DNA of 64,000 bases, taken from assembly GCF_001427635.1 (NCBI RefSeq), contig NZ_LMHA01000001.1, positions 1,469,414-1,533,413 of the forward strand. The letters are read 5' to 3'. The notes beneath the pieces were generated by a model. It had not been told where the DNA came from, made no database searches, and saw nothing but the letters and a program-made list of their open reading frames with translations. This stretch comes from Pseudoxanthomonas sp. Root65 (lineage in GTDB: Bacteria > Pseudomonadota > Gammaproteobacteria > Xanthomonadales > Xanthomonadaceae). Both the position numbers and the translations under genes were made by a program. Shown here in pieces: positions 1 through 64,000 of this stretch (the stretch's first letter is position 1; each line of letters opens with the position of its first letter).

Positions 1-1855
1 CATCGGCGGCGGCCATGCCGGCACCGAGGCCGCGTTGGCGTCGGCGCGGGCCGGCGCGCGCACGCTGCTGCTGACGCACAACGTGGAGACGGTGGGCGCG
101 ATGAGCTGCAACCCCGCCATCGGCGGCATCGGCAAGGGGCATCTGGTGAAGGAGATCGACGCACTGGGCGGCGTGATGGCGTGGGCGGCCGACCGCGCCG
201 GCATCCAGTGGCGCACGCTCAACGCCTCGAAGGGGCCGGCCGTGCGTGCGACGCGTTGCCAGGCCGACCGCGCGCTGTACCGCAGTGCGATCCGCCGCGC
301 GGTGGAAGCGCAGCAGAACCTGACGCTGTTCCAGGCGGCGGTCGATGATCTGGTCATCGAGAACGGCACCGTGCGTGGCGCGGTCACGCAGACGGGACTG
401 ACCTTCCATGCGCCCGCGGTCGTGCTGACGGCGGGTACCTTCCTCGCCGGCAAGATCCATGTCGGCGAAACGCAGTACGCCGCCGGGCGCGCCGGCGATC
501 CGCCGGCCACCGCGCTGGCGCAGCGGTTGCGCGAAGGCGCCTTCGTCGTCGATCGGCTGAAGACCGGCACGCCGCCGCGCATCGACGGCCGCTCGCTCGA
601 TTATTCCGTGATGGAAGAGCAGCCCGGCGACGATCCGCTGCCGGTGATGTCGTTCATGGGCCACGTCGCCGACCATCCGCGCCAGGTGTCGTGCTGGATC
701 ACCCATACCAGCGAGCAGACGCACGAGATCATCCGCGGCGCGCTGCATCGCTCGCCCATGTACTCCGGCCAGATCGAAGGCATCGGTCCGCGCTACTGCC
801 CGTCGATCGAGGACAAGGTGGTGCGCTTCGCCGAGAAGGCCAGCCACCAGATCTTCGTCGAACCGGAAGGCCTCGACGTCGTCGAAATCTATCCGAACGG
901 CATCTCCACCTCGCTGCCGTTCGACGTGCAGCTGGCGCTGGTGCGCAGCATCCGCGGCATGGAGCACGCGCACATCACGCGACCGGGCTACGCCATCGAA
1001 TACGATTTCTTCGATCCGCGCGGGCTGAAGGCTTCGCTGGAGACGAAGGCGGTCGCGGGCCTGTTCTTCGCCGGCCAGATCAACGGCACCACCGGCTACG
1101 AGGAAGCCGCGGCGCAGGGCCTGCTCGCCGGCCTCAATGCCGCGCGTTTCGTGCAACAGAAGGACGCCTGGTCGCCGCGCCGCGACGAGGCCTACCTGGG
1201 CGTGCTGGTCGACGACCTGATCACGCACGGCACCAAGGAGCCGTACCGCATGTTCACCAGCCGCGCCGAGTACCGGCTGCAGCTGCGCGAGGACAATGCC
1301 GACCTGCGCCTGACTGAAACCGGCCGCACGCTGGGCCTGGTCGACGATGCGCGCTGGCAGCGCTTCGAAGAAAAGCGTGAAGCCATCGCACGCGAAACCG
1401 GCCGCCTGCGCGCGCTGTGGGCCACGCCGGCGAATGCGCTGGGCCGCGAGGTCGCCGATACGCTCGGCGTGCAGGTCAGTCGCGAGACCAACGTGCTCGA
1501 CCTGATCAAGCGCCCGGAACTGGACTACGCCACGCTGGTCGCCGTGCCGTCGATCGGCCCTGGCGTGGACGATGCGCAGGTGGCCGAGCAGGTGGAAATC
1601 GGCGTGAAGTACGCCGGCTACCTCGACCGCCAGCGCGATGAGATCGAACGCCAGCAGCGCAACGAATCCACGCCCATCCCGGCCGGCTTCGATTTCGCCG
1701 GCGTGCGCGGCCTGTCGGCCGAAGTGCAGCAGAAGCTCGAACGCGTACAGCCCGAGACCATCGGCCAGGCCCAGCGCATCCCCGGCATGACCCCGGCCGC
1801 CATCTCGCTGCTGCTGGTGCATCTGGAGCGAGCGCGGCGTACGCGGGTGGCGTAA
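1..1855 (+). CDS. mnmG: tRNA uridine-5-carboxymethylaminomethyl modification enzyme MnmG, 5' truncated by window edge
   Basis: FAD-dependent subunit of the MnmE-MnmG complex that installs the cmnm5 group on the wobble uridine of certain tRNAs in the cytoplasm. The frame is open from base 2, where it reads [11 protein letters not shown], the glycine-rich dinucleotide-binding motif normally close to the N-terminus, so only a few residues are missing. The conserved motifs [22 protein letters not shown] and [21 protein letters not shown] are intact, followed by the helical C-terminal domain ending in TAA at 1853-1855. About 618 codons remain, matching a family length near 630. Identification is very secure; the start lies outside the window. 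Confidence 0.97.
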
Positions 1856-1866
1856 GCGCCGCGCTG

Positions 1867-1965
1867 TTGTGGGAGCGACGTAAGTCGCGAAGGGGAGTGT
1901 CAGCGTTCCGGCTATCGGGAGGCGGCTGCATGAGGCGGGTATCGCGACTCACGTCGCTCCCACAA
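1867..1965. repeat. Intergenic inverted repeat, REP-like
   Basis: Two about 24-base arms, 1867-1890 and 1942-1965, are near-perfect reverse complements (TTGTGGGAGCGACGTAAGTCG type) separated by about 50 bases. The pair fills the gap between mnmG and the convergent gene on its right. Sequences of this GGGAGCGAC...GTCGC kind are widespread as extragenic palindromes in xanthomonads and pseudomonads. It may also act as a bidirectional terminator, although no T-tract is present. Confidence 0.75.
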
Positions 1966-1973
1966 GAGAGTGT

Positions 1974-2141
1974 TCACTCGGCGGATGGATGTCGTTGCTC
2001 CCACGCCGCCAGCTGTTCGCGGTAGTGCTGCAGCTGCTCCGCGTACAGGTCGTGCACGCAGATCGGGCAGCCGCTGTTGCAGCAGTCGCTGGGTAGCGGG
2101 GGCTCGGGGGCGAGGGGGCGCGGGTCGTCGTCGGGCGTCAC
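1974..2141 (-). CDS. Oxidoreductase-like domain small Cys-rich protein
   Basis: A 55-residue protein starting from a GTG whose last bases overlap the TGA of the S46 peptidase gene (GTGA overlap at 2138-2141), suggesting translational coupling. It has a Pro-rich N-terminus, then the core CCNSGCPICVHDLYAEQL, the four-cysteine signature of the oxidoreductase-like protein N-terminal family. The cysteines could bind a metal or be redox-active; the cellular role is not known. The open frame extends further upstream inside the peptidase gene, but the coupled GTG gives the usual family length. Confidence 0.75.
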   Translation of the reverse strand: MTPDDDPRPLAPEPPLPSDCCNSGCPICVHDLYAEQLQHYREQLAAWEQRHPSAE

Positions 2142-4279
2142 GGTGCGCCCATCTCCTTCAAGAGGTGCGGCGCCGGATAGACCTTGCCCATGAGCCAGCA
2201 CAGGTAGCGCATGTCGACGTGCACGGCGCGCTTGTAGCGCGGGTCGAACATCCAGCTGGCGCTGACCGATTCCCAGTTGCTGTCGAAATTCAGGCCGATC
2301 AGCTCGCCGCGCGCGTTGAGCACGGGCGAACCGGAGTTGCCGCCGGTGGTATCGAGGTTGGTGAGGAAGTTGACGGTCTGCGTCTTCAGCGCCGGATCTT
2401 CGGTACCGGCGAAGTCGCCGCGGGCGATGGCGTCGAGCAAGGGCGTGGGCGCATCGTACGGCACCGTGCCGGTGTTCTTCTCGACGATGCCGGCCACCGT
2501 CGTCACCGGCGTGTAGCGCACGCCGTCGCGCGGGGAGAAGCCGTCGACCTTGCCGAAGCTGACGCGCAGCGTGCCGTTGGCATCGGGATAGAGGGCGCGC
2601 CCCTGCTGCGTGCGCCAGGCGAACAAGGCGCGCATGTAGGCCGGGCGCAGGCGCAGCTGCTCGCCTTCGCGGGTCTTGCGCTCCTGTTCCAGCGCCAGTT
2701 GTTCGGGCACCAGCGTCACCGCCAGGTCGATCAGGGGATCGGCGGCGAGCGGCTTGCCCTCGCGTGCGGCAGCGAAGCGCGACAGGCGTTCGGCTTCGTC
2801 GCCCAGCTTCGTGCCGCCGTACAGGGTGTCGAGGGCCTGCTTCAGTGCCGCGGGCGTACGACCGAACGCGGCATCGAAGCCAGGCAGGCGCTGCGCGTCC
2901 GGCAACTGCTGGTAGCGGACCAGCAGCGCGGTGAGCAGGGCTTTCTCCACCTCCGGCGCATAGCGGCGCTGCACCTGCTTCAGCACGCCTTCGATCAGCG
3001 CGTGGTCGCGCGCCTGATAGCCGCTCTCGCGCTCCGCATCCGGCTTGGCCGATTCCAGGCGCAGCCGTTCCAGCGTGATCGCCGCGCGCATCAGCTGGGA
3101 CTGCGCACCTAACAACGACAGCAGAAGCTCGCGCTCGCGTACCGCCGTGCCGCTGGCGATCGAGGCGGCGAGCGCGTCGATTTCGGCGCGTTCCCTGGCC
3201 GCCGCATCGGTGGCCAGCATGCCGCGCTCGTCATCGGCACGCACGCGCACCGCATCGCTGCGGCGCAGGCCTTCCAGTTCGCCGGCGGCGCGCTTGCGGT
3301 TGTTCTTCAGCGACTGCAGCTGCGCGGCGTAGCGGGTTTTCGCATCGGCATCCTTCGCGCCGGCGGCCTCCACCACATCGATCAGTTCGTCGAACACCGC
3401 CACGCGCGTGGGCAGGGTCCAGTTGACCTGCCCGTCGAACTCGGCGGCGGTGCGGTGGCGGAAGGTGATGCCCGGATAGCCGGCGAGCATGGCGTAGTCG
3501 CCGGCCTTCGGCCCGTCCTTGGCCAGCCTCAGGTGCGCGGGCGCCGTGTACGGCACGTTGTCGGGACTGTAGGCGGCCGGCTTGCCGTCCTTGCCGACAT
3601 ACGCGCGCAGCAGGGTGAAGTCGCCGGTGTGGCGCGGCCACATGAAGTTGTCGATCTCGTCGCCGTAGTTCCCGATCGCACGCGGCGGTGCGTAGGCCAG
3701 GCGGATGTCGCGCAGTTCCAGCTGGGTGATGCGGTAGAAGTCGGTGCCGTAGTACATGTTGGCGACGCTGCAGCGCACGCCGCCGCCGGCTTCGCATTCG
3801 GCGACGATGGCCTTGCTGGCGCGGTCCACCGCATCGAAGTAGTCGCGTCCGGTCTTGCCGGCCGTCTCCTTCAGCACGGTGTCGGTGACCTTGTCGTAGC
3901 CCACCGTCACCAGCACGCGGAAATCCGGGTTCGCCGGCAGTTCGCCTGCGCGGTCGGCGGCGATGAAACCGTCGTCGATCAGGTTGTGCCCGGGCTTGCT
4001 GTTGTACTGGATCACGCCGTAGGCGACGTGGTGGTTGGTCAGGATCAGGCCGTCAGGCGACACGAACGCGCCGGTACCGCCGCCCGCGCGCACGACGGCG
4101 CTCAGCGGCGCGGCAGTGACGTCGGCCAGCGTCTTCGGATCGCCCTTGAAGCCGGCCTCGCGCAACGTCTTCGACAGCGCAGGCAATTGCGACGGCATCC
4201 ACATGCCTTCGTCGGCGTGGGCGGGCAGGGACAGGGCGATGCCCAGGGCGAGGGCGGTCGTCGAGCGTCGGTGGCGCAT
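2138..4279 (-). CDS. S46 family dipeptidyl-peptidase, secreted
   Basis: A 713-residue exported serine peptidase of the DPP7/DPP11 (S46) family, which removes dipeptides from the N-termini of peptides in the periplasm. A signal peptide occupies about residues 1-22 (ending PAHA). The catalytic histidine lies in TNHHV (His83-84), a conserved Asp-bearing stretch reads DNFMWPRHTGDF, and the nucleophile is Ser649 in TGGNSGSP. The length agrees with the family (about 700-720). ATG at 4277-4279 is chosen because the signal peptide begins there; the longer frame upstream has no such signal. Whether it prefers acidic or hydrophobic P1 residues cannot be judged from what I see. Confidence 0.93.
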   Translation of the reverse strand: MRHRRSTTALALGIALSLPAHADEGMWMPSQLPALSKTLREAGFKGDPKTLADVTAAPLSAVVRAGGGTGAFVSPDGLILTNHHVAYGVIQYNSKPGHNLIDDGFIAADRAGELPANPDFRVLVTVGYDKVTDTVLKETAGKTGRDYFDAVDRASKAIVAECEAGGGVRCSVANMYYGTDFYRITQLELRDIRLAYAPPRAIGNYGDEIDNFMWPRHTGDFTLLRAYVGKDGKPAAYSPDNVPYTAPAHLRLAKDGPKAGDYAMLAGYPGITFRHRTAAEFDGQVNWTLPTRVAVFDELIDVVEAAGAKDADAKTRYAAQLQSLKNNRKRAAGELEGLRRSDAVRVRADDERGMLATDAAARERAEIDALAASIASGTAVRERELLLSLLGAQSQLMRAAITLERLRLESAKPDAERESGYQARDHALIEGVLKQVQRRYAPEVEKALLTALLVRYQQLPDAQRLPGFDAAFGRTPAALKQALDTLYGGTKLGDEAERLSRFAAAREGKPLAADPLIDLAVTLVPEQLALEQERKTREGEQLRLRPAYMRALFAWRTQQGRALYPDANGTLRVSFGKVDGFSPRDGVRYTPVTTVAGIVEKNTGTVPYDAPTPLLDAIARGDFAGTEDPALKTQTVNFLTNLDTTGGNSGSPVLNARGELIGLNFDSNWESVSASWMFDPRYKRAVHVDMRYLCWLMGKVYPAPHLLKEMGAP

Positions 4280-4355
4280 GGTCGGGATCCTGCGAGGAAG
4301 ACGGAAACGATATCGGTCCGGTCGCGGTGCGGCAATGACGGTCCGTGTCGTGTCG

Positions 4356-5402
4356 TCAGCCGGCGAGGAAGCGTTGCCAGCGCTGCGCCGCGCGCTGGAT
4401 GCCCGCATGCTCGGCATCTTCCAGTGTGCGCAAGGGGTCGAGTGCCACGCCGCCGTCGGCCTCGCGCTTCCAGGTCGCCGCCACGCGGCCCCTGACGATC
4501 GCCGTGGCGGCGACGAGCCCGTTGACGCCGAACACGCGCCGGGTGTGCGCGGCATCCAGCACCGGGGTGCGGTTGCGGTAACCGATCAGGTATTCGTCGA
4601 ATGCCGGCAGCAGGTGGAAGGCGCGCGAGCGCGACTTGGCCGGTGCATCGGCCCGCCACCACCATGTCGCGCCGTCCCGGATCTCGTGTCCCAGCTCCGG
4701 TGCGGCCAGATTCAACGCATGCAATGCATCCTTCTGCGTCAGTCCGGACCACCATGCCAGGTCGGCCACGGTCGCGGGCCCGTGGCCCTGCAGATAGCGC
4801 AGCGCGAGCCGGTGCAGCGCTTCGTCGCGGCCGAGCGGTGCGCTGGGCGGCACCCACGCATCCATCAGCACGAATGTGGGCTGCTTGCCGTGGCGGGGTC
4901 CCTGGCAGAGGACGCTTTCGTGCGCCAGCCAGTTCAGCAGGTGCAGGCCGCGCTGGTTGCCGCTGGCGATGCCGGCGGCGTCCAGGCGGGCGTACAGCTC
5001 GGATCGGGCCACGGGCACGCCGTCCCGGAGCGCCTGTTCCATCACCTGCCGGCCGTGCGCAAGTGCAGGCGCATCGAAGCCGACGTCGCGCGCGATACGT
5101 GCGGCATTGGCGGCCTGCACACGCGGCGCGAGCAGCGCCACCATCCAGCGCACGTCCTCGCGCGCCAGCAGGTGCAGCGTGCCGCGCATCGGCCAGGTAC
5201 GCACGATCTCGCCACGCACGATCGCATCCTCGACCTGGGTCAGCGTCGCATCCGCCATACGAAGGCCCACGGCCCACAAGGCTGCGTGGTAGTCCTGCGC
5301 CTGCATTGCCGCCATGTGCCGCACGGCATCGGCGGGCGAGGCGGCGACAGGCGTGGCGATCCGCTGTGCCTGCAGGCGTCGCGCCGTCAGTGACGGCAAC
5401 AC
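4356..5402 (-). CDS. Winged helix DNA-binding domain-containing protein (HTH_42 type)
   Basis: A 348-residue protein of the winged-helix DNA-binding (DUF1006/HTH_42) family, recognised from MQAQDY near the N-terminus, the VRTWPMRGTLHLL motif, and the C-terminal block LLPAFDEYLIGYRNR. Family members resemble AlkX/YcaQ-type proteins linked to DNA repair, but this subgroup has no firm function. The GTG start at 5402 lies three bases after the tamB stop, with AAGGAG inside the tamB end as ribosome binding site, so it is the last gene of the tamA-tamB operon. The very long upstream open frame inside tamB is a G+C-rich artefact. Confidence 0.85.
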   Translation of the reverse strand: MLPSLTARRLQAQRIATPVAASPADAVRHMAAMQAQDYHAALWAVGLRMADATLTQVEDAIVRGEIVRTWPMRGTLHLLAREDVRWMVALLAPRVQAANAARIARDVGFDAPALAHGRQVMEQALRDGVPVARSELYARLDAAGIASGNQRGLHLLNWLAHESVLCQGPRHGKQPTFVLMDAWVPPSAPLGRDEALHRLALRYLQGHGPATVADLAWWSGLTQKDALHALNLAAPELGHEIRDGATWWWRADAPAKSRSRAFHLLPAFDEYLIGYRNRTPVLDAAHTRRVFGVNGLVAATAIVRGRVAATWKREADGGVALDPLRTLEDAEHAGIQRAAQRWQRFLAG

Positions 5403-5404
5403 GC

Positions 5405-8400
5405 TTACTTCTCCTTGCGCCAGTTGACCGAGCCGCGCGTTTCGATGGTGCTGGATTCGATTTCCACGTCGAAGCCCTTGCGCAGCAGGTACTTCAACGT
5501 CACCGCCGAGCCGGAGCCGACCATCGAGACGCCATAGCTGACGTACAGTTTCGGCGACAGGTACTTGCCCACGCCGAACACCGAGCCGCCCAGCGTGCGC
5601 GATTCCAGCACGCCGGCATCGTCCAGGCCGATCCTGGCGCCGAGCTGCGAGGCGAGCAGGCCGGCGCCGGCGCCCAGCGCGGACGAGGCCGCGTTGATGC
5701 GCTGGCTTTCGTCGCTGCTGGCCGTGTTGAGCGAGCGTCCCAGCACGAGGTAGGCGAGCGCTTCGGATTCGGCCATCGCCGGATTCGACCATACCCGCGC
5801 ACGCGGCTGGCTGGCGCGACCGGTGACGTCGATGCCGGCGGTGACGCTGGCGCTGACCACTTCGCGTTCCGCGCGGATGTTGATGCGCGGATCGGAGACG
5901 GCGTTGTTGCTCCAGGTCAGCTCGCCGCGGGTGATGCGCAACTTCTGGCCGTAGGCTTCGTAGCGGCCATCGACGTCCAGGCGGCCGGTCGCCAGCATTT
6001 CGCGGCCCGGCTGCGAGCGCACGTGCATCGTGCCGGCCAGCGTGCCTTCCAGGCCGTAGCCCTTGAGTTCGACCTGGTCGCCGACCTTCAGGGCGAGATC
6101 CAGGTCCAGCCGTGAACTCGGCGCGCGCTCGGGATCGGCCGGATCGAGGACGACCACGTCCTCCGAGGCCGATACGCCGTCGTCCAGCTTCTCCACGTCG
6201 ATGGTGGCGGAGGGAATGCCGACCTCGCCGCGCACCTGGATGGTGTTGTCGGCGAAGCCGACCTGCAGGTTCGGCGATGCGACCGCGCGCAGGTCGGTGG
6301 TGTCGGCCACCAGCACGTTGTCGCCGCGCACCTGGAACTGCAGCGGCGTGGTGTCGTTGTTCCAGCCCAGCGTGCCCGACACGTTGAGCACGCCGCCGGT
6401 GCCGGTGCCGCCGGTGGACGAGACCGTCTTCATGCTGCCGTCGATGCGCGCGCTGCCGTCGGACAGGGCGACCAGTTCTGCGCCGCCTTCGACCAGCGAC
6501 ACGCCGAGCGCGGGCAGTTCGCCGGTGAACTCGGTGAGCGTCGCCTCGCCGCTGAGCAGCGGACGCCCACGCGTGCCGGCGAGGCCGATGTGTCCGGCCA
6601 GCGTACCGCGCGGACGCACCAGGTCCGGCGAGAACAGCTCCATCCAGAACAGGCGCGAATTGTTGAAGTAGAGATCGCCCTTCAGCGGAGCGAACGCGTC
6701 CCAGCCGGTAGTGAAGGTCGCATCGACATAACCGTCGCCCTTGAAGCCGGTGCCCAGGCGCCCCTGGATGCGCTGCGGGGTGAAGTCGACGTCGAGGGTG
6801 AAGTTGTCGTAGCGGATGATTTCGCCACGCGCGGTGGTGCCCATCTTCAGGCCGCCATCGAGTGAGGCCAGGTGCACCTCGCCCTGCCATGCATTGCCGG
6901 CGGGACGCAGGGTCGCGTCGAGCGTGAACTCGCCGCGCAGCGTCAGCGGACGGCCATCGGCCGGCGGCAGCCACGGTTGCACCAGTGCCAGCGAGAGCGC
7001 CTCGCCGCGCACGTCCAGCCCCTGCCGCGGCCAGTTGGCGCTGGCGCACAGCGCGCCGCCGATGTCGGAGCCCAGGCAGCTCTCCGACAGCGTCCAGTTG
7101 GCGCCGTTCTGCGCGAAGCGCGCCGGCTGCCGCAGCGTCCACGGGTTGCCCTTCGACGGCGCGATGCGCAAGGCATCGAGTGTGCCCTGCCAGTTGGCGC
7201 CGCGTTTCTGTGCGGTGCCCGACAGCGCGACGGCGCCCATCGCGTTGCGTGCATCGCCCTCGATGCGCAGGTCTTCCACCGCACCACGCGCGTTGAGGCT
7301 GACGGTGTCCAGCACGGTGCCGACATCCACGGCACTGCCCTGCAGCGCGAGGTCGCCGCTGCCGCTGCGCCACGGGAGTCGACCGCGCAGGCTGAGCGCG
7401 CCGGCACTCCAGTCGTTCCAGCGCAGGTTCTCGCCACCGAGGTCGGCGTCGATGTTCGGCGCAGTGCGCGCGCCGGTGAGGTTGACGGTGCCGGACAGCG
7501 TGCCGCTGGCGTCGGGCAGCAGATCGGCCAGGTTGAGCGGGCGGAACGCGGCGTCGATGGCCAGCGTGTCGCCCACCTTGCCCTTGGCGGTGACGCGGCT
7601 GCCGCCCAGCGACAGCGCCAGGTCGCCTTCGCCGTTATGGCCGTCCAGCGCGAAGGTGCCGCGCGCGTCGAGCGGACGGTCGCGCAGGCGGCCACTGAGT
7701 TTCGGTACCTCCAGCGTGCCCTGGAACAGGCCGTCCTCGCGCTGACGGCCCTTCGAGGCGAGGTTGCCGGAGACGTTGCCGTTCCAGCCCGCGGCGAAAT
7801 AGCCGGGATCGAAGCCGGCCAGCGTGGCGCTGACGTCCCAGTCCAGCACCGGCGCCCAGCCGACCGTGCCGGTCGCATCAAGCGTGCCGGTGGGCATGGT
7901 GGCGCGCAGCGTTTCCAGCTGCACGCGCTCGGCATTGCCGCGGCCGTCGAATTCCAGCAGCGCGCTGTCGTCGCCGCGCGTCAGCGTGGCCTTGCCGATA
8001 GCCGCCCACGCTTCCAGCTTGCCGGCCAGGCCGAAGTCGCCTTCGGCGCCGATCATGCTGTCGGCTTCCGTGCCCCAGCGCAGGCCGCGCGCATTGACCG
8101 CGAAGCGGAACTCGGGATTCTCCGGCACCGTGAAGTCGGCGCGCCCGCGCAGCGAGGCATAGCCATCGAATGCGCGGATCGCCAGCGGTTCCACGGTCAG
8201 CACTTCGCCGTCGATGCGGGCATGCGAGGGCTCGATCACGACGGCGATGTCGCCCTGCTGCACCGTGCCCTGCAGGTCGGCCGCGCCGCCGGCGCCCTTG
8301 GCCACCAGGTCGAACGCCACCGGCGTGCTGTCGTCCATCACGCCGAGCAGCGAGAGGTCCAAGGCTTCCGTCTTCGCGGCGAAGCTCCAGGTCGGCTTCG

Positions 8401-9238
8401 TCTCGCCACGCAGCGTGAGTGTGGCGCGCACGGGGGCCGGCGCGGCGCCCGACACGCCGACATTCATGCGTGCACGGTTGCCGCGTGCCACCAGGCCGAT
8501 GCGCGCCGGCGTACGACCCAGCGACGCGGGGAACACGCCCGTGGCCGTGAGGTCGGTGGCATAGCCATCGCGCGGCGCGTAGCCGCCGTGCACGCCGAAC
8601 GCGCCACGGTCGCTGGCGATGGCCAGCTTCTCGGCATGCACGTAGCCGTTGCCGATGTCGATGGCGCCGGTGGCGCGTGCGATGTCGATGAGGCGCTGGC
8701 CGCTCTGGCGGACCAGGAAGCGGTCGATCTCCAGCACGTCCGCCTGGATCGCCAGCGGCATTTCGATCTGCGGCAGTACATCGGGCCAATGCGGCAGTTC
8801 GAACGGCTCGTCGCTCTTCGGCACGTCGAGCATCGCGCCGCGCAGTTTCAGCACGTCCAGGCGCAGGCGCTTGCCGAGCAGCGGACGCAGGTCCGGCTCC
8901 AGGTACACCTCGTCGGCAGTGAAACGGATCGTGTCCCAGCGGAAGTCCACGCCGCGCAGCGTCAGCGGGCCGGCGATCGGGCCTTCGACGTCCCGATACT
9001 CCAGCGACGCGTCCGCCGGCAGCCGCGCCTTGATCTGCGCCAGCAGCACGTCGCGGCCGGCGACGGTCTGCAACAGCCAGTACAAGCCGACGCACAGCAG
9101 CACGGTGAGCACGCCGGTGCCGATCGCGCTGCGGATCGCCAGCGTGCGCATGCGCGCCTTGCGGCGCGCGCGCAGTTCGGCGATGCGCGCTTCGCGCTCT
9201 TCCGGGGTCAGGTTGTCGGGGAGCCGGTGCTTCCTCAC
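5405..9238 (-). CDS. tamB: Translocation and assembly module subunit TamB
   Basis: A 1277-residue inner-membrane-anchored periplasmic protein that, with TamA, helps insert outer-membrane proteins or move lipids between membranes. A charged N-terminus precedes one transmembrane helix at about residues 35-60 (SAIGTGVLTVLLCVGLYWLL). The long middle is repetitive beta-rich sequence typical of AsmA/TamB bridge proteins. The C-terminal DUF490 domain is visible in YLVLGRSLNTASSDE and the terminal VEIESSTIETRGSVNWR. The GTG start overlaps the tamA stop (GTGA at 9235-9238), so translation is coupled. The length fits the family. Confidence 0.95.
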   Translation of the reverse strand: MRKHRLPDNLTPEEREARIAELRARRKARMRTLAIRSAIGTGVLTVLLCVGLYWLLQTVAGRDVLLAQIKARLPADASLEYRDVEGPIAGPLTLRGVDFRWDTIRFTADEVYLEPDLRPLLGKRLRLDVLKLRGAMLDVPKSDEPFELPHWPDVLPQIEMPLAIQADVLEIDRFLVRQSGQRLIDIARATGAIDIGNGYVHAEKLAIASDRGAFGVHGGYAPRDGYATDLTATGVFPASLGRTPARIGLVARGNRARMNVGVSGAAPAPVRATLTLRGETKPTWSFAAKTEALDLSLLGVMDDSTPVAFDLVAKGAGGAADLQGTVQQGDIAVVIEPSHARIDGEVLTVEPLAIRAFDGYASLRGRADFTVPENPEFRFAVNARGLRWGTEADSMIGAEGDFGLAGKLEAWAAIGKATLTRGDDSALLEFDGRGNAERVQLETLRATMPTGTLDATGTVGWAPVLDWDVSATLAGFDPGYFAAGWNGNVSGNLASKGRQREDGLFQGTLEVPKLSGRLRDRPLDARGTFALDGHNGEGDLALSLGGSRVTAKGKVGDTLAIDAAFRPLNLADLLPDASGTLSGTVNLTGARTAPNIDADLGGENLRWNDWSAGALSLRGRLPWRSGSGDLALQGSAVDVGTVLDTVSLNARGAVEDLRIEGDARNAMGAVALSGTAQKRGANWQGTLDALRIAPSKGNPWTLRQPARFAQNGANWTLSESCLGSDIGGALCASANWPRQGLDVRGEALSLALVQPWLPPADGRPLTLRGEFTLDATLRPAGNAWQGEVHLASLDGGLKMGTTARGEIIRYDNFTLDVDFTPQRIQGRLGTGFKGDGYVDATFTTGWDAFAPLKGDLYFNNSRLFWMELFSPDLVRPRGTLAGHIGLAGTRGRPLLSGEATLTEFTGELPALGVSLVEGGAELVALSDGSARIDGSMKTVSSTGGTGTGGVLNVSGTLGWNNDTTPLQFQVRGDNVLVADTTDLRAVASPNLQVGFADNTIQVRGEVGIPSATIDVEKLDDGVSASEDVVVLDPADPERAPSSRLDLDLALKVGDQVELKGYGLEGTLAGTMHVRSQPGREMLATGRLDVDGRYEAYGQKLRITRGELTWSNNAVSDPRINIRAEREVVSASVTAGIDVTGRASQPRARVWSNPAMAESEALAYLVLGRSLNTASSDESQRINAASSALGAGAGLLASQLGARIGLDDAGVLESRTLGGSVFGVGKYLSPKLYVSYGVSMVGSGSAVTLKYLLRKGFDVEIESSTIETRGSVNWRKEK

Positions 9239-11019
9239 AGGTCCGTCCCGATGTTGAGGTAGATCTGGACGCCGGAATCCGGATCGTTCAGGCCATGCGC
9301 CAGATCCAGCCGCACCGGTCCTACCGGCGAGCGCCAGCGCAGGCCGATGCCGACGCCGGTGCTCAGGTCCGGACGGGTGCCGTCGAATGCGCTGCCGGTA
9401 TCGACGAACACCGCGCCGCCGTACGGTCCGCCCTTGGGATAGAACTCGTATTCCACGCTGCCGGTGACCACGTTCTTGGCGCCCAGTGCGTAGTCGCCGC
9501 GGCGTGGGCCCACTTCGCGCCAGGAATAGCCGCGGATGCTGCGGTCGCCACCGGCGAAGAAGCGCAGCGACGGCGGCATCGCCACCAGCGAGCTGGTGAA
9601 CGTGTGGCCGTACTCACCGCGCACGATCAGCGCACTGTTGGTCTTGTACCGCTGAGACCAGCGCGCGCGCAGGTGGAACTGCAGGAAGTTGGCGTCGGAC
9701 CCTGCACCGTCCACGCCGCCGCGCAGCAGGATCGAGCCGGCCAGCTGGTCAGGCCGGTTCGAGCCGACCGGCGAGTTGGTGTAGTCGGCGCGAAGCGACG
9801 GGTAAGTGAACGTGGCGTACTGCACGGTGGTGTCGGGCAGGCCGGTGAGCGGATCGTCCTCGACATAACGCCAGCGCTCGCGCAGCGCGTGGATCGACGC
9901 CACCGCCGTCCAGTCCTCGCTGACCTGGCCGCTGCGGCTGCCGGTGAACTCGACATGGCGCAGGTCGATGTAGTCGGTCTGTTCGTCGCTGGCCTGCACG
10001 CCCACGGTGTACCAGCCATCCAGCCACTTGAAGGCGGGAATGCGGTACTGGGTCAGCAGCGTCTTGCGCTTCTGCGCATAGTCCAGGTGCGTGGACAGCT
10101 TGTGCCCACGCGAATTCACGTAGCGGCGATCTAGGCCCAGGCGGATACCCGGGCCGCTTTCGGTGCCGTAGCTGACGCCGGCGGTGTAGATGTCGCGCTT
10201 GGCCAGTTCCAGGTTCACGTCCACCGGCACGCGGCCTTCGACGGCCTTGTCGGGGTTGGCCTGGATGTCGATGCTGGAAAAATAGTCGAGCCCCACCAGC
10301 GATTCGCGCAGGCGGTCCAGCTTGCCCTGGTGGAAGTAGCTGCCTTCTTCCCAGTACACCAGCTTCTCCAGCAGTCCCGGCTCGAACTTGTCCTGGTGGA
10401 AGGTGGTGGCGCCCATGTCATAGCGGATGCCGCTGACCCAGCCCAGCGCGATGTCGGCGGCATGGTCGGCGCGCGTGACTTCCACGCGGCGATGGGTGAA
10501 GTCGGCATCGAAATAACCGCGATCCGCCAGCCGCCGCACGATGACCAGCTTGCTGGCTTCGTACGTGGTGTGGTCGAACACCTCGCCGATGTTGGGTGCG
10601 AAGGCGGCCAGGTCTTCCTTCAGGTAACGGTCTTCGCCGCCTTCGCCTTCGATGGACAGGTCGCGCTTGCGCACGCGCACCGGCTCGCCCAACTGCACGC
10701 GCACAGTGACGGTCAGCCGCTCGTCCTGCGCACCCTCGACGCGCGGTGCATCGACGGTGACGGTGGGCGAGTAGTAACCGAACGGCTCCAGCGCTTCGCG
10801 CGTTTCGGCGACGGCTTCGCCAAGCAGGTATTCCAGTCGCGACTCGCCCAGCCGCTTGCCCAGCGAGTCGTTCAGCGACAGCGCGGTATTGATGTTTTCC
10901 ACCATCAATTCGTCGTCGAGCCCCTCGATCTGCACCTTGTCGACGATGGCCGCAGCCCAGGCATGGCCCATGGCGGCGAACAGGACGACGGCGGTGGCGA
11001 GGCGGGGAAATCGACGCAT
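9235..11019 (-). CDS. tamA: Outer-membrane assembly factor TamA (Omp85 family)
   Basis: A 594-residue Omp85-family barrel. A signal peptide covers about residues 1-21 (ending GHAWA), followed by three POTRA repeats and a C-terminal 16-strand barrel. The Omp85 lid-lock type motif is seen in GGDRSIRGYSWREVGP, and the barrel ends GLNDPDSGVQIYLNIGTDL. It partners with TamB, encoded immediately downstream with overlapping codons. ATG 11017-11019 is chosen because the signal peptide begins there; upstream frame lies in a repeat-rich gap. Confidence 0.95.
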   Translation of the reverse strand: MRRFPRLATAVVLFAAMGHAWAAAIVDKVQIEGLDDELMVENINTALSLNDSLGKRLGESRLEYLLGEAVAETREALEPFGYYSPTVTVDAPRVEGAQDERLTVTVRVQLGEPVRVRKRDLSIEGEGGEDRYLKEDLAAFAPNIGEVFDHTTYEASKLVIVRRLADRGYFDADFTHRRVEVTRADHAADIALGWVSGIRYDMGATTFHQDKFEPGLLEKLVYWEEGSYFHQGKLDRLRESLVGLDYFSSIDIQANPDKAVEGRVPVDVNLELAKRDIYTAGVSYGTESGPGIRLGLDRRYVNSRGHKLSTHLDYAQKRKTLLTQYRIPAFKWLDGWYTVGVQASDEQTDYIDLRHVEFTGSRSGQVSEDWTAVASIHALRERWRYVEDDPLTGLPDTTVQYATFTYPSLRADYTNSPVGSNRPDQLAGSILLRGGVDGAGSDANFLQFHLRARWSQRYKTNSALIVRGEYGHTFTSSLVAMPPSLRFFAGGDRSIRGYSWREVGPRRGDYALGAKNVVTGSVEYEFYPKGGPYGGAVFVDTGSAFDGTRPDLSTGVGIGLRWRSPVGPVRLDLAHGLNDPDSGVQIYLNIGTDL

Positions 11020-11115
11020 GCGCGCAGGATACCCGGTGCGGGTTAAGGGGGGTGAAGGGGTGGCGCAATCACGCAGCGCATCGTTCACGGAAACATGCGA
11101 TCGCCGTGATGCGCT

Positions 11116-11246
11116 CCTTCCCCCGCATGCGGGGGAAGGCCGGGATGGGGGCGAGAGAAACATGACGCGAGTGATGTCCATCCAAGCGATCCATGCATCG
11201 CGCTTGCCCCCACCCCAGCCCTCCCCCGCAAGCAGGGGAGGGGGCG
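11116..11246. repeat. Paired GC-rich inverted repeat between tamA and glyS
   Basis: Left arm 11116-11153 contains the hairpin TTCCCCCGCATGCGGGGGAA and runs into CCGGGATGGGGGC. Right arm about 11203-11246 carries the complement GCCCCCACCCCAGCCCTCCCCC followed by its own hairpin. The two arms can pair with each other around a roughly 50-base loop, or each fold alone. This kind of CCCCCGC...GCGGGGG pair is a common intergenic element in xanthomonad genomes. The rest of the 240-base gap shows no gene. Confidence 0.7.
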
Positions 11247-11259
11247 CATGGCGAGGACG

Positions 11260-13437
11260 TCAGCCCGACAGATGCTCGATCGCCGCCACCGCGCGGAAGC
11301 GGTCGGCCAGACGCTTGAGCAGGGCCAGGCGGTTGGCGCGCACGGCCGGGTCGTCGGCGTTGACCATCACGCTGTCGAAGAACGCATCGACCTGCGGGCG
11401 CAGGCGGGCGAGGTGGTTCAGTACGGTCACGTAGTCATGGTGGTGCAGGGCTTCGTCGGTCTCGCCGATCACCGCTTCCACCGCTTCGGCCAGCGCGCTT
11501 TCGGCCGGGTCTTTCAGCAGCGCGCGGTCGATCGCATGCGGGATGGCGATGTCGGCTTTCTTCAGGATGTTGCCGATGCGCTTGTTGGCCGCGGCCAGTG
11601 CGTCGGCCTCCGGCAGCGTGGCGAAGGTGCCGATGGCGTCCAGGCGGGTGTCGAAGTCGTAGAGCGAGGCCGGGACGGGATCCAACTCTGCAACCGCACT
11701 GAAGTGAGCAGCAGGCACCCCCTTCTCTGCATAGTAGCTACGCAGGCGATCAAGAATGAAGGGATAGATTTCCTGGAAATTGGTTTCTACCAACGACCTC
11801 TGCTGACTATGCGTTGTGGGTGCATCGACTCCCTTCTCGCGGGCGGAGTCTGCAGCAGCGACTTTTGCACGAAGAGAGACATCAGACATTGCGAACATGA
11901 CGAGTTCTGCAGCCTTCTGGATCAGCGAGCGGACATCAAGATTTAATCCACTCTCGATCACCGTGCGCGCCAGCCCCAATGCATTCCGCCGCAGCGCAAA
12001 CGGATCCTTGTTGCCGGTCGGCTTCAGCCCGGCGGCGAACCCGCCCGCCAGCGTATCGAGGCGTTCGGCGATGGCCAGCACCTTGCCCAGCGGCGACAGC
12101 GCGATGTCGTCGCCTGCGAAGCGCGGCTGGTAGGCCTCGTCGATGGCCAGCGCGATCTCCTTCGGCTCGCCCGCCGCGAGCGCGTAGTGGCGGCCGGCGA
12201 TGCCCTGCAGTTCGGGGAACTCGTTGACCATGCGCGACTGCAGGTCGTTCTTCGCCAGTTCCGCGGCGCGACGCGCCTGCACCGGATCGGCGCCGACCTG
12301 CGCGGCGATGGTTTCCGCCAGCGCCGCTACGCGCGCGACCTTGTCGGCGACGCTGCCCAGCTTGGCCTGGTAGGTGACGGTCTTCAGGCCGTCGCCCATC
12401 GACACCAGTCCCTGCTTCAGGTCCTCGTCGAAGAAGAACTTCGCGTCGGAGAAGCGCGGACGGATCACGCGCTCGTAGCCCTTGCGGACTTCGTCGACGT
12501 CCTGCGATTCGATGTTGGCGATGCCGATGAAGTGCTCGGTCAGCTTGCCGCCATCGCTCAGCACCGGGAAGAACTTCTGGTTGATCTCCATCGTCTCGAT
12601 CAGCGCTTCCTGCGGCACGGCGAGGAACGCGGACTCGAAGCTGCACAGCACCGCCGACGGCCACTCGGTCAGGCAGACCACCTGTTCCAGGTTGTCGTCG
12701 GTGATGCGCGCACTGCCGCCGGCCCGGGCTGCGGCCTGCTGCACTTCCTCGACGATGCGCGTGCGGCGTGCGTCGGCATCGACCAGCACCCTGGCAGCGC
12801 GCAGCGCATCCACATAGTCGTCAGGCTGGCCGATCCACACCGGCTTGTCGTGCTCGAAGCGATGGCCGCGGCTCATGCGGTCGGAGGTCACGCCCAGCAC
12901 CTGCGCGTCCACCACGTCCTGGCCCAGCAGCAGCACCAGCCAGTGCACCGGCCGCGCGAAGGCGTAGTCGTGGTCGCCCCAGCGCATCGGCTTGGGGATC
13001 GGCATGCCGGCCAGCGCCTCGCGCACGATGTCGGCCAGCAGGTCGGCGGTCCTCGCGCCGGGCTTCACCGCGCGATGCACGAAGCGTTCGCCCTTGCCGT
13101 CGGTGGTGCGCTCCAACTGCGTCCAGTCGATGCCGGCCTTGGCGGCGAAGCCTTCCAGCGCCTTGGTCGGCGCACCGTTCGCATCCAGCGCGATGTTGAG
13201 GTACGGGCCCAGCACTTCGGACTTCTGCTCGGGCTGCTCCACCTCGACCGCCGGCAGCAGCACCGCCAGGCGGCGCGGCGTGTACAGCGGCTTGGCGTCG
13301 CCGCGCTCGAACCCGATGCCGCGCTTTTCCAGCGCCGCGATCACGCCGTCGAAGAAAGCCTGCGCCAGGCCCGGCAGCGCCTTGACCGGCAGCTCTTCGG
13401 TGCCCAGTTCGATCAGCAGGGATGTTTGTTCGCTCAT
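11260..13437 (-). CDS. glyS: Glycine--tRNA ligase beta subunit
   Basis: A 725-residue beta chain of the heterotetrameric bacterial glycyl-tRNA synthetase, acting with GlyQ (next gene upstream) to charge tRNA-Gly. The N-terminus [11 protein letters not shown], the EINQKFFPV block and the C-terminal anticodon-binding region ending [22 protein letters not shown] are conserved. ATG at 13435-13437 gives the family start. Odd feature: residues about 500-579 (11701-11940) are encoded by DNA of about 53% G+C by my hand count, against clearly higher values around it. The stretch between NLDVRSL and the conserved IYPFILDRL is roughly 30 residues longer than in E. coli GlyS as I recall it. The frame stays open, so the gene should be functional. 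Confidence 0.96.
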
Positions 13438-13460
13438 GTGCATGCAACCTTGAGTTGTTC

Positions 13461-13606
13461 CCTTCTCCCTGCGGGAAAAGGTGCCCGAAGGGCGGATGAG
13501 GGTGCGGCGGAGTCGTTGGGGGTGAACGATCCGGATGTCGCCGTACCCTCTCCCCAACCCCTCTCTCCCACAGGGACTTCCTGCGGTCGCCGACGGGAGA
13601 GGGGCT
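13461..13606. repeat. Intergenic paired repeat between glyS and glyQ
   Basis: A left half (CTTCTCCCTGCGGGAAAAGG with GTGCCCGAAGGGCGGATGAG) and a right half (CCCTCTCCCCAACCCCTCTC then GACGGGAGAGGGG) form an imperfect inverted pair filling nearly the whole gap. Elements with this CCCGAAGGGCGGATGAGGGTG core recur between xanthomonad genes. No T-tract or promoter is obvious, so glyQ and glyS may still be cotranscribed through it. Confidence 0.65.
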
Positions 13607-14539
<933 letters not shown>

Positions 14540-14635
14540 CGCGTTATCGTGCACTGCGGAAAAGCGGGCTAGTATACGGGCAAGCCCTTGTCCTTCCGCC
14601 CTTTTCGCCCGTTCGCCGCCGTCGTGGATACCTCC

Positions 14636-15361
14636 GTGAAAGCCCCGTTCCTCATCGTTGAAACCGGCCAGCCGGTGCGCTCGATGCGGCGTTATGGCGG
14701 CTTCCCGCACTGGATCCGCGTGGCCGCCGGACTGGAGGCCGACGAGACGGTGGTGGCGAACGTGGAGCGTGGCGACGTGCTGCCGTCGCGCGAGGGCTTC
14801 GCCGGCGTCATCGTCAGCGGCTCCGCCGCGATGGTCACCGACCGCGCCGACTGGAGCGAGCGCAGTGCCGACTGGCTGCGCGACGCCGCCCACGGAGGCC
14901 TGCCGCTGCTCGGCATCTGCTACGGCCACCAGCTGCTGGCGCATGCGCTGGGCGGCGAGGTGGCCTACAACCCGGCCGGGCGCGAATCCGGCACCGTCCA
15001 CATCGACCTGCATCCGCAGGCGCAGGACGATCCGCTGTTCGCCGCGCTGCCGCTGAAATTCACCGCGCATGCGACCCACGTGCAGACTGTGGCCCGTCCG
15101 CCGGAGGGCGCCACCGTGCTGGCGCGCTCCGAGCAGGACGACTGCCATGCGTTCCGCTGGCGCGACCGCGCCTGGGGCGTGCAGTTCCACCCCGAATTCG
15201 CCACCCACCACATGCGCGGTTACGTGCATGCCCGCGCCGACCATCTGCGCAGCGAAGGGCGCTGCCCGGGCACCATCGCCCGCAGCGTGACGGCGGCGCC
15301 GCAAGCCCGCAAACTGTTGCGGCGGTTCGTCCGCCATGCGCGTGGCCTGCACGCGCGCTGA
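14636..15361 (+). CDS. Class I glutamine amidotransferase-like protein
   Basis: A stand-alone GATase-1 domain protein of about 241 residues, predicted to release ammonia from glutamine for an unidentified acceptor. The nucleophile Cys95 sits in [16 protein letters not shown]. The His-Glu pair is in GVQFHPEF. No synthetase domain is fused, so the family may also act on peptides such as gamma-glutamyl conjugates. The start is uncertain: GTG at 14636 or GTG at 14624, neither with a strong ribosome binding site. It is divergent from glyQ. Confidence 0.85.
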
Positions 15362-15395
15362 GTCTCCTCGTTCCATACCTCCCCCGAGATCCCCG

Positions 15396-16277
15396 ATGTC
15401 GACGATCAACAAGGTGCCGGCCAGTGCCGGCGCGGAATGGCTGCTGGCGGGCTTCGCGCTGCTGAAGCGGGCGCCGGTGCCGCTGGCCACGCTGGCCGTG
15501 CTGTGGGGCCTGTTGTCGATGGTCGTGATGCTGGTGGCGGTGACGCTGCCGGCGATGACGCTGGCGATGCAGTTCCTGCTGGTGCTGGCGGGGCCGCTGT
15601 TCTTCGCCGGCATGCTGTGGGCCGTGCGCGAAGTCGACCAGGGACGCGCCGCGCAGCCGTCGCACCTGCTGCAGCCGGTCCGCGACGGCCATGCGCCGGC
15701 CTTGCTGGCCACCTTGCTGCCGCAATTGCTGGCCGCGCTGGTGATGGGGGCGTTGTTGTTCGTGCTGGTGGGCACCGAACAGCTGCAGCACCTGGCCGAG
15801 GTCTACCAGCAGATGCAGACCATCGCGGCCGCCGGCGGCCAGCCCGATCCCTCGCTGGTGGAAGGCCTGCCGGCCGGCCGCCTGCTGTTGTGGCTGCTGC
15901 TGGTGGCGATCGTCTTCGTGGCGGTGAAGTGGATGACGTTCGTCGCCTCGCCGCAGATCCTGTTCTCCGGCGCCCACGTCATGGACGCCATGCGCAACAG
16001 CCTTCGCGCCTGCCTGCACAACTGGACGGCCATGCTGGTGTTCTACCTGCTGGCGGGCATCGCGATCTTCGCCGTCGGCATGGGCTCGCTGCTGGTGGCG
16101 TCGATCCTGGCGCTGGCGGTCGGTGCGACCATCGCGATGGGCCTGTGGCAGTTCGCGCTGCTGGCGCTGGTGATGCCGGTGCTGGCCGGTGCGGCGTATG
16201 CGGCGTGGCGGCAGATGCTGGGCAAGGGCGACGCGGTTCCCGGTGCGCCCACGGCGCCGGCGCGGATCGAGGTCTGA
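15396..16277 (+). CDS. BPSS1780 family membrane protein
   Basis: A 293-residue integral membrane protein with about six hydrophobic segments (the first near residues 28-75, further pairs near 105-130, 165-190 and 205-275). The N-terminus with [23 protein letters not shown] and the FVASPQILF block resemble the BPSS1780 family of uncharacterised membrane proteins. ATG 15396-15398 is the first start in a gap of 34 bases after the amidotransferase. No catalytic motif is visible; function unknown. Confidence 0.75.
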
Positions 16278-16293
16278 GCCTCAGGCACCGCGA

Positions 16294-16317
16294 GTGGTGG
16301 GCCAAGGCCCACCCTAC
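16294..16317. repeat. Short palindrome downstream of the BPSS1780-type gene
   Basis: GTGGTGGGCCAAGGCCCACC followed by CTAC forms a tight hairpin (GGTGGGCC/GGCCCACC). It sits between two convergent genes and could serve as a terminator without T-tract or as a small REP element. The remaining 75 bases to tatC show nothing further. Confidence 0.6.
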
Positions 16318-16391
16318 GAGGCGACCAGATTGAGGGAGCGTGATGGATTATCCGTCCGGGCGCGCTGCGGTGCGTTCGGCAGCGTGACGGC

Positions 16392-17150
16392 TCAAGCGCT
16401 GTCGGGGCGCGGGCGCGGCTTCAGCCAGCCCGCGGCGATGATGCCCAGCTCGTACAGCAGGCACATCGGGATGGCGAGCATCAGCTGCGACACCACATCG
16501 GGCGGGGTGATCAGCGCGGCGATGACGAACACGCCGACGATGGCATAGCCCCGGCCTTCGCGCAGCTGCTGCGGCGTCACCCAGCCCAGCAGCACCATGA
16601 TCACCAGCGCCACCGGCAGCTCGAAGCTGACGCCGAAGGCCAGGAAGATCACCATCACGAAGTCCAGGTACTTTGCCGGGTCCGGCGCCAGCGTCACGAT
16701 GTCCGGCGTGAACACCGTCAATGCGTGGAACACGCTGGGCAGCACCAGGAAGTAGGCGAACGCGCAGCCGGCATAGAACAGCGCGATGGACGAGACCAGC
16801 AGTGGCACCGCCAGCCGCTTCTCGTGCTTGTACAGGCCGGGTGCGACGAAGCTCCATGCCTGGTACAGCAGCCAGGGCGAGGAGAGGAACAGGGCGAGGA
16901 AGAACGCCAGCTTGATCGGCGCGAAGAACCCGGACGTGGGATCGCTGGCGATCATCTGCGTCGCCTGGCCGGCGGGCAGTTGGGAAATGAGCGGTTGCGC
17001 CAGGCGGTCGTACAGCTGGCGCACGAACGGCAGCAGCGCCAGCAGGATCACGCCGGTCCCCGCCAGCCCGCGCATCAGCCGCGTGCGCAGTTCCAGCAGG
17101 TGTTCCATCAGGCTGCTTTCGGCCTCCTGGCCCCCGAATTCGCGGTTCAT
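16392..17150 (-). CDS. tatC: Sec-independent protein translocase TatC
   Basis: A 252-residue polytopic inner-membrane receptor of the twin-arginine translocase, which binds the Arg-Arg signal peptides of folded substrates. Six membrane segments are visible. Conserved features include the N-terminal MEHLLELRTRL, the SPWLLYQAWSFVAPGLYKHEK block and FGVSFELPV. ATG 17148-17150 overlaps the tatB TGA (ATGA), showing coupling. Last gene of tatABC. Confidence 0.97.
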   Translation of the reverse strand: MNREFGGQEAESSLMEHLLELRTRLMRGLAGTGVILLALLPFVRQLYDRLAQPLISQLPAGQATQMIASDPTSGFFAPIKLAFFLALFLSSPWLLYQAWSFVAPGLYKHEKRLAVPLLVSSIALFYAGCAFAYFLVLPSVFHALTVFTPDIVTLAPDPAKYLDFVMVIFLAFGVSFELPVALVIMVLLGWVTPQQLREGRGYAIVGVFVIAALITPPDVVSQLMLAIPMCLLYELGIIAAGWLKPRPRPDSA

Positions 17151-17659
17151 CGCGATTCCTTCGGCGGAAACAGGTCGGCGGTGGTGCCGGTTGCGGGTTC
17201 GGCGGCCTGGTCCTGCGGCGCATCGACAGGCGCATCGGCCGTCGAGGCGGCACGTACCTCGTGTTCGATCAACGGGTCGGGGTCCGCGGCCGCAGGCGCG
17301 GCGGGCGGTCTCGCCAGCGCGGGGGGCGTGATGGCGGACTCGACGTCGTCGCGCAGCGCCTTGGCATCGTCCCGCGCGGCCTGGCGGACGTCCTCGAACT
17401 GGCGTTCGGTCTCTTTCGCGCTGTCGCGGATGCGCTGTTCGGTGTCGCGCAGCGCGTCCTGGGCATCCTTGAGGTTGCGCTTGAGTTCTTCCGAGGCGAG
17501 TTCGCGCTCCAGCTCGTCCTTCACCGAATACCACTGCGCGCGCGCCCGGCGCACCCACAGGCCGGCGAAGCGCGCCGCCTTGGGCAGGCGCTCGGGACCC
17601 AGCACGATCAACGCGACGACCGCGACGACCAGCAGTTCACTGAAGCCGATATCGAACAT
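17147..17659 (-). CDS. tatB: Sec-independent protein translocase TatB
   Basis: A 170-residue membrane-anchored Tat component that forms the substrate receptor with TatC. An N-terminal transmembrane helix with the Glu and the hinge GPERLP (MFDIGFSELLVVAVVALIVLGPERLP, first 26 residues) is followed by a long amphipathic, highly charged helix and an Ala/Pro-rich acidic tail. It lies 21 bases after tatA and overlaps tatC. Confidence 0.96.
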   Translation of the reverse strand: MFDIGFSELLVVAVVALIVLGPERLPKAARFAGLWVRRARAQWYSVKDELERELASEELKRNLKDAQDALRDTEQRIRDSAKETERQFEDVRQAARDDAKALRDDVESAITPPALARPPAAPAAADPDPLIEHEVRAASTADAPVDAPQDQAAEPATGTTADLFPPKESR

Positions 17660-17680
17660 GGCGGCTGCGATGCCGCGCGA

Positions 17681-17902
17681 TCAGCTGGCGTCGCGGTCGC
17701 GCTCTTTGGCGGCGCTGGACTCGTCGGTGCGCGACTGGTCGTTCAACTGCCCGGCCGGCTTGTCGTCGTCCTTCATGCCCTTCTTGAAGCCCTTGACCGC
17801 TTCGCCCAGGTCCTGGCCGGCATTGCGCAGGCGCTTGGTGCCGAAGACGAGCAACACGACCACCAGCACGATGATCCAATGCCAGATGCTCAAACTGCCC
17901 AT
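17681..17902 (-). CDS. tatA: Sec-independent protein translocase TatA
   Basis: A 73-residue pore-forming Tat subunit. A short N-terminus (MGSLSIWHW), one transmembrane helix, the [14 protein letters not shown] hinge and amphipathic helix, and a charged tail are all as expected. It is the first gene of the tatABC operon; the promoter should lie within the 81 bases before the next gene. Confidence 0.96.
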
Positions 17903-17983
17903 GGTGTGCTCGCAGGAAAGTTGGGGCGCTCAGGATAGCGCAGGCGGGCCGCCGGGATGGCGACCCATCGCCCATTACTTCCG

Positions 17984-18838
17984 TCAGGGTGTGGTGTCGA
18001 GCGGCTCGGTGCGCACTTCGCCGTCCTGCACGGGCTCGAATCCCTGCGTCTGGGCGGGCGCCTCGACCACCACCGGCGCCACCGCCGGTGCGGGCGCCTG
18101 TGCCGTCGCGGGGGCGGCACCGGTGGTACCGCGATTGCCGCGGGCCAGCTCGGTGACTTCTTCCAGTTCGTCGCGGAAGCCGACCACGGCATCCGACGGC
18201 TGGCCGGCGCGACTCTCGAAGATGGCGCGCGGCGTGGCGGCGCTGCCGTAGACGGCGGTGTTGGCGTCATCGTCGATCTGCAGCACTGCGCCATCCAGCG
18301 CCACGCCGGCGAACAGGCCACGCGCGCGAGACCACGACCAGATCTCGGCCTTCAGCTGGCCATCGGTGGACGCGCTGGCATTGCGGCCGACCGGACCGGC
18401 GGCGACGCCGGCATCGGCGCCGAGGGTGAACTTGCCGTTGACGATGGAGTCGAGCGAGCGGTCGTTGCGGAACACCAGCACCACGTCGGAGGACTGCACG
18501 CCGGCCTGGAAGCCGATGCTGCCGCCGGTGAGCTTGATGAACACCGGCTGCGACCAGCTGCCGTCGGCATTCTTCACCGACATCAGGCCATGGCCGCGAC
18601 GGCCGCCGATTACCAGGCCGGCCTTCAGGGTGTCGGGGATGACGATGATCGCCTTGCCCTCGTCGAGCAGCTTGTCGGGGATGCCGTTCTCGGGGATGCG
18701 CTGGATCTCGTTGAGCACGCGCACCGCATTGGTGGCGCGCTCGTCTTCCTTGGGACCCGCGATGGCCTGGCCGGCGAACAGGGCGGCGGCCAGCGCAAGC
18801 GCGGTGGGCGGCAGCAGGCGACGGGAGGTGCGGTTCAT
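17984..18838 (-). CDS. SYLF (Ysc84) lipid-binding domain protein, exported
   Basis: A 284-residue protein with a signal peptide (about residues 1-27, ending GQAIA) followed by a SYLF/Ysc84 domain (about residues 50-215; GLVIGGRRGHGLM, GGSIGFQAGVQSSDVVLVF, ASASTDGQLKAEIWSWSRARGLFAGVALDGA). SYLF domains bind phosphoinositide-like lipids in eukaryotes; the bacterial role is unknown. A Pro/Ala-rich C-terminal tail of about 50 residues looks disordered. ATG 18836-18838 fits the signal peptide. Confidence 0.85.
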   Translation of the reverse strand: MNRTSRRLLPPTALALAAALFAGQAIAGPKEDERATNAVRVLNEIQRIPENGIPDKLLDEGKAIIVIPDTLKAGLVIGGRRGHGLMSVKNADGSWSQPVFIKLTGGSIGFQAGVQSSDVVLVFRNDRSLDSIVNGKFTLGADAGVAAGPVGRNASASTDGQLKAEIWSWSRARGLFAGVALDGAVLQIDDDANTAVYGSAATPRAIFESRAGQPSDAVVGFRDELEEVTELARGNRGTTGAAPATAQAPAPAVAPVVVEAPAQTQGFEPVQDGEVRTEPLDTTP

Positions 18839-18956
18839 GGCGGCTCCATACAGGGGTTTCGCAGCAGAGGGCTGCAACCGCCTGAAACTAGGCGGGGGCG
18901 GATGAATCGGCGCTGACAGCGACGGCGCCGGGCGCATGCTCTGCCACAATACGCGG

Positions 18957-19919
18957 ATGCACGACACGCCCCCCACCGCCCTGCTCGTCGTCAACCTCGG
19001 CACGCCCGAGGCACCGACGCCACGCGCCGTCCGCCGCTACCTGGCCGAGTTCCTGCACGACCATCGCGTGGTGCAGCTGACGCGCTGGCTGTGGTGTCCG
19101 CTGCTGCATTTCATCATCCTGCCGCTGCGCGGACCGAAGGCGGCGGCGAAGTACGCCAGCATCTGGCTGCCCGAGGGCTCGCCGCTGGCGGTCTACACGC
19201 GGCGGCTGGCCGAGGCCCTGCAGGCGCGGTTGCCGGACTGGCGCGTGCACGACGCGATGCGCTACGGCGCGCCCTCCGTGGCCACGCGCCTGCGCGCGCT
19301 GCGTGCCGACGGCGTGCAGCGCGTGGTGGTGCTGCCGCTGTATCCGCAGTACTCCACCACGACCACCGAATCGGTGCGCGATGTGGTGGTGCGCGAAGCG
19401 GCGGGGCTGGACGTGCGCTTCATCGACGACTACTCGGTCGATGCCGGCTGGGTGGCCGCGGTGGTGGACTCGATCCGGCAGTGGCGCGATGGCCAGGGCG
19501 CAGGCGAACACCTGCTGTTCTCGTACCACGGCCTGCCGCAGCGGCTGGCCCGCAACGGCGATCCGTACCCGCAGCGCTGCGAGGCCAGCACGCGCGCCAT
19601 CGTGCAGGCGCTGGGCCTGCGTGACGACGAATGGACGCTGACCTACCAGTCCCGCTTCGGCAAGGAGCGCTGGCTGGAGCCGGCCACCGACACCACGCTG
19701 CAGGCCCTGGCTGCGCGCGGTGTGCGCAAGGTCGACGTGGTCTGCCCCGGCTTTGCGGTGGACTGCCTGGAAACCCTGGAGGAAGTCGGCATCGGCTTTG
19801 CCGAGGAGTTCGCCCACGCCGGCGGCGCGCTGCGCTACATCCCCTGCCTCAACGACGATGCCCGCCATGTGGAAGCGCTGGCCGCCTTGGCCTGCCGGGC
19901 GGGCGACGCGGACGCATGA
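18957..19919 (+). CDS. hemH: Ferrochelatase
   Basis: A 320-residue enzyme inserting Fe2+ into protoporphyrin IX, the last step of haem synthesis. Conserved pieces include [28 protein letters not shown], the catalytic-histidine motif FSYHGLP and the glutamate region [20 protein letters not shown] 18957-18959 is chosen over an in-frame upstream ATG because it starts the conserved region directly. The stop overlaps the next gene (ATGA). Confidence 0.96.
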
Positions 19920-20764
19920 GGCTGCGCGAGTTCGCCGTCGACATTCCGCTCGGGCGCATCACCGGCCTGCGGGGCGGCGGCGAGGGCCCGCGGGTACTGG
20001 CGCTGCACGGCTGGCTGGACAACGCGGCGAGCTTCGTGCCGCTGGCCGCGCATCTGCCGGGGGTGCACCTGGTGGCGCCCGACCTGCCGGGCCATGGCCG
20101 CAGCGCGCATCTCGCGCCGGGCGCGGAGTACACCAGCGGCGTGGCGGTCAACGCGGTGCTGGACATCGCCGATGCGCTGGGCTGGGAGACGTTTTCGCTG
20201 CTGGGGCACTCGATGGGCGCCGGCATTGCCAGCCTGATGGCGGCGGCCGTGCCGCAGCGGGTGCAGCGGCTGGTGGCGATCGAAGCATTGGGCGGCCTGG
20301 CGGAAACCGTCGAGCGCACCGCCGATCGCTGGCGCGAGGCGATCGCGGCCGCGCGTGCGCTGCCGGGCAAGCAGTTGCGCGTGTTCGCCGATCTCGCCGC
20401 GCCGGTGCGCGCGCGGATGCTGGCCAACCAGTTGAGCGAACCGGCGGCGCGGCTGCTGGTGGAGCGCGGCGTGCGGCCGGTGGAGGGCGGTTTCGTCTGG
20501 AGCAGCGACCCGCGGCTGACCCTGCCCACGCCGCAGCGGCTGGATGAGGCGCAGCTGGCGGCGCTGGTGGCCGGCATCGCCTGCCCGGCCACGGTGGTCT
20601 ATGCGGACCCGCCGCAGGTCTACTTCCCCGAGCCGCTGCGCTCGCAGCGCGCGGCGCTGCTGCCCGACGGCCGCCTGCACGTGCTGGCCGGCACGCATCA
20701 CCTGCACATGGAAGATCCGGCCGCGGTGGCGGCGCGGATTTCAGCGTTTCTGCGCGAGACCTGA
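19916..20764 (+). CDS. Alpha/beta hydrolase
   Basis: A 282-residue alpha/beta-hydrolase-fold protein. An oxyanion-hole type [10 protein letters not shown] is followed by the nucleophile elbow GHSMGAG and a terminal catalytic-His motif [10 protein letters not shown]. Substrate cannot be predicted; similar proteins are annotated as serine hydrolases or esterases. It is translationally coupled to hemH by a 4-base ATGA overlap. The 3' end overlaps the convergent downstream gene by 24 bases. Confidence 0.88.
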
Positions 20765-21373
20765 TCCCGCGCGCTTGGCGTGGGAGAACTCCAGCGCCAG
20801 GCGCACGTCGCCCTTGCGGATCGGCGCGGTGCTGCGCCACCACGCGGCGGTGGCGGCATCCAGTTCGCTGTCCTCCTGCGCCAGGCGGCGCAGCAGGGTG
20901 ATGTCCTCGGCGCTGGCCAGTTGCTCGTCCGGCAGGTAGTAGCGCTCCAACGGCAGGCGTGCGGCCTCGGGGGTGCGCGTGACCCGGGCGATCAGCGCCG
21001 CGGCCGACAGTCCCAGCAGGACATAGCCGGTCAGCAGCACCGGAACGGAGTCGCGCGCGCTGCCCAGCCAGGCGACCACGCCGGCGATGACCAACAGCAT
21101 GAGCAGCAGCCGGGCGAGGCGGTCGAAGCGCTCGATCTTGCTGGCGGCGCGCCGCCGCTCCCGCGCGCGCGTACCGACTTCCTCCACCGACACGCTCTTG
21201 CGGCTCATCAACGCGCGCCGGGCACCGAGGCTGGCGGCCGTTTCAGAAGGCGGGATGGCATACAGGGAGAACCCGCGCAGCGAAGGCGTACGGGGGGTGG
21301 CGACCGGGTTGCCGGCAGCCGACGGGTCGACAGGCGGGACGGAGGACAGCGGGAAAATCGGGCGACGGTCCAT
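20741..21373 (-). CDS. Conserved membrane protein of unknown function
   Basis: About 210 residues. A Pro-rich, probably disordered N-terminus precedes a basic linker and two membrane helices (about residues 92-112 and 116-138; LARLLLMLLVIAGVVAWLG and VLLTGYVLLGLSAAALIA), then a soluble C-terminal region with YYLPDEQLASAEDITLLRRL. The start is uncertain: ATG 21371-21373 is used, but an ATG at 21208 would give a shorter protein with the same helices. I do not recognise a family. Confidence 0.65.
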   Translation of the reverse strand: MDRRPIFPLSSVPPVDPSAAGNPVATPRTPSLRGFSLYAIPPSETAASLGARRALMSRKSVSVEEVGTRARERRRAASKIERFDRLARLLLMLLVIAGVVAWLGSARDSVPVLLTGYVLLGLSAAALIARVTRTPEAARLPLERYYLPDEQLASAEDITLLRRLAQEDSELDAATAAWWRSTAPIRKGDVRLALEFSHAKRAGSGLAQKR

Positions 21374-21504
21374 GGGCGGTTTCGAAGGGAAAGGAGGGCC
21401 GCGTGGCCGGGTCCCCCAGAGACCTGCCGGCATCGGCTTGCCCCTCAAATCGTGATGCACATCTCATTCCGGACATGAGATGTCTCACATCACGTTCCGC
21501 GCCC

Positions 21505-22293
21505 TCAGTCCGCCGCCAGCAGCCGGTGCAGCCGGGCCTTCAGTCGCCGCCCCTCGGCGTGGAACCATGCCCGCTCGTCCCGCCAGTCGGGGAAACGCGC
21601 CTCGACTTCCTGCCAGAAGGCCGGCGAATGGTTGGCCTGCAGCAGGTGGCACAGCTCGTGGACCAGCACGTACTCGAAGGCCGAGGGCCGGCCCAGCACC
21701 AGTGCCAGGTCCAGCGTCAGGGCCCCATCCGGCGCCAGCGAGCCCCATTGCGAAGACATCACCTTCAGCCGGATCTGGCGCGGCGCGCGCGGCAGTCCTG
21801 CGAGGTAGGCCGGCAGCCAGCGGCCGATGTCGGCCCGCGCCTCGGCTTCGTAGAACGCGCGCAAGGTCCGCCGCAAGGTGGCCTCGCTGACGCGGGCGGG
21901 CAGGTGCACGTGGATGCCGTCCGCGTGCCGTTCGATGCGGGCGAAGCGGCCCTCGAGCCAGTGCAGCGGCACGTCCTCGCCGCGCAGCGGCAGGTGCGTG
22001 GAGACGCCCGGCACGAACGCCGAGGCGTCTTCGTCCGGCGCATGGCGGGCGATCTGGTCGGCCAGCCAGCCGCGGTGCTGCTGCAGGAAGCGGTCGCCGG
22101 CCACCAGGCTGGCGCGCCAGGGCAGCGTCAGCCGCGCGCCGCGTTCGTCGATGCTCAGCTTCAGCCGCTTGGCGCGCGGATCGCGCACCCGCTGGACCTC
22201 CAGGTCGCGGCCGTCCTCCAGTTGCAGCGTCACCGTGTCGCGTTCGACGCTGCGGGGCGTGCGGGTGGTCAGGCGCTGGAGCAGGGACGGCAT
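21505..22293 (-). CDS. YgjP-like M48 family metallopeptidase (DUF45)
   Basis: A 262-residue protein with the zinc motif HELCH at residues 212-216 followed by the third ligand region ANHSPAFW, the arrangement of the YgjP/SprT-like metallopeptidase domain. The preceding SSQWGSLAPDGALTLDLAL is the conserved MxxxWGSC-like block, with Leu where Cys is usual. Role unknown; YgjP-type proteins are also seen beside restriction systems, but none is present here. ATG 22291-22293 is the only good start. Confidence 0.85.
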   Translation of the reverse strand: MPSLLQRLTTRTPRSVERDTVTLQLEDGRDLEVQRVRDPRAKRLKLSIDERGARLTLPWRASLVAGDRFLQQHRGWLADQIARHAPDEDASAFVPGVSTHLPLRGEDVPLHWLEGRFARIERHADGIHVHLPARVSEATLRRTLRAFYEAEARADIGRWLPAYLAGLPRAPRQIRLKVMSSQWGSLAPDGALTLDLALVLGRPSAFEYVLVHELCHLLQANHSPAFWQEVEARFPDWRDERAWFHAEGRRLKARLHRLLAAD

Positions 22294-22370
22294 GGCGCGA
22301 TGGTAGCGGAAGCGGCGTGCTGCGAAGGCATCGCGCAGAGCGGAGCATGCTCCGCGCCACGCAGCGGCGG

Positions 22371-23273
22371 TCACTCCGCCTTGCTGAGCTTCAGCGCGTG
22401 CTCCAGTACCAGGAACAGCCGCTTCAGTTCGCCGGCCATCAGCGCGAAGCGGGCATCGAGCTCGGCGCGCAGGTCGTCGTGTTCGGCGTTCTCCAACTGG
22501 TCGACGGCCCCGTCGAGGAACTTCAGCTTGCGCACGATCAGGTCTTCGCCGAGGACGAACGACACGTGATCGTCCAGCACCAGCGCCAGCTTGGTGACCT
22601 GCTTGCCGGCTTCCAGATGCTTGGCGATCTCGTCGCTCTGCAGTTCCTGGTTCTGGCACTTCACCACCGCACCGCCTTCCATCGCGTCCTTCAGCTCGCA
22701 CTCCTCGCCCAGCGACAGGCCTTCCGGCAGCGGCTCACCGGCGATCCAGCCGGTCAACACGCTGCGCGGCGCGACTTCGGCATTCAGGGGCAGCGCGGGG
22801 AAACTGCCCAGCGCGCGGCGGACTTCCGACATCACGTTCTCGCCGGTCTTGCGCGAGGACGCATCGACGGCGATGAAGCCGTGCTCCAGGTCGATCAGCG
22901 CATCGGTGCGCGACGGTTTGACGAAGGCACGCGGCAGCAGCTCGTGCAGCAGGTCGTCCTTCAGCCGCTTGCGGGTCTTGCCGCCGGGCTTGCGGCCTTC
23001 CTTCGCCTCGATCTCCAGCAGCTTCTTCTGCAGCAGGTCGTTGACCACCGCGCCGGGCAGGATCTTGTCCTCGCCGCCGACGCTCAGCCAGATGGCGTCG
23101 CTGATGCGGTGGGACAGCGCCTCTTCGCCACGACCGAACGGCGAGATGAAGCCGCGCGAGGACAGCTCCAGCGGGCCGACCGGCTTCAATGCGGCTTCCG
23201 GAAGCAGCTCATCGAGCTGGGAGAAATCGAGGGAGGTGGGGAAGCGGAACAGCGTCAGGTTGCGAAAGAACAT
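22371..23273 (-). CDS. rdgC: Recombination-associated protein RdgC
   Basis: A 300-residue DNA-binding protein that forms a ring dimer on duplex DNA and limits RecA filament activity. The opening MFFRNLTLFRFP and blocks FISPFGRGE, GKTRKRLKDDLLHELLPRAF and EPLPEGLSLGEECELKD are characteristic. Length is typical. ATG 23271-23273 agrees with the family start; upstream sequence is a repeat element. Confidence 0.96.
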   Translation of the reverse strand: MFFRNLTLFRFPTSLDFSQLDELLPEAALKPVGPLELSSRGFISPFGRGEEALSHRISDAIWLSVGGEDKILPGAVVNDLLQKKLLEIEAKEGRKPGGKTRKRLKDDLLHELLPRAFVKPSRTDALIDLEHGFIAVDASSRKTGENVMSEVRRALGSFPALPLNAEVAPRSVLTGWIAGEPLPEGLSLGEECELKDAMEGGAVVKCQNQELQSDEIAKHLEAGKQVTKLALVLDDHVSFVLGEDLIVRKLKFLDGAVDQLENAEHDDLRAELDARFALMAGELKRLFLVLEHALKLSKAE

Positions 23274-23323
23274 CGGGGAATCAGGGTCCGGTAAATGAGG
23301 GGAATGCGTGCGGTTGTTTTGCC

Positions 23324-23422
23324 CGTCATCCCGGCGAAAGCCGGGATCCATTCTGCTTCTGCTGTCCGCCAGCCCGCTGAAGCACAAGCGCGATAGGGAT
23401 CCCGGCTTTCGCCGGGATGACG
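23324..23422. repeat. Inverted pair of CGTCATCCCGGCGAAAGCCGGGATCC elements
   Basis: Arms 23324-23349 and 23397-23422 are exact reverse complements around a 47-base loop, lying in the gap between rdgC and ttcA. The arm itself holds the hairpin CCCGGCGAAAGCCGGG. This is one of the most widespread proteobacterial intergenic repeats. It can fold as a large stem in RNA or DNA. Confidence 0.85.
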
Positions 23423-23438
23423 GCGGGGTGTGGCGAGG

Positions 23439-24353
23439 TCAGGTGTCTTCGTCCGCCAAGGCGGGGTGCGGCTCGCCGACCAGCCACGCGTGAGCGTCCG
23501 GCAGCGTAGCGCCATCGCGGTGACCCAGCGAGAGGAAATCGAACAGCTTCGGATCGCTCAGCTGCGACGGGCGGATGTCGCCCAGCGCGCGCGCGATGGT
23601 TTCGATGCGGCCGGGCGTCTCGCGTTCCCATCCGTCCATCATCTTCTTGACCTGCTTGCGCTGCAGGTTCTCCTGGCTGCCGCACAGATTGCACGGAATG
23701 ATCGGGAAGCCCTTGGCTCCGGCGTACGCGGCGATGTCATCCTCGCGCACGTAGGCCAGCGGGCGGATCACCACGTGCTTGCCGTTGTCGGACAGCAGCT
23801 TGGGCGGCATGCCCGAGAGCTTGGCGTGGAAGAACAGGTTGAGGAAGAACGTCGCCACCAGGTCGTCGCGGTGGTGGCCCAGCGCGATCTTGGTGAAACC
23901 GTTCTCCTCGGCATAGCTGTACAGCGAACCGCGACGCAGGCGCGAGCACAGCGAGCACATCGTCTTGCCTTCCGGGATCACCCGGCTGACCACCGAATAG
24001 GTGTCCTGCTCGATGATGTGGAACGGCACGCCGACGCGTTCCAGGTACTCGGGCAGCACGTGCTCGGGAAAGCCGGGCTGCTTCTGGTCCAGGTTCACCG
24101 CTACCAGCTCGAAGCGCACCGGCGCCTTTTTCTGCAGCTGCAGCAGGACGTCCAGCATCGTGTAGCTGTCCTTGCCGCCGGACAGGCACACCATCACCTT
24201 GTCGCCCTCCTCGATCATGCCGAAGTCGGCGATCGCCTGGCCGACCTGGCGGCGCAGGCGCCTGGCCAGCTTGCCCTGCTCGTGCGCGACCCGGCGCGGA
24301 TTGGCAGCGGGACGGCGCAGGACGGGATCGGGCAAGGGCAGGACGGTGCTCAT
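23439..24353 (-). CDS. ttcA: tRNA 2-thiocytidine biosynthesis protein TtcA
   Basis: A 304-residue ATP-PPi-loop enzyme with a 4Fe-4S cluster that thiolates cytidine 32 of tRNAs. The PP-loop SGGKDS is at residues 58-63. Cluster cysteines occur in CSLC and in CNLCGS. LGHHRDD is the second conserved nucleotide-site block. The length fits. The gene stands alone between a repeat and a 57-base gap. Confidence 0.96.
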
Positions 24354-24410
24354 GGCGCCATTGTACCGGGCCGTCCCAGGACGGCCGTCGGGTGCCCGGC
24401 AGCCGGCCCG

Positions 24411-25574
24411 TCAATCCGCGGCGGAAGCGTCCTGCGGCGCGCCGTCCCCTGCGGGCGCATCGGACGCCGGCGCCTCGTCCTCCGGCATCCAGGCGGAGGA
24501 GGGATACCGGCCTGGCATGGTCCCGCCTTCCGGCCATGCCAGCCACGCCATCGGTCCGGAGGTGCGGATGGTCATGCCGTCACGGGTTTCTTCCGGGATC
24601 GTCGGCATTTTCCAGAAGCCGGGCTTGGGGAAGGGCTGCAGGTCTTGGGCGTACACGCGTGGCAGCAGCGCAGCGGCCTTTGCCGCATTGCCTTCGATGG
24701 CCTGCCGCAACGGCGCGCAGTCGTCAGCCACCCAGGTCCGTGCCCGCTCGGTGGAGGCGTGGCGCAACGACCATTCCGCCGAGCGTGCTTCCTCGAGGCG
24801 GTGCTGGTGGCTGGTGTACTTGCTGGCGACCCGGCGCCGCGCCTCGACATCGCCACGGTTGGCGGCTTCGACCAGGGCGTCGCCGCCGCTGGCGACCCAG
24901 TCCGCTTTCGCTTCTTCCACCAGTCGCTGGATGTCTTCGGGTGTCTTCGCAGGCAAGGGCGCGGCGGGGCTCGCGACGGTGATCTGGCCGTCCCAGCTGA
25001 CCCGTGAATCCTTGCCGCGCTCGCCCTTGTGGGCGTACATCACGTGCGCCGTGGTCAGCAGGTAGTCCAGGTCCGCCGTGAGCGCGTAGCTGACCAGCAG
25101 CATGTGGCGCTCGTCCTTGGCGGACACCACGTCGTCCAGGGTCTGCTTTCCGGTCAGCACGTGGCGGGCAACGACCGGCCGGGCGTCGTGCGAGGCCACC
25201 GGTTCCAGCGCATCCATGAAGGTCGCGCTGCCGTCGAGCAGGCAGCCATGCTGTCGCAGCACGTCGTAGGCCGGTTGCACGGTGGCACGCGCTTCCTTCA
25301 GGCGCTGGTGCTCGATGCCGGCGACGACCAGGCCGCCGATCAGGTTGCCGGCCAGCAGCGCACCCGCCGGGATGGAGTTGGACACGACCGTGGGTGCGCC
25401 GGCCGTACCGAAGTACGGCGCCTGCATGCGGGTGCGGTCGTTCAACGTGACCAGATGCAGCGGCGCGGCGCGCAAGGTATCCAGCGGAGGAGGTTGACGG
25501 TCGGCGGCGCCGACCGCAGGCGACAGGGCGCACGACAACAGCGCCGCGCAACCGCAACGTGAAAGCATGGACAT
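24411..25574 (-). CDS. Exported protein of unknown function
   Basis: A 387-residue protein with a signal peptide (about residues 1-23, CGCAALLSCALSPAVGA). After it come a Pro-containing mature N-terminus, a hydrophobic glycine-rich stretch at about 70-90 (AGALLAGNLIGGLVVAGI), and a mixed helical region with two isolated Cys. The C-terminal 40 residues are acidic and Ala/Pro-rich. ATG 25572-25574 is preferred over 25568 because it adds two residues of typical signal-peptide context. I do not recognise a domain. Confidence 0.7.
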   Translation of the reverse strand: MSMLSRCGCAALLSCALSPAVGAADRQPPPLDTLRAAPLHLVTLNDRTRMQAPYFGTAGAPTVVSNSIPAGALLAGNLIGGLVVAGIEHQRLKEARATVQPAYDVLRQHGCLLDGSATFMDALEPVASHDARPVVARHVLTGKQTLDDVVSAKDERHMLLVSYALTADLDYLLTTAHVMYAHKGERGKDSRVSWDGQITVASPAAPLPAKTPEDIQRLVEEAKADWVASGGDALVEAANRGDVEARRRVASKYTSHQHRLEEARSAEWSLRHASTERARTWVADDCAPLRQAIEGNAAKAAALLPRVYAQDLQPFPKPGFWKMPTIPEETRDGMTIRTSGPMAWLAWPEGGTMPGRYPSSAWMPEDEAPASDAPAGDGAPQDASAAD

Positions 25575-25687
25575 CGATTCGCCCCTGGATGTGATGTGGC
25601 CGGCCCCCTTGCCGGCGGCCGATCCTAGCACCGCGCGGAACGACGCATGCGATGACGGTGTGGAGCGGGACGGTGTACGCTCGCCGC

Positions 25688-25894
25688 GTGGAAATCGACA
25701 ACCCCGCCGACATCGCCGAGAAGATCGCCGCACTCAGGACCGAGCACCGTGACCTGGACGACGCCATCGTGCGCCTGGTGGAGGACGGGGATGCCGACGA
25801 GGTGGCCATCAAGCGGCTGAAGAAGCGCAAGCTGTGGCTGAAGGACTGCATCGCGCGGCTGGAGAGCGCGCTGATCCCGGACGAACCGGCCTGA
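25688..25894 (+). CDS. YdcH family protein (DUF465)
   Basis: A 68-residue all-helical cytoplasmic protein. The pattern LRTEHRDLDDAIVRL...IKRLKKRKLWLKDCIARLE is that of DUF465/YdcH, short helical hairpins of unknown function. A GTG start at 25688-25690 gives the family length; the frame is open further upstream but without coding signal. It is divergent from the exported protein on its left. Confidence 0.82.
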   Translation: MEIDNPADIAEKIAALRTEHRDLDDAIVRLVEDGDADEVAIKRLKKRKLWLKDCIARLESALIPDEPA

Positions 25895-26045
25895 CGCCAC
25901 GGCGTCGCTCCGGCCGGACGGTCGAAGCTCGAATCTGACGCTGGGCGTCACCCGCGGCGGTGCGATTGCCGTCCATCGCGCCCATCGCGAGCGTCGGAAC
26001 GCCGCATGGCGGCCGTTTCCGGCCCGCACGCGGTCTTGCGCGCAG

Positions 26046-26063
26046 TTGGCCCGATGCTTGCTT
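26046..26063 (+). promoter_or_regulatory. Candidate sigma-54 promoter upstream of the acyltransferase gene
   Basis: TTGGCCCGATGCTTGCTT has the GG (26048-26049) and GC (26060-26061) dinucleotides exactly ten bases apart, as in the sigma-54 consensus TGGCAC-N5-TTGC. It lies about 110 bases before the ATG of the acyltransferase. The rest of the 279-base gap (25895-26173) shows no gene. The match is by eye; no activator site was identified. Confidence 0.5.
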
Positions 26064-26173
26064 CATAGCCGGGTGTGGGGATTTCCCCGACCGACTGACC
26101 GTCTGCCGTCCTGCCGGCGCCGCGGTTCCCAACGACAAGCCGTTGCGCTGACGCGCGGTGGCGAGGGAGTGGC

Positions 26174-26893
26174 ATGGAGCAGGACAAGCCGTTCAACCAC
26201 CGGATGCCGGTGTCCGCCCGCGAGGCGCGGATCGCCTCGGCGTCGGCCGACGCGGCGCTGGCCGGCATTGGGCTGCGGATGCTGCGCATCCTGCCAGGCG
26301 AGCCGCTCGGCGATGTGCCGCGCCTGCGTCGTGAAGTGTATTTCTACGAACAGGGCCAGTTCGGCGACCGCAGCCGGCGCGTCACCGACGGCCTGGATGC
26401 GTGCGGCACCACGCTGGCGGTGGAGAAGGGCACGCAGGCGATCGCCACGCTGCGGCTGCACGACTTCTCGTCGCTGGCGGTGCAGGTGGAGTACGGCAGC
26501 CTGTTCCAGATCGACGACTTCGCACGCACCTGGCCGCTGTCGCAGGTGGCGGTGGGCACGCGCTTCGCCGTGCAGGCCGACCAGCGCAACAAGCCGGTGG
26601 TGGACCGGCTGATGGAAGAGGTCTACCGCTGGGCGCAGGAATCGCGCATCCAGTTCTGCCTGATCGCCTGCGAGCCGTTCCTGCATGGCGTGTTCGAGCA
26701 CTACGGCTTCCGCGAATACCTGCCGCCGGCGATCCTGCCCGGCGGCGTGGACCTGCTGCGCATGGTGCTGGTGATGGAGGACGAGCCCTACCTGTCCGAA
26801 TGCGGCTCGCCGCTGCACCGACTGATCCGCGAGCCCGCGCGCGCGCTGCCTGCGAAAGCGTGGTTGACGCGGTCGTTCCACGCCATGACCTGA
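26174..26893 (+). CDS. LuxI/FeeM-like GNAT acyltransferase
   Basis: A 239-residue protein resembling the autoinducer-synthase branch of the GNAT fold, closest in pattern to N-acyl amino acid synthases (FeeM type). Supporting blocks are RREVYFYEQGQF near the N-terminus, the strand pair IATLRLHDF, LSQVAVGTRFAV, and HYGFREYLPP. Such enzymes join an acyl chain from acyl-ACP to an amino-acid-type acceptor, so a signalling or lipid product is likely, but this is inference. GAGGGAG precedes the ATG. It converges on a LuxR-type regulator 12 bases away and has a candidate sigma-54 promoter. Confidence 0.65.
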   Translation: MEQDKPFNHRMPVSAREARIASASADAALAGIGLRMLRILPGEPLGDVPRLRREVYFYEQGQFGDRSRRVTDGLDACGTTLAVEKGTQAIATLRLHDFSSLAVQVEYGSLFQIDDFARTWPLSQVAVGTRFAVQADQRNKPVVDRLMEEVYRWAQESRIQFCLIACEPFLHGVFEHYGFREYLPPAILPGGVDLLRMVLVMEDEPYLSECGSPLHRLIREPARALPAKAWLTRSFHAMT

Positions 26894-26905
26894 GCCGGAA
26901 CGGCC

Positions 26906-28024
26906 TCAGCAGACCGCGTTGAGGGCGCCCAGCAGGCGGACCAGTGCGGGCTGACTGCGTTCGCCGGTCTTGTCGAACACCACTTTCAGCCGCGTCTGCG
27001 CGGTGGATATCGCCACGCCGCAATCCTGTGCCGCCAGACCCAGGTCAGCGTGCTGCAGTAGCGCCACTGCCAGCCGGCGTTCGGACTCTGTCAGGCCGAA
27101 CAGATGCTGCAGGGCGTGCTCCATGCGTGCCGGGTTGGCCGCAGCGCCGGGTTGCGCGAAGACCAGCAGCGCCGCATCGCCAGCGAGCAGCGGCGGAGCA
27201 AGCGGATGCGCGGTGATCGCCAGCGCACCGATGCCGGGCGCCTGCACTACCAGCTTCTCCACATCCCCAACGCGGCCATCCGTTCGCGCCAGCGTGGCGC
27301 GCGCGAGCAACTGCTGCAAGGCGGCGTCCTGCCAACCAGGTGCTGACAGTCGGCCCGACACGCGATGCAGCACGCCCAGGCCGAGCAGGCGTTCCCCGGC
27401 GGCATTGGCCCGCAACACCTGGCGATTGGCGGACAGGGTGAACACCGCCATCGGCGCCTGTTCCAGTGCCACCTCCAGCGAGTCCACGCGCTGCTGCAGC
27501 AGGTCGAGGCGCCGCATGATGGCGTAGGCATTCACCCAGTGGGGCACCACACGCTTGAACAAGCCGAGTTCATCCTCGTTGAACAGGCGATGGCGGTCGT
27601 CGCGGCAGATCGACAGGGTGATGGAGTTGGCGCCGTCGTAGTGACCCACCGCCGCCACCTGCTGCTCCACGCCGAACTGCCGGTAATAGGCGTTGTAGAC
27701 GTCGGTGCGGCGCATCTGCGCGTTGGGCAACAGGTCTTCGGTATTGAACACGCGGCCGGTGGCGAGGTGCGGTGTCGCACGGCTGATCCAGGGGTCGATG
27801 TTGAGGTCGAGCGACTGCAGCTCCATTGCCACCTGCCGGGGATCGACGCCGGCCACGCGCGCCACGCTGCCGCGACCACATTGCACGTCGTGCCCCAGAA
27901 TGGCGGTGATGTGGCTGCCCGTGGACTGCCCGAGCAGGAGGTTGAAGTCGTCCAGCCGGTCCGGGTCCAGGATCGACTCGTACAGCGGCTCGAGCACGCG
28001 CGCGAGGGCGTGGTCGTCGTTCAT
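26906..28024 (-). CDS. LuxR-type helix-turn-helix transcriptional regulator with PAS-like sensor region
   Basis: A 372-residue regulator. The C-terminal segment (about residues 310-368) starting GLTESERRLAVALLQ and containing VAISTAQTRLKVVFDKTG is a LuxR-type HTH. The N-terminal 180 residues form a GAF/autoinducer-domain-sized sensor, and a PAS-like segment follows (APMAVFTLSANRQVLRANAAGERLLGLG). ATG 28022-28024 is used rather than an upstream in-frame start. It converges with the acyltransferase and is divergent from the exported-protein operon starting at 28348, so either may be its target. Confidence 0.8.
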   Translation of the reverse strand: MNDDHALARVLEPLYESILDPDRLDDFNLLLGQSTGSHITAILGHDVQCGRGSVARVAGVDPRQVAMELQSLDLNIDPWISRATPHLATGRVFNTEDLLPNAQMRRTDVYNAYYRQFGVEQQVAAVGHYDGANSITLSICRDDRHRLFNEDELGLFKRVVPHWVNAYAIMRRLDLLQQRVDSLEVALEQAPMAVFTLSANRQVLRANAAGERLLGLGVLHRVSGRLSAPGWQDAALQQLLARATLARTDGRVGDVEKLVVQAPGIGALAITAHPLAPPLLAGDAALLVFAQPGAAANPARMEHALQHLFGLTESERRLAVALLQHADLGLAAQDCGVAISTAQTRLKVVFDKTGERSQPALVRLLGALNAVC

Positions 28025-28347
28025 CGGATGCCCCCTGTGGTGGTGCGCGGATCGCGTCCGGCCCATCTTCACCGCAGTTAATTACGAAATGCGCCCGAAC
28101 ACAAGCCGAATCGCGCCCTTGCGTCAAGTCCGGAACGGGAGTGCGCGCTTCTGTCGCAGGTCGCTATCGTTCCCCGAAGGGGCGTGATCGCCGCATGCGG
28201 CGGATCGCACGGAGCCATGGGGAGATGGCGACCGGGGGATGCGCGGACTCAAGGAAGACGAGGGAAGTGCCGATAAGGCTGCGAGGGAATGCGCCATGGC
28301 ACCGCGTGGCGCCAATGCACCCCGACCGTCCCGTCCGGAATCCGATC
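28025..28347. other. Divergent intergenic region between the LuxR-type gene and the exported-protein operon
   Basis: A 323-base gap with no convincing gene. It holds an A+T-rich patch (AGTTAATTACGAAAT near 28075-28089), a small hairpin CCCCGAAGGGG near 28172-28182 and a perfect 12-base palindrome GCCGCATGCGGC at 28190-28201. These are plausible promoter and operator elements for the two divergent genes, but I could not assign a consensus. Confidence 0.4.
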
Positions 28348-30321
28348 ATGCCGCTGCTCCGCGCCCTCGTCGTCCTCGCCTGCCTGACCATCGGCCTGCC
28401 CTTCGCTCACGCGCAGGACGGGGCGCCGGATATACCCGCTGTCGACGCCGCCGCATGGGGCCCCTACGCTCGGCTGCTGGAGCGCAGCTGGCAACTCGGC
28501 GAAGGCTATCGCGTGACTTGGGAATGGTTGTCGCCTGGCCAGGAACTCCGCGAGCAGTGGATCAATCCGCACGACGGCAAGGTGGTCCAGACCAACGTCA
28601 TCCGACCGGGCGACACGCCAGGCCGACTCCAGCTGACCTCGTCGTTGCTCGGCATGAATCTGAAGTGGCAGGGGCGCGTCGCTTCAGCGGATGAAGTGGT
28701 CTGGGCGCGCGAGGGCATGGTCAAGCTGCCGTACCGACTGCGCTTCGCTGACGACGGCCAGGTGCTGTACGAGGGCGTCAAGCTCAAGGACGAGCTGGTG
28801 ACGGACGTGAAGTACATGCACGTGATGAAGCCGATGGCGCTGGACGCCGCGGCTCCGGCGGTCGTGGCGGTCGCGATGACCGCCGACGCTCCGCTTGGCA
28901 CCACGGACGCGCCGGTGACCGCAGCAGGCGTCGAAGCGCCCGCGTCCCCCACCACATTCGCGCAGGCGGACGCGCCGCTGCAGACGCCTATGCTGGCTTC
29001 AGAGCAGATCATCACCGGCCTGGGACCGCTGTCGGCGTTTGCGGGACAAACGTTCACGTGGTGCACCCCCTCCCAGGTCGGCGGCAAGAACTGCTACATC
29101 CGCTTCATCGAAACAGGCGACGGCCTCCAGATCTGCTTCTTCCCGGCGGACTTCAGCACCAGCTGCGAATTCACTTACGCGGCCATGCCTTCCGACAAGA
29201 AACCGGGCGAACTGAAGCTGACGAACGTGACCTCCCGGAAAGGGGAGTACTACGTCAGCACGGGTGCGCGCTGGAAGGAGAGCGGTCAGGTGCTCGAGTT
29301 CACTACGCGCAAGAAGTACTACGAGAGCCTGCTGACGGAAGCCATCAAGCTGACCATGGCGCCGCACACAGGCTGGGTGAGCAACGCCGATTTCTGGGTG
29401 GCGCGCGACGGGACACTGAGGTGGCGCAGCTACGGCTGGACGGCAGGCATGCTGGGCGGCAAGTCCGACGCCTACGACACGACCTACGAGCTGAAGCCGG
29501 TGACACCGGCGCTTGTACAGGAGTACAGCACCATCTACGCCAGTTGGAAGGTCCAGGGTGACTACCAGCGCCAGATCGATGCCCAGCGCCGTCGTGAAGA
29601 GGAGGCGCAGCGCGAGGCGAACTTCGCCGCGTTCATGGGCGGTCTCAATGCGGTGGCGACTACCGTCCAGCAGGACATGGCCGAGGTCGACCGCGCCAAC
29701 CAACGTGTCGCCGATGCACGCCGCGCGATGGAAGAAGCGCAGGCGCGGGAGCAGGCGCGCCAGCAGGCCGAGCAGGCGGAACAGCTGCGCGCGCGACAGC
29801 AAGCGCAGCAGAGCGCCCTCGCACAGCAGCAGACCAATGCGCAGGTCGCCGAGCAGGCGCGACAACAGGCGGCGCGCGAGGCCGAGCAGCGGCGCGTAGC
29901 GCAACAGCAGGTTGCCGACCAGGCACGCAGGAAGCAGAAGGAAGAAGCCGAGCGCAAGCGCCAGGCCGCCGCGCAGAAGCTGGCCGAAGACCAGGCGCGG
30001 CAGCGCCAGCAACAGGAATGGCAACAGAGCCTGCTGCAGGCCCGCAACAGCCTGCGCCTGCGCGCCGACATCTGCCTCGGCGGCAGCGGCCGCTATTACG
30101 TCATCGGCCCGAAGACCAGCGTCAAAGGCTGCGCGACCGTGCATTACGAGGCCCGCTGCACGGGAACCCCCCAGGGCGCCGGCGTGCAGGGCACCCAGCA
30201 CAACTACATCGGCGGCAGCTGCATGGGCGTGGGTGACGCGATCGCCATCCCCGGTTCGCCGTTGTCGTGCCCGGTCGAGCAGGTGATCGTGCGCGTGACA
30301 GACGTGACGGGGTGCCAGTGA
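28348..30321 (+). CDS. Large exported protein with Gln/Ala/Arg-rich coiled region, unknown function
   Basis: A 657-residue protein. A signal peptide covers about residues 1-22 (ending FAHA). The first 400 residues look folded, with a Thr/Ala/Pro-rich linker near 170-215 and cysteines in FTWCTPS, KNCYIRF, ICFF and SCEF. Residues about 404-567 are an almost uninterrupted Ala/Gln/Arg/Glu helix, likely coiled coil. The last 90 residues contain several Cys (ICLGG, KGCATV, ARCTG, GSCMG, LSCPV, TGCQ) and probably form a disulphide-bonded domain. ATG 28348-28350 is chosen because it starts the signal peptide. First gene of a run of six same-strand genes for exported proteins; no family recognised. 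Confidence 0.75.
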   Translation: MPLLRALVVLACLTIGLPFAHAQDGAPDIPAVDAAAWGPYARLLERSWQLGEGYRVTWEWLSPGQELREQWINPHDGKVVQTNVIRPGDTPGRLQLTSSLLGMNLKWQGRVASADEVVWAREGMVKLPYRLRFADDGQVLYEGVKLKDELVTDVKYMHVMKPMALDAAAPAVVAVAMTADAPLGTTDAPVTAAGVEAPASPTTFAQADAPLQTPMLASEQIITGLGPLSAFAGQTFTWCTPSQVGGKNCYIRFIETGDGLQICFFPADFSTSCEFTYAAMPSDKKPGELKLTNVTSRKGEYYVSTGARWKESGQVLEFTTRKKYYESLLTEAIKLTMAPHTGWVSNADFWVARDGTLRWRSYGWTAGMLGGKSDAYDTTYELKPVTPALVQEYSTIYASWKVQGDYQRQIDAQRRREEEAQREANFAAFMGGLNAVATTVQQDMAEVDRANQRVADARRAMEEAQAREQARQQAEQAEQLRARQQAQQSALAQQQTNAQVAEQARQQAAREAEQRRVAQQQVADQARRKQKEEAERKRQAAAQKLAEDQARQRQQQEWQQSLLQARNSLRLRADICLGGSGRYYVIGPKTSVKGCATVHYEARCTGTPQGAGVQGTQHNYIGGSCMGVGDAIAIPGSPLSCPVEQVIVRVTDVTGCQ

Positions 30322-30406
30322 GGACGACCACCGGCAACCCGTTTCGCGCATCCTCTTCGCCGTAGACCCACGTTCGCCACCGCCTTCAGCAAGGACTTTG
30401 CCCGTG

Positions 30407-31480
30407 ATGCCATTTCGCTGCGCCACCCGATCCCGCTCGAAAAGCGCGGGCGTGATACTGCTTGTCGTGCTGGCCGCCGCCGGTCGGACCGCAGATGCAG
30501 AGGAGAAGCCGCAATGGCTCCGTGCGGTCGAGGCGGCGAACGAACTAACGTACAAATGCTTCGGCGAAGAGAACGACGCCGACTGCAAGGCGATGATCGG
30601 CCATTACGACAAAGCGATGGCCGCGCCGGACGCGGACAACGCGATCCGTCATGAGGTGTTCAAGCATCGGATGAATGCCATCGCCGCGCGTGGCGGCAAC
30701 CTCGTCGAGGCGGGCGACATCGCACAAGCGCTGCCGCTGCTCCACGCAGGACACGCCGAGATGCGGACGCACCTCGACGGCGGAAAGCATGCGCACACGG
30801 TGATCGACAACCTGCGCCTGCAAGGCTGGTTCCTGGAGGCGTTGGTCGCGTCCGGCGACCTGGAGAATGCGGAAACGGTGGTGGACCTGCCACGACAGCT
30901 GGTGCCCCAGTACTACGAGCTGCTCGCCAAATCCAGCGGCAACGAAAGAACGATGTCGCTGATCACCGAAGGCGTGGTACGCAGCGAGGAACTGGAGACC
31001 AAGTACGGCAACGCGCTGGCAGCACGCGCCGATGCATGGGGGAGCGACGCTCGCGCGAAGGTGGCGCGCGGCCGCGCCATCGTGGCGTACCGCAATGCAC
31101 TGAAGTGGCTGGAGCGTGGCGATGCGGAGGGCTGGACCATGCCGTTCCAGGGTACCAACGCGATCCGTTTCGCGGAACTCAACAACGCGCTCGGCAAGGC
31201 ATTGTTCGCGTCCGGTGATCGCAAGGGCGCGGTCGAGGCGCACAAACTCGCGTTTGTCGCCGCCAGCTGCAAGGGGTTCGACGACGGCTCGCTTCATGAC
31301 TTCGACAAGATCACCGCGGCCAGGCCGTGTCGGGAAGCGGTGGCCGGCTACATGGCGGCATCCGGCGAGACGCAGCGCCTCGCCAAGGACGCGGCGGAGA
31401 CGATGTACCGGCAGCAGATGGAGTTGTACGGAAAAGACATCAGCGATCTGCTGCGCGCAGCGCCGAAGCAGGTGGATTGA
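30407..31480 (+). CDS. Exported helical-repeat protein of unknown function
   Basis: A 357-residue protein with a basic N-terminus and hydrophobic signal (GVILLVVLAAAGRTADA). The mature part is almost entirely helical, with TPR-like alternation (DIAQALPLLHAGHAEM, LGKALFASGDRKGAVEAHKLAF), suggesting a binding scaffold. AAGGA at about 30391 suits either GTG 30404 or ATG 30407. It lies 85 bases after the large coiled-coil protein gene and probably belongs to the same transcript. Function unknown. Confidence 0.7.
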   Translation: MPFRCATRSRSKSAGVILLVVLAAAGRTADAEEKPQWLRAVEAANELTYKCFGEENDADCKAMIGHYDKAMAAPDADNAIRHEVFKHRMNAIAARGGNLVEAGDIAQALPLLHAGHAEMRTHLDGGKHAHTVIDNLRLQGWFLEALVASGDLENAETVVDLPRQLVPQYYELLAKSSGNERTMSLITEGVVRSEELETKYGNALAARADAWGSDARAKVARGRAIVAYRNALKWLERGDAEGWTMPFQGTNAIRFAELNNALGKALFASGDRKGAVEAHKLAFVAASCKGFDDGSLHDFDKITAARPCREAVAGYMAASGETQRLAKDAAETMYRQQMELYGKDISDLLRAAPKQVD

Positions 31481-31661
31481 GCGGGGTCGATCGGCGAGGC
31501 GTGCTCGCCGGATACCGCGTCTTCCAGGTAGACCTGTTCACTGGTGTGGCGCGATCAATGGCCAACGACGGATCTGGCGTCTGGCGCGACTTGCCCGGCG
31601 TTCGCAGAACATCAGCAAATATCAAGACGAGACAGCGCCCCAAGGGCGATAGGAAAACCGA

Positions 31662-32255
31662 ATGAGCATCGCCAAGAAGATCTGCGCTCTCGCCCTGCTG
31701 GTTGCCCCGTTCCAGGCCCATGCGCAACAGCAGACGGTGGAAGGCGCCCACCTGTTCCTCTCGAAAGTGGTCGAACAGGGCGCCACCACCTTCGAGATCG
31801 ACAGCGGGAACGGCTGGAACAACATGAGCGCGGACAAGTCGTACTGCCGCTACTACAACTACGACACCGCATCCGGCATCAGGGCCGGCGAGTATGGCTG
31901 CAGTGACTACAAGACGTCGACTCATATGGTTGCGGACTTCAAACTGACGTCGATCATCAAGTTGACGCGATGCGCCTCGCAGATCTCGACGCCTGAAGTC
32001 CACGCAAAGGAGATCGAAGTCAACGACGGCCCGAAGAACTACTGGGCCGTGCGTCTGCCTTACCGCAAGCCTTCGTACGGCATCGACTGGGACAAGGTGG
32101 CCGAGGTCAAGCAGGAAGGCAGCCGTGTGGTCGTACGCGGCATCAAGCCGGACATCCGCCTCGGCCTCGCTTCCGAAGCCCTGGCTATACGTGTGGCCTA
32201 CGCGATGGAGTTCCTTCGCACGGAATGCGACGCCACGTCGGGGACGGGGTTCTGA
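31662..32255 (+). CDS. Exported protein, paralogue A of a two-member family
   Basis: A 197-residue protein with a signal peptide ending AQAHA-type (about residues 1-21). The mature region opens GAHLFLSKVVEQG and has NGWNNM, several Cys, and ends VAYAMEFLRTECDATSGTGF. The same opening (GAQDFLGKVLAQG, GWNRV) and ending (VAYAMEFLRMHCDATASTGF) occur in the protein at 33139-33825, so the two are paralogues. Its stop overlaps the next ATG (TGATG). No known domain recognised. Confidence 0.75.
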   Translation: MSIAKKICALALLVAPFQAHAQQQTVEGAHLFLSKVVEQGATTFEIDSGNGWNNMSADKSYCRYYNYDTASGIRAGEYGCSDYKTSTHMVADFKLTSIIKLTRCASQISTPEVHAKEIEVNDGPKNYWAVRLPYRKPSYGIDWDKVAEVKQEGSRVVVRGIKPDIRLGLASEALAIRVAYAMEFLRTECDATSGTGF

Positions 32256-33127
32256 TGCGCAAGGCTCTTTCCCGCGCATCTGCCAGGAACGGCGCATGGC
32301 TTGCGCTTGCGCTGTTGATGGCGCCGTGTTTGGCGCAGGCCCAGATTTCCATCGATGCTTCCTGTTTCACCAGCTCCCTTCGCGCCGAGGGGAGGACTGT
32401 CGACTTGGTGCGACACGGCGCCCCCGTCAGCTATCCGATCCCGACCGAAGAGTACAACGCGCGATATTGCGTCACCCGAGAGAAGTGCGTTGCCCTGGGC
32501 TACTGCAAACCTGCCTCGCCTGCAGAACAGGCAGCCGCCGACAAGCTCAACCCAGGCGCCGCAGCCGAGCGTGCGCGGCTTGAGCGAGAGCGCCGTCAAA
32601 AGGAGGCGCAGGCCGAACGCCAGCGCCAGGCCGCCGAGGCCGAGCGCAATCGCAAGGCGGCCGAAGTCGCCCGCGAAACCCGGCGCCTCGGCAGCCATCG
32701 CGAAGCGGAGGCGCGGCGGCTGGTGGAGATGCGCGAAGCGGCGGCGAAGGCACGCGGTGGTCCCGCGTCGCGTGCACGCCCTCCTGAAATCGCAGGGGAG
32801 CCGCGCAAGGTCTGCACCAGTGCGCCCCTCCGGACCACACTCACCTCAAGGTTCAAGGTGGCCGAAGGTGATGCCCGCGCAGACCTGGCGCGGGATGCGG
32901 CCAGCTTGTGCAGGAACAGCACGGGAGATGCCGCTTACAGCACGGAAGCGGTCTCCTGCGTGCGCGAGGACAGGTCGGCCTGGGCGCAGATGCCCGTCGC
33001 GCAGCTGGCCAAGCGACCGGCCAACGACCCGCCCAGGGTGGAGTTCAAGTGCTCAGCGCCCATCGTGTGCACCGCACCCAAGGAGACCTGCAAGACCGTG
33101 GGTACCGTCCATAGCTCAGGCCAATGA
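32255..33127 (+). CDS. Exported protein with charged helical segment, unknown function
   Basis: A 290-residue protein starting at the ATG that overlaps the previous stop. A signal peptide (LALALLMAPCLAQA) is followed by a small Cys-containing region, then an Ala/Arg/Glu/Gln-rich helix at about residues 88-167 reminiscent of the larger protein at 28348, and a C-terminal region with Cys pairs (VCTSAP, SLCRNS, VSCVRE, FKCSAPIVCTAPKETCKT). It lies between the two paralogues, and its end overlaps the next open frame. No family recognised. Confidence 0.72.
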   Translation: MRKALSRASARNGAWLALALLMAPCLAQAQISIDASCFTSSLRAEGRTVDLVRHGAPVSYPIPTEEYNARYCVTREKCVALGYCKPASPAEQAAADKLNPGAAAERARLERERRQKEAQAERQRQAAEAERNRKAAEVARETRRLGSHREAEARRLVEMREAAAKARGGPASRARPPEIAGEPRKVCTSAPLRTTLTSRFKVAEGDARADLARDAASLCRNSTGDAAYSTEAVSCVREDRSAWAQMPVAQLAKRPANDPPRVEFKCSAPIVCTAPKETCKTVGTVHSSGQ

Positions 33128-33138
33128 GGGGCCATGTC

Positions 33139-33825
33139 ATGAAACGGGAAAACATCACCCAACCCGATCCGTCCGCATCGAACAGGCGGTTTGTCCGCGG
33201 CGGCATGCTGCTTGCGATGTTGTGCTCGCCGCTTGCGGTGCATGCACAGGCCGAGCAGACACCCGCAGGTGCGCAGGATTTTCTCGGCAAGGTGCTGGCA
33301 CAGGGCACATCATCGTTGAACGTCAATACCAGCAAGGGATGGAACCGTGTGGGTGCCGCAGAGGCCGAACGCTGCATGTGGCAGGAGGAGTTTGGCGGCT
33401 TCTTTGCAGGGATGCAGCGCGTGTGGAAATGTACCGGCAGAACCATGCCGGGCTTCCTGTCCGACGACGACGCCACCATGTGGGTCGCCATTGGCGCGTG
33501 GACGCCACGTGGTGCGAGCGCGGACGGCGAGTGCAGGACACGCGTGCAGGTGGACAAGAAGGGTTCGGTGATGCGCCAGTTCAAGGGGCGCTATGACCGG
33601 AAGGCGGCTGAATTCACCGCATGGTCGGGTCCCCAGAGCGGTCCTTTCGTCATCGACTGGACGAAGGCGGCGGGTACGACCTCCACTGGCCGTGAGGTCC
33701 ACTTGAAGGGCGTCACCCCGGGCATGTCCTTCGTGTTGCCGTCCGAGGACATGGCGGTGCGCGTGGCGTATGCGATGGAGTTCCTGCGCATGCACTGCGA
33801 CGCGACCGCGAGCACCGGATTCTGA
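33139..33825 (+). CDS. Exported protein, paralogue B of a two-member family
   Basis: A 228-residue protein. An extended, charged N-region precedes the hydrophobic signal (GGMLLAMLCSPLAVHA). The mature protein shares the GAxxFLxKVxxQG opening, the GWN motif, an IDWTKAAG segment and the VAYAMEFLR...CDATASTGF ending with the gene at 31662. ATG 33139 has GAGGGG at suitable spacing; an ATG at 33124 overlapping the previous stop is the alternative. Function unknown. Confidence 0.75.
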   Translation: MKRENITQPDPSASNRRFVRGGMLLAMLCSPLAVHAQAEQTPAGAQDFLGKVLAQGTSSLNVNTSKGWNRVGAAEAERCMWQEEFGGFFAGMQRVWKCTGRTMPGFLSDDDATMWVAIGAWTPRGASADGECRTRVQVDKKGSVMRQFKGRYDRKAAEFTAWSGPQSGPFVIDWTKAAGTTSTGREVHLKGVTPGMSFVLPSEDMAVRVAYAMEFLRMHCDATASTGF

Positions 33826-33830
33826 CGCCA

Positions 33831-34394
33831 ATGATAAACCGCGCGCGCGTCGCCTTCGTCGTTGCTCTCACCTGCGCGAGCGGCATCGTCCGTGCCGACT
33901 CGTGGGTGCCGCCCAGCGTGAGGGTTGAAGCCAGCGAATCCGGCGAATACCTAGTGCGCATGGAACCTGGCCGGCGTGGACAGCAAGGGTCACGCGCGGT
34001 GATCTATCGCCACGATACCGCGGCCGACAGCTACCAGAAGCGACTGGTATACGCACTCCCCCATCCGGTATCGCCGGTCGACATCCTGCTGACGGACGAC
34101 GGCATGCTGGTGACCCTCGACGAATGGGCGCAGATGGGACGCGGTACCGTCATCACCGTGCACGGTGCCGACGGCAAGACGACACATCGCTACACGTTGC
34201 CGAAGCTGCTGGGCGACAAGGCCGCCGCTGCCGCACCTTCCACCGTCAGTTCCACCTGGTGGCGCTGTGGCAAGCCTTCACTGATCGGCGGAGGGCACGT
34301 GTTGCGCGTGATCACCTACGACGAAGGCGAATTGCGCGTGGACCTGCGCGACGGCACCGTCGACCACGAGCCCGGCAACGGCCGCTGCCAGTAG
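33831..34394 (+). CDS. Exported protein of unknown function
   Basis: A 187-residue protein with a signal peptide of about 22 residues (FVVALTCASGIVRA). The mature part is beta-rich with SRAVIYRHDTAADSY, VSPVDILLTDDGMLVTLDEW and a C-terminal LRVDLRDGTVDHEPG, which reads like a small repeat-blade or sensor-type domain. It follows the paralogue gene by five bases, so it is almost certainly cotranscribed, and ends 18 bases before the convergent plsB. No family recognised. Confidence 0.7.
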   Translation: MINRARVAFVVALTCASGIVRADSWVPPSVRVEASESGEYLVRMEPGRRGQQGSRAVIYRHDTAADSYQKRLVYALPHPVSPVDILLTDDGMLVTLDEWAQMGRGTVITVHGADGKTTHRYTLPKLLGDKAAAAAPSTVSSTWWRCGKPSLIGGGHVLRVITYDEGELRVDLRDGTVDHEPGNGRCQ

Positions 34395-34412
34395 GCAGCG
34401 ACACGCGGCGAC

Positions 34413-37097
34413 TCAGTCCTGCGTGGCAGCAGGCTCGGTGGGCTCGGCAGCCTTGACCGCTTCCGGGCTGACCTTCTCGATGGTGTGGCGCAGTTCGCGG
34501 CCGAGGATGGCCTTGGCGTCGCGCGCCCAGGCATCCAGGCGGTCGTCGAACAGCAGCTTGCTGTTCTCGTCGGGCCATACCAGCTTGAGTTCGCGCAGCT
34601 TCTGGATGAAACCGCGGAACAGGGTCTTGTCGAAGAACTCCGGCGCGGCCGGTGCGTACAGCAGGCTCAGGCGCTGCGCGGCCTGCTGGCACAGGCTTTC
34701 CAGTTCCGCCGCACCCAGCGTGCCGGGGCCGTTCTTCACCAGCACCGAAATGGCGATGTAGTAGCGCTCGAACGCCTGCTGCAGCGAGTGGCCGATCGCA
34801 CGCAGGCGGAACACCTCGTCGGTCTGGCCGGCGCTGCGCGCCAGGATGCCGCCGTCGTCGTCGTTGACCTGCTGCAGCAGGCCTTCGCGGACGAACACCT
34901 CGATCGTGCGTTCCATGCGTTCGGCGAACTCGTCCTCGCTCCACGGCAGGAACAGCTCGGCCTGCAGGAACGGATAGAGCGTGCGGCCCAGCCGCAGCAC
35001 GCCGGCGCGGCTCATGCGGCGGTTGTTCTGGAAGCAGCAGGCGATCCACGACGACGCCGTGAACAGGTGCAGCACGTTGTTGCGGTAGTAGCTGAGCAGC
35101 ACCGCGGTGTCGTCGTCCACGCTCAGCACGTCGCCCAGCGGATGCTTGATCCGCTGCAGCATGTTGATTTCTTCGGCGTGGGAGATGATGCGGTCGGGCG
35201 AGTGCGGGGTGACGGTGACGCGGTCGGAGTAGGGCAGTTCGGCCAGCAGCACCTTCGACAGCTCGATCTGTGCGATCAGGTCGGCTTCGCCCATCGCGTG
35301 CTTGGGCGTGGACAGCAGCGCCAGCGCCAGCAGGTTGATCGGATTCACGTCGGCGGCGCGGTTGATGTTGACCTGGATCTGCTGCGCCAGCGCGTCGACG
35401 ATGTCGGACAGCCACGCGGGCTTTTCCTCTTCGCCCACCGGCGTGCCATCCCATTCGGGCGCATACGTCGCAAGCGCGTCGTTGAGCGGGATCGGCTCGC
35501 CGAAATTCACCACCACCTGGCCATAGTTCTGCCGCAGCACCTTGGGGATGCCCCACAGCACGGCCCAGATGGATTCCTTCTCCTTCGGCCGGCCGCTCAG
35601 TTCGTCCAGATAGCTGGTGCCTTCCAGCAGCTTTTCGTAACCGATGTAGACCGGCTGGAACAGCACCGGCTTGCGCGGCTGGCGCAGGAACGCGCGCAGC
35701 GTCATCGAGATCATGCCGCCCTTCGGCGGCAGCAGCCGGCCGGTGCGCGAGCGCCCGCCTTCGATGAAGTACTCCAGCGAATAGCCGCCGGAGACCAGCT
35801 GCGCCACGTACTCGGTGAACACCGCCGAGTACAGCGGGTTGCCGCGGAAGCTGCGGCGCATGAAGAACGCGCCGCCCTTGCGCAGCAGCGTGCCCACCAC
35901 CGGCAGGTTGAGGTTGATGCCGGCGGCGATGTGGGGCGGCACGATGCCGCGTTCGTACAGCAGGTACGACAGCAGCAGGTAGTCCATGTGGCTGCGGTGG
36001 CAGGGCACGTAGACGACTTCGTGGCCCGGCGCGGCTTCCTTGAATTTGTCCAGGTGGTGGACCAGCACGCCGTCGTAGATCTGGTTCCACACGTGGCTGA
36101 GCAGGAAGCTGGCCGAGCGCACCACCGGGTTGGAGTAGTCGGCGGCGATTTCCCAGGCGTAGGCGTGCGCCTTCTTCCACGCGTCCTCGGGCTTGGACTT
36201 GTCGCGACGCGCCTGTTCGGCGATCGCGTCCTTCACCGGCTCGGCGGCCAGCACCTGGTCGACCAGCAGCCGGCGCGTGGACAGGTCGGGGCCGATGACG
36301 GCTTCGCGGATGCGGTGGAAGTGCGTGCGCAGTACGCGCGAGAGTTTGCGGACCGTGCGTTCCGGTTCCAGGCCTTCATCGACCGTGCCGCGCAGCGACA
36401 CCGGCGGCGCGAATCGCACGATGGTGCCGCGGCCGTTGAGCAGGATCGCCAGCAGGCGACGGAAGCGGCCGACGATGGCCCAGTTTTCGGAGAACAGCAC
36501 CGAGAACCAGCCGCTCTGCTTGTCCGGCGCGCGACCGACGAAGATCGACACCGGCACCAGCTGCACATCCAGCGCGGGGTTGGCGCGATGCGCCTGCAGC
36601 AGCTTGGCCAGCGAGCCGGAATGGGTCTTGGCGCTGACCTGGTCGGGGATCAGCGTGCTGGCGTTGCGACGCGACAGCGCCACGTAGGCGCGCTTGCGGC
36701 CGAGCGGATTGCCGCCCACCGGCAACGGCATCAGCGGTGAGGGCAGGCCGGCGTCGCGGCAGGCGCGGTCGAGGATCAGCGCGTTCGACAGGCCGTAGTC
36801 TTCCAGCACGTAGCAGACCGGGCGGCCGTCCAGCAGGTCGGCCGGCACGCCGGGTTCGATGTTCAACGCCAGCCACGGATCGGCCAGGCGGCCCAGCAGG
36901 CGCGCCCACAGCGGGCGCTTGGCTTGCTTGGCGGTGCTGTAGGGCGCCATCGGCAGGCCCGCGGTCACTGGCGCATCGTCAGCGATCGCGGCCTCAGGCG
37001 AGGCATCGTGCGCAGGTGCGTTCGCCGCCGCGGACTTCTTCTCGGGCGGCGTCGGCGTCGGGCCGTCCGGAAACGGCAGGGAGTTCTGTTCAGGCAT
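34413..37097 (-). CDS. plsB: Glycerol-3-phosphate 1-O-acyltransferase PlsB
   Basis: An 894-residue membrane-associated acyltransferase making lysophosphatidic acid from glycerol-3-phosphate and acyl-CoA/ACP, the first step of phospholipid synthesis. The catalytic HxxxxD motif is HRSHMD at residues 367-372. The substrate blocks GGAFFMRRSF and FIEGGRSRTGRLLPPK follow. A Pro/Ala-rich N-terminal extension of about 50 residues precedes the domain. ATG 37095-37097 is favoured over 37104-37106. Length is usual for the large PlsB class. Confidence 0.95.
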   Translation of the reverse strand: MPEQNSLPFPDGPTPTPPEKKSAAANAPAHDASPEAAIADDAPVTAGLPMAPYSTAKQAKRPLWARLLGRLADPWLALNIEPGVPADLLDGRPVCYVLEDYGLSNALILDRACRDAGLPSPLMPLPVGGNPLGRKRAYVALSRRNASTLIPDQVSAKTHSGSLAKLLQAHRANPALDVQLVPVSIFVGRAPDKQSGWFSVLFSENWAIVGRFRRLLAILLNGRGTIVRFAPPVSLRGTVDEGLEPERTVRKLSRVLRTHFHRIREAVIGPDLSTRRLLVDQVLAAEPVKDAIAEQARRDKSKPEDAWKKAHAYAWEIAADYSNPVVRSASFLLSHVWNQIYDGVLVHHLDKFKEAAPGHEVVYVPCHRSHMDYLLLSYLLYERGIVPPHIAAGINLNLPVVGTLLRKGGAFFMRRSFRGNPLYSAVFTEYVAQLVSGGYSLEYFIEGGRSRTGRLLPPKGGMISMTLRAFLRQPRKPVLFQPVYIGYEKLLEGTSYLDELSGRPKEKESIWAVLWGIPKVLRQNYGQVVVNFGEPIPLNDALATYAPEWDGTPVGEEEKPAWLSDIVDALAQQIQVNINRAADVNPINLLALALLSTPKHAMGEADLIAQIELSKVLLAELPYSDRVTVTPHSPDRIISHAEEINMLQRIKHPLGDVLSVDDDTAVLLSYYRNNVLHLFTASSWIACCFQNNRRMSRAGVLRLGRTLYPFLQAELFLPWSEDEFAERMERTIEVFVREGLLQQVNDDDGGILARSAGQTDEVFRLRAIGHSLQQAFERYYIAISVLVKNGPGTLGAAELESLCQQAAQRLSLLYAPAAPEFFDKTLFRGFIQKLRELKLVWPDENSKLLFDDRLDAWARDAKAILGRELRHTIEKVSPEAVKAAEPTEPAATQD

Positions 37098-37243
37098 CGG
37101 CCGCATTATGGCTCACGCCCATGGCCGGCTGGAAAGCGGTTACAGCGCCCGGCCCGTGTCATTCATCCGGCGGGGCCGGGGCTCCGGCCCCGCAGGGAAG
37201 GGCGCAAGTCGTTGAAAACAGGGCGTTCGGTGCCTGCAGGCCG

Positions 37244-38176
37244 TCATGGCGGGGTGGGCGGCTCGCCGTCGGCCGCGGGTGCAGGCGGCAAGGTGTCGGG
37301 TGCGGGCACTGCCGCCAGCACCGCGTCGGCATGCCGGAGGTAGTCGGTGAGGTACCACCGGCCGTCGCGCCGGGTCAGGCTGACCACGGTGTCGATCTCG
37401 CGTTCGCCCAGCGGGTAGTGGATGCGAACGGTCGCGGTATCGCCCTTCTCTTCGACGAGGCCGGTGCGCAGGTCGGTGAAGGTCGTATCCAGTGGCAGGC
37501 CGTAGCGGGCGAACGTGGCCTTGGCTTCGATGAAGACCGGCGTCAGCCGCTGCAGGCTGGCCACCATGCCCGCCTCATTCAGCGCCTGCTCGTTCGTGAG
37601 ACCGCTGCGGCGCGCCGCCGGTGCCAGCCGTGCGAGCGTGGCGCGCGCAAGCGCCGGATCCCCAAGTGGCGCGCGCTGCGCCCAGTCGCCCAGCGCGGCG
37701 ATCACCTGCGCGTAGTGGTCGCGTTCTTCCTGGGTGTAGTCGCCCTCGTTCTTCACGTATTGCACGCCGAACAGGCCCAGCGTGCGCGCGGCTTCCTTCA
37801 GGTCGCGGTCCTGGCGGGCGAACTGGCGGTCGAAGCTGCGCTGCAGGGTCTTTTCCGCCTCCTTTGCGGACAGCGCGGCCAGCATCTGCACCAGCTTGTC
37901 GTCCAGCGGCAGCTCGGTCAGCGGCCAGCGGCTGTGGCCGGCACGCCAGGCGCTGTCCAGCCGTGCGTGGACATCGGGCGGAAGGGCATCGCGTGCGAAG
38001 CCGACCAGATCGTTGTTCTGCAGATGGGTCGCCAGCTGGCGCACGCTGGCGGCGGGCTCGCTGGCCGCACCGGCCAACTCCTCCGGCGCCTGCTTCCTGC
38101 AGGCGGCCAGCAGCAGCAGCGACAGCCCGGCGGCTGCCAGCACGCGCAGGACGGACGCGGACGGCTTCGGCTTCAT
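37244..38176 (-). CDS. Lipoprotein of unknown function
   Basis: A 310-residue lipoprotein. The lipobox LLAAC puts the lipidated cysteine at residue 26. The mature region is mostly helical up to about residue 215, then becomes a small beta-rich domain (GDTATVRIHYPLGEREIDTVVSLTRRDGRWYLTDYL) typical of SnoaL/NTF2-like or DUF-type stress proteins. The C-terminal tail is Pro-rich. The start at 38176 is fixed by the signal sequence. Cellular role unknown. Confidence 0.78.
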   Translation of the reverse strand: MKPKPSASVLRVLAAAGLSLLLLAACRKQAPEELAGAASEPAASVRQLATHLQNNDLVGFARDALPPDVHARLDSAWRAGHSRWPLTELPLDDKLVQMLAALSAKEAEKTLQRSFDRQFARQDRDLKEAARTLGLFGVQYVKNEGDYTQEERDHYAQVIAALGDWAQRAPLGDPALARATLARLAPAARRSGLTNEQALNEAGMVASLQRLTPVFIEAKATFARYGLPLDTTFTDLRTGLVEEKGDTATVRIHYPLGEREIDTVVSLTRRDGRWYLTDYLRHADAVLAAVPAPDTLPPAPAADGEPPTPP

Positions 38177-38253
38177 GCGGTGTGACTCCCCAGTCGCGTT
38201 GCATCTTCGCGGGCGCCGGCCGACGCAGCAAGGATGGCGGTCGCAGTTGGGAG

Positions 38254-38340
38254 GTCGGGAATGGGGAGGAGGGATTGGGGGAATGGTAGGCAGGGAACAG
38301 GAATGCCGCTGGTGTTCCCATTCCCTGTTCCCCATTCCCG
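38254..38340. repeat. GGGAATGGGGA inverted repeat pair
   Basis: A left half beginning CGGGAATGGGGAGGAGGG and a right half CATTCCCTGTTCCCCATTCC are partly complementary and each internally repetitive. The element occupies much of the 339-base gap between the lipoprotein gene and pyrF. It resembles the low-complexity intergenic repeats of xanthomonads; no gene is visible in it. Confidence 0.55.
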
Positions 38341-38344
38341 CCCA

Positions 38345-38387
38345 ATAAAAAAGGAGGCCGGGCGTCTTGCGACGTCGCGGACCTCCT
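38345..38387 (-). terminator. Rho-independent terminator, probably of pyrF
   Basis: On the minus strand a GC-rich stem with AGGAGG and CCTCCT ends runs directly into six T residues (plus-strand AAAAAA at 38347-38352). It lies about 130 bases beyond the pyrF stop on the same strand. Confidence 0.65.
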
Positions 38388-38446
38388 GAAGTCCGGCCGA
38401 AACCGGAGGACGAAGTGTTGTGGCACATCTCCGGTCCAAGGACCGG
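38347..38446 (-). ncRNA. Candidate structured RNA downstream of pyrF
   Basis: Reading the minus strand, a perfect hairpin CCGGTCCTTGGACCGG (38431-38446) is followed by CCTCCGG...GGAGG, which can pair within 38382-38409, and then by AGGAGG...CCTCCTTTTTT (38347-38386). The GGAGG segment is shared by both alternatives, the layout of an attenuator. An A+T-rich stretch just before (38470-38520) could hold a promoter. It may be an independent small RNA, a leader for the lipoprotein gene, or only the pyrF terminator with decoration. No RNA family recognised. Confidence 0.4.
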
Positions 38447-38515
38447 ATGCGCACAGCCTACCTGCGCCCGAATGCTAAGGCAATACCTGAAGTAACTTGC
38501 TTCAAGCTATTGATT

Positions 38516-39241
38516 TTATTTGACAGCACCGGCGATTTCCGCCTGAATGGCCTCGGCCGCCACGCGTGGATCGGCCGCCTTGCTGATCGGGCGGCCCACC
38601 ACGATGGCGTCCGCACCCAGCGCGAAGGCCTCGGCCACGCCGACGGTGCGCTTCTGGTCGTCGCCCACCGGACCGCCGGGGCGGATGCCGGGGCAGACGA
38701 TCGAGAAGCCGGCCCCGGTCGCGGCGCGGATCATCCCCGCCTCCTGCCCGGAACAGATCACGCCGTCGATGCCGGCCGACTGCGCCGCCAGCGCGCGCTG
38801 GACGACGATGTCCGCCGGTTCGCCGCTGTTGATGCCCATGGCGCGAAGATCGTCGCCGTCCATCGACGTCAACACGGTCACCGCCAGCAACCGCAACTCG
38901 CCGGCCCGCGCCTCGGCGGCGGCTTCCATCATCCCGGCGTGCCAGCCGTGGATGGTGGCGTAGGTCACCGGCCAGCGCGACAGGCCACGGATCACCCCGG
39001 CCACGGTGGCGGGGATGTCGAAGAACTTCAGGTCGACGAACACGCGCTTGTCGCGCCGTGCCAGCTCGTCCAGCACGGTGAAGTAGTCGCCGCTGGCCAG
39101 CAGCTCCATGCCGATCTTGTAGAACTGCACCGCATCGCCCAGCCGGTCGACCCAGGCCAGCGCGTCGGCGCCGGACGGCGCGTCCAGCGCGAAGATCAGC
39201 CGCTCGCGCGCGCTGAGTGCAACGGGACCCGCTGCGCTCAC
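38516..39241 (-). CDS. pyrF: Orotidine 5'-phosphate decarboxylase
   Basis: A 241-residue enzyme converting OMP to UMP in pyrimidine synthesis. The catalytic lysine lies in the motif [11 protein letters not shown]. The phosphate-binding end [12 protein letters not shown] and TPGIRP-like CPGIRPGG are present. The GTG start overlaps the stop of the phosphatase gene (GTGA at 39238-39241), so translation is coupled. A T-tract hairpin lies downstream. Confidence 0.95.
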
Positions 39242-40140
39242 GGCGCGTAGTCCAGCGCGTCGCGCTTGGCCTGCGTGCGGGCGGCGGGCGGCTGGTCCCA
39301 GGCGTTGTTGAACAGCGCAGGCTCCCACGAGCCGTAGGTCGGGTTGGGCAGCATCCACCAGCGTTCGCCGAACCAGTCGTCGTACTCGTCGAACAAGGCC
39401 TGGCGGCCGTCGCGGGTGTTGGCTTCCACCTGCACGAAATCGCCGATCTGGTCGCCGAACTGCATCAGCACGCGGTACTGCTGGCCGGCGAGGCGGCGAC
39501 GGCAGTTCTTCTCGCTGCCGTTCTGCTCGCAGCCTTCCAGCACGGTGCCCAGGCCGAGGAACACGCTGTCGTCGGCGACCGGCAGGCCGGCCTCGCGCAG
39601 GTTGGCCAGGGTGGCTTCCTTCAGATGCACGGCGCGGTTGGAGATGTAGAGGATGGTCACGCCCTTCTCGGCGGCGGCCCTGGCGAAATCGACCACGCCC
39701 GGCAGCGGTTTGGCCTTCTTCTCGGCGACCCACTGGTCCCAGCTGATCTCGTCGTACTCCTTGCCGTCGCGGATCAGGCGCGCCTGGTAGGGCGAGTTGT
39801 CCAGCACGGTTTCGTCCACATCCATCACCACGGCCGGCTTCAGGCCGGCGGCGGCGTTGCCGCGCTCGCCGGGGACCAGCGCGTCCCAGTTCTTTTCCTT
39901 CAACGCGACATCCAGGTGGTCGGCGGCGGCACGGAACGTCTGCGTGGTGATCGCGCGGTACTCGACCGAGGTCTGCACCCACGCCACGGCGTTGAGGTTG
40001 TCGTGCGTGCCGGCTGGCTTGGTCGCCGTCACGGCGGGCGCGGCGGCATCGGCCGGTACGGCCGCGGGCTCGGTGCGCTTGCAGGCGGCCAGGGTCAGCA
40101 ACGAAGCCGCCAGGCCGGCGGCGAGCAGGGAAACGCGCAT
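39238..40140 (-). CDS. HAD superfamily acid phosphatase, e(P4)-type lipoprotein
   Basis: A 300-residue surface or periplasmic phosphatase of the class B/C acid phosphatase family that includes Haemophilus lipoprotein e(P4). The lipobox LTLAAC places the lipidated Cys at residue 20. The HAD nucleophile motif is [10 protein letters not shown] (Asp107, Asp109). Motif II is YISNRA. ATG 40138-40140 starts the signal sequence; an ATG at 40152 is possible. It could supply nucleosides from nucleotides, which would suit coupling to pyrF, but that is inference. Confidence 0.9.
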
Positions 40141-40253
40141 GGAAGATCCCATTTCGAATGTGCGGGAATTCTAGCCGACCGCTGTTACACCCGTCGGTCG
40201 GTGCCGCTGCGCGCGGGTTATCCTGCCGGCCCGTTCCTGCTGCCGATGCCTCC

Positions 40254-40904
40254 ATGGAAGACACCGCACTCGTCCTGAATGCCACCGAGGCCCGCCTGCT
40301 CGGCTGCCTGATCGAGAAGGAAGCCACCACGCCGGAGACCTATCCGCTGACGGTCAACGCCGCGCAGTCCGCCGCCAACCAGAAGACCGCGCGCGATCCG
40401 GTCATGGCGCTGGACCCGGGCGCGGTGAACCACGCGCTGCGCCAGTTGGAGCAGAAGGGCTTGGCCAAGCAGGTGTTCTCGTCGCGCGCCGAGCGCTACG
40501 AGCATCGTACCGCGGCGTTCTTCGGCATTCCGCAGCAGCAGGCCGTGCTGCTGGGCCTGTTGCTGCTGCGCGGCGCGCAGACCACGCACGAACTGCTCGC
40601 GCGCAGCGAGCGTTTGTTCAAGTTCGCCGACGCCGACGACGTGCGCCACCACCTCGACCGCCTGATCCAGCGCGAACCTGCGCTGGTCGTGCAGATCCCG
40701 CGCGGTCCGGGACAGCGCGAGGATCGCTACATGCACCTGCTGACGGGACCGGTGGATGTGGCCGCGATCGCGGCGCGGCTGCCGTCGTCGTCCGCAGGCG
40801 AGCCCGCGAATGTGGAACTCGAAGCGCGCGTTGCGGCGCTGGAGGGCGAGGTGACCGCGTTGCGTGAACAGATCGCCCGTTTGCTGGAGACGCACGGAGG
40901 CTGA
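40254..40904 (+). CDS. YceH family protein (DUF480)
   Basis: A 216-residue cytoplasmic protein with tandem winged-helix folds. [18 protein letters not shown] and NALNHACNQ-like [18 protein letters not shown] are signature blocks, followed by the [15 protein letters not shown] repeat and a C-terminal coiled segment. Function unknown. ATG 40254-40256 gives the conserved start; the open frame upstream lies in the divergent promoter region. Confidence 0.92.
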
Positions 40905-40938
40905 GCGCCCGCCTTCGCGATGATCTTCCGCTCGCGCC

Positions 40939-41313
40939 TCAGCGCTTCTCTTCCATCAGTCCCACCAGGTTGCCGTCCGGATCACGCAGGAAGCCCGTCC
41001 ATAGTTCATGGTCCGTCATGCGCGCGGCGAGTTGCGGAGGCCGCTCCTCGTTAGCGCCACGCGCGACGAGGGCAGCCTGCGTGGCGACGATGTCGTCCAC
41101 GGTGAAGTAGAGGATCGAGTTCGCACCGACCGCACTGGCGCCCTGCGGCGTGGTCAGCATCAGTCGCACATCGCCGGCCTGCAGAAAGGCCAGGGTCGGC
41201 GCAGGCTGGAACAGCAACGCCAAGCCAAGCATGTCGCGGTAGAACGCCAGCGCGACATCGACGTCGCTGACGGTGATGGCGATCTGGCGGATGTGGGAAA
41301 GGCGTGCGGTCAT
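40939..41313 (-). CDS. VOC family (glyoxalase-like) protein
   Basis: A 124-residue single vicinal-oxygen-chelate module. The N-terminal IRQIAITVSDVDVALAFYRDMLGL supplies a beta-alpha-beta-beta unit, and the C-terminal GFLRDPDGNLVGLMEEK ends with the usual metal-ligand Glu. Members include dioxygenases and resistance proteins; the substrate cannot be told. It converges on yceH. Confidence 0.88.
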   Translation of the reverse strand: MTARLSHIRQIAITVSDVDVALAFYRDMLGLALLFQPAPTLAFLQAGDVRLMLTTPQGASAVGANSILYFTVDDIVATQAALVARGANEERPPQLAARMTDHELWTGFLRDPDGNLVGLMEEKR

Positions 41314-41370
41314 CGTCTTGTCCGGTCGACAGGGGGAGGGTCGGGCATGAGCCCTGAGGATCGCTCGGAC

Positions 41371-41844
41371 CTAGGACACCCAGCCAGGCAAGATCTCGGC
41401 AACATGCCACGCTCCATCCTTCCGCTCGAGGCGAAGAGTGTTGCCGGAGCCCCAAAGTCCATGGTGGTAGGTCTCCAACGTAACGGTGGCAGAGGTTGGA
41501 CCCTCCATCTTGAGATCGAGCAGGTAGTAGAAGATGGCGGGCTGCCCGGTTGTCGCATGGATACTGCCTTCACGGGGATTCGCCACCACCTTGCACGCCG
41601 ATGCCTTGAATAGCGGCAATCCCATGCGTTGCAGGCGATCGAAGGTGGCGGGGGACGCGTCCTGCCCGTTGACTCCGAGGCAGTAGACGAAGCGCTCCCG
41701 CGCTTTCGGAAGCGTGTGTTCGAATACGGCGGCCTGGATGTCGTCCGGGATTGCCGCGAGTGCCGCCTGCGGCATCAGTGCCACGAAGGGCAGCAGCGAG
41801 GCTAGCCACGTTTTCGTACCCATGGCGGAGTTTCGCAGGCTCAC
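41371..41844 (-). CDS. Exported protein of unknown function
   Basis: About 150 residues with a signal peptide (LASLLPFVALMPQAALA). The mature domain has two Cys (YCLGV and SACKV) and a beta-rich end with TVTLETYHHGLWGSGNTLRLERKDGAWHV. The GTG at 41844 overlaps the stop of the upstream membrane protein (GTGA); the internal ATG at 41823 would begin the signal peptide more neatly. Probably cotranscribed with 41841-42221. No family recognised. Confidence 0.65.
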   Translation of the reverse strand: MSLRNSAMGTKTWLASLLPFVALMPQAALAAIPDDIQAAVFEHTLPKARERFVYCLGVNGQDASPATFDRLQRMGLPLFKASACKVVANPREGSIHATTGQPAIFYYLLDLKMEGPTSATVTLETYHHGLWGSGNTLRLERKDGAWHVAEILPGWVS

Positions 41845-42221
41845 TGCGGCCGCCGACTGCTGCGCAGCAGGAACAGGCTGCCGATGAGCGTGCCCGCCAA
41901 CGATGCCGCCAGTCCGATTGCCGAAGCGATCAGCAGTTCACGCGGCCACGAGACAGGCATCCCGGCGCTGTCGCCAACAAGCATCCGTAGTATCACGGCC
42001 GTTGGCGCGGCGGCGGCGACCAGCAGCACCAGCGGTACGAAGCGTCCGGTACCGAACGCACGCAACATCATCGCAACGACCACCAGTGCCGCCAGGCCGG
42101 GGCCGTAGAACGCACCGGGCAGCGCCGTCATCGCCGAAGGCGCCCGCCAGTACGGGAACCCGACGCCGACCAGGGCGATCAGGAAACCCACCAGCCACCA
42201 GATCCGGCTGTTGCGCGTCAT
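41841..42221 (-). CDS. Small membrane protein of unknown function
   Basis: A 126-residue protein with four hydrophobic segments (about residues 8-25, 38-55, 60-82 and 92-118) and a short basic C-terminus. It overlaps the next gene by four bases, indicating a two-gene operon. No motif identifies a family. Confidence 0.65.
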   Translation of the reverse strand: MTRNSRIWWLVGFLIALVGVGFPYWRAPSAMTALPGAFYGPGLAALVVVAMMLRAFGTGRFVPLVLLVAAAAPTAVILRMLVGDSAGMPVSWPRELLIASAIGLAASLAGTLIGSLFLLRSSRRPQ

Positions 42222-42274
42222 GGTCCGTGCTCCCGTGGATACGGGCCAAGCGTACCGCGTCGTGCGGGCGATCC

Positions 42275-44251
42275 CTAGTCGAACATCGCCTGGATCGCCG
42301 CCAGACCCGCGCTGGCGCGTTCCTTCTTGCGTTCGGCATCGGCGACCGGGTCGGCGCCGTCGCGCTGCAGTTCATCGGCCGGGAGCTCGTCGATGAAGCG
42401 GCTGGGCTGCAGGCGCAGGCGTTCGCCGAAGCGGCGCGTCTCGCGGTTGTGGCTGAGCCACAGCTGCTCCTTGGCGCGGGTGATGCCCACGTACATCAGG
42501 CGCCGCTCTTCCTGCAGGTTGCCTTCCTCCACGCTGGTCTCGTGCGGCAGCGTGCCGTCTTCGCAACCCACGATGAAGACGTAGCGGAACTCGAGCCCCT
42601 TCGCGGCATGCAGGCTCATCAGACGCACCTGGTTGCCGCCGTCATCCTTGTCGTTGCGCGACAGCAGCGCGAGTTGCGCGGCCAGGTCGCCGGCGGAACT
42701 GCCACGCGGTCCGCCCTCAAACCAGTCGGCCAGTTCATCCAGGTTGGCGCGGCGACGATGGAACGAGGCTTCGTCCTTGCACTGCGAGCGCAGGTCGGGC
42801 AACAGGCCCGAGCGTTCGCTCAGGCGGCGCACCAGATCGGCTGGCGGCAGTTCCTCGGCATGCCGGCGCAGGTCGCGCACAATGTCGACGAAGGCGCTGA
42901 GGCCATTGGCCGCACGCGGCGGCAAGGCCTTCAGCGCGCCCATCGATTCGGCCGCGCGCGACAACGGCAAGTGAGCGTGCTGTGCCATCTCGGCCAGCTT
43001 CGCCAGCGAGGTCGCACCGACTTCGCGCTTCGGCGATTGCACCGCGCGCAGGAAGGCGGCGTCGTCGTCCGGATTGACCAGCAGGCGCAGCCACGACAGC
43101 GCGTCCTTCACTTCCTGGCGCTCCAGGAACGCGGTGCCGCCGGTCAGGTGGTAGGGGATACGCAGCAGCTGCAGCGCCTTCTCCAGCGCGCGCGACTGGT
43201 GGTTGCCGCGGAACAGGATGCAGAAGTCGCTCCACGCCGCGCTCTTGGAGGCGTGCACGAAGGAAATCTCGGCCGCGACCTTCTCCGCTTCGTGCTCGTT
43301 GTCGCGGCATTCCCACACGCGGATGCGTTCGCCGTCGGCCTGGTCGCTCCACAGCGCCTTCGGGTGCTCGTGCGGGTTGTTGGCGATCAGCGCATTGGCG
43401 GCGCGCAGCACGCGGTTGCTGCAGCGGTAGTTCTGTTCTAGCTTGATGATCTGCAGGGCCGGATAGTCCTTCGCCATCTGCAGCAGGTTGTCGGGGTTGG
43501 CGCCGCGCCAGGCGTAGATGCTCTGGTCGTCATCGCCCACGCAGGTGAAGTCGCCACGCTCGCCGGCGATCGCCTTCAGCAGGCGGTACTGCGCATCGTT
43601 GGTGTCCTGGCATTCGTCGACCAGCAGGTAGCCGATGCGCTCACGCCACGCGGCGGTGATCTCCGGATTGTTCTCCAGGATCTGCACCGGCAGGCGGATC
43701 AGGTCGTCGAAGTCGACCGCGTTGAACGTGGTCAGCCGGTCCTGGTAGCGCTGGTACAGCAGGGCGGCGTCCTTCTCGCGGTTGGTGCGCGCGGCGGCCA
43801 GCGCCTCCTCCGGCGAGAGACCGGCGTTCTTCGCGCGCGAGATCAGATTCTTCGCCGCTTCCACCTCGTCGGGCTTGGCACCGTACATCAGGTCCTTGAC
43901 CTGCGCGCTGGCGTCGTCCGCGTCGAAGATGGAAAAGCCGCGTTTCAGGCCGACCACGGCATGTTCGATCTGCAGGAACTTCAGCCCGAGCGCATGGAAG
44001 GTACAGATGGTCAGGCCTTCCGCGGCATCGCCCTTGATCCGCTTGGACACGCGCTCGCGCATTTCCTTGGCGGACTTGTTGGTGAAGGTGATCGCCGCGA
44101 TCCGGCGCGCCGGGAAGTGATTGCCGGCGATCAGGTGCGCGATCTTCTCCACGATCACCCGCGTCTTGCCGCTACCCGCGCCCGCGAGCACCAGCAGGGG
44201 GCCTTTGCTGTGCAGGACGGCGGCGCGTTGGGGGGGGTTGAGACCGTGCAT
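42275..44251 (-). CDS. rep: ATP-dependent DNA helicase Rep
   Basis: A 658-residue superfamily-1A 3'-5' helicase that restarts stalled replication forks. Walker A GAGSGKT is at residues 24-30. Other helicase motifs are ITFTNKSAKEM, YLLVDECQDTN, GDDDQSIYAWRGA, NYRC and the C-terminal RLMYVGITRAK. The N-terminus MHGLNPPQRAAV is typical of Rep. ATG 44249-44251 is used; the 1450-residue extension of the frame to the right has no homology pattern. Eight consecutive G near 44231 encode the first residues. Confidence 0.95.
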   Translation of the reverse strand: MHGLNPPQRAAVLHSKGPLLVLAGAGSGKTRVIVEKIAHLIAGNHFPARRIAAITFTNKSAKEMRERVSKRIKGDAAEGLTICTFHALGLKFLQIEHAVVGLKRGFSIFDADDASAQVKDLMYGAKPDEVEAAKNLISRAKNAGLSPEEALAAARTNREKDAALLYQRYQDRLTTFNAVDFDDLIRLPVQILENNPEITAAWRERIGYLLVDECQDTNDAQYRLLKAIAGERGDFTCVGDDDQSIYAWRGANPDNLLQMAKDYPALQIIKLEQNYRCSNRVLRAANALIANNPHEHPKALWSDQADGERIRVWECRDNEHEAEKVAAEISFVHASKSAAWSDFCILFRGNHQSRALEKALQLLRIPYHLTGGTAFLERQEVKDALSWLRLLVNPDDDAAFLRAVQSPKREVGATSLAKLAEMAQHAHLPLSRAAESMGALKALPPRAANGLSAFVDIVRDLRRHAEELPPADLVRRLSERSGLLPDLRSQCKDEASFHRRRANLDELADWFEGGPRGSSAGDLAAQLALLSRNDKDDGGNQVRLMSLHAAKGLEFRYVFIVGCEDGTLPHETSVEEGNLQEERRLMYVGITRAKEQLWLSHNRETRRFGERLRLQPSRFIDELPADELQRDGADPVADAERKKERASAGLAAIQAMFD

Positions 44252-44347
44252 GGGGACTTCCGCTGGACGGTCATTGTAGCCGGCCAGCCTACGGGAGGGA
44301 TGGGTTACCATCGACGAACGCCCACGACTTGCGAAGGAATGCTTGCC

Positions 44348-45064
44348 ATGCGCCTTATCGTCCTCGGCATCCTGCTGGCCATCGCTTCCGGCGCGTCGGC
44401 GCAGGGGAAGAAGCACCAGAACAACCTGCTGTCCGCGATGAGCACGGAAGGATTCATGGCCTACCATCCGGACCTGCGCTGGCGTCGCGATGGCCTGCTG
44501 GCCTACAACCGCGGAGATTATCCGGAAGCGTTGAGGCGACTGAAGAAGGGTGCCTATTTCGGCGACAAGCCGTCGCAGGCGATGGTGGCCGACATGTACT
44601 GGCGCGGCATCGGCGTGGAGCAGGATCGCGCACTGGCGTATGCATGGATCGACCTGTCGGCCGAACGGCTCTATCCCGACATGGTGGCGTTCCGTGAGCG
44701 CTACTGGGCCGAACTGACCGAGAGCGAGCGCCGCGATGCGCTGATGCGGGGGCGCGAGGTCTACGCGCTTTATGGCGATACCATCGCCAAGCCGCGGCAG
44801 GCGGTCCATCTGCGACGTGGCTTGCGCAAGATGACCGGCAGCCGCACGGGTTTCGTCGGCAACCTCAGTATCAGGATGTACAGATCCGACGGCACCGGAT
44901 TCGAGATGCGGGGCGACGAGTACTACGCCCAGGAACTCTGGAAACCCCAGCGCTACTGGGGGCTGCAGGACACGATGTGGAAGGCGCCTGTGCGCGAGCG
45001 CGTCCGTGTCGGCGACGTGGAACAGGTGAAGACGCGACCGGAAGAGGATCGCAGTCCGGATTGA
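44348..45064 (+). CDS. Sel1-like repeat exported protein, first of three tandem paralogues
   Basis: A 238-residue protein. A signal peptide (about residues 1-19, ending GASA) precedes a Sel1/TPR-like region at about 45-110 with GDYPEALRRLKKGAYFGDKPSQAMVADMYWRGIGVEQDRALAYAWIDLSAE. The rest is charged, ending with a paralogue-shared GSRTGFVGN block and an acidic tail. GAAGGA precedes ATG 44348 at about 10 bases. Divergent from rep. Sel1 proteins often act as adaptors; no role is known for this family. Confidence 0.78.
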   Translation: MRLIVLGILLAIASGASAQGKKHQNNLLSAMSTEGFMAYHPDLRWRRDGLLAYNRGDYPEALRRLKKGAYFGDKPSQAMVADMYWRGIGVEQDRALAYAWIDLSAERLYPDMVAFRERYWAELTESERRDALMRGREVYALYGDTIAKPRQAVHLRRGLRKMTGSRTGFVGNLSIRMYRSDGTGFEMRGDEYYAQELWKPQRYWGLQDTMWKAPVRERVRVGDVEQVKTRPEEDRSPD

Positions 45065-45175
45065 CGGCGCATCCATGCGCATGAGTATCCGCCGGAGTGC
45101 TCTGCGCTGAAAGTAAAGCGGCGTCCGCGCGAGCCGTACCGTTTTGTTCCGCATGAATCCGACAGGAGTCAGCAG

Positions 45176-45790
45176 ATGAAGTACTTCTCCATTCCTCGCG
45201 CCATCGGGCTTGCCATGTGGCTCGGCATCTCCGTGGTGGCCGTGTGCGAAGAGGCGCCGGAGCGCACGGTCGTGGCCGGCGGGCTGGAAGGTGTGACAGA
45301 GGTAGTGCTCGACGCCGAGTATTTCCGCGAGCTTGGCATCGAGGCGCAGCGCGAAGGCCGGGCTCCGCAGGCGCATGCGTACTTCATGCGTGCGGCCCGG
45401 CTCGCCGACAAACTGTCCCAGGCCGCCATCGCCGAGCAGTACTGGACCGGACAGGGCGTCGATGCCGATCGGACACTTGGCTACATCTGGATGGACCTGG
45501 CCGCTGAGCGCGGCACACCGACCTTGATCGGATTGCGCGAGTCCTACTGGCGGTCGTTGTCGGCAGACGAGCGCGAACGTGTCCCGACCCTGGGGCCAGC
45601 CCTGTACGCCGTTTATGGCGACGCGGCGGCGCTGCCGCGACAGGCGCGCGAAGTAAGGCGCGAGAAATACAGGATCGTGGGCAGCCGGCTGGGGTGGGAC
45701 AGCAACGTGGACGTCTGCGTCGGCGTCCGCCATGACGCCTACGATGGTTGCGTGACCTCGGCGCCGGCGGAGGCGGTACGTAAGCCCTGA
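45176..45790 (+). CDS. Sel1-like repeat exported protein, second paralogue
   Basis: A 204-residue protein with a weak signal peptide (MKYFSIPRAIGLAMWLGISVVA). The Sel1 region reads FMRAARLADKLSQAAIAEQYWTG followed by GVDADRTLGYIWMDLAAERG. The YAVYGD and IVGSRLGWDSN blocks align with the neighbours at 44348 and 45893. The C-terminus lacks the long acidic tail of the other two. It is the most diverged member. The gap before it (about 110 bases) is A+T-richer. Confidence 0.75.
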   Translation: MKYFSIPRAIGLAMWLGISVVAVCEEAPERTVVAGGLEGVTEVVLDAEYFRELGIEAQREGRAPQAHAYFMRAARLADKLSQAAIAEQYWTGQGVDADRTLGYIWMDLAAERGTPTLIGLRESYWRSLSADERERVPTLGPALYAVYGDAAALPRQAREVRREKYRIVGSRLGWDSNVDVCVGVRHDAYDGCVTSAPAEAVRKP

Positions 45791-45892
45791 GCCATTCATC
45801 GTGGCGTACCTTGCCACCGACGATCTTCGGTCGCCCATTATGGAGACCATGATGCTAAGGTGCGTCCGGGACACATCGACGAGGAGTTCCGC

Positions 45893-46705
45893 ATGAGCCG
45901 TCTCCCCTGCAGCTTTGCAGCGGCATGTCTTGCCCTTGCGATGTCGGGCATGGTGCAGGCTCAGCCTTCGACCACGCGCTCCAGTGCGCCGGACCCGATG
46001 GCGGAACGTGACCTCGCCGCGGCGGGCTTCTTCGAATCGCATCCCGACCTGAAATTCAGGGGCATGGGCATGCAGGCCTATCGCGAGGGCGATCATGGCA
46101 AGGCGGCCACGTACTTCGACCGTGCCGCGCGGTTCGCCGACAAGCCGTCGCAGGCGATGCTGGCCGAAATGAGGTGGGAGGGACTCGGTGTTCCCCTCGA
46201 TCGCGCGCTCGCCTATGCGTGGATGGATTTGGCGGCCGAGCGCGGCTATCCGGAATTGCTGGCCATGCGCGAGCGTTATTGGGACCAGCTGGATGCCGCC
46301 GATCGCGAGCGCGCCCTCGCATTGGGTGAAGCGGTCTATGCCCAGTACGGGGACGCGGTGGCGAAGCCGCGTATCGAGACCCAGTTGCGGCGTGACCGGC
46401 GCAGGATCGCCGGCAGCCGCACCGGGTTCGCCGGCAACGCCAAGCTGTTCATCATGGCGCCGGGGGCGGCCGAGGCGCCCAGCGCCACCGCCGCCGGTGG
46501 CAAGGAAGGCTATTACCCTGTCACCGTGATCGACGGCACCCGCTATTACGCGCCCGACTACTGGGCGCCCGAGCGTTACCACGTCTGGCAGGCGCAGCAG
46601 TGGCAGCAGCGGATGCAGGAGGGGCATGTCGAGGTGGGTGATCCCGAGGACGTGGGCACGGATATGCCGCCGCCGCTGCCCCAGGAGCGTCCTCTCCGCC
46701 GCTGA
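45893..46705 (+). CDS. Sel1-like repeat exported protein, third paralogue
   Basis: A 270-residue protein. A signal peptide (ending MVQA, about residue 23) is followed by a Sel1-like unit (YREGDHGKAATYFDRAARFADKPSQAMLAEMRWEGLGVPLDRALAYAWMDLAAERGY in overlapping blocks), YAQYGDAVAKPR, and GSRTGFAGN. A Pro/Gln-rich acidic C-terminal tail follows. Together with the two genes upstream this forms a tandem triplet probably arising by duplication. Confidence 0.78.
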   Translation: MSRLPCSFAAACLALAMSGMVQAQPSTTRSSAPDPMAERDLAAAGFFESHPDLKFRGMGMQAYREGDHGKAATYFDRAARFADKPSQAMLAEMRWEGLGVPLDRALAYAWMDLAAERGYPELLAMRERYWDQLDAADRERALALGEAVYAQYGDAVAKPRIETQLRRDRRRIAGSRTGFAGNAKLFIMAPGAAEAPSATAAGGKEGYYPVTVIDGTRYYAPDYWAPERYHVWQAQQWQQRMQEGHVEVGDPEDVGTDMPPPLPQERPLRR

Positions 46706-46745
46706 CGCCTTCGACGCTGCCGGTATCGCCGGCTAAAATCCGCGC

Positions 46746-47369
46746 ATGGCCAAGCTCTACTTCTACTACTCGGCGATGAATGCCGGGAAGACCACCACGT
46801 TGCTGCAGTCGGCGCACAACTACCGCGAGCGCGGGATGCGGGTGGCCATCCTGACGCCGCGGCTGGATGACCGTGCCGGCACCGGGGTGGTGGCCTCGCG
46901 GATCGGTCTGCGCGCGGATGCGGTGGCGTTCGAGCGCGACGACGATCTGGAGCGGCGGATACGCGATGACATCGCCACGCACGGCAAGCTCGACTGCGTG
47001 CTGGTGGACGAGGCGCAGTTCCTCACCCGCGCGCAGGTGTGGCAGCTCAGTGAAGTAGTGGATGCGCTGCGCATCCCGGTGCTGTGCTATGGGCTGCGCA
47101 CGGATTTCCGCGGCGAGCTGTTCGAGGGCAGCCAGTACCTGCTGGCCTGGGCCGACGAGCTGAGCGAGATCAAGACGATCTGCCACACCGGCAAGAAGGC
47201 GATCATGACCGTGCGCGTCAACGAACAGGGGCGGGCCGTGCAGGACGGGCCGCAGGTGGAGATCGGCGGCAACGAGCGCTACGTGTCGGTCAGTCGCGCC
47301 GAGTTCAAGAAGATCGCCCGCGGTGAGGGCCGCATCGATCCGCTGCAGCCGGACCTGCCGCTGGCCTGA
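46746..47369 (+). CDS. tdk: Thymidine kinase
   Basis: A 207-residue type II thymidine kinase phosphorylating thymidine in the salvage pathway. The P-loop MNAGKTTT starts at residue 11. LVDEAQFL is the Walker B region, [13 protein letters not shown] the lasso approach, and [11 protein letters not shown] the thymidine-site block. Odd: the usual zinc cysteines are largely gone (ICHTGKK instead of CxxC and SVSR instead of SVCR). It ends six bases before the convergent kinase gene. Confidence 0.95.
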
Positions 47370-47375
47370 GCCGGC

Positions 47376-50180
47376 TCAGTGGCAGGTGGCGCGCAGCTCC
47401 GCCACGTCCCGCGGAATGATGCCGCCATCGGGCAGCGCGATGCGCAGTTCGCTCAACAGGGCATCCAGTTCGCGGCGCGCGCGCTCCTTTTCGCCCAGTC
47501 GGCACCGGGCCTCTGCCAGATAGGCGCGGGCCTGCCACCGCAGCTTCGGCGCCTCGCTGCCACCGCCAGCGTGCGTGGCCAGCGTCTCCAGCGGTGCGAT
47601 GGCATCCTGCGGCCGGCCCAGTCGGGTCAGATGCCTGGCCATCGACAGTTCCGCGAACCAGGTGCGCGGGTGGTCCGGGCCGAAGCCAACGCGGGTCAGC
47701 CGCACGGCGCGGTCGAAGCGTGTTGTCGCCCCCTCTAGATCACCCTTGGCGGCAAGCACCTCGCCGATCATGCGGTCGGTCTCGCCGATGAGCGCGTGGC
47801 TGGCGCCGATGGTGCCCACCCGCATCTGTCGCGATTCTTCCAGCGCCGCCAGCGCCTCGTCGTAGCGGCCGGCGCTGTGCAGCACCATGCCGTAGTTGAA
47901 CAGGCCGCCCGGCAGGATCTGCATGCTCTCGTTCTCGCGCCAGATGGCGACGGCCTGCGCGACATCGCGCACGGCGGCAGCGTTGTCGCCGCGCTCCCAC
48001 GCGATGATGCCCATCGAATTCCAGCTCGACGCGGTGTCGCGATGACGCGGTCCCAGCGACTCCAGCGTCATCGCATGCAGGCGGCGAAGCTCCGCGTCTG
48101 CTTCGCGCAACTGGCCCTTGTCGACCTGCACCGCCGCGATATGGCGTCGCAGGGCCTGGGTGAGCGGGTGCCGCGGCCCGTGGATGTCTTCCGAGAGTCC
48201 GCGTGCGCGCTGGAACGCGGCCAGCGCGGCGTCGGTCTCGCCGCGGTTGCGGTAGAGCAGCGCCAGGCTGCGCTGGATCTCGATCGCCAGCGGATGCCGC
48301 GCGTGGCCGTGCGCCTGCAGGTGCGCCAGCGCGGCGCGATAGCCGCGCGCACCGGCGTCGGCATTGCCGAGTTCGACATCCAGCTGCGCCAGGTCGCGCA
48401 TGTTCTCGGCGACGCCGGCTTCGTCTTTCAGGGTGCGGCGGATCTCCAGCGAACTGTCGAACATCTGCCGCGCGAGTTGCTTCTCGCCGGCGTCCGCCCG
48501 GCAGCGTCCGTTCTGCGACTGGAACTCCGCCACCCGCAGCGGCAGGCGCGATTCGATAGTCCGCAGCTGCGCCTCCATCGGCGCCATCGCCTGCACGCAC
48601 TGGCGCGAACGTCCAAGCAGGCGCAGCACGCGACCGTGCTGGGTGGCGGCCTGCAGGCGCAGGCTGTCGGGGGCGTCGTCGGTCACCGCCAGCACGCGCG
48701 CCTGCTTTTCCAGCAATGCCAGCGACTCGTGGTAATCGCCCAGGCCCAGGCGCAGGCGGGCGATCACGCCCAGCAGCTCGGCCTGGGCGCGCGGCTGGTT
48801 GGCGAGTTCACGCTCGCCACGGCGTTCGCCGGCCGCCAGCAACTCGCGCGCATCGAAGGTATTGCCCTGTTGCGAGGCGCTGGCGTTGTCGAACAGGCCG
48901 ATCACGAAATCCTGCATCGCCTGCGCGCGCGCGGCTTCGCGCATGGCCTGCCGCCCCTGCCACACGCTGGCGGCCAGCGCGGCGACCAGCACCGTGGCCG
49001 CCATGCCGCCAACGGCCAGCGCCCAGCGGTGACGCACGAGGTACTTGTGCAGCCGATACCCCATGCTCTGCGCCCGCGCGTGAACGGGGCGGCCTTCGAT
49101 ATGCCGCCGCAGGTCCAGCGACAGGGCTTCGACCGAGGCATAGCGCTGCTCCGGCAGCTTCTGCAGGGCCTTCAGTGCGATGTTGTCGAGGTCGCCGCTG
49201 AGCTTGCGGGCGGTGCGGCGCGCCTCGGGGCAACGGCTGCGGCTGCCGTCGGTGGTGCGCAGCGTGGCGACCGAGGGCTTGAGCGGCTCCACCGCCAGGA
49301 TGGCCTGCTCCCATTCGGCGTCGGTCTGTCGGCGCAGGCGGTAGGGCTTGGTGCCGGCGATTAGTTCGTACAGCACCACGCCGAGTGAATACACATCGGT
49401 CATGGTGGTGACGAGTTCGCCGCGCACCTGTTCCGGTGCCGCATAGTGCAGGGTGAAGGCGCGGACTTCCGTGCGCGGATGCACCGGCGCCGGCTCCGGG
49501 TCGTCGAGCAGCTTGGCGATGCCGAAGTCCAGCAGGCGCACGTCGCCCGACGGCGTGACCAGGATGTTGGACGGCTTGAGGTCGCGGTGGACGATCAGGT
49601 TGGCGTGCGCGTGGCTGACCGCTTCGCAGACCTGCAGGAACAGCGCCAGCCGCGCGTCCAGGCCCACGTTGTTGGCCAGGCAGTAGTCGGTGATCGACAC
49701 GCCTTCGACGTATTCCAGCGCCAGGTACGGCTGGCCCTCGCTGCCGATGCCGGCATCGAGCAGGCGCGCGATGTTGGGGTGTTCGAGGCGGGCGAGGATC
49801 TCGCGCTCGCGAGTGAAGCGCAGCCGCAGGTTGGGGTCGGCCAGGCCGGGGCGCAGCAGTTTCAGCGCCACCCGGCGCTGGTACAGGCCGTCCGCGCGCG
49901 TGGCCAGCCAGACCAGTCCCATGCCGCCTTCGCCCAGCAGCGACTCCAGCTGGTACGGGCCCAGGCGCATGCCGGGTTTCAGCTGGCCGGGCTTGTCGAT
50001 CAGCGGCTGGTCGATGAAACCGTCGCCTTCCTCTTCCAGCGCGAGCAGCTTCTCCACTTCGCGCGCCGTGTCAGGGTCATCCGCGCGCAGGATCTCGAGT
50101 TGCTCGGCGCGTGCTTCCGGCTCCAGTTCCAGCAGCACGTCCAGCAGCGGGGACAGGCGTTTCCAGCGTTCGACGTCCAT
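47376..50180 (-). CDS. Transmembrane serine/threonine protein kinase with helical-repeat C-terminus
   Basis: A 934-residue bacterial Hanks-type kinase. The cytoplasmic kinase domain (about residues 75-365) has GEGGMG at 83-88, the ATP lysine Lys107, HRD at 198-200 with DLKPSN, and DFG at 218-220. A single membrane helix at about 385-407 is followed by roughly 520 residues of TPR-like helical repeats, probably periplasmic, for sensing. It follows the ECF sigma factor gene on the same strand with 24 bases between, the order of ECF43-type sigma/kinase pairs. A signal received by the TPR region may be passed to the sigma factor by phosphorylation. Confidence 0.93.
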   Translation of the reverse strand: MDVERWKRLSPLLDVLLELEPEARAEQLEILRADDPDTAREVEKLLALEEEGDGFIDQPLIDKPGQLKPGMRLGPYQLESLLGEGGMGLVWLATRADGLYQRRVALKLLRPGLADPNLRLRFTREREILARLEHPNIARLLDAGIGSEGQPYLALEYVEGVSITDYCLANNVGLDARLALFLQVCEAVSHAHANLIVHRDLKPSNILVTPSGDVRLLDFGIAKLLDDPEPAPVHPRTEVRAFTLHYAAPEQVRGELVTTMTDVYSLGVVLYELIAGTKPYRLRRQTDAEWEQAILAVEPLKPSVATLRTTDGSRSRCPEARRTARKLSGDLDNIALKALQKLPEQRYASVEALSLDLRRHIEGRPVHARAQSMGYRLHKYLVRHRWALAVGGMAATVLVAALAASVWQGRQAMREAARAQAMQDFVIGLFDNASASQQGNTFDARELLAAGERRGERELANQPRAQAELLGVIARLRLGLGDYHESLALLEKQARVLAVTDDAPDSLRLQAATQHGRVLRLLGRSRQCVQAMAPMEAQLRTIESRLPLRVAEFQSQNGRCRADAGEKQLARQMFDSSLEIRRTLKDEAGVAENMRDLAQLDVELGNADAGARGYRAALAHLQAHGHARHPLAIEIQRSLALLYRNRGETDAALAAFQRARGLSEDIHGPRHPLTQALRRHIAAVQVDKGQLREADAELRRLHAMTLESLGPRHRDTASSWNSMGIIAWERGDNAAAVRDVAQAVAIWRENESMQILPGGLFNYGMVLHSAGRYDEALAALEESRQMRVGTIGASHALIGETDRMIGEVLAAKGDLEGATTRFDRAVRLTRVGFGPDHPRTWFAELSMARHLTRLGRPQDAIAPLETLATHAGGGSEAPKLRWQARAYLAEARCRLGEKERARRELDALLSELRIALPDGGIIPRDVAELRATCH

Positions 50181-50204
50181 CGGCGCGGCGCGGGTGGCGC
50201 GGGC

Positions 50205-50771
50205 TCAGGTGTCCGCCATCGCCGACAGCAGGAACAGCCGCGCCTTCTGCCAGTCGCGGCGGATGCTGCGCTCGGAGCGCTGCAGCAGCTCGGCGATCTC
50301 CAGTTCCGACAGGCCGGCGAAGTAGCGCATTTCCACCACCTGGGCCAGGCGTTCGTCGGCGGCGGCCAGCTTCTCCAGCGCGTCGTTCAGCGCCAGCATG
50401 TCCTCGTCCAGACGCAGGTTGCCTTCCACTTCCTCGGGGATGTCGGCCACGCGCTTGAGGTCGCCGCCGCGCTTGCGCGCCAGCCGGCTGCGGGCGTAGT
50501 CCACCACCACGCTGCGCATCGAAGACGCGGCATAGGCGAAGAAGTGCGCGCGGTCCTCGAACTTGGCCGTGCCGGTGGAGCCGAGCAGCTTCAGGTAGGA
50601 CTCGTGCACCAGCGCAGTGGCGTCCAGCGTGTAGCCGTGCTGGCCCGACAGCTGGCGGCGCGCCATGGTGTGCAGTTCCTGGTACAGCGTGGCCAGCACG
50701 CGGTCCAGCGCGGCGCGGTCGCCGCTGCGGGCCGAGTCCAGCCACAAGGTGATGTCAGGTGCGTCGGCCAT
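50205..50771 (-). CDS. ECF-type RNA polymerase sigma factor (Sig-70_X6/ECF43-like)
   Basis: A 188-residue ECF sigma factor with region 2 at about residues 25-95 and region 4 at about 130-185 (LAQVVEMRYFAGLSELEIAELL...RRDWQKARLFL). The segment DATALVHESYL replaces the acidic DAEDLVQE motif of most ECF factors, and Thr52 sits at the position of a normally acidic residue. In ECF43 factors of Vibrio and Xanthomonas such a threonine is phosphorylated by the linked kinase, which creates the missing negative charge. The kinase gene is immediately downstream. No anti-sigma gene is seen. Confidence 0.9.
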   Translation of the reverse strand: MADAPDITLWLDSARSGDRAALDRVLATLYQELHTMARRQLSGQHGYTLDATALVHESYLKLLGSTGTAKFEDRAHFFAYAASSMRSVVVDYARSRLARKRGGDLKRVADIPEEVEGNLRLDEDMLALNDALEKLAAADERLAQVVEMRYFAGLSELEIAELLQRSERSIRRDWQKARLFLLSAMADT

Positions 50772-50853
50772 CCGTCTTCCCCACGTGCCAAGGGCGCGAA
50801 TATAACGTCATTTCCCTCACGACACGTGAGGAAGGCCGGCTTCCCGGCCGTGC

Positions 50854-51672
50854 TCAGCGCTGGCAGTGCCCGCACCAGACCGTGGCGCGCTGGCCGATGC
50901 TGGCCTGCTTCATCGGGCGGCCACAGCGCGGGCAGGGTTCGCCGCCGCGGCCATAGGCCGACAGCTCCTGCTCGAAATAGCCCGGCGCCCCGTCCGGGCT
51001 CAGGAAATCCCGCAGCGTGGTGCCGCCGCGGGTGATGGCATAGGCCAGGATGTCCTTCACCGCGTCCGCCAGTGCGCCGTAGCGTTCGCGCGAGACCTTG
51101 CCGGCGGCGCGCAACGGCGAAATGCCGGCCCGGAACAGGCTTTCGGCGGCATAGATGTTGCCCACGCCCACCACCACGGACTGGTCCATCAGGAAGGTCT
51201 TCACCGGCGCCTTGCGGCCGCGGCTGAGGAAGAACAGGTAGTCGCCGTCGAAGTCGTCCGACAGCGGTTCCGGCCCCAGCCCCTGCAGCAGCGGATGCGT
51301 CTCGCCCACCGGTTGCCAGAGCAGGCTGCCGAAGCGGCGGGGGTCGTTGAAGCGCAGCACGCGCCGGTCCTCGCCCGCCAGTGAGATATCCACGTGGTCG
51401 TGGATGCCCACCGGCGTGTCCGCAGGCAGCACGCGCAGGCTGCCCGACATGCCCAGGTGCAGCAGCGCGCTGCCGGCGGCCGTGTCCATCAGCAGGTACT
51501 TGGCGCGGCGGCGCACGGCGTCGATGCACTGGCCGGGGAGGTCGCGGGCCACCTCCGGCGGAATCGGCCAGCGCAGGTCGGGACGCCGCAGCGTCACCGC
51601 CGTGATCCGTCGGCCTTCGACATGCGGCGCCAGTCCGCGGCGCGTGGTCTCGACTTCGGGCAACTCAGGCAT
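50854..51672 (-). CDS. mutM: Formamidopyrimidine-DNA glycosylase
   Basis: A 272-residue base-excision repair enzyme removing 8-oxoguanine and formamidopyrimidines. The catalytic N-terminus MPELPEVE provides Pro2 and Glu3 (start therefore certain). The lysine loop and the C-terminal zinc finger (CPRCGRPM...VWCGHC) are intact. Its ATG overlaps the end of the ABC ATPase gene by eight bases. Confidence 0.97.
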   Translation of the reverse strand: MPELPEVETTRRGLAPHVEGRRITAVTLRRPDLRWPIPPEVARDLPGQCIDAVRRRAKYLLMDTAAGSALLHLGMSGSLRVLPADTPVGIHDHVDISLAGEDRRVLRFNDPRRFGSLLWQPVGETHPLLQGLGPEPLSDDFDGDYLFFLSRGRKAPVKTFLMDQSVVVGVGNIYAAESLFRAGISPLRAAGKVSRERYGALADAVKDILAYAITRGGTTLRDFLSPDGAPGYFEQELSAYGRGGEPCPRCGRPMKQASIGQRATVWCGHCQR

Positions 51673-52498
51673 GGGTCACCGCCGCGCTGTAGAAATCGCC
51701 CTCGCGGCGCACATGTACCCGGCCGCCGAAGGCATGGCTCAGGTGCGCGTCGGTCAACGTGGCCGCGCGATCGCCGTCGGCCTGCAGCGCGCCGTCGCGC
51801 AGCAGCAACACGCGGTCGATCTCGGGGATGATTTCTTCGATGTGGTGGGTCACCAGCACCAGGGTGATGCCGCGTTGTGCGAGCGTGCGCATCAGGTCCA
51901 GGAAGTGCTGCCGTGCCACCAGGTCCAGCCCGGCCGTGGGTTCGTCCAGCAGCAGGGCCTCGGGCTCGTGCACCAGCGCGCGCGCGATCAGCACGCGGCG
52001 CATCTCGCCGGTGGACAGTTCGGCGACCTGGCGGTCGGCCAGAGCGGCGGCGTGCACGTGCTCCAGCGCACGACGCGCGCGTGCACGCATGTCGGCGTCG
52101 ACCTGCCGGTGCGGCGGCAGCACGAAGCTCGAGAAGTAGCCGCTGACCACCGCGTCCTCGACACGCAGTTGCGGCATCTGCTGCAGGTCGCGGGTGAGGT
52201 CGCTGGTCACCACGCCCAGGCGATTGCGCAACTGACTGACGTTCCAGCGGCGCAGGCCGAACACCTTCACCGGCGCCTCGCCCTCACGCGCCAGCGGGTA
52301 AAGCTCGCGGTTGATCAGCTTGATGAAGGTGGATTTCCCGCACCCGTTCGGCCCCAGGATAGCCGTGTGCTGGCCGAGCGGAATGGTCAGCGACAGGTCG
52401 TGCAGCACGCGGGTGGCGCCACGCACGACGGTGGCGCGGTCCAGCTCGAACAGGGGCGCGGCGAAGGCGGCCGTGGCAGGGGAGGCGGGCAGGTTCAT
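51665..52498 (-). CDS. ABC transporter ATP-binding protein
   Basis: A 277-residue single-domain ATPase. Walker A GPNGCGKST is at residues 49-57, the Q-loop region follows, the signature is LSTGEMRR and Walker B ALLLDEPTAGLD, with the switch THHIEEIIPE. No permease gene is adjacent, so the partner is unknown; similar stand-alone proteins are annotated as molybdenum or iron ABC ATPases, which I cannot confirm. It overlaps mutM, indicating cotranscription. ATG 52496-52498 is preferred. Confidence 0.9.
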   Translation of the reverse strand: MNLPASPATAAFAAPLFELDRATVVRGATRVLHDLSLTIPLGQHTAILGPNGCGKSTFIKLINRELYPLAREGEAPVKVFGLRRWNVSQLRNRLGVVTSDLTRDLQQMPQLRVEDAVVSGYFSSFVLPPHRQVDADMRARARRALEHVHAAALADRQVAELSTGEMRRVLIARALVHEPEALLLDEPTAGLDLVARQHFLDLMRTLAQRGITLVLVTHHIEEIIPEIDRVLLLRDGALQADGDRAATLTDAHLSHAFGGRVHVRREGDFYSAAVTHA

Positions 52499-52618
52499 CG
52501 GAGCGGGCAGGGCAGGTGCGCGGCCAGCGTACCCGAATCCGCCGGGCCGCCGGGGGCGACAGGCGCATGGCACGGACCGCGTCACCCGATCCTCGCCCGC
52601 CGACCCTACAATGCCGGC

Positions 52619-52951
52619 ATGCATCGCCTTCTCTCCCTGTTCCTCGTCGCCTGCCTGCCGCTGGCGGCATCGGCCCAGGTCACCGCCACCGGCGAGTACC
52701 TGGCGCGCATGGACACTGACCGCGACGGCCGCGTCGGCCTGGCCGAATACCAGGCGTGGATGAGCTATGCCTTCGACGGCATGGACCGCAATCGCGATGG
52801 CGTGCTGTCCGCCGACGAACTACCCGGCGGACGCGGCAAGCCGATCACCCGCGAGGCGCATCTGGCGCAGTTGGCGGACCGTTTCAAGCGGCAGGACGTC
52901 GATCGCGACGGCTTCCTCAGCGAAAAGGAACTGGCGGCACCGCCACGCTGA
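52619..52951 (+). CDS. Exported EF-hand calcium-binding protein
   Basis: A 110-residue protein with a signal peptide (about residues 1-19, ending AASA). Three EF-hand loops follow at about 32-43 (DTDRDGRVGLAE), 56-67 (DRNRDGVLSADE) and 93-104 (DVDRDGFLSEKE). All have Asp at loop positions 1, 3 and 5 and Glu at 12, so Ca2+ binding is likely. Divergent from the ABC ATPase; it stops just before a convergent tautomerase gene. Confidence 0.9.
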   Translation: MHRLLSLFLVACLPLAASAQVTATGEYLARMDTDRDGRVGLAEYQAWMSYAFDGMDRNRDGVLSADELPGGRGKPITREAHLAQLADRFKRQDVDRDGFLSEKELAAPPR

Positions 52952-52957
52952 TCGCCG

Positions 52958-53338
52958 TCAGGTGTGCAGCAGGCGGCCGCCTGCGAAGGCCCAGTTCTCC
53001 CACGTCGTTTCCTTGAAACAGACCATCACGTTCTCCGGGTCGCGACCGGCCGCCTGCAGGCGTTGCATCAGGTCGGCCAACAGCGCCTTCTTCACCTTCA
53101 CACTGCGTCCGGCGGACCACAGGATCTCGATCAGCACGAAGTCGCCGTCGCGCGCACCGGCCACGTCCGGGTACGAGGCGTCGTAGCGGAAGTCCTCCGC
53201 CGGCAGTTCCAGCACGCGCTGGAAGCGGTCGGTGGCGGGCACGCCGGAGGCGATGAGGGCGGCATGCACGGCATCGAGCACGGATGCCTTGAAGGCGGCG
53301 TCCTTCGGCGCGCAGACCGTCAGGGTGACCAGGGGCAC
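52958..53338 (-). CDS. Tautomerase family protein
   Basis: A 126-residue protein of the tautomerase superfamily. After removal of Met1, Pro2 is the expected general base (MPLVTLTV). The remaining pattern, with VLIEILWSAGRSVKVKKALLADLMQRL and VMVCFKETTWENWAF, fits the MSAD/CgX-like two-motif tautomerases that decarboxylate malonate semialdehyde or hydrate 3-chloroacrylate; substrate unknown. Confidence 0.82.
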   Translation of the reverse strand: MPLVTLTVCAPKDAAFKASVLDAVHAALIASGVPATDRFQRVLELPAEDFRYDASYPDVAGARDGDFVLIEILWSAGRSVKVKKALLADLMQRLQAAGRDPENVMVCFKETTWENWAFAGGRLLHT

Positions 53339-53392
53339 GGCGAACTCCTGCGAGGGGTAGAGAAAACCAGCTTATCCCGCGCGGCTGCGCAC

Positions 53393-53422
53393 AAAAGAAA
53401 ACGCCGGCCACGAAGGCCGGCG
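53393..53422 (-). terminator. Rho-independent terminator of the MHS transporter gene
   Basis: On the minus strand ACGCCGGCC-TTCG-TGGCCGGCGT is followed by TTTTCTTTTG, a strong stem-loop with T-tract (plus-strand CAAAAGAAAACGCCGG). It lies about 45 bases beyond the transporter stop; a second GC-rich palindrome (GCCGGCCC...GGGGCCGGC) sits between. Confidence 0.85.
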
Positions 53423-53465
53423 TCGGGGTTGCCGGCCCTGGGAGGGGCCGGCGGGGGAGGAACGG

Positions 53466-55127
53466 TTACTTGGTGATGTCGACGTGGTTGGTCTCGCGCA
53501 GGAACAGCGTGCCGATGATCAGCGTCATCACCGCGATGCCGATCGGGTACCACAGGCCGTAGTACAGATTGCCCGTGCCGGCCACCAGCGCGAACGAGAT
53601 CGCCGGCAGGAAGCCACCGAACCAGCCGTTGCCGATGTGGTACGGCAGCGACATCGAGGTGTAGCGGATGCGGGTGGGGAACAGCTCCACCAGGTAGGCG
53701 GCGATCGGGCCGTAGACCATGGTCACGTAGATCACCAGCACCCACAGCAGGAACAGCGTCATCGGGATGTTGATGCGCGCGGTATCCGCCTTCTCCGGAT
53801 AGCCGGCGCTGGTCAGTGCGCCCTTCAGCGCCGCACCGAACTCGCCCGACTTCGCCTTCAGGTCGTCCTTCGACAGGCCGGCCGCTTCGTACGAAGTCAC
53901 CGAAGCGCCGCCGACCTGGACCTGGGCCACTTCGCCCGCCGGACCTGGCTGGATCTCATGCGGCACGCCGGCCTTGGTCAGCGCGGCCGTGGCCACGTCG
54001 CAGGAGCTGGTGAACTTGCGGATGCCCACCGGATCGAACTGGAAGCTGCAGGTGGCCGGATCGGCGACGACGACGGCCGGCGACGACGTGCGGGCTTCCT
54101 CGATGGCCGGGTTGGCGTAGTGGGTGATGCCCTTGAAGATCGGGAAGTAGGTGATCGCGGCCAGCAGGCAGCCGGCCATGATGATCTTCTTGCGGCCGAT
54201 ACGGTCCGACAGCCAGCCGAAGAACAGGAAGAACGGCGTGGCCAGCAGCAGCGCACCGGCGATCAGCAGGTAGGACACGGTCGGATCGACCTTGATCATG
54301 CTCTGCAGGAAGAACAGCGCGTAGAACTGGCCGCCATACCACACCACGGCCTGGCCGGCGGTGGCGCCGAACAGCACCAGCAGCATCAGCTTCAGATTGC
54401 CGCCCTGCAGGCTGTCGCGGAACGGCTTCTTCGAGCCCTTGCCCTCGGCCTTCATCTGCTGGAACAAGGGCGACTCGGCCAGCTGCAGGCGGATCCACAC
54501 CGAAATGCCCAGCAGCACGATCGAACCCAGGAACGGAATGCGCCAGCCCCAGTCTTCGAATGCTTCGGTGCCCAGCGTCAGGCGGCAGGCTAGGATCACC
54601 GCCAGCGACAGGAACAGGCCCAGCGTCGCGGTGGTCTGGATGAAGGCGGTATACAGGCCGCGCTTGCCGGGCGGTGCATGTTCGGCCACGTAGGTGGCGG
54701 CGCCACCGTACTCGCCGCCCATCGCCAGGCCCTGCGCCAGACGCAGGATGATCAGGATCACCGGTGCGGCGAACCCGATCGTCGCGTAGTTGGGCAGCAC
54801 GCCAACGAGGAACGTCGAGATGCCCATGATCAGGATGGTGACCAGGAACGTGTACTTGCGGCCGATGCGGTCGCCCAGGCTGCCGAAGAAGGCCGCGCCG
54901 AACGGACGCACGAAGAAGCCCGCCGCGAACGCCAGCAGCGCGAAGATCATGCCGGTGGTTTCGTTGACGCCGCTGAAGAACTGCTTGGCGATGATGACGG
55001 CCAGCGAGCCGTACAGGTAGAAGTCGTACCACTCGAAGACGGTGCCGAGACTGGAGGCGAAGATGACCTTCTTGTGGCCCTTCGTCAGATCGCCCGACGA
55101 CGACGGCTGCGCAGACGTGGAACTCAT
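53466..55127 (-). CDS. MHS family MFS transporter (organic-acid/osmolyte type)
   Basis: A 553-residue inner-membrane transporter of the metabolite:H+ symporter group (ProP/ShiA/KgtP relatives). FEWYDFYLYGSLAVII, FGSLGDRIGRKYTF and the TM5 ALGLAMGGEYGGAATYVAEHAPPGKRG-type block are characteristic. Twelve membrane helices are interrupted by an extra loop domain of roughly 105 residues (about 340-447, two Cys) before the ninth helix, more than in ProP. GAGGGG at seven bases supports ATG 55125-55127. Near-adjacent on the same strand to the DcaP-like porin and divergent from acs, suggesting carboxylate uptake. Confidence 0.9.
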   Translation of the reverse strand: MSSTSAQPSSSGDLTKGHKKVIFASSLGTVFEWYDFYLYGSLAVIIAKQFFSGVNETTGMIFALLAFAAGFFVRPFGAAFFGSLGDRIGRKYTFLVTILIMGISTFLVGVLPNYATIGFAAPVILIILRLAQGLAMGGEYGGAATYVAEHAPPGKRGLYTAFIQTTATLGLFLSLAVILACRLTLGTEAFEDWGWRIPFLGSIVLLGISVWIRLQLAESPLFQQMKAEGKGSKKPFRDSLQGGNLKLMLLVLFGATAGQAVVWYGGQFYALFFLQSMIKVDPTVSYLLIAGALLLATPFFLFFGWLSDRIGRKKIIMAGCLLAAITYFPIFKGITHYANPAIEEARTSSPAVVVADPATCSFQFDPVGIRKFTSSCDVATAALTKAGVPHEIQPGPAGEVAQVQVGGASVTSYEAAGLSKDDLKAKSGEFGAALKGALTSAGYPEKADTARINIPMTLFLLWVLVIYVTMVYGPIAAYLVELFPTRIRYTSMSLPYHIGNGWFGGFLPAISFALVAGTGNLYYGLWYPIGIAVMTLIIGTLFLRETNHVDITK

Positions 55128-55138
55128 GTGCATTCCCC

Positions 55139-56521
55139 TCAGAACGTGTATTTGACGGTGGTGTGCAGACGCTTCAGATCGCCCTCGCGGTCGTCCTCAA
55201 GCGAGCGCTGCCCGTAGATGAGCTCCGCGCCGATATCCAGTTTCGGGAACGGCGAGTAGATCAGGTTGGCGTGCATGGACTGCGTGCGCTCGGTGACGCC
55301 GAAACCCGTCAGTGCGGCGTCGTTGTCGAAATGCGAGGCCGCGTACATCAGGTTGGTGCGGACCTTCGGACTGAACACATGGCGCCAGGCGACGAAGCCG
55401 CCGTAGCCGTCCAGCGCCGCGATGTCGCCATTGGCTTCGGTCACCACGTCGCTGCCCACGCCGAAGGCGAGGTAGCGGCCGATGCCCTGGCCGGCGTTCA
55501 CCGCATAGCGGATGTCGTCGCTCTTGCCCAGATTGAACTTGCCCGAGACGCTGACCGAGGCGCCGGTGTCGGTCTCTTCCAGTACCTTGAACTGGCGCAC
55601 CATGCCGGCGACGGTGAAGTGGCCCCAGTCGCCCTTGGTCAGCCAGCGCGCGGTGAGGTCGGGCATGGCGTTGTCGCCGCTGTTGAAGCGGGTGCCGGTG
55701 CGATAGGGCGTGACCGTGGTCTGCGGGTTCTCCGCCGAGAACGACCACGCGCCCTTGGTGTAGCGCACTTGGGCCTGCCGCACGAACACCGTGCCGTCGG
55801 TGGGGCCGACGAAGTCGACCGCATCCGGCAGCGCCGCCACGTCCATGAAGTTGGACCAGGTCTGGCCGGCCAGCCAGCTGTTCCAGGTCACGTAGGCATG
55901 GCGCAGGCTGACGGCGTAGGTATTCGTTGCGGTCTCGTTGCCGGCCAGCGCATTGCTGCCGCCGCCGAAGAAGTCCATCTCGACGAAGCCCTTGAACTTG
56001 TCGCCGTTGTCGGTGACGTGGTCGGCGCTCAGCCAGAAGCGCGAGAACTGCGCGTGGAAATCGGTGTACGGATCGCCGCCGTCCGCGCCCGCGCCGCCCA
56101 CCGGGATGGTGCCGGGCACGTAGAACAGCCGGCCGGAATTGCCGTCGGCGATCCGGCCGTCGCTGGTGTCGGTGACCATCGCGTCCATCTTGATGAAGCC
56201 GCCGTAGGAGAACGTGGTGCCCGGGTTGGCGGCGGTCAGGATGGTGGTGGACTGGATCGGTTGCTTGCCTGCGGGCAGGGCGGCCGGTGCGGCGGCCTGC
56301 TTGGCCTGCACCTGCGTCACCTGCTCCTGCGTGGTGGTGAGCTGGGTCTGCTGTTGCTGCTGTGCGGACAGCAGCAACTGCACCTGCCGCTCCAGATCGG
56401 CCACGCGGGCCTCCAGCGCCTTCTCCTTGGCGGTCTGCGCGAACGCCATCCCCGGCGCGATCAAAGCGACGAACAGCGCAGCGGCCAGCGGCCGTCGCGC
56501 GAATGCGGAACGTTGGGTCAT
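55139..56521 (-). CDS. DcaP-like outer-membrane porin
   Basis: A 460-residue trimeric-porin-type protein. A signal peptide (about residues 1-26, ending MAFA) precedes a short coiled-coil segment (ALEARVADLERQVQLLLSAQ) and a beta-barrel with SYGGFIKMDAMVTDTSDG, ending in KYTF with C-terminal Phe, as for DcaP and related dicarboxylate porins. GGGAGGGG precedes the ATG by 3 bases. The MHS transporter follows 11 bases downstream, so the two form an outer/inner membrane uptake pair. Confidence 0.85.
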   Translation of the reverse strand: MTQRSAFARRPLAAALFVALIAPGMAFAQTAKEKALEARVADLERQVQLLLSAQQQQQTQLTTTQEQVTQVQAKQAAAPAALPAGKQPIQSTTILTAANPGTTFSYGGFIKMDAMVTDTSDGRIADGNSGRLFYVPGTIPVGGAGADGGDPYTDFHAQFSRFWLSADHVTDNGDKFKGFVEMDFFGGGSNALAGNETATNTYAVSLRHAYVTWNSWLAGQTWSNFMDVAALPDAVDFVGPTDGTVFVRQAQVRYTKGAWSFSAENPQTTVTPYRTGTRFNSGDNAMPDLTARWLTKGDWGHFTVAGMVRQFKVLEETDTGASVSVSGKFNLGKSDDIRYAVNAGQGIGRYLAFGVGSDVVTEANGDIAALDGYGGFVAWRHVFSPKVRTNLMYAASHFDNDAALTGFGVTERTQSMHANLIYSPFPKLDIGAELIYGQRSLEDDREGDLKRLHTTVKYTF

Positions 56522-56650
56522 AACCCCTCCCGAAAGGTTGATGGCCGCATTGCGCGGCTGACGGAGACTTGCGCCTGCATGCCGGCGACGCCTATTCGCC
56601 ATTAGTCGTATCTGCGCGCCCGGGGACACAAACCCTTGCCCACAAAGGCG

Positions 56651-56667
56651 TGCGACGTTCTGTCGCA
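56651..56667. promoter_or_regulatory. Candidate operator in the porin-acs intergenic region
   Basis: A perfect inverted repeat TGCGAC-GTTCT-GTCGCA lies about 175 bases before acs and 130 before the porin gene, inside a 320-base divergent promoter region. It could bind a dimeric regulator for both units. I cannot assign it to a known regulator. Confidence 0.4.
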
Positions 56668-56685
56668 GTGCGCGCCACCGGTGTT

Positions 56686-56703
56686 TTAAGACCATCGTCT
56701 AAG
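56686..56703. promoter_or_regulatory. Candidate response-regulator binding site in the porin-acs intergenic region
   Basis: A near-perfect inverted repeat TTAAGAC-CATC-GTCTAAG (one mismatch) sits 138 bases before the acs ATG. LuxR/NarL-type response regulators often bind such short palindromes, and a gene for one lies beyond acs. The rest of the gap (56522-56841) shows no gene. Confidence 0.4.
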
Positions 56704-56841
56704 CCGGATGCTGCAATGCCGCACGCCGGTATGCGTCAAACTCGGTTCCTCGGATGCGTCGCCGTTGCCCTCGCGGGCGTGCGCCCGCCGCCCTCATTGA
56801 TCCAGAATCGACGCTTCACTTGAACGTCCCGGGAGGACCTC

Positions 56842-58785
<1,944 letters not shown>

Positions 58786-58801
58786 AGCAGCAGTGGGATA
58801 A

Positions 58802-58896
58802 GAGGAGTGAGAAGTGAGTAAAAGCAGAAGCCCTTCCATCCGACTATCCTGACGCCGCACCACTCACTCCTCACTCCTCCCCACTCACTTCTCGCT
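58802..58896. repeat. GAGTGAGAAGTGAGT inverted repeat between acs and the response regulator
   Basis: GGAGTGAGAAGTGAGT (58804-58819) is complementary to ACTCACTTCTCGCTTCC (58883-58899) and also to the intervening ACTCACTCCTCACTCC copies. The pair makes a large stem in the 116-base gap and may terminate acs or attenuate the regulator. Such AGTGAG-rich pairs recur in xanthomonad genomes. Confidence 0.65.
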
Positions 58897-58901
58897 TCCC
58901 C

Positions 58902-59570
58902 ATGCCCACCCTGCTGATCGCCGACGACCATCCGCTGTTCCGCGAAGCGCTTCGCGGTGCGGTGCAGCGCGTGATGCCCGGCGTGAAGCTGCACGAGGCC
59001 GACAGCGTCGACGCGCTGTACGTGCTGGTCGATGCGCATCCGGATGCGGACCTGCTGCTGATGGATCTCAACATGCCGGGCGCGCACGGTTTCAATGCGC
59101 TGGTACACTTGCGCGCCCTGCATCCGCAGCTGCCCGTGGTCATCGTGTCGGCGCGCGAAGAGCCGGCGGTGATGCGCCGCGCGCTGGACCACGGCGCGCT
59201 CGGTTTCATTCCCAAGTCCGCCGACTCGGACACCATCGGCCAGGCCATCGGTGCCGTGCTCGACGGTGAGCGCTGGGTACCGGACGAGGCGCACAACGCA
59301 CCGGTCACCAGCCGCGACGAGCAGGAAACCGCGCAGCGCCTGCGCGACCTCACGCCACAACAGTTCAAGGTGCTGCAGATGCTTGGCGCCGGCAGGCTCA
59401 ACAAGCAGATCGCCTACGACCTGGGCGTGTCCGAAGCCACCATCAAGGCCCACGTCACTGCCATCCTGCGCAAGCTGCACGTCACCAACCGCACCCAGGC
59501 GGTGCTGGCTGCCGGCCGCCTTGCGGTGGATCCGGACGGCATCGTGCTGCCGCCCGAAGAAGCGGAGTAA
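58902..59570 (+). CDS. LuxR/NarL-type response regulator, CrbR/ErdR-like
   Basis: A 222-residue two-component regulator. The receiver domain has the DD pair (IADDHPLF), the phosphoryl-acceptor Asp55 in LLMDLNMPG and conserved Lys105 in GFIPKS. The C-terminal LuxR HTH reads LTPQQFKVLQMLGAGRLNKQIAYDLGVSEATIKAHVTAIL. Regulators of this type next to acs (CrbR, ErdR) control acetate use in Vibrio and Pseudomonas, so it probably governs acs and perhaps the porin/transporter pair. The cognate kinase is not in the window. Confidence 0.87.
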   Translation: MPTLLIADDHPLFREALRGAVQRVMPGVKLHEADSVDALYVLVDAHPDADLLLMDLNMPGAHGFNALVHLRALHPQLPVVIVSAREEPAVMRRALDHGALGFIPKSADSDTIGQAIGAVLDGERWVPDEAHNAPVTSRDEQETAQRLRDLTPQQFKVLQMLGAGRLNKQIAYDLGVSEATIKAHVTAILRKLHVTNRTQAVLAAGRLAVDPDGIVLPPEEAE

Positions 59571-59589
59571 CCGACGATCCGCACGCGAC

Positions 59590-60045
59590 TCAGGGACGTG
59601 GCGCGCGCGTCCAGCCGACCACGATGTTCAGGTGACCAGGTTCGCGCTTGAGACGGAACGGACGTGCTTCCACGATGACGTCGCGGATCGCAAAGCCGAA
59701 CGCCAGCACGCCAGCGGTCAATCCGCCCGCAAGCAGCGGATTTAGCGGTACCGCAGCGCCGATCGGACTACCCAGCAGCGCCAGTCCCGCCACCACGCCC
59801 GCCACACCCACCGTCGACTCGGCGCACAGGCACAACGCAGTCCGCGTGGGTCCGCCCGTGCCCCGCTTGCGGTGTTGCGACAGCAGCCAGAGATCGCGCA
59901 CCAGTCCTTGCAGCAGGAGCAGGCAGGACGCCACCAGCAACAACGCGCCGATGCTCGCGGAGGTCGGCAAGCGGTCGCCCAGCAGGCCCACCACGGCGCC
60001 AAGCACCGGCACCAGCGCAAGTTCCACCTGCTCCGCTCGGGTCAT
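59590..60045 (-). CDS. Small membrane protein of unknown function
   Basis: A 151-residue protein with four hydrophobic segments (about residues 9-24, 32-52, 75-95 and 102-120) and a conserved-looking tail DVIVEARPFRLKREPGHLNIVVGW. It converges on the response regulator. Codon use is like the high-G+C backbone, unlike the cassettes to the right. No family recognised. Confidence 0.65.
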   Translation of the reverse strand: MTRAEQVELALVPVLGAVVGLLGDRLPTSASIGALLLVASCLLLLQGLVRDLWLLSQHRKRGTGGPTRTALCLCAESTVGVAGVVAGLALLGSPIGAAVPLNPLLAGGLTAGVLAFGFAIRDVIVEARPFRLKREPGHLNIVVGWTRAPRP

Positions 60046-60247
60046 CCAGGCGTCTCCTTCTTCGTGGTCGTGCGGGTCATACGGACCGGACGGTGCGTTG
60101 GATCACGGCGCGACCGCCCCGGCCCGGCACTCTGCCGTGCGGCGCCTGCGGTTCCCCGCAGACGGCGCGGTCATCGCCATGGGTGATCGCGTCCGGATGT
60201 CTGCGACAGGCTGGCCGGTTCCGAATCGGGCCAATCCGAGAGGCGGC
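60046..60247. other. Junction between chromosome backbone and cassette array
   Basis: About 200 high-G+C bases with no convincing gene. A small hairpin CTGCGGTTCCCCGCAG lies near 60147-60162. This should be the upstream region of the leftward membrane-protein gene, and its right end merges with the degenerate terminal attC. Confidence 0.45.
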
Positions 60248-60273
60248 GTCTGCTTGAGCTCTATTTTTTAGGC
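60248..60273 (-). repeat. Degenerate terminal attC remnant
   Basis: Reading leftward, GCCTAAA replaces the R'' core and AGCTCAAGCAGAC matches the adjacent attC arm, after which similarity is lost. This marks the decayed outer end of the array. Confidence 0.55.
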
Positions 60274-60735
60274 ATCATTGCCTGATGCCAGCGGGAACAG
60301 CTGGAAGTAGAAGCCAGCGTGCTCCCATGATGGGTCGTGCTTCATATGAAACTCCCAAAACCGCCTCTGCTCTTTGGCTAGCAATTCTTGAAGAATCTTG
60401 TCGGCCGCGTCCGGATCATAAACCCGGTATGCGAGCTCTCGAAAGCCGTTCCAAGTGCTGCGGGCCAAGAACAAGGCGTTGTAGCCCAGTATGGCTCGCT
60501 CAATCTCGTCGCCAATTTCAAATAGAAGCTTGCTCTCGTCTGGGCTAGGCATGCCTTGATCAGCGAGATCAACGGCATGCAGCGTCACCTCAAGATGCCA
60601 CGCAAAGATGTCCGTGTGTTCAAACGCCAGCAGTGCGTCGTTGACAACGACTACTTCCGGAAGACTGTCGCGTTCACCATTGAATAAGGTGTAGTGCGGA
60701 TCTGGCAACACGATGGTTACGGAATCTTCCGACAT
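60268..60735 (-). CDS. Integron cassette protein of unknown function
   Basis: A 155-residue soluble, acidic protein, the last cassette of the array. No signal peptide or membrane helix. A Trp/Phe-rich C-terminal part (RRFWEFHMKHDPSWEHAGFYF) suggests a folded domain. Its TAA stop is formed by the GCCTAA of the terminal attC remnant, as in many cassettes. Its ATG is only three bases from the attC to its right. I recognise no family. Confidence 0.7.
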   Translation of the reverse strand: MSEDSVTIVLPDPHYTLFNGERDSLPEVVVVNDALLAFEHTDIFAWHLEVTLHAVDLADQGMPSPDESKLLFEIGDEIERAILGYNALFLARSTWNGFRELAYRVYDPDAADKILQELLAKEQRRFWEFHMKHDPSWEHAGFYFQLFPLASGNDA

Positions 60736-60738
60736 GAT

Positions 60739-60797
60739 GCTTAGCGCCTGAATAATCCTCGCCGCGAAGCGACTTCGGCTTGAGTGAAATTATCGGC
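60739..60797 (-). repeat. attC site 1, degenerate
   Basis: The central stem CGCCGCGAAGCGAC and GGCTTGAGTGAA match the array consensus, but the outer cores have drifted: GCTTAGC on the left and TATCGGC on the right instead of GCCTAAC and GTTAGGC. Recombination here is probably impaired. Confidence 0.75.
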
Positions 60798-60840
60798 CCG
60801 ACCGCGTTTCCATGGGTGGTGGGCCAATCACCAGTCTGCA

Positions 60841-61047
60841 CTATCTGCGCCTGTTCGAGAGGATCCTGCCCAGGATGTACAGCAAAGCTCCCGTCACGCC
60901 CAAACCAGCGACAAGAAAGCTCCTGATCTCGTCGCTGGGTGAAGGGTCCTTGGCAAGTCCGGTCAGAAAAAGGAGTGTTGCTACCGCAACGAGTGCGAAC
61001 CCAGCTTTGCAGAACGCGTGGAGTGAATCGCCGGAGGAAATGTTCAT
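60841..61047 (-). CDS. Small integron cassette membrane protein
   Basis: A 68-residue protein starting at ATG 61045-61047 (MNISSGDS). Two hydrophobic segments, at about 13-30 and 43-61 (AGFALVAVATLLFLTGLA and FLVAGLGVTGALLYILG), end in a basic NRRR tail. GGACGACCAGAAAAA precedes it without a strong Shine-Dalgarno. The open frame continues upstream through the attC, giving attC-encoded sequence, so the shorter start is preferred. Function unknown. Confidence 0.65.
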   Translation of the reverse strand: MNISSGDSLHAFCKAGFALVAVATLLFLTGLAKDPSPSDEIRSFLVAGLGVTGALLYILGRILSNRRR

Positions 61048-61079
61048 TTTTTCTGGTCGTCCATGAAATTGAATGAGCG

Positions 61080-61139
61080 CCCCGCCACTTGCGTCGAGTC
61101 GACCCGCAAAGCGGGTTTGGCTTGAATGAATTGTTAGGC
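61080..61139 (-). repeat. attC site 2, one core degenerate
   Basis: The right core is GTTAGGC (61133-61139) and the central stem GACCCGCAAAGCGGGT is intact. The left end reads CCCCGCC where GCCTAAC is expected, so the recombination core facing the 60841 gene has been lost. Confidence 0.8.
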
Positions 61140-61385
61140 CGCTCGCCCGGAGCAAAGCTGACCGATGGGATATGAAACCCTGCAGTGCCGACACTCATAG
61201 GAAACCGTCGCTTTTGTTTTGTGGCCGTAGTCAAAGTCCAGGCCGTCCTGACGCCAACCGAACCCCTCGTTACGCGTAGCAATCTGACGCTCAAGCGGAC
61301 CAGAACACTTTGGGCAGAGCTTCTTGGCGAAGAGGAAGTAGCAAGTCTCTCGCCAAGTCATGGACATATCGAACTCAAACACCAC
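61134..61385 (-). CDS. Integron cassette zinc-ribbon-like protein
   Basis: An 83-residue soluble protein with two CxxC knuckles 34 residues apart: CPKC (near residue 24) and CRHC (near 65), enough to bind one zinc ion. No signal peptide or membrane helix. The stop TAA lies in the attC core (GCGGCCTAAC). Small zinc ribbons of this kind often bind nucleic acids or proteins; no family recognised. Confidence 0.7.
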   Translation of the reverse strand: MVFEFDMSMTWRETCYFLFAKKLCPKCSGPLERQIATRNEGFGWRQDGLDFDYGHKTKATVSYECRHCRVSYPIGQLCSGRAA

Positions 61386-61401
61386 GCCAAATCCCCTAGC
61401 G

Positions 61402-61461
61402 GCCTAACACCTGAGTTAAGCCGCGCCGCGAAGCGGCGTCGGCTTAAACTAATTGCTAGGC
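61402..61461 (-). repeat. attC site 3
   Basis: Cores GCCTAAC (61402-61408) and GCTAGGC (61455-61461) flank a stem with CCGCGCCGCGAAGCGGCG, a compensated variant of the array consensus. The CTAG in the right core supplies the stop of the gene at 61456. Confidence 0.88.
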
Positions 61462-61764
61462 CCCGTGCCAACGATCTTTAATGGTGATGGCAGTGCAAAC
61501 CAGAAGGGAGAGGAGCGTGGATCCGCCAGTTGCGCACAAGAAGAACAGGACAAACTCACCCTCATACCCCTCACGCATGACCCAAATCTGAGTGAAAAAA
61601 TCGACATATGCAATAAGAAGCCCCAGGAATGAAAGCAGGCCCATACCACCTAGAGCTGAGGCAGAATTGTGAAGAAAAGTGTACTTGCCATCTCCGATGT
61701 AGATTGCCCATGCGTTGATGGCAAGCACAAGCAGAACAATCAGAGCGAGGAGTGCGAGAGCCAT
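61456..61764 (-). CDS. Integron cassette membrane protein
   Basis: A 102-residue integral membrane protein. Three hydrophobic segments at about 2-22, 36-60 and 72-92 (ALALLALIVLLVLAINAW, GGMGLLSFLGLLIAYV, FVLFFLCATGGSTLLSLLVC). GGAGGAAG at suitable spacing decides ATG 61762-61764 over an upstream frame. The TAG stop lies in the attC core. No family recognised. Confidence 0.72.
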   Translation of the reverse strand: MALALLALIVLLVLAINAWAIYIGDGKYTFLHNSASALGGMGLLSFLGLLIAYVDFFTQIWVMREGYEGEFVLFFLCATGGSTLLSLLVCTAITIKDRWHGA

Positions 61765-61782
61765 CAGCTTGCTTCCTCCGGG

Positions 61783-61842
61783 GCCTAGCACCGGAATTAA
61801 GCCGACCCGCGAAGCGGGTTCGGCTTGAATGAATTATTAGGT
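61783..61842 (-). repeat. attC site 4
   Basis: Cores GCCTAGC (61783-61789) and ATTAGGT (61836-61842) with the consensus stem GACCCGCGAAGCGGGTTCGG between. The variant cores still fit the loose RYYYAAC/GTTRRRY pattern in part. Confidence 0.88.
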
Positions 61843-61844
61843 GG

Positions 61845-62279
61845 CTATTTGAGGGAGCGCAGAGCCGCCAACTCCGTTGAGTCTGGGGACCAAATATCGG
61901 AATCGCAATTTCCGATTTGAACATCACCAAGCGTCTTTGCAACGACTAGTACATTGTCTCCTGGCACTAACTTGACAAGGGGCATGTGATGCACAACATC
62001 AACGTCGTAGGTGTTGTAAAGATGCTTGGTGTAAAGCGCCAGCACTGTCTTAGGGTCGCCGCGAAATACTTCACGCACAATGTATCGGTAGGACAGTCGA
62101 TATGTGTCGCCCGTTACCAACGATGCGTCCGGCGGGAGGTCGCCAACGCCGGTGATGGTCGCAATAAAGACAGTGCTTGCACCTTGGTACGGGCTCTTGG
62201 ATGGATCTCCAATGCATGAGTTTGCTCTGGCTATCTGGGATGCGAGCAATAAGATCATCAGGACAAGCGAATGTTTCAT
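61845..62279 (-). CDS. Integron cassette exported protein, possibly NTR/TIMP-like
   Basis: A 144-residue exported protein. A signal peptide (about residues 1-20, ending ARA) puts Cys22 (NSCIGD) near the mature N-terminus, and a second Cys lies in GNCDSD near residue 125. The pattern VFIATITGV...YRYIVREVFRGDPKTVLALYT...PGDNVLVVAKTL resembles bacterial NTR (tissue-inhibitor-of-metalloproteinase-like) domains. ATG at 62277-62279 is used; a GTG inside the attC at 62285 would add two residues. Function unknown. Confidence 0.68.
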   Translation of the reverse strand: MKHSLVLMILLLASQIARANSCIGDPSKSPYQGASTVFIATITGVGDLPPDASLVTGDTYRLSYRYIVREVFRGDPKTVLALYTKHLYNTYDVDVVHHMPLVKLVPGDNVLVVAKTLGDVQIGNCDSDIWSPDSTELAALRSLK

Positions 62280-62283
62280 AGCC

Positions 62284-62343
62284 ACCTAACACCAGAATTA
62301 AGCCGACTCGCGAAGCGGGTTCGGCTTGAATGAATTGTTAGGC
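62284..62343 (-). repeat. attC site 5
   Basis: Cores ACCTAAC (62284-62290) and GTTAGGC (62337-62343), stem GACTCGCGAAGCGGGTTCGG. The gene at 62298-62795 reads through this site before stopping. Confidence 0.9.
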
Positions 62344-62795
62344 CCCGCCTCCCGCGTGGCCGGACCCAGCCTAATACGAATTCGAAATGCCGGGTCTCGA
62401 GCAAGCTCTTGCATCTCCGGTGACGCAGCCGAATCTTCCGTCGCAAGTAATCGACGTACATCTATGCCGTCAAAGATAGTTACCACAAGCCCTTCTGGAA
62501 CAACGTCAATCAAAATCTTTTCCTCGAAGACGGCGAGGTCAATTCCGCTTGTGCGATCCACTAGTTCTTGAATGTCTTTTGGCCAGCGCCCATACAAGCC
62601 ATGGAAGACACGGCAGGCCGCTGACACTTTAGTGGCTTCATCTAGAATCTTGATCTGCTTTTCAGTTAACTCGAACTGCGAGTAGCGATTCACAGTAGCC
62701 GTTACTTCAATTCCTGGCTCGGTCGCGCCGTATGAGATCGCAGGCAGGAGGAGTAACGCCAGTATTGTTATCTGTAATCTCACGAGGCTCTCCAT
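62298..62795 (-). CDS. Integron cassette exported protein with attC-encoded tail
   Basis: A 165-residue protein with a signal peptide (ILALLLLPAISYGA) and a mature, mostly helical domain including SAACRVFHGLYGRWPKDIQELVD. The reading frame enters attC site 5, and the last 14 residues or so (NNSFKPNPLRESA) are encoded by the recombination site itself. Such NNSFKPNPLR endings I associate with xanthomonad cassette proteins, and they could be added to any gene inserted in that frame. ATG 62793-62795 lies a few bases from the next attC. Function unknown. Confidence 0.7.
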   Translation of the reverse strand: MESLVRLQITILALLLLPAISYGATEPGIEVTATVNRYSQFELTEKQIKILDEATKVSAACRVFHGLYGRWPKDIQELVDRTSGIDLAVFEEKILIDVVPEGLVVTIFDGIDVRRLLATEDSAASPEMQELARDPAFRIRIRLGPATREAGPNNSFKPNPLRESA

Positions 62796-62799
62796 AGAG

Positions 62800-62859
62800 G
62801 CCTAACACCGGAATTAAGCCGACCCGCGAAGCGGGTTCGGCTTGAATGAATTGTTACGC
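62800..62859 (-). repeat. attC site 6
   Basis: Cores GCCTAAC (62800-62806) and GTTACGC (62853-62859) around the consensus stem. The variant right core has C in place of G. Confidence 0.9.
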
Positions 62860-62893
62860 CGCAGCCGGTTACAGCAAACGCCCGGTACATTAC

Positions 62894-63127
62894 TCAAGAA
62901 GCCCAGCATGTGCTCTCCGGAAGGCTGCCATCACGAAAGTGTCGCGCAACCTTAATTGCAGCGCGGTTGAAGAAGGCGTCCCGAGAGGGCTTGGTCATCT
63001 CGATAGCTTCGGTAACTTTGTTTAAGCGCAGCTCCCCCACCTCATCTGGGTAGGCGGTGTCATAGAAGCGAAAGAACGCCTCTCTCTCCGTCTCCGAGAT
63101 CTTGTCGATCAGAATGTAGAACGCCAA
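62894..63127 (-). CDS. Small integron cassette protein of unknown function
   Basis: A 77-residue soluble, charged protein (FYILIDKISETEREAFFRFYDTAYPDEVGELRLNK...). It probably starts at TTG 63125-63127, since GGGGAGAGG lies at good spacing and no ATG is nearby. The short gap to attC site 6 and the same orientation mark it as a separate cassette. No family recognised. Confidence 0.62.
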   Translation of the reverse strand: MAFYILIDKISETEREAFFRFYDTAYPDEVGELRLNKVTEAIEMTKPSRDAFFNRAAIKVARHFRDGSLPESTCWAS

Positions 63128-63144
63128 GTCGCCTCTCCCCTGCG

Positions 63145-63204
63145 GCCTAACACCGGAACTAAGCCGACCCGCGAAGCGGGTTCGGCTTGAATTAATTGTT
63201 AGGC
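63145..63204 (-). repeat. attC site 7
   Basis: Cores GCCTAAC (63145-63151) and GTTAGGC (63198-63204), consensus stem GACCCGCGAAGCGGGTTCGG. Confidence 0.92.
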
Positions 63205-63205
63205 C

Positions 63206-63544
63206 TCATGCCCGGAGATCCTCAGAGCCAGAGCGTGGACCGTCGCCAAGAACTAGGGGCACAATCGCCTTTGTTTCATCGGAGAACATAACCACCCAAG
63301 TAAAGTCAGGATTCTCCTTAGCCCAGAAGCTGTCCAGGTAGGCTAGCAGCATATTCTGGAGTGACAGAACGTCGTCGTCTCGAGCATCAGAAGCAATGGT
63401 CAGGGTTATGCCAAGCTCATTGAAGTAGCCCGCGAAATGATCCGAGGCGGAAGTGACGAACGGCCACTGCATGGCGATCGCCCGCACGCCTGCGACAACA
63501 CGATCTGCTAGCGCGGAATCTGGAAGTCCCTTTTGCTTGCTCAT
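63206..63544 (-). CDS. Integron cassette protein of unknown function
   Basis: A 112-residue soluble protein starting at ATG 63542-63544 (MSKQKGLPDS); GTG just upstream lies in the attC. Mixed alpha/beta pattern with ELGITLTIASDARDDDVLSLQNMLLAYL and a strand pair FTWVVMF...AIVPLVLGD. The stop is one base beyond attC site 7. No family recognised. Confidence 0.68.
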   Translation of the reverse strand: MSKQKGLPDSALADRVVAGVRAIAMQWPFVTSASDHFAGYFNELGITLTIASDARDDDVLSLQNMLLAYLDSFWAKENPDFTWVVMFSDETKAIVPLVLGDGPRSGSEDLRA

Positions 63545-63547
63545 GAG

Positions 63548-63607
63548 GCCTAACACCAGAATTAAGCCGACCCGCGAAGCGGGTTCGGCTTGAATGAATT
63601 GTTAGGC
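63548..63607 (-). repeat. attC site 8
   Basis: Cores GCCTAAC (63548-63554) and GTTAGGC (63601-63607), consensus stem GACCCGCGAAGCGGGTTCGG. Confidence 0.92.
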
Positions 63608-63886
63608 CGCAACCGACAAAACGCGACCTATCCCTTTGTTGCCATTCTCCCAGACTGTGAAATCAGAACCCACAGAAAAGTACTTAAGTGCATCTGGAAC
63701 TAGTAGCTGCACCGTGGCATAAAAGGTATCGCCGGGTCCAGGACTGTCCGCAAAAGTAAGGCGGGCTGACCAGTGCTCGTTGCCGATGCCAAGAATGGTG
63801 CGCCATTCACCAGATGCCAACGGAGTTGATCGACTGCCGGTCTCAATCGGTAGAAGATGGATCTCGGCAACAAAGTGAGCTTTCAT
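63602..63886 (-). CDS. Integron cassette protein resembling EF-Tu domain 3
   Basis: A 94-residue beta-rich protein. KAHFVAEIHLLPIETGSRSTPLASGEWRTIL, PGDTFYATVQLL and FTVWENGNKGIGRVL follow the strand order of the C-terminal barrel of elongation factor Tu (domain 3: EGGR...PGD...REGGxTVGxGxV) in a free-standing form, without GTPase or domain 2. The stop TAA is within the attC core. The resemblance is by pattern only. Role unknown. Confidence 0.65.
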   Translation of the reverse strand: MKAHFVAEIHLLPIETGSRSTPLASGEWRTILGIGNEHWSARLTFADSPGPGDTFYATVQLLVPDALKYFSVGSDFTVWENGNKGIGRVLSVAA

Positions 63887-63890
63887 TGCG

Positions 63891-63950
63891 GCCTAACACC
63901 AGAATTAAGCCGACCCGCGAAGCGGGTTCGGCTTGAATGAATTGTTAGGT
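63891..63950 (-). repeat. attC site 9
   Basis: Cores GCCTAAC (63891-63897) and GTTAGGT (63944-63950), consensus stem GACCCGCGAAGCGGGTTCGG. The most rightward complete site in the window. Confidence 0.92.
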
Positions 63951-64000
63951 TGCAACGCCGCCAAGCCTGCGCGCAACCGCTAGAACAATGATGGAGACAA
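63945..64000 (-). CDS. Partial cassette gene, C-terminus only
   Basis: Read on the minus strand, the last bases of the window translate as VSIIVLAVARRLGGVAT followed by TAA inside attC site 9. The hydrophobic run suggests the end of a small membrane protein. The start lies outside the window; too short for more. Confidence 0.45.
   Translation of the reverse strand, partial: VSIIVLAVARRLGGVAT

Follow-up and report, generated by a model that had tools for sequence, protein, structure and literature searches.

The 64,000-nt stretch of Pseudoxanthomonas sp. Root65 DNA analyzed here ("the window") ends inside an integron cassette array that is probably a secondary platform, i.e., an attI-like site (attI') followed by 13 attC sites without an adjoining integrase gene (intI), which likely belonged to a complete integron in the past and is now likely fed in trans by the only integrase of the genome, whose gene lies next to comEC on another contig. 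It is one of several arrays in the chromosome that start at an attI site with no integrase gene next to it.

At the left edge of the array, G+C drops from 0.71 (59750-60249) to 0.53 (60250-60749), as expected from the lower G+C that an earlier sequence-only reading had ascribed to its genes, and we place the array end at about 60250 because no attC was found to the left of the distal cassette gene. The same reading had put the array beside acs and a CrbR-like regulator, which holds for acs by its NCBIfam match and for the regulator by synteny with crbS, its top NCBIfam match being ErdR at 241 bits, under the ErdR cut-off of 390. The attI and attC sites below were obtained with an attI profile trained solely on 16 intI-adjacent attI sites (R1), an attC covariance model from 14 sequences (R2), and single-stranded DNA folding of the cassette strand (z).

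56842-58785, plus strand: acs, acetate-CoA ligase, left flank (NCBIfam; synteny)
58902-59570, plus strand: crbR-like response regulator, left flank (NCBIfam; synteny with crbS and acs)
60268-60735, minus strand: distal cassette gene, DUF695 protein (ORF; Pfam DUF695, 49 bits; G+C step; no attC to the left)
60743-60797, minus strand: attC 1, decayed (R2 E 0.015; z 0.5)
60841-61047, minus strand: cassette gene, small membrane-like protein, read from an ATG inside the listed ORF (no Pfam match)
61080-61139, minus strand: attC 2, partly decayed (R2 E 5.5e-7; z -2.2)
61134-61385, minus strand: cassette gene, cysteine-rich protein, no family above cut-off (ORF; family scan)
61402-61461, minus strand: attC 3 (R2 E 9.3e-17; z -5.5)
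61456-61791, minus strand: cassette gene, no family (ORF; family scan)
61783-61842, minus strand: attC 4 (R2 E 7.3e-17; z -3.4)
61845-62285, minus strand: cassette gene, no family (ORF; family scan)
62284-62343, minus strand: attC 5 (R2 E 1.1e-18; z -4.5)
62298-62795, minus strand: cassette gene, no family (ORF; family scan)
62800-62859, minus strand: attC 6 (R2 E 3.5e-18; z -4.8)
62894-63127, minus strand: cassette gene, no family (ORF; family scan)
63145-63204, minus strand: attC 7 (R2 E 7.8e-19; z -5.9)
63206-63556, minus strand: cassette gene, no family (ORF; family scan)
63548-63607, minus strand: attC 8 (R2 E 1.3e-20; z -6.5)
63602-63886, minus strand: cassette gene (ORF; its unit 63548-63897 recurs on contig C3)
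63891-63950, minus strand: attC 9 (R2 E 4.5e-20; z -6.8)
63945-64000, minus strand: 3' end of the next cassette gene (ORF)
L037:6931, 7274, 7608, and 8100: attC sites right of the window (R2)
L037:8569-8638 (66155-66224 on the window scale): attI', attI-like site (R1)
L037:8916-12386, leftward: crbS, beyond attI'

A repeat search of the window found a family at 60753, 61068, 61390, 61771, 62272, 62788, 63133, 63536, and 63879, and the covariance model placed nine attC sites there, so the nine attC-like repeats proposed from the letters alone passed this check. Changes on both sides of a pair occur at 7 of 19 pairs of the R2 alignment, which none of 500 shuffles reached, and all but the two leftmost sites have E values of 9e-17 to 1e-20. 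Likewise, the inner stem forms in seven of the nine sites (z -3.4 to -6.8), and folding gave no clear inner stem for the two leftmost; one of these is decayed and one partly decayed, and the other seven are well formed. A loose-pattern attC scan had returned mostly noise and was replaced by the covariance model, and Rfam at gathering thresholds had no match in the window.

Each cassette unit carries one small gene, all in the same direction, and cassette-sized units also recur elsewhere. Ten leftward genes had been counted previously, of which nine are complete ORFs and the tenth enters the window only with its 3' end. Their stops do commonly fall in attC, since five of the nine attC-bordered genes end inside the bordering site (61134, 61456, 62298, 63602, and 63945) and two more within 3 nt of one (61845 and 63206). 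The genes are also mostly without family as suggested, with a single Pfam family above cut-off (DUF695, in the distal cassette) among 14 scanned array proteins. The window indeed holds the distal end of the array, which runs on rightward with four more attC sites within 2.2 kb. An additional attC copy at L037:6409-6464 is treated as a scaffold-join artifact, because it comes after a lone N and duplicates the 99 nt before it.

The proximal end of the array is attI' (R1 E 4.9e-16), in agreement with alignment by eye. The genome's own 101-nt attI, used as BLAST query, matched only itself, and profile R1 was used instead. The next gene after attI' is crbS, at a gap of about 280 nt, and neither HMM nor tblastn searches found intI between the two. 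The prediction of attI and intI to the right was therefore correct for attI but not for intI, and the suspicion of an insertion site other than ilvD proved right, as the array lies at crbS. By the features of a complete integron, an attI at the proximal end is present and an adjacent intI is absent. With at least two attC sites and no neighboring intI, the array in the window fits the definition of a CALIN, one of the options considered before, but this label leaves out the main point that the array keeps its own attI, as do most orphan arrays in related genomes. A promoter is predicted inside attI' (TTGACG-18-AATACT) that faces the cassettes, and the search of the site gave one 9-of-12 match compared to 0.2 in shuffles. 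A GTCAA half is present in 64 of 70 orphan attI sites, a count biased by profile R1.

The only full-length intI of the genome neighbors comEC on contig C3, where it has an attI of its own and 21 attC sites, and the IntI protein is intact (473 bits to TIGR02249, cut-off 265). This neighborhood is shared by 13 of 29 intI loci of relatives. It seems probable that IntI made at comEC would use attI' for the insertion of circular cassettes just as it uses its own attI, and the predicted promoter would then express the nearest cassette. An orphan attI would thus serve to capture and express cassettes, a landing pad complete except for the enzyme, and these bacteria would have a dispersed integron in which several pads depend on one enzyme.

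Profile R1 matched 98 sites in 35 of 61 genomes, comprising 27 beside intI, one short sub-hit, and 70 orphans in 34 genomes. The detailed site listing holds 81 R1 matches in the examined stretches (79 of the 98 plus two weak sub-hits), and leaving out the sub-hits G021 C23:946, G028 C4:1799, and G017 C4:1083894 gives 78 sites, 8 beside full intI and 70 orphan; the remaining 19 of the 98 were counted as intI-adjacent, each adjoining an intI match of a separate intI search. On the cassette (core) side, 60 of the 70 orphans have an attC within 1.5 kb (median 403 nt), compared to 1 of 70 on the other side; this count includes attC rows added by hand from covariance-model searches that are absent from the stored alignments. 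Since 10 of the 70 orphan sites keep a decayed intI, every one reading away from attI, the orphan sites are likely descendants of whole integrons. By analogy, the same origin seems likely for the crbS arrays, although no intI remnant was found there at 13 crbS sites by HMM or at 81 crbS loci by tblastn (E 1e-3).

The strongest rival, though unlikely, is that the array is a dead relic, an ordinary CALIN left by a degraded integron without intI that is only decaying, with its attI an unused fossil. Such degradation is what the available text of PMC9024848 proposes for CALINs, and the decayed intI genes at orphan sites and the two decayed attC sites of the window agree with it. Furthermore, intI is missing at E 1e-50 in 12 of 37 genomes of the genus, and about six of these still hold orphan sites (G004, G016, G018, G020, G027, and G032), so that no resident full IntI can serve the pads there. 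However, a fossil should decay like its flanks, yet the crbS-linked attI', present in 13 genomes, has a mean pairwise identity of 0.80 over its first 50 nt, compared to 0.50 downstream, 0.46 on the cassette side, and 0.45 when shuffled. It also borders different cassettes, and most attC sites of the window are well formed. Moreover, attI' tracks the attI of its own genome (identity 0.906 within and 0.851 between genomes; permutation p 0.0006, 11 genomes), even if the own attI is the best match of attI' in only 5 of the 11, the genome of the window being an exception.

In favor of feeding in trans, near-identical single cassettes (about 98-100%) are common to two arrays of one genome in 4 of 10 genomes compared, two of them single-contig. 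Our genome shares two at 98%, including unit 63548-63897 as a 98% copy of the first cassette beside attI and intI on contig C3; G015 shares three at 99-100% (attC masked), and G008 and G011 are the other two. Sharing was not seen in the other 6 of the 10 genomes with at least two arrays, only part of the arrays being compared, as several genomes were represented by part of each array. The array of G007 was joined with a 500-base overlap; it gave no within-genome match and no count depends on it. Cassettes are also shared between species (77 matches, up to 99%), and part of the sharing could therefore stem from an outside pool open to all.

It is rather improbable that homologous recombination between arrays, and not IntI, brings in the cassettes, with gene conversion keeping attI' attI-like. 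Both arrays contain long attC repeats of nearly the same sequence, and in G021 and G028 the likeness of attI and attI' extends beyond the first 50 nt. Against this, the shared pieces of G015 are single cassettes bounded by attC cores with different neighbors, and the alike stretch of attI' spans only about 50-70 nt, which is short for efficient homologous recombination. Growth of the array from a non-classical attG site, where IntI is known to insert cassettes (Loot et al. 2024, via the available text of PMC12901181), is highly improbable and was set aside, because the proximal junction matches the profile of intI-adjacent attI rather than being unlike attI, and a homologue of attI sits at the same place in 13 genomes. 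We give equally little credence to an assembly chimera that misjoined pieces of a real integron beside crbS: a cassette common to both arrays does contain an N with a 99-nt repeat as well as another 99-nt tandem repeat, but the outer ends of the locus belong together because crbR is near crbS in 38 of 80 loci of relatives, attI' lies on the crbS side of the join, and in G015, a single contig, 1.5 Mb separate a crbS array from an intI array; an origin of the array by chimeric assembly was therefore set aside.

As a secondary platform, the array resembles the sedentary chromosomal integron of Xanthomonas in its attC sites, its family-less cassettes reading away from attI, and its proximal attI homologue. 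It differs in having no adjoining intI; the intI of this genome is elsewhere with its own attI, and intI in the studied genus lies beside comEC as opposed to ilvD in Xanthomonas. It shares with CALINs the presence of at least two attC sites with no intI nearby, but also possesses an attI-like site of its own, which includes a promoter-like element. According to the available text of PMC12444791, roughly half of Xanthomonas genomes carry CALINs at places other than ilvD, and these are said to be mobilizable in trans. Since IntegronFinder 2.0 detects no attI outside class 1, as stated in the accessible part of PMC9024848, orphan attI sites go unseen. Another related case is the displaced remnant of Xanthomonas fuscans 4834-R, described in the available text of PMC3826837 as a truncated intI, an attI, and five cassettes away from ilvD, which is alike in having an attI and an array at a secondary locus. 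In that single case, ascribed there to insertion-sequence rearrangement, intI is truncated but present, whereas our pattern recurs across many genomes, with no trace of intI left at crbS. As with attG insertions (Loot et al. 2024) and the delta-attI cassettes of mobile integrons in the accessible text of PMC12901181, IntI would act at an unusual site, but attI' belongs to the chromosome, where this attI homologue occupies a fixed locus, and it is not an attG or a component of a cassette. Orphan, second, or multiple attI sites found no mention among the papers listed by the literature search.

On balance, we lean towards the view that Pseudoxanthomonas, and probably Xanthomonas as well, has a distributed integron, with one integrase serving two to several chromosomal attI-promoter pads in trans, each with its own array and held in step with the enzyme through selection or homogenization, and that much of what counts as CALIN in the family consists of live attI-anchored storage and expression sites, not debris. 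The usual picture of an integron is a single enzyme, a single attI, and a single array, in which expression peaks beside the one promoter. If one integrase indeed has several pads, more than one cassette could hold a first position, arrays could be expressed in parallel, and additional insertion points would stand in reserve; CALIN counting would also change because standard software ignores attI outside class 1. The question of whether CALINs are relics or working parts supplied in trans thereby becomes testable. If the pads are indeed filled from afar, the integron would consist of a network of sites instead of a single locus.

The right end of the window carries part of a cassette array. 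Along the window (C1:1469414-1533413 of the six-contig, 3.9-Mb genome of Pseudoxanthomonas sp. Root65), the G+C content drops from 0.71 to 0.53 at around position 60,250, and from there small leftward genes are separated by attC sites. The sequence-only reading of an integron cassette array is borne out by nine attC sites in the window that are found with a covariance model (R2) and by covariation among 14 related sites that backs the attC structure. When the cassette strand is folded, the attC stem forms in seven of the nine (z -3.4 to -6.8); the two leftmost sites are decayed. R2 places four further attC sites beyond the window's right edge, and one of the 14 scanned array proteins matches a Pfam family above cut-off (DUF695). 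Just beyond the window end, a cassette common to both arrays of this genome contains an N adjoining a 99-nt duplicate (L037:6415 of the fetched flank) and, separately, an exact tandem repeat of 99 nt (L037:6594-6791); both are probably assembly marks. The array's proximal end sits on the crbS side of these repeats, and the same array pattern is also found in a one-contig genome.

There, CCTAAC comes after the first cassette, together with a stretch of ca. 70 nt (hereafter attI') that is a homologue of the attI in the genome's real integron. Another ca. 280 nt further on lies crbS, whose product shares 96% identity with CrbS of Pseudoxanthomonas sp. PXM01 and P. japonensis. Of the attI and intI predicted to the right, the former thus has a homologue in place, but there is no intI between attI' and crbS. 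The sole full-length intI of the genome is found on contig C3 instead (TIGR02249, 473 bits versus a cut-off of 265), accompanied by an attI and 21 attC sites and adjoining comEC. Among 29 intI loci of relatives, from the genus and beyond, 13 likewise have comEC beside intI; ilvD is therefore not the integron site here, as the sequence-only reading had considered possible. The direct adjacency of intI to this DNA-uptake gene (L038:14027-17456) invites the guess that cassette capture is linked to DNA uptake.

attI-like sites without a full intI beside them (orphan sites) are widespread. A sequence profile built from 16 intI-adjacent attI (R1; E 0.01 or better) detected 98 sites in 35 of 61 genomes, mostly drafts. 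The genus accounts for 85 of these sites, spread over 31 of 37 genus genomes, and 25 genomes carry at least two. In the same 37 genomes, intI matches (E 1e-50) number one in 24, two in a single genome and zero in 12. After fetching the flanks and scoring attC with R2, the 98 sites resolve into 27 beside intI, one sub-hit and 70 orphans in 34 genomes. At sixty orphans an attC lies no more than 1.5 kb away on the core side (median distance 403 nt), five have less than 400 nt of flank and five have no attC within 1.5 kb; on the opposite side, an attC was seen at one of the 70. Decayed intI pieces lie at the expected place and in the expected direction at 10 orphans. Six genus genomes without full intI carry orphan sites (G004, G016, G018, G020, G027 and G032), and these would be idle landing places unless intI is present there and unassembled. 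One of them, Pseudoxanthomonas sp. CF125 (G027/G072; L261-L266), has nine attI-like sites and no full intI, with some sites close together on one contig and three adjoining decayed intI.

In the window's own genome, R1 detects four sites: the intI-linked one on C3, attI' itself (E 4.9e-16), and two elsewhere on C1, at C1:1218985 (L241:8986, E 2.5e-7) and C1:1227706 (L241:17707, E 5.5e-6), each with one cassette gene:

L241:8005-8982, minus strand, large cassette gene at the C1:1218985 site; DUF3644, also matching the candidate defence family PDC-S19 at 454 bits
about L241:16520-17689, minus strand, cassette gene at the C1:1227706 site; its protein has a weak, below-cut-off match to the Mrr restriction endonuclease domain

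The large gene is followed by one weak attC, and a flank similar to that of C1:1218985 is also seen at orphan sites in G008, G024 and G026. At C1:1330242-1332773 (L039), five more divergent attC sites form a cluster with no attI match by R1.

The site downstream of crbS recurs in 13 genomes (CrbS 91-97% identical), 12 of them with attC beside it and the thirteenth with just 85 nt of flank. Mean pairwise identity over these sites is 0.80 for the first 50 nt and 0.59 for the next 22 versus 0.50 further on, 0.46 on the cassette side and 0.45 in shuffled sequence. The site is thus conserved, whereas the cassettes next to it are, on average, as dissimilar as shuffled sequence. Of 80 loci from relatives, 38 have crbR downstream of crbS, and a pattern scan of loci L050-L121 showed no attI or array. 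Across the 11 genomes with both sites, attI' resembles its own genome's attI (0.906) more than others' (0.851), with a p of 0.0006 that is somewhat flattering because one lineage-specific type is common to G021 and G028; the own attI is the best or tied match in five of the 11, the window's genome being an exception. attI' holds a promoter-like pair toward the cassettes (TTGACG-18-AATACT; one found versus 0.2 in shuffles), which may be Pc or an IntI-binding element. The GTCAA half of the pair is retained in 64 of 70 orphans and in 15 of the 16 intI-linked sites versus 3% of shuffles, a count biased upward because the profile contains the motif.

Separate arrays also have cassettes in common. 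Two cassettes of the own genome occur in both arrays at 98% identity, one being the first beside intI. In G015 (one contig, 4.2 Mb), the intI array, 1.5 Mb off, contains three cassettes of the crbS array at 99-100% identity (attC masked), as attC-bounded units whose neighbours differ between arrays, and G008 and the one-contig G011 likewise have common cassettes at 98-100%. Such sharing fits an IntI acting in trans. However, among ten compared genomes with two or more arrays, six (G007, G017, G020, G023, G024 and G025) have no cassette common to the array stretches compared, and 77 matches connect arrays of different species, some at 98-99%; the sharing is therefore also compatible with a common outside pool or with homologous recombination. 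The anatomy, conservation and common cassettes of the orphan arrays are direct observations in these genomes, and use of their attI by IntI in trans is what we infer from sequence.

Beyond the genus, a second profile (R3) from seven intI-adjacent attI (six Xanthomonas and one Stenotrophomonas, some beside broken intI) was run on 20 genomes (16 Xanthomonas, three Stenotrophomonas and [Pseudomonas] boreopolis) and detected 25 sites in 15 of them. Four of the 23 loci examined have a full or frame-split intI; of the remaining 19, core-side attC is present at 14 and decayed intI at 11, and several may represent their genome's main integron, its intI being broken. For six of the 19 (in G082, G083, G084 and G094), the genome has another intI of full or frame-split length. 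These counts indicate that the orphan-attI architecture recurs outside the genus, mostly with intI remains. Xanthomonas bonasiae (G094) has three attI-like sites (C55:220745, C55:228677 and C89:93911; L350, L338 and L357), one beside intI, one 8 kb off with a decayed intI piece and one on another contig where no such piece was found.

According to the IntegronFinder 2.0 paper, an integron has one attI close to the integrase, attI outside class 1 goes undetected by the software, and CALINs are cited as proposed degraded integrons (PMC9024848). A Xanthomonas survey reports that about half its genomes carry CALINs at places other than ilvD, and notes that CALINs are mobilisable in trans (PMC12444791); an account of X. 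fuscans includes a displaced attI with truncated intI (PMC3826837). The literature searched yielded no description of one integrase shared by several conserved attI sites. The simplest history would be that duplication or relocation brought integron platforms to new loci and that intI decayed at all but one of them, whereas attI and its promoter-like element would have been retained since the remaining IntI could use them.
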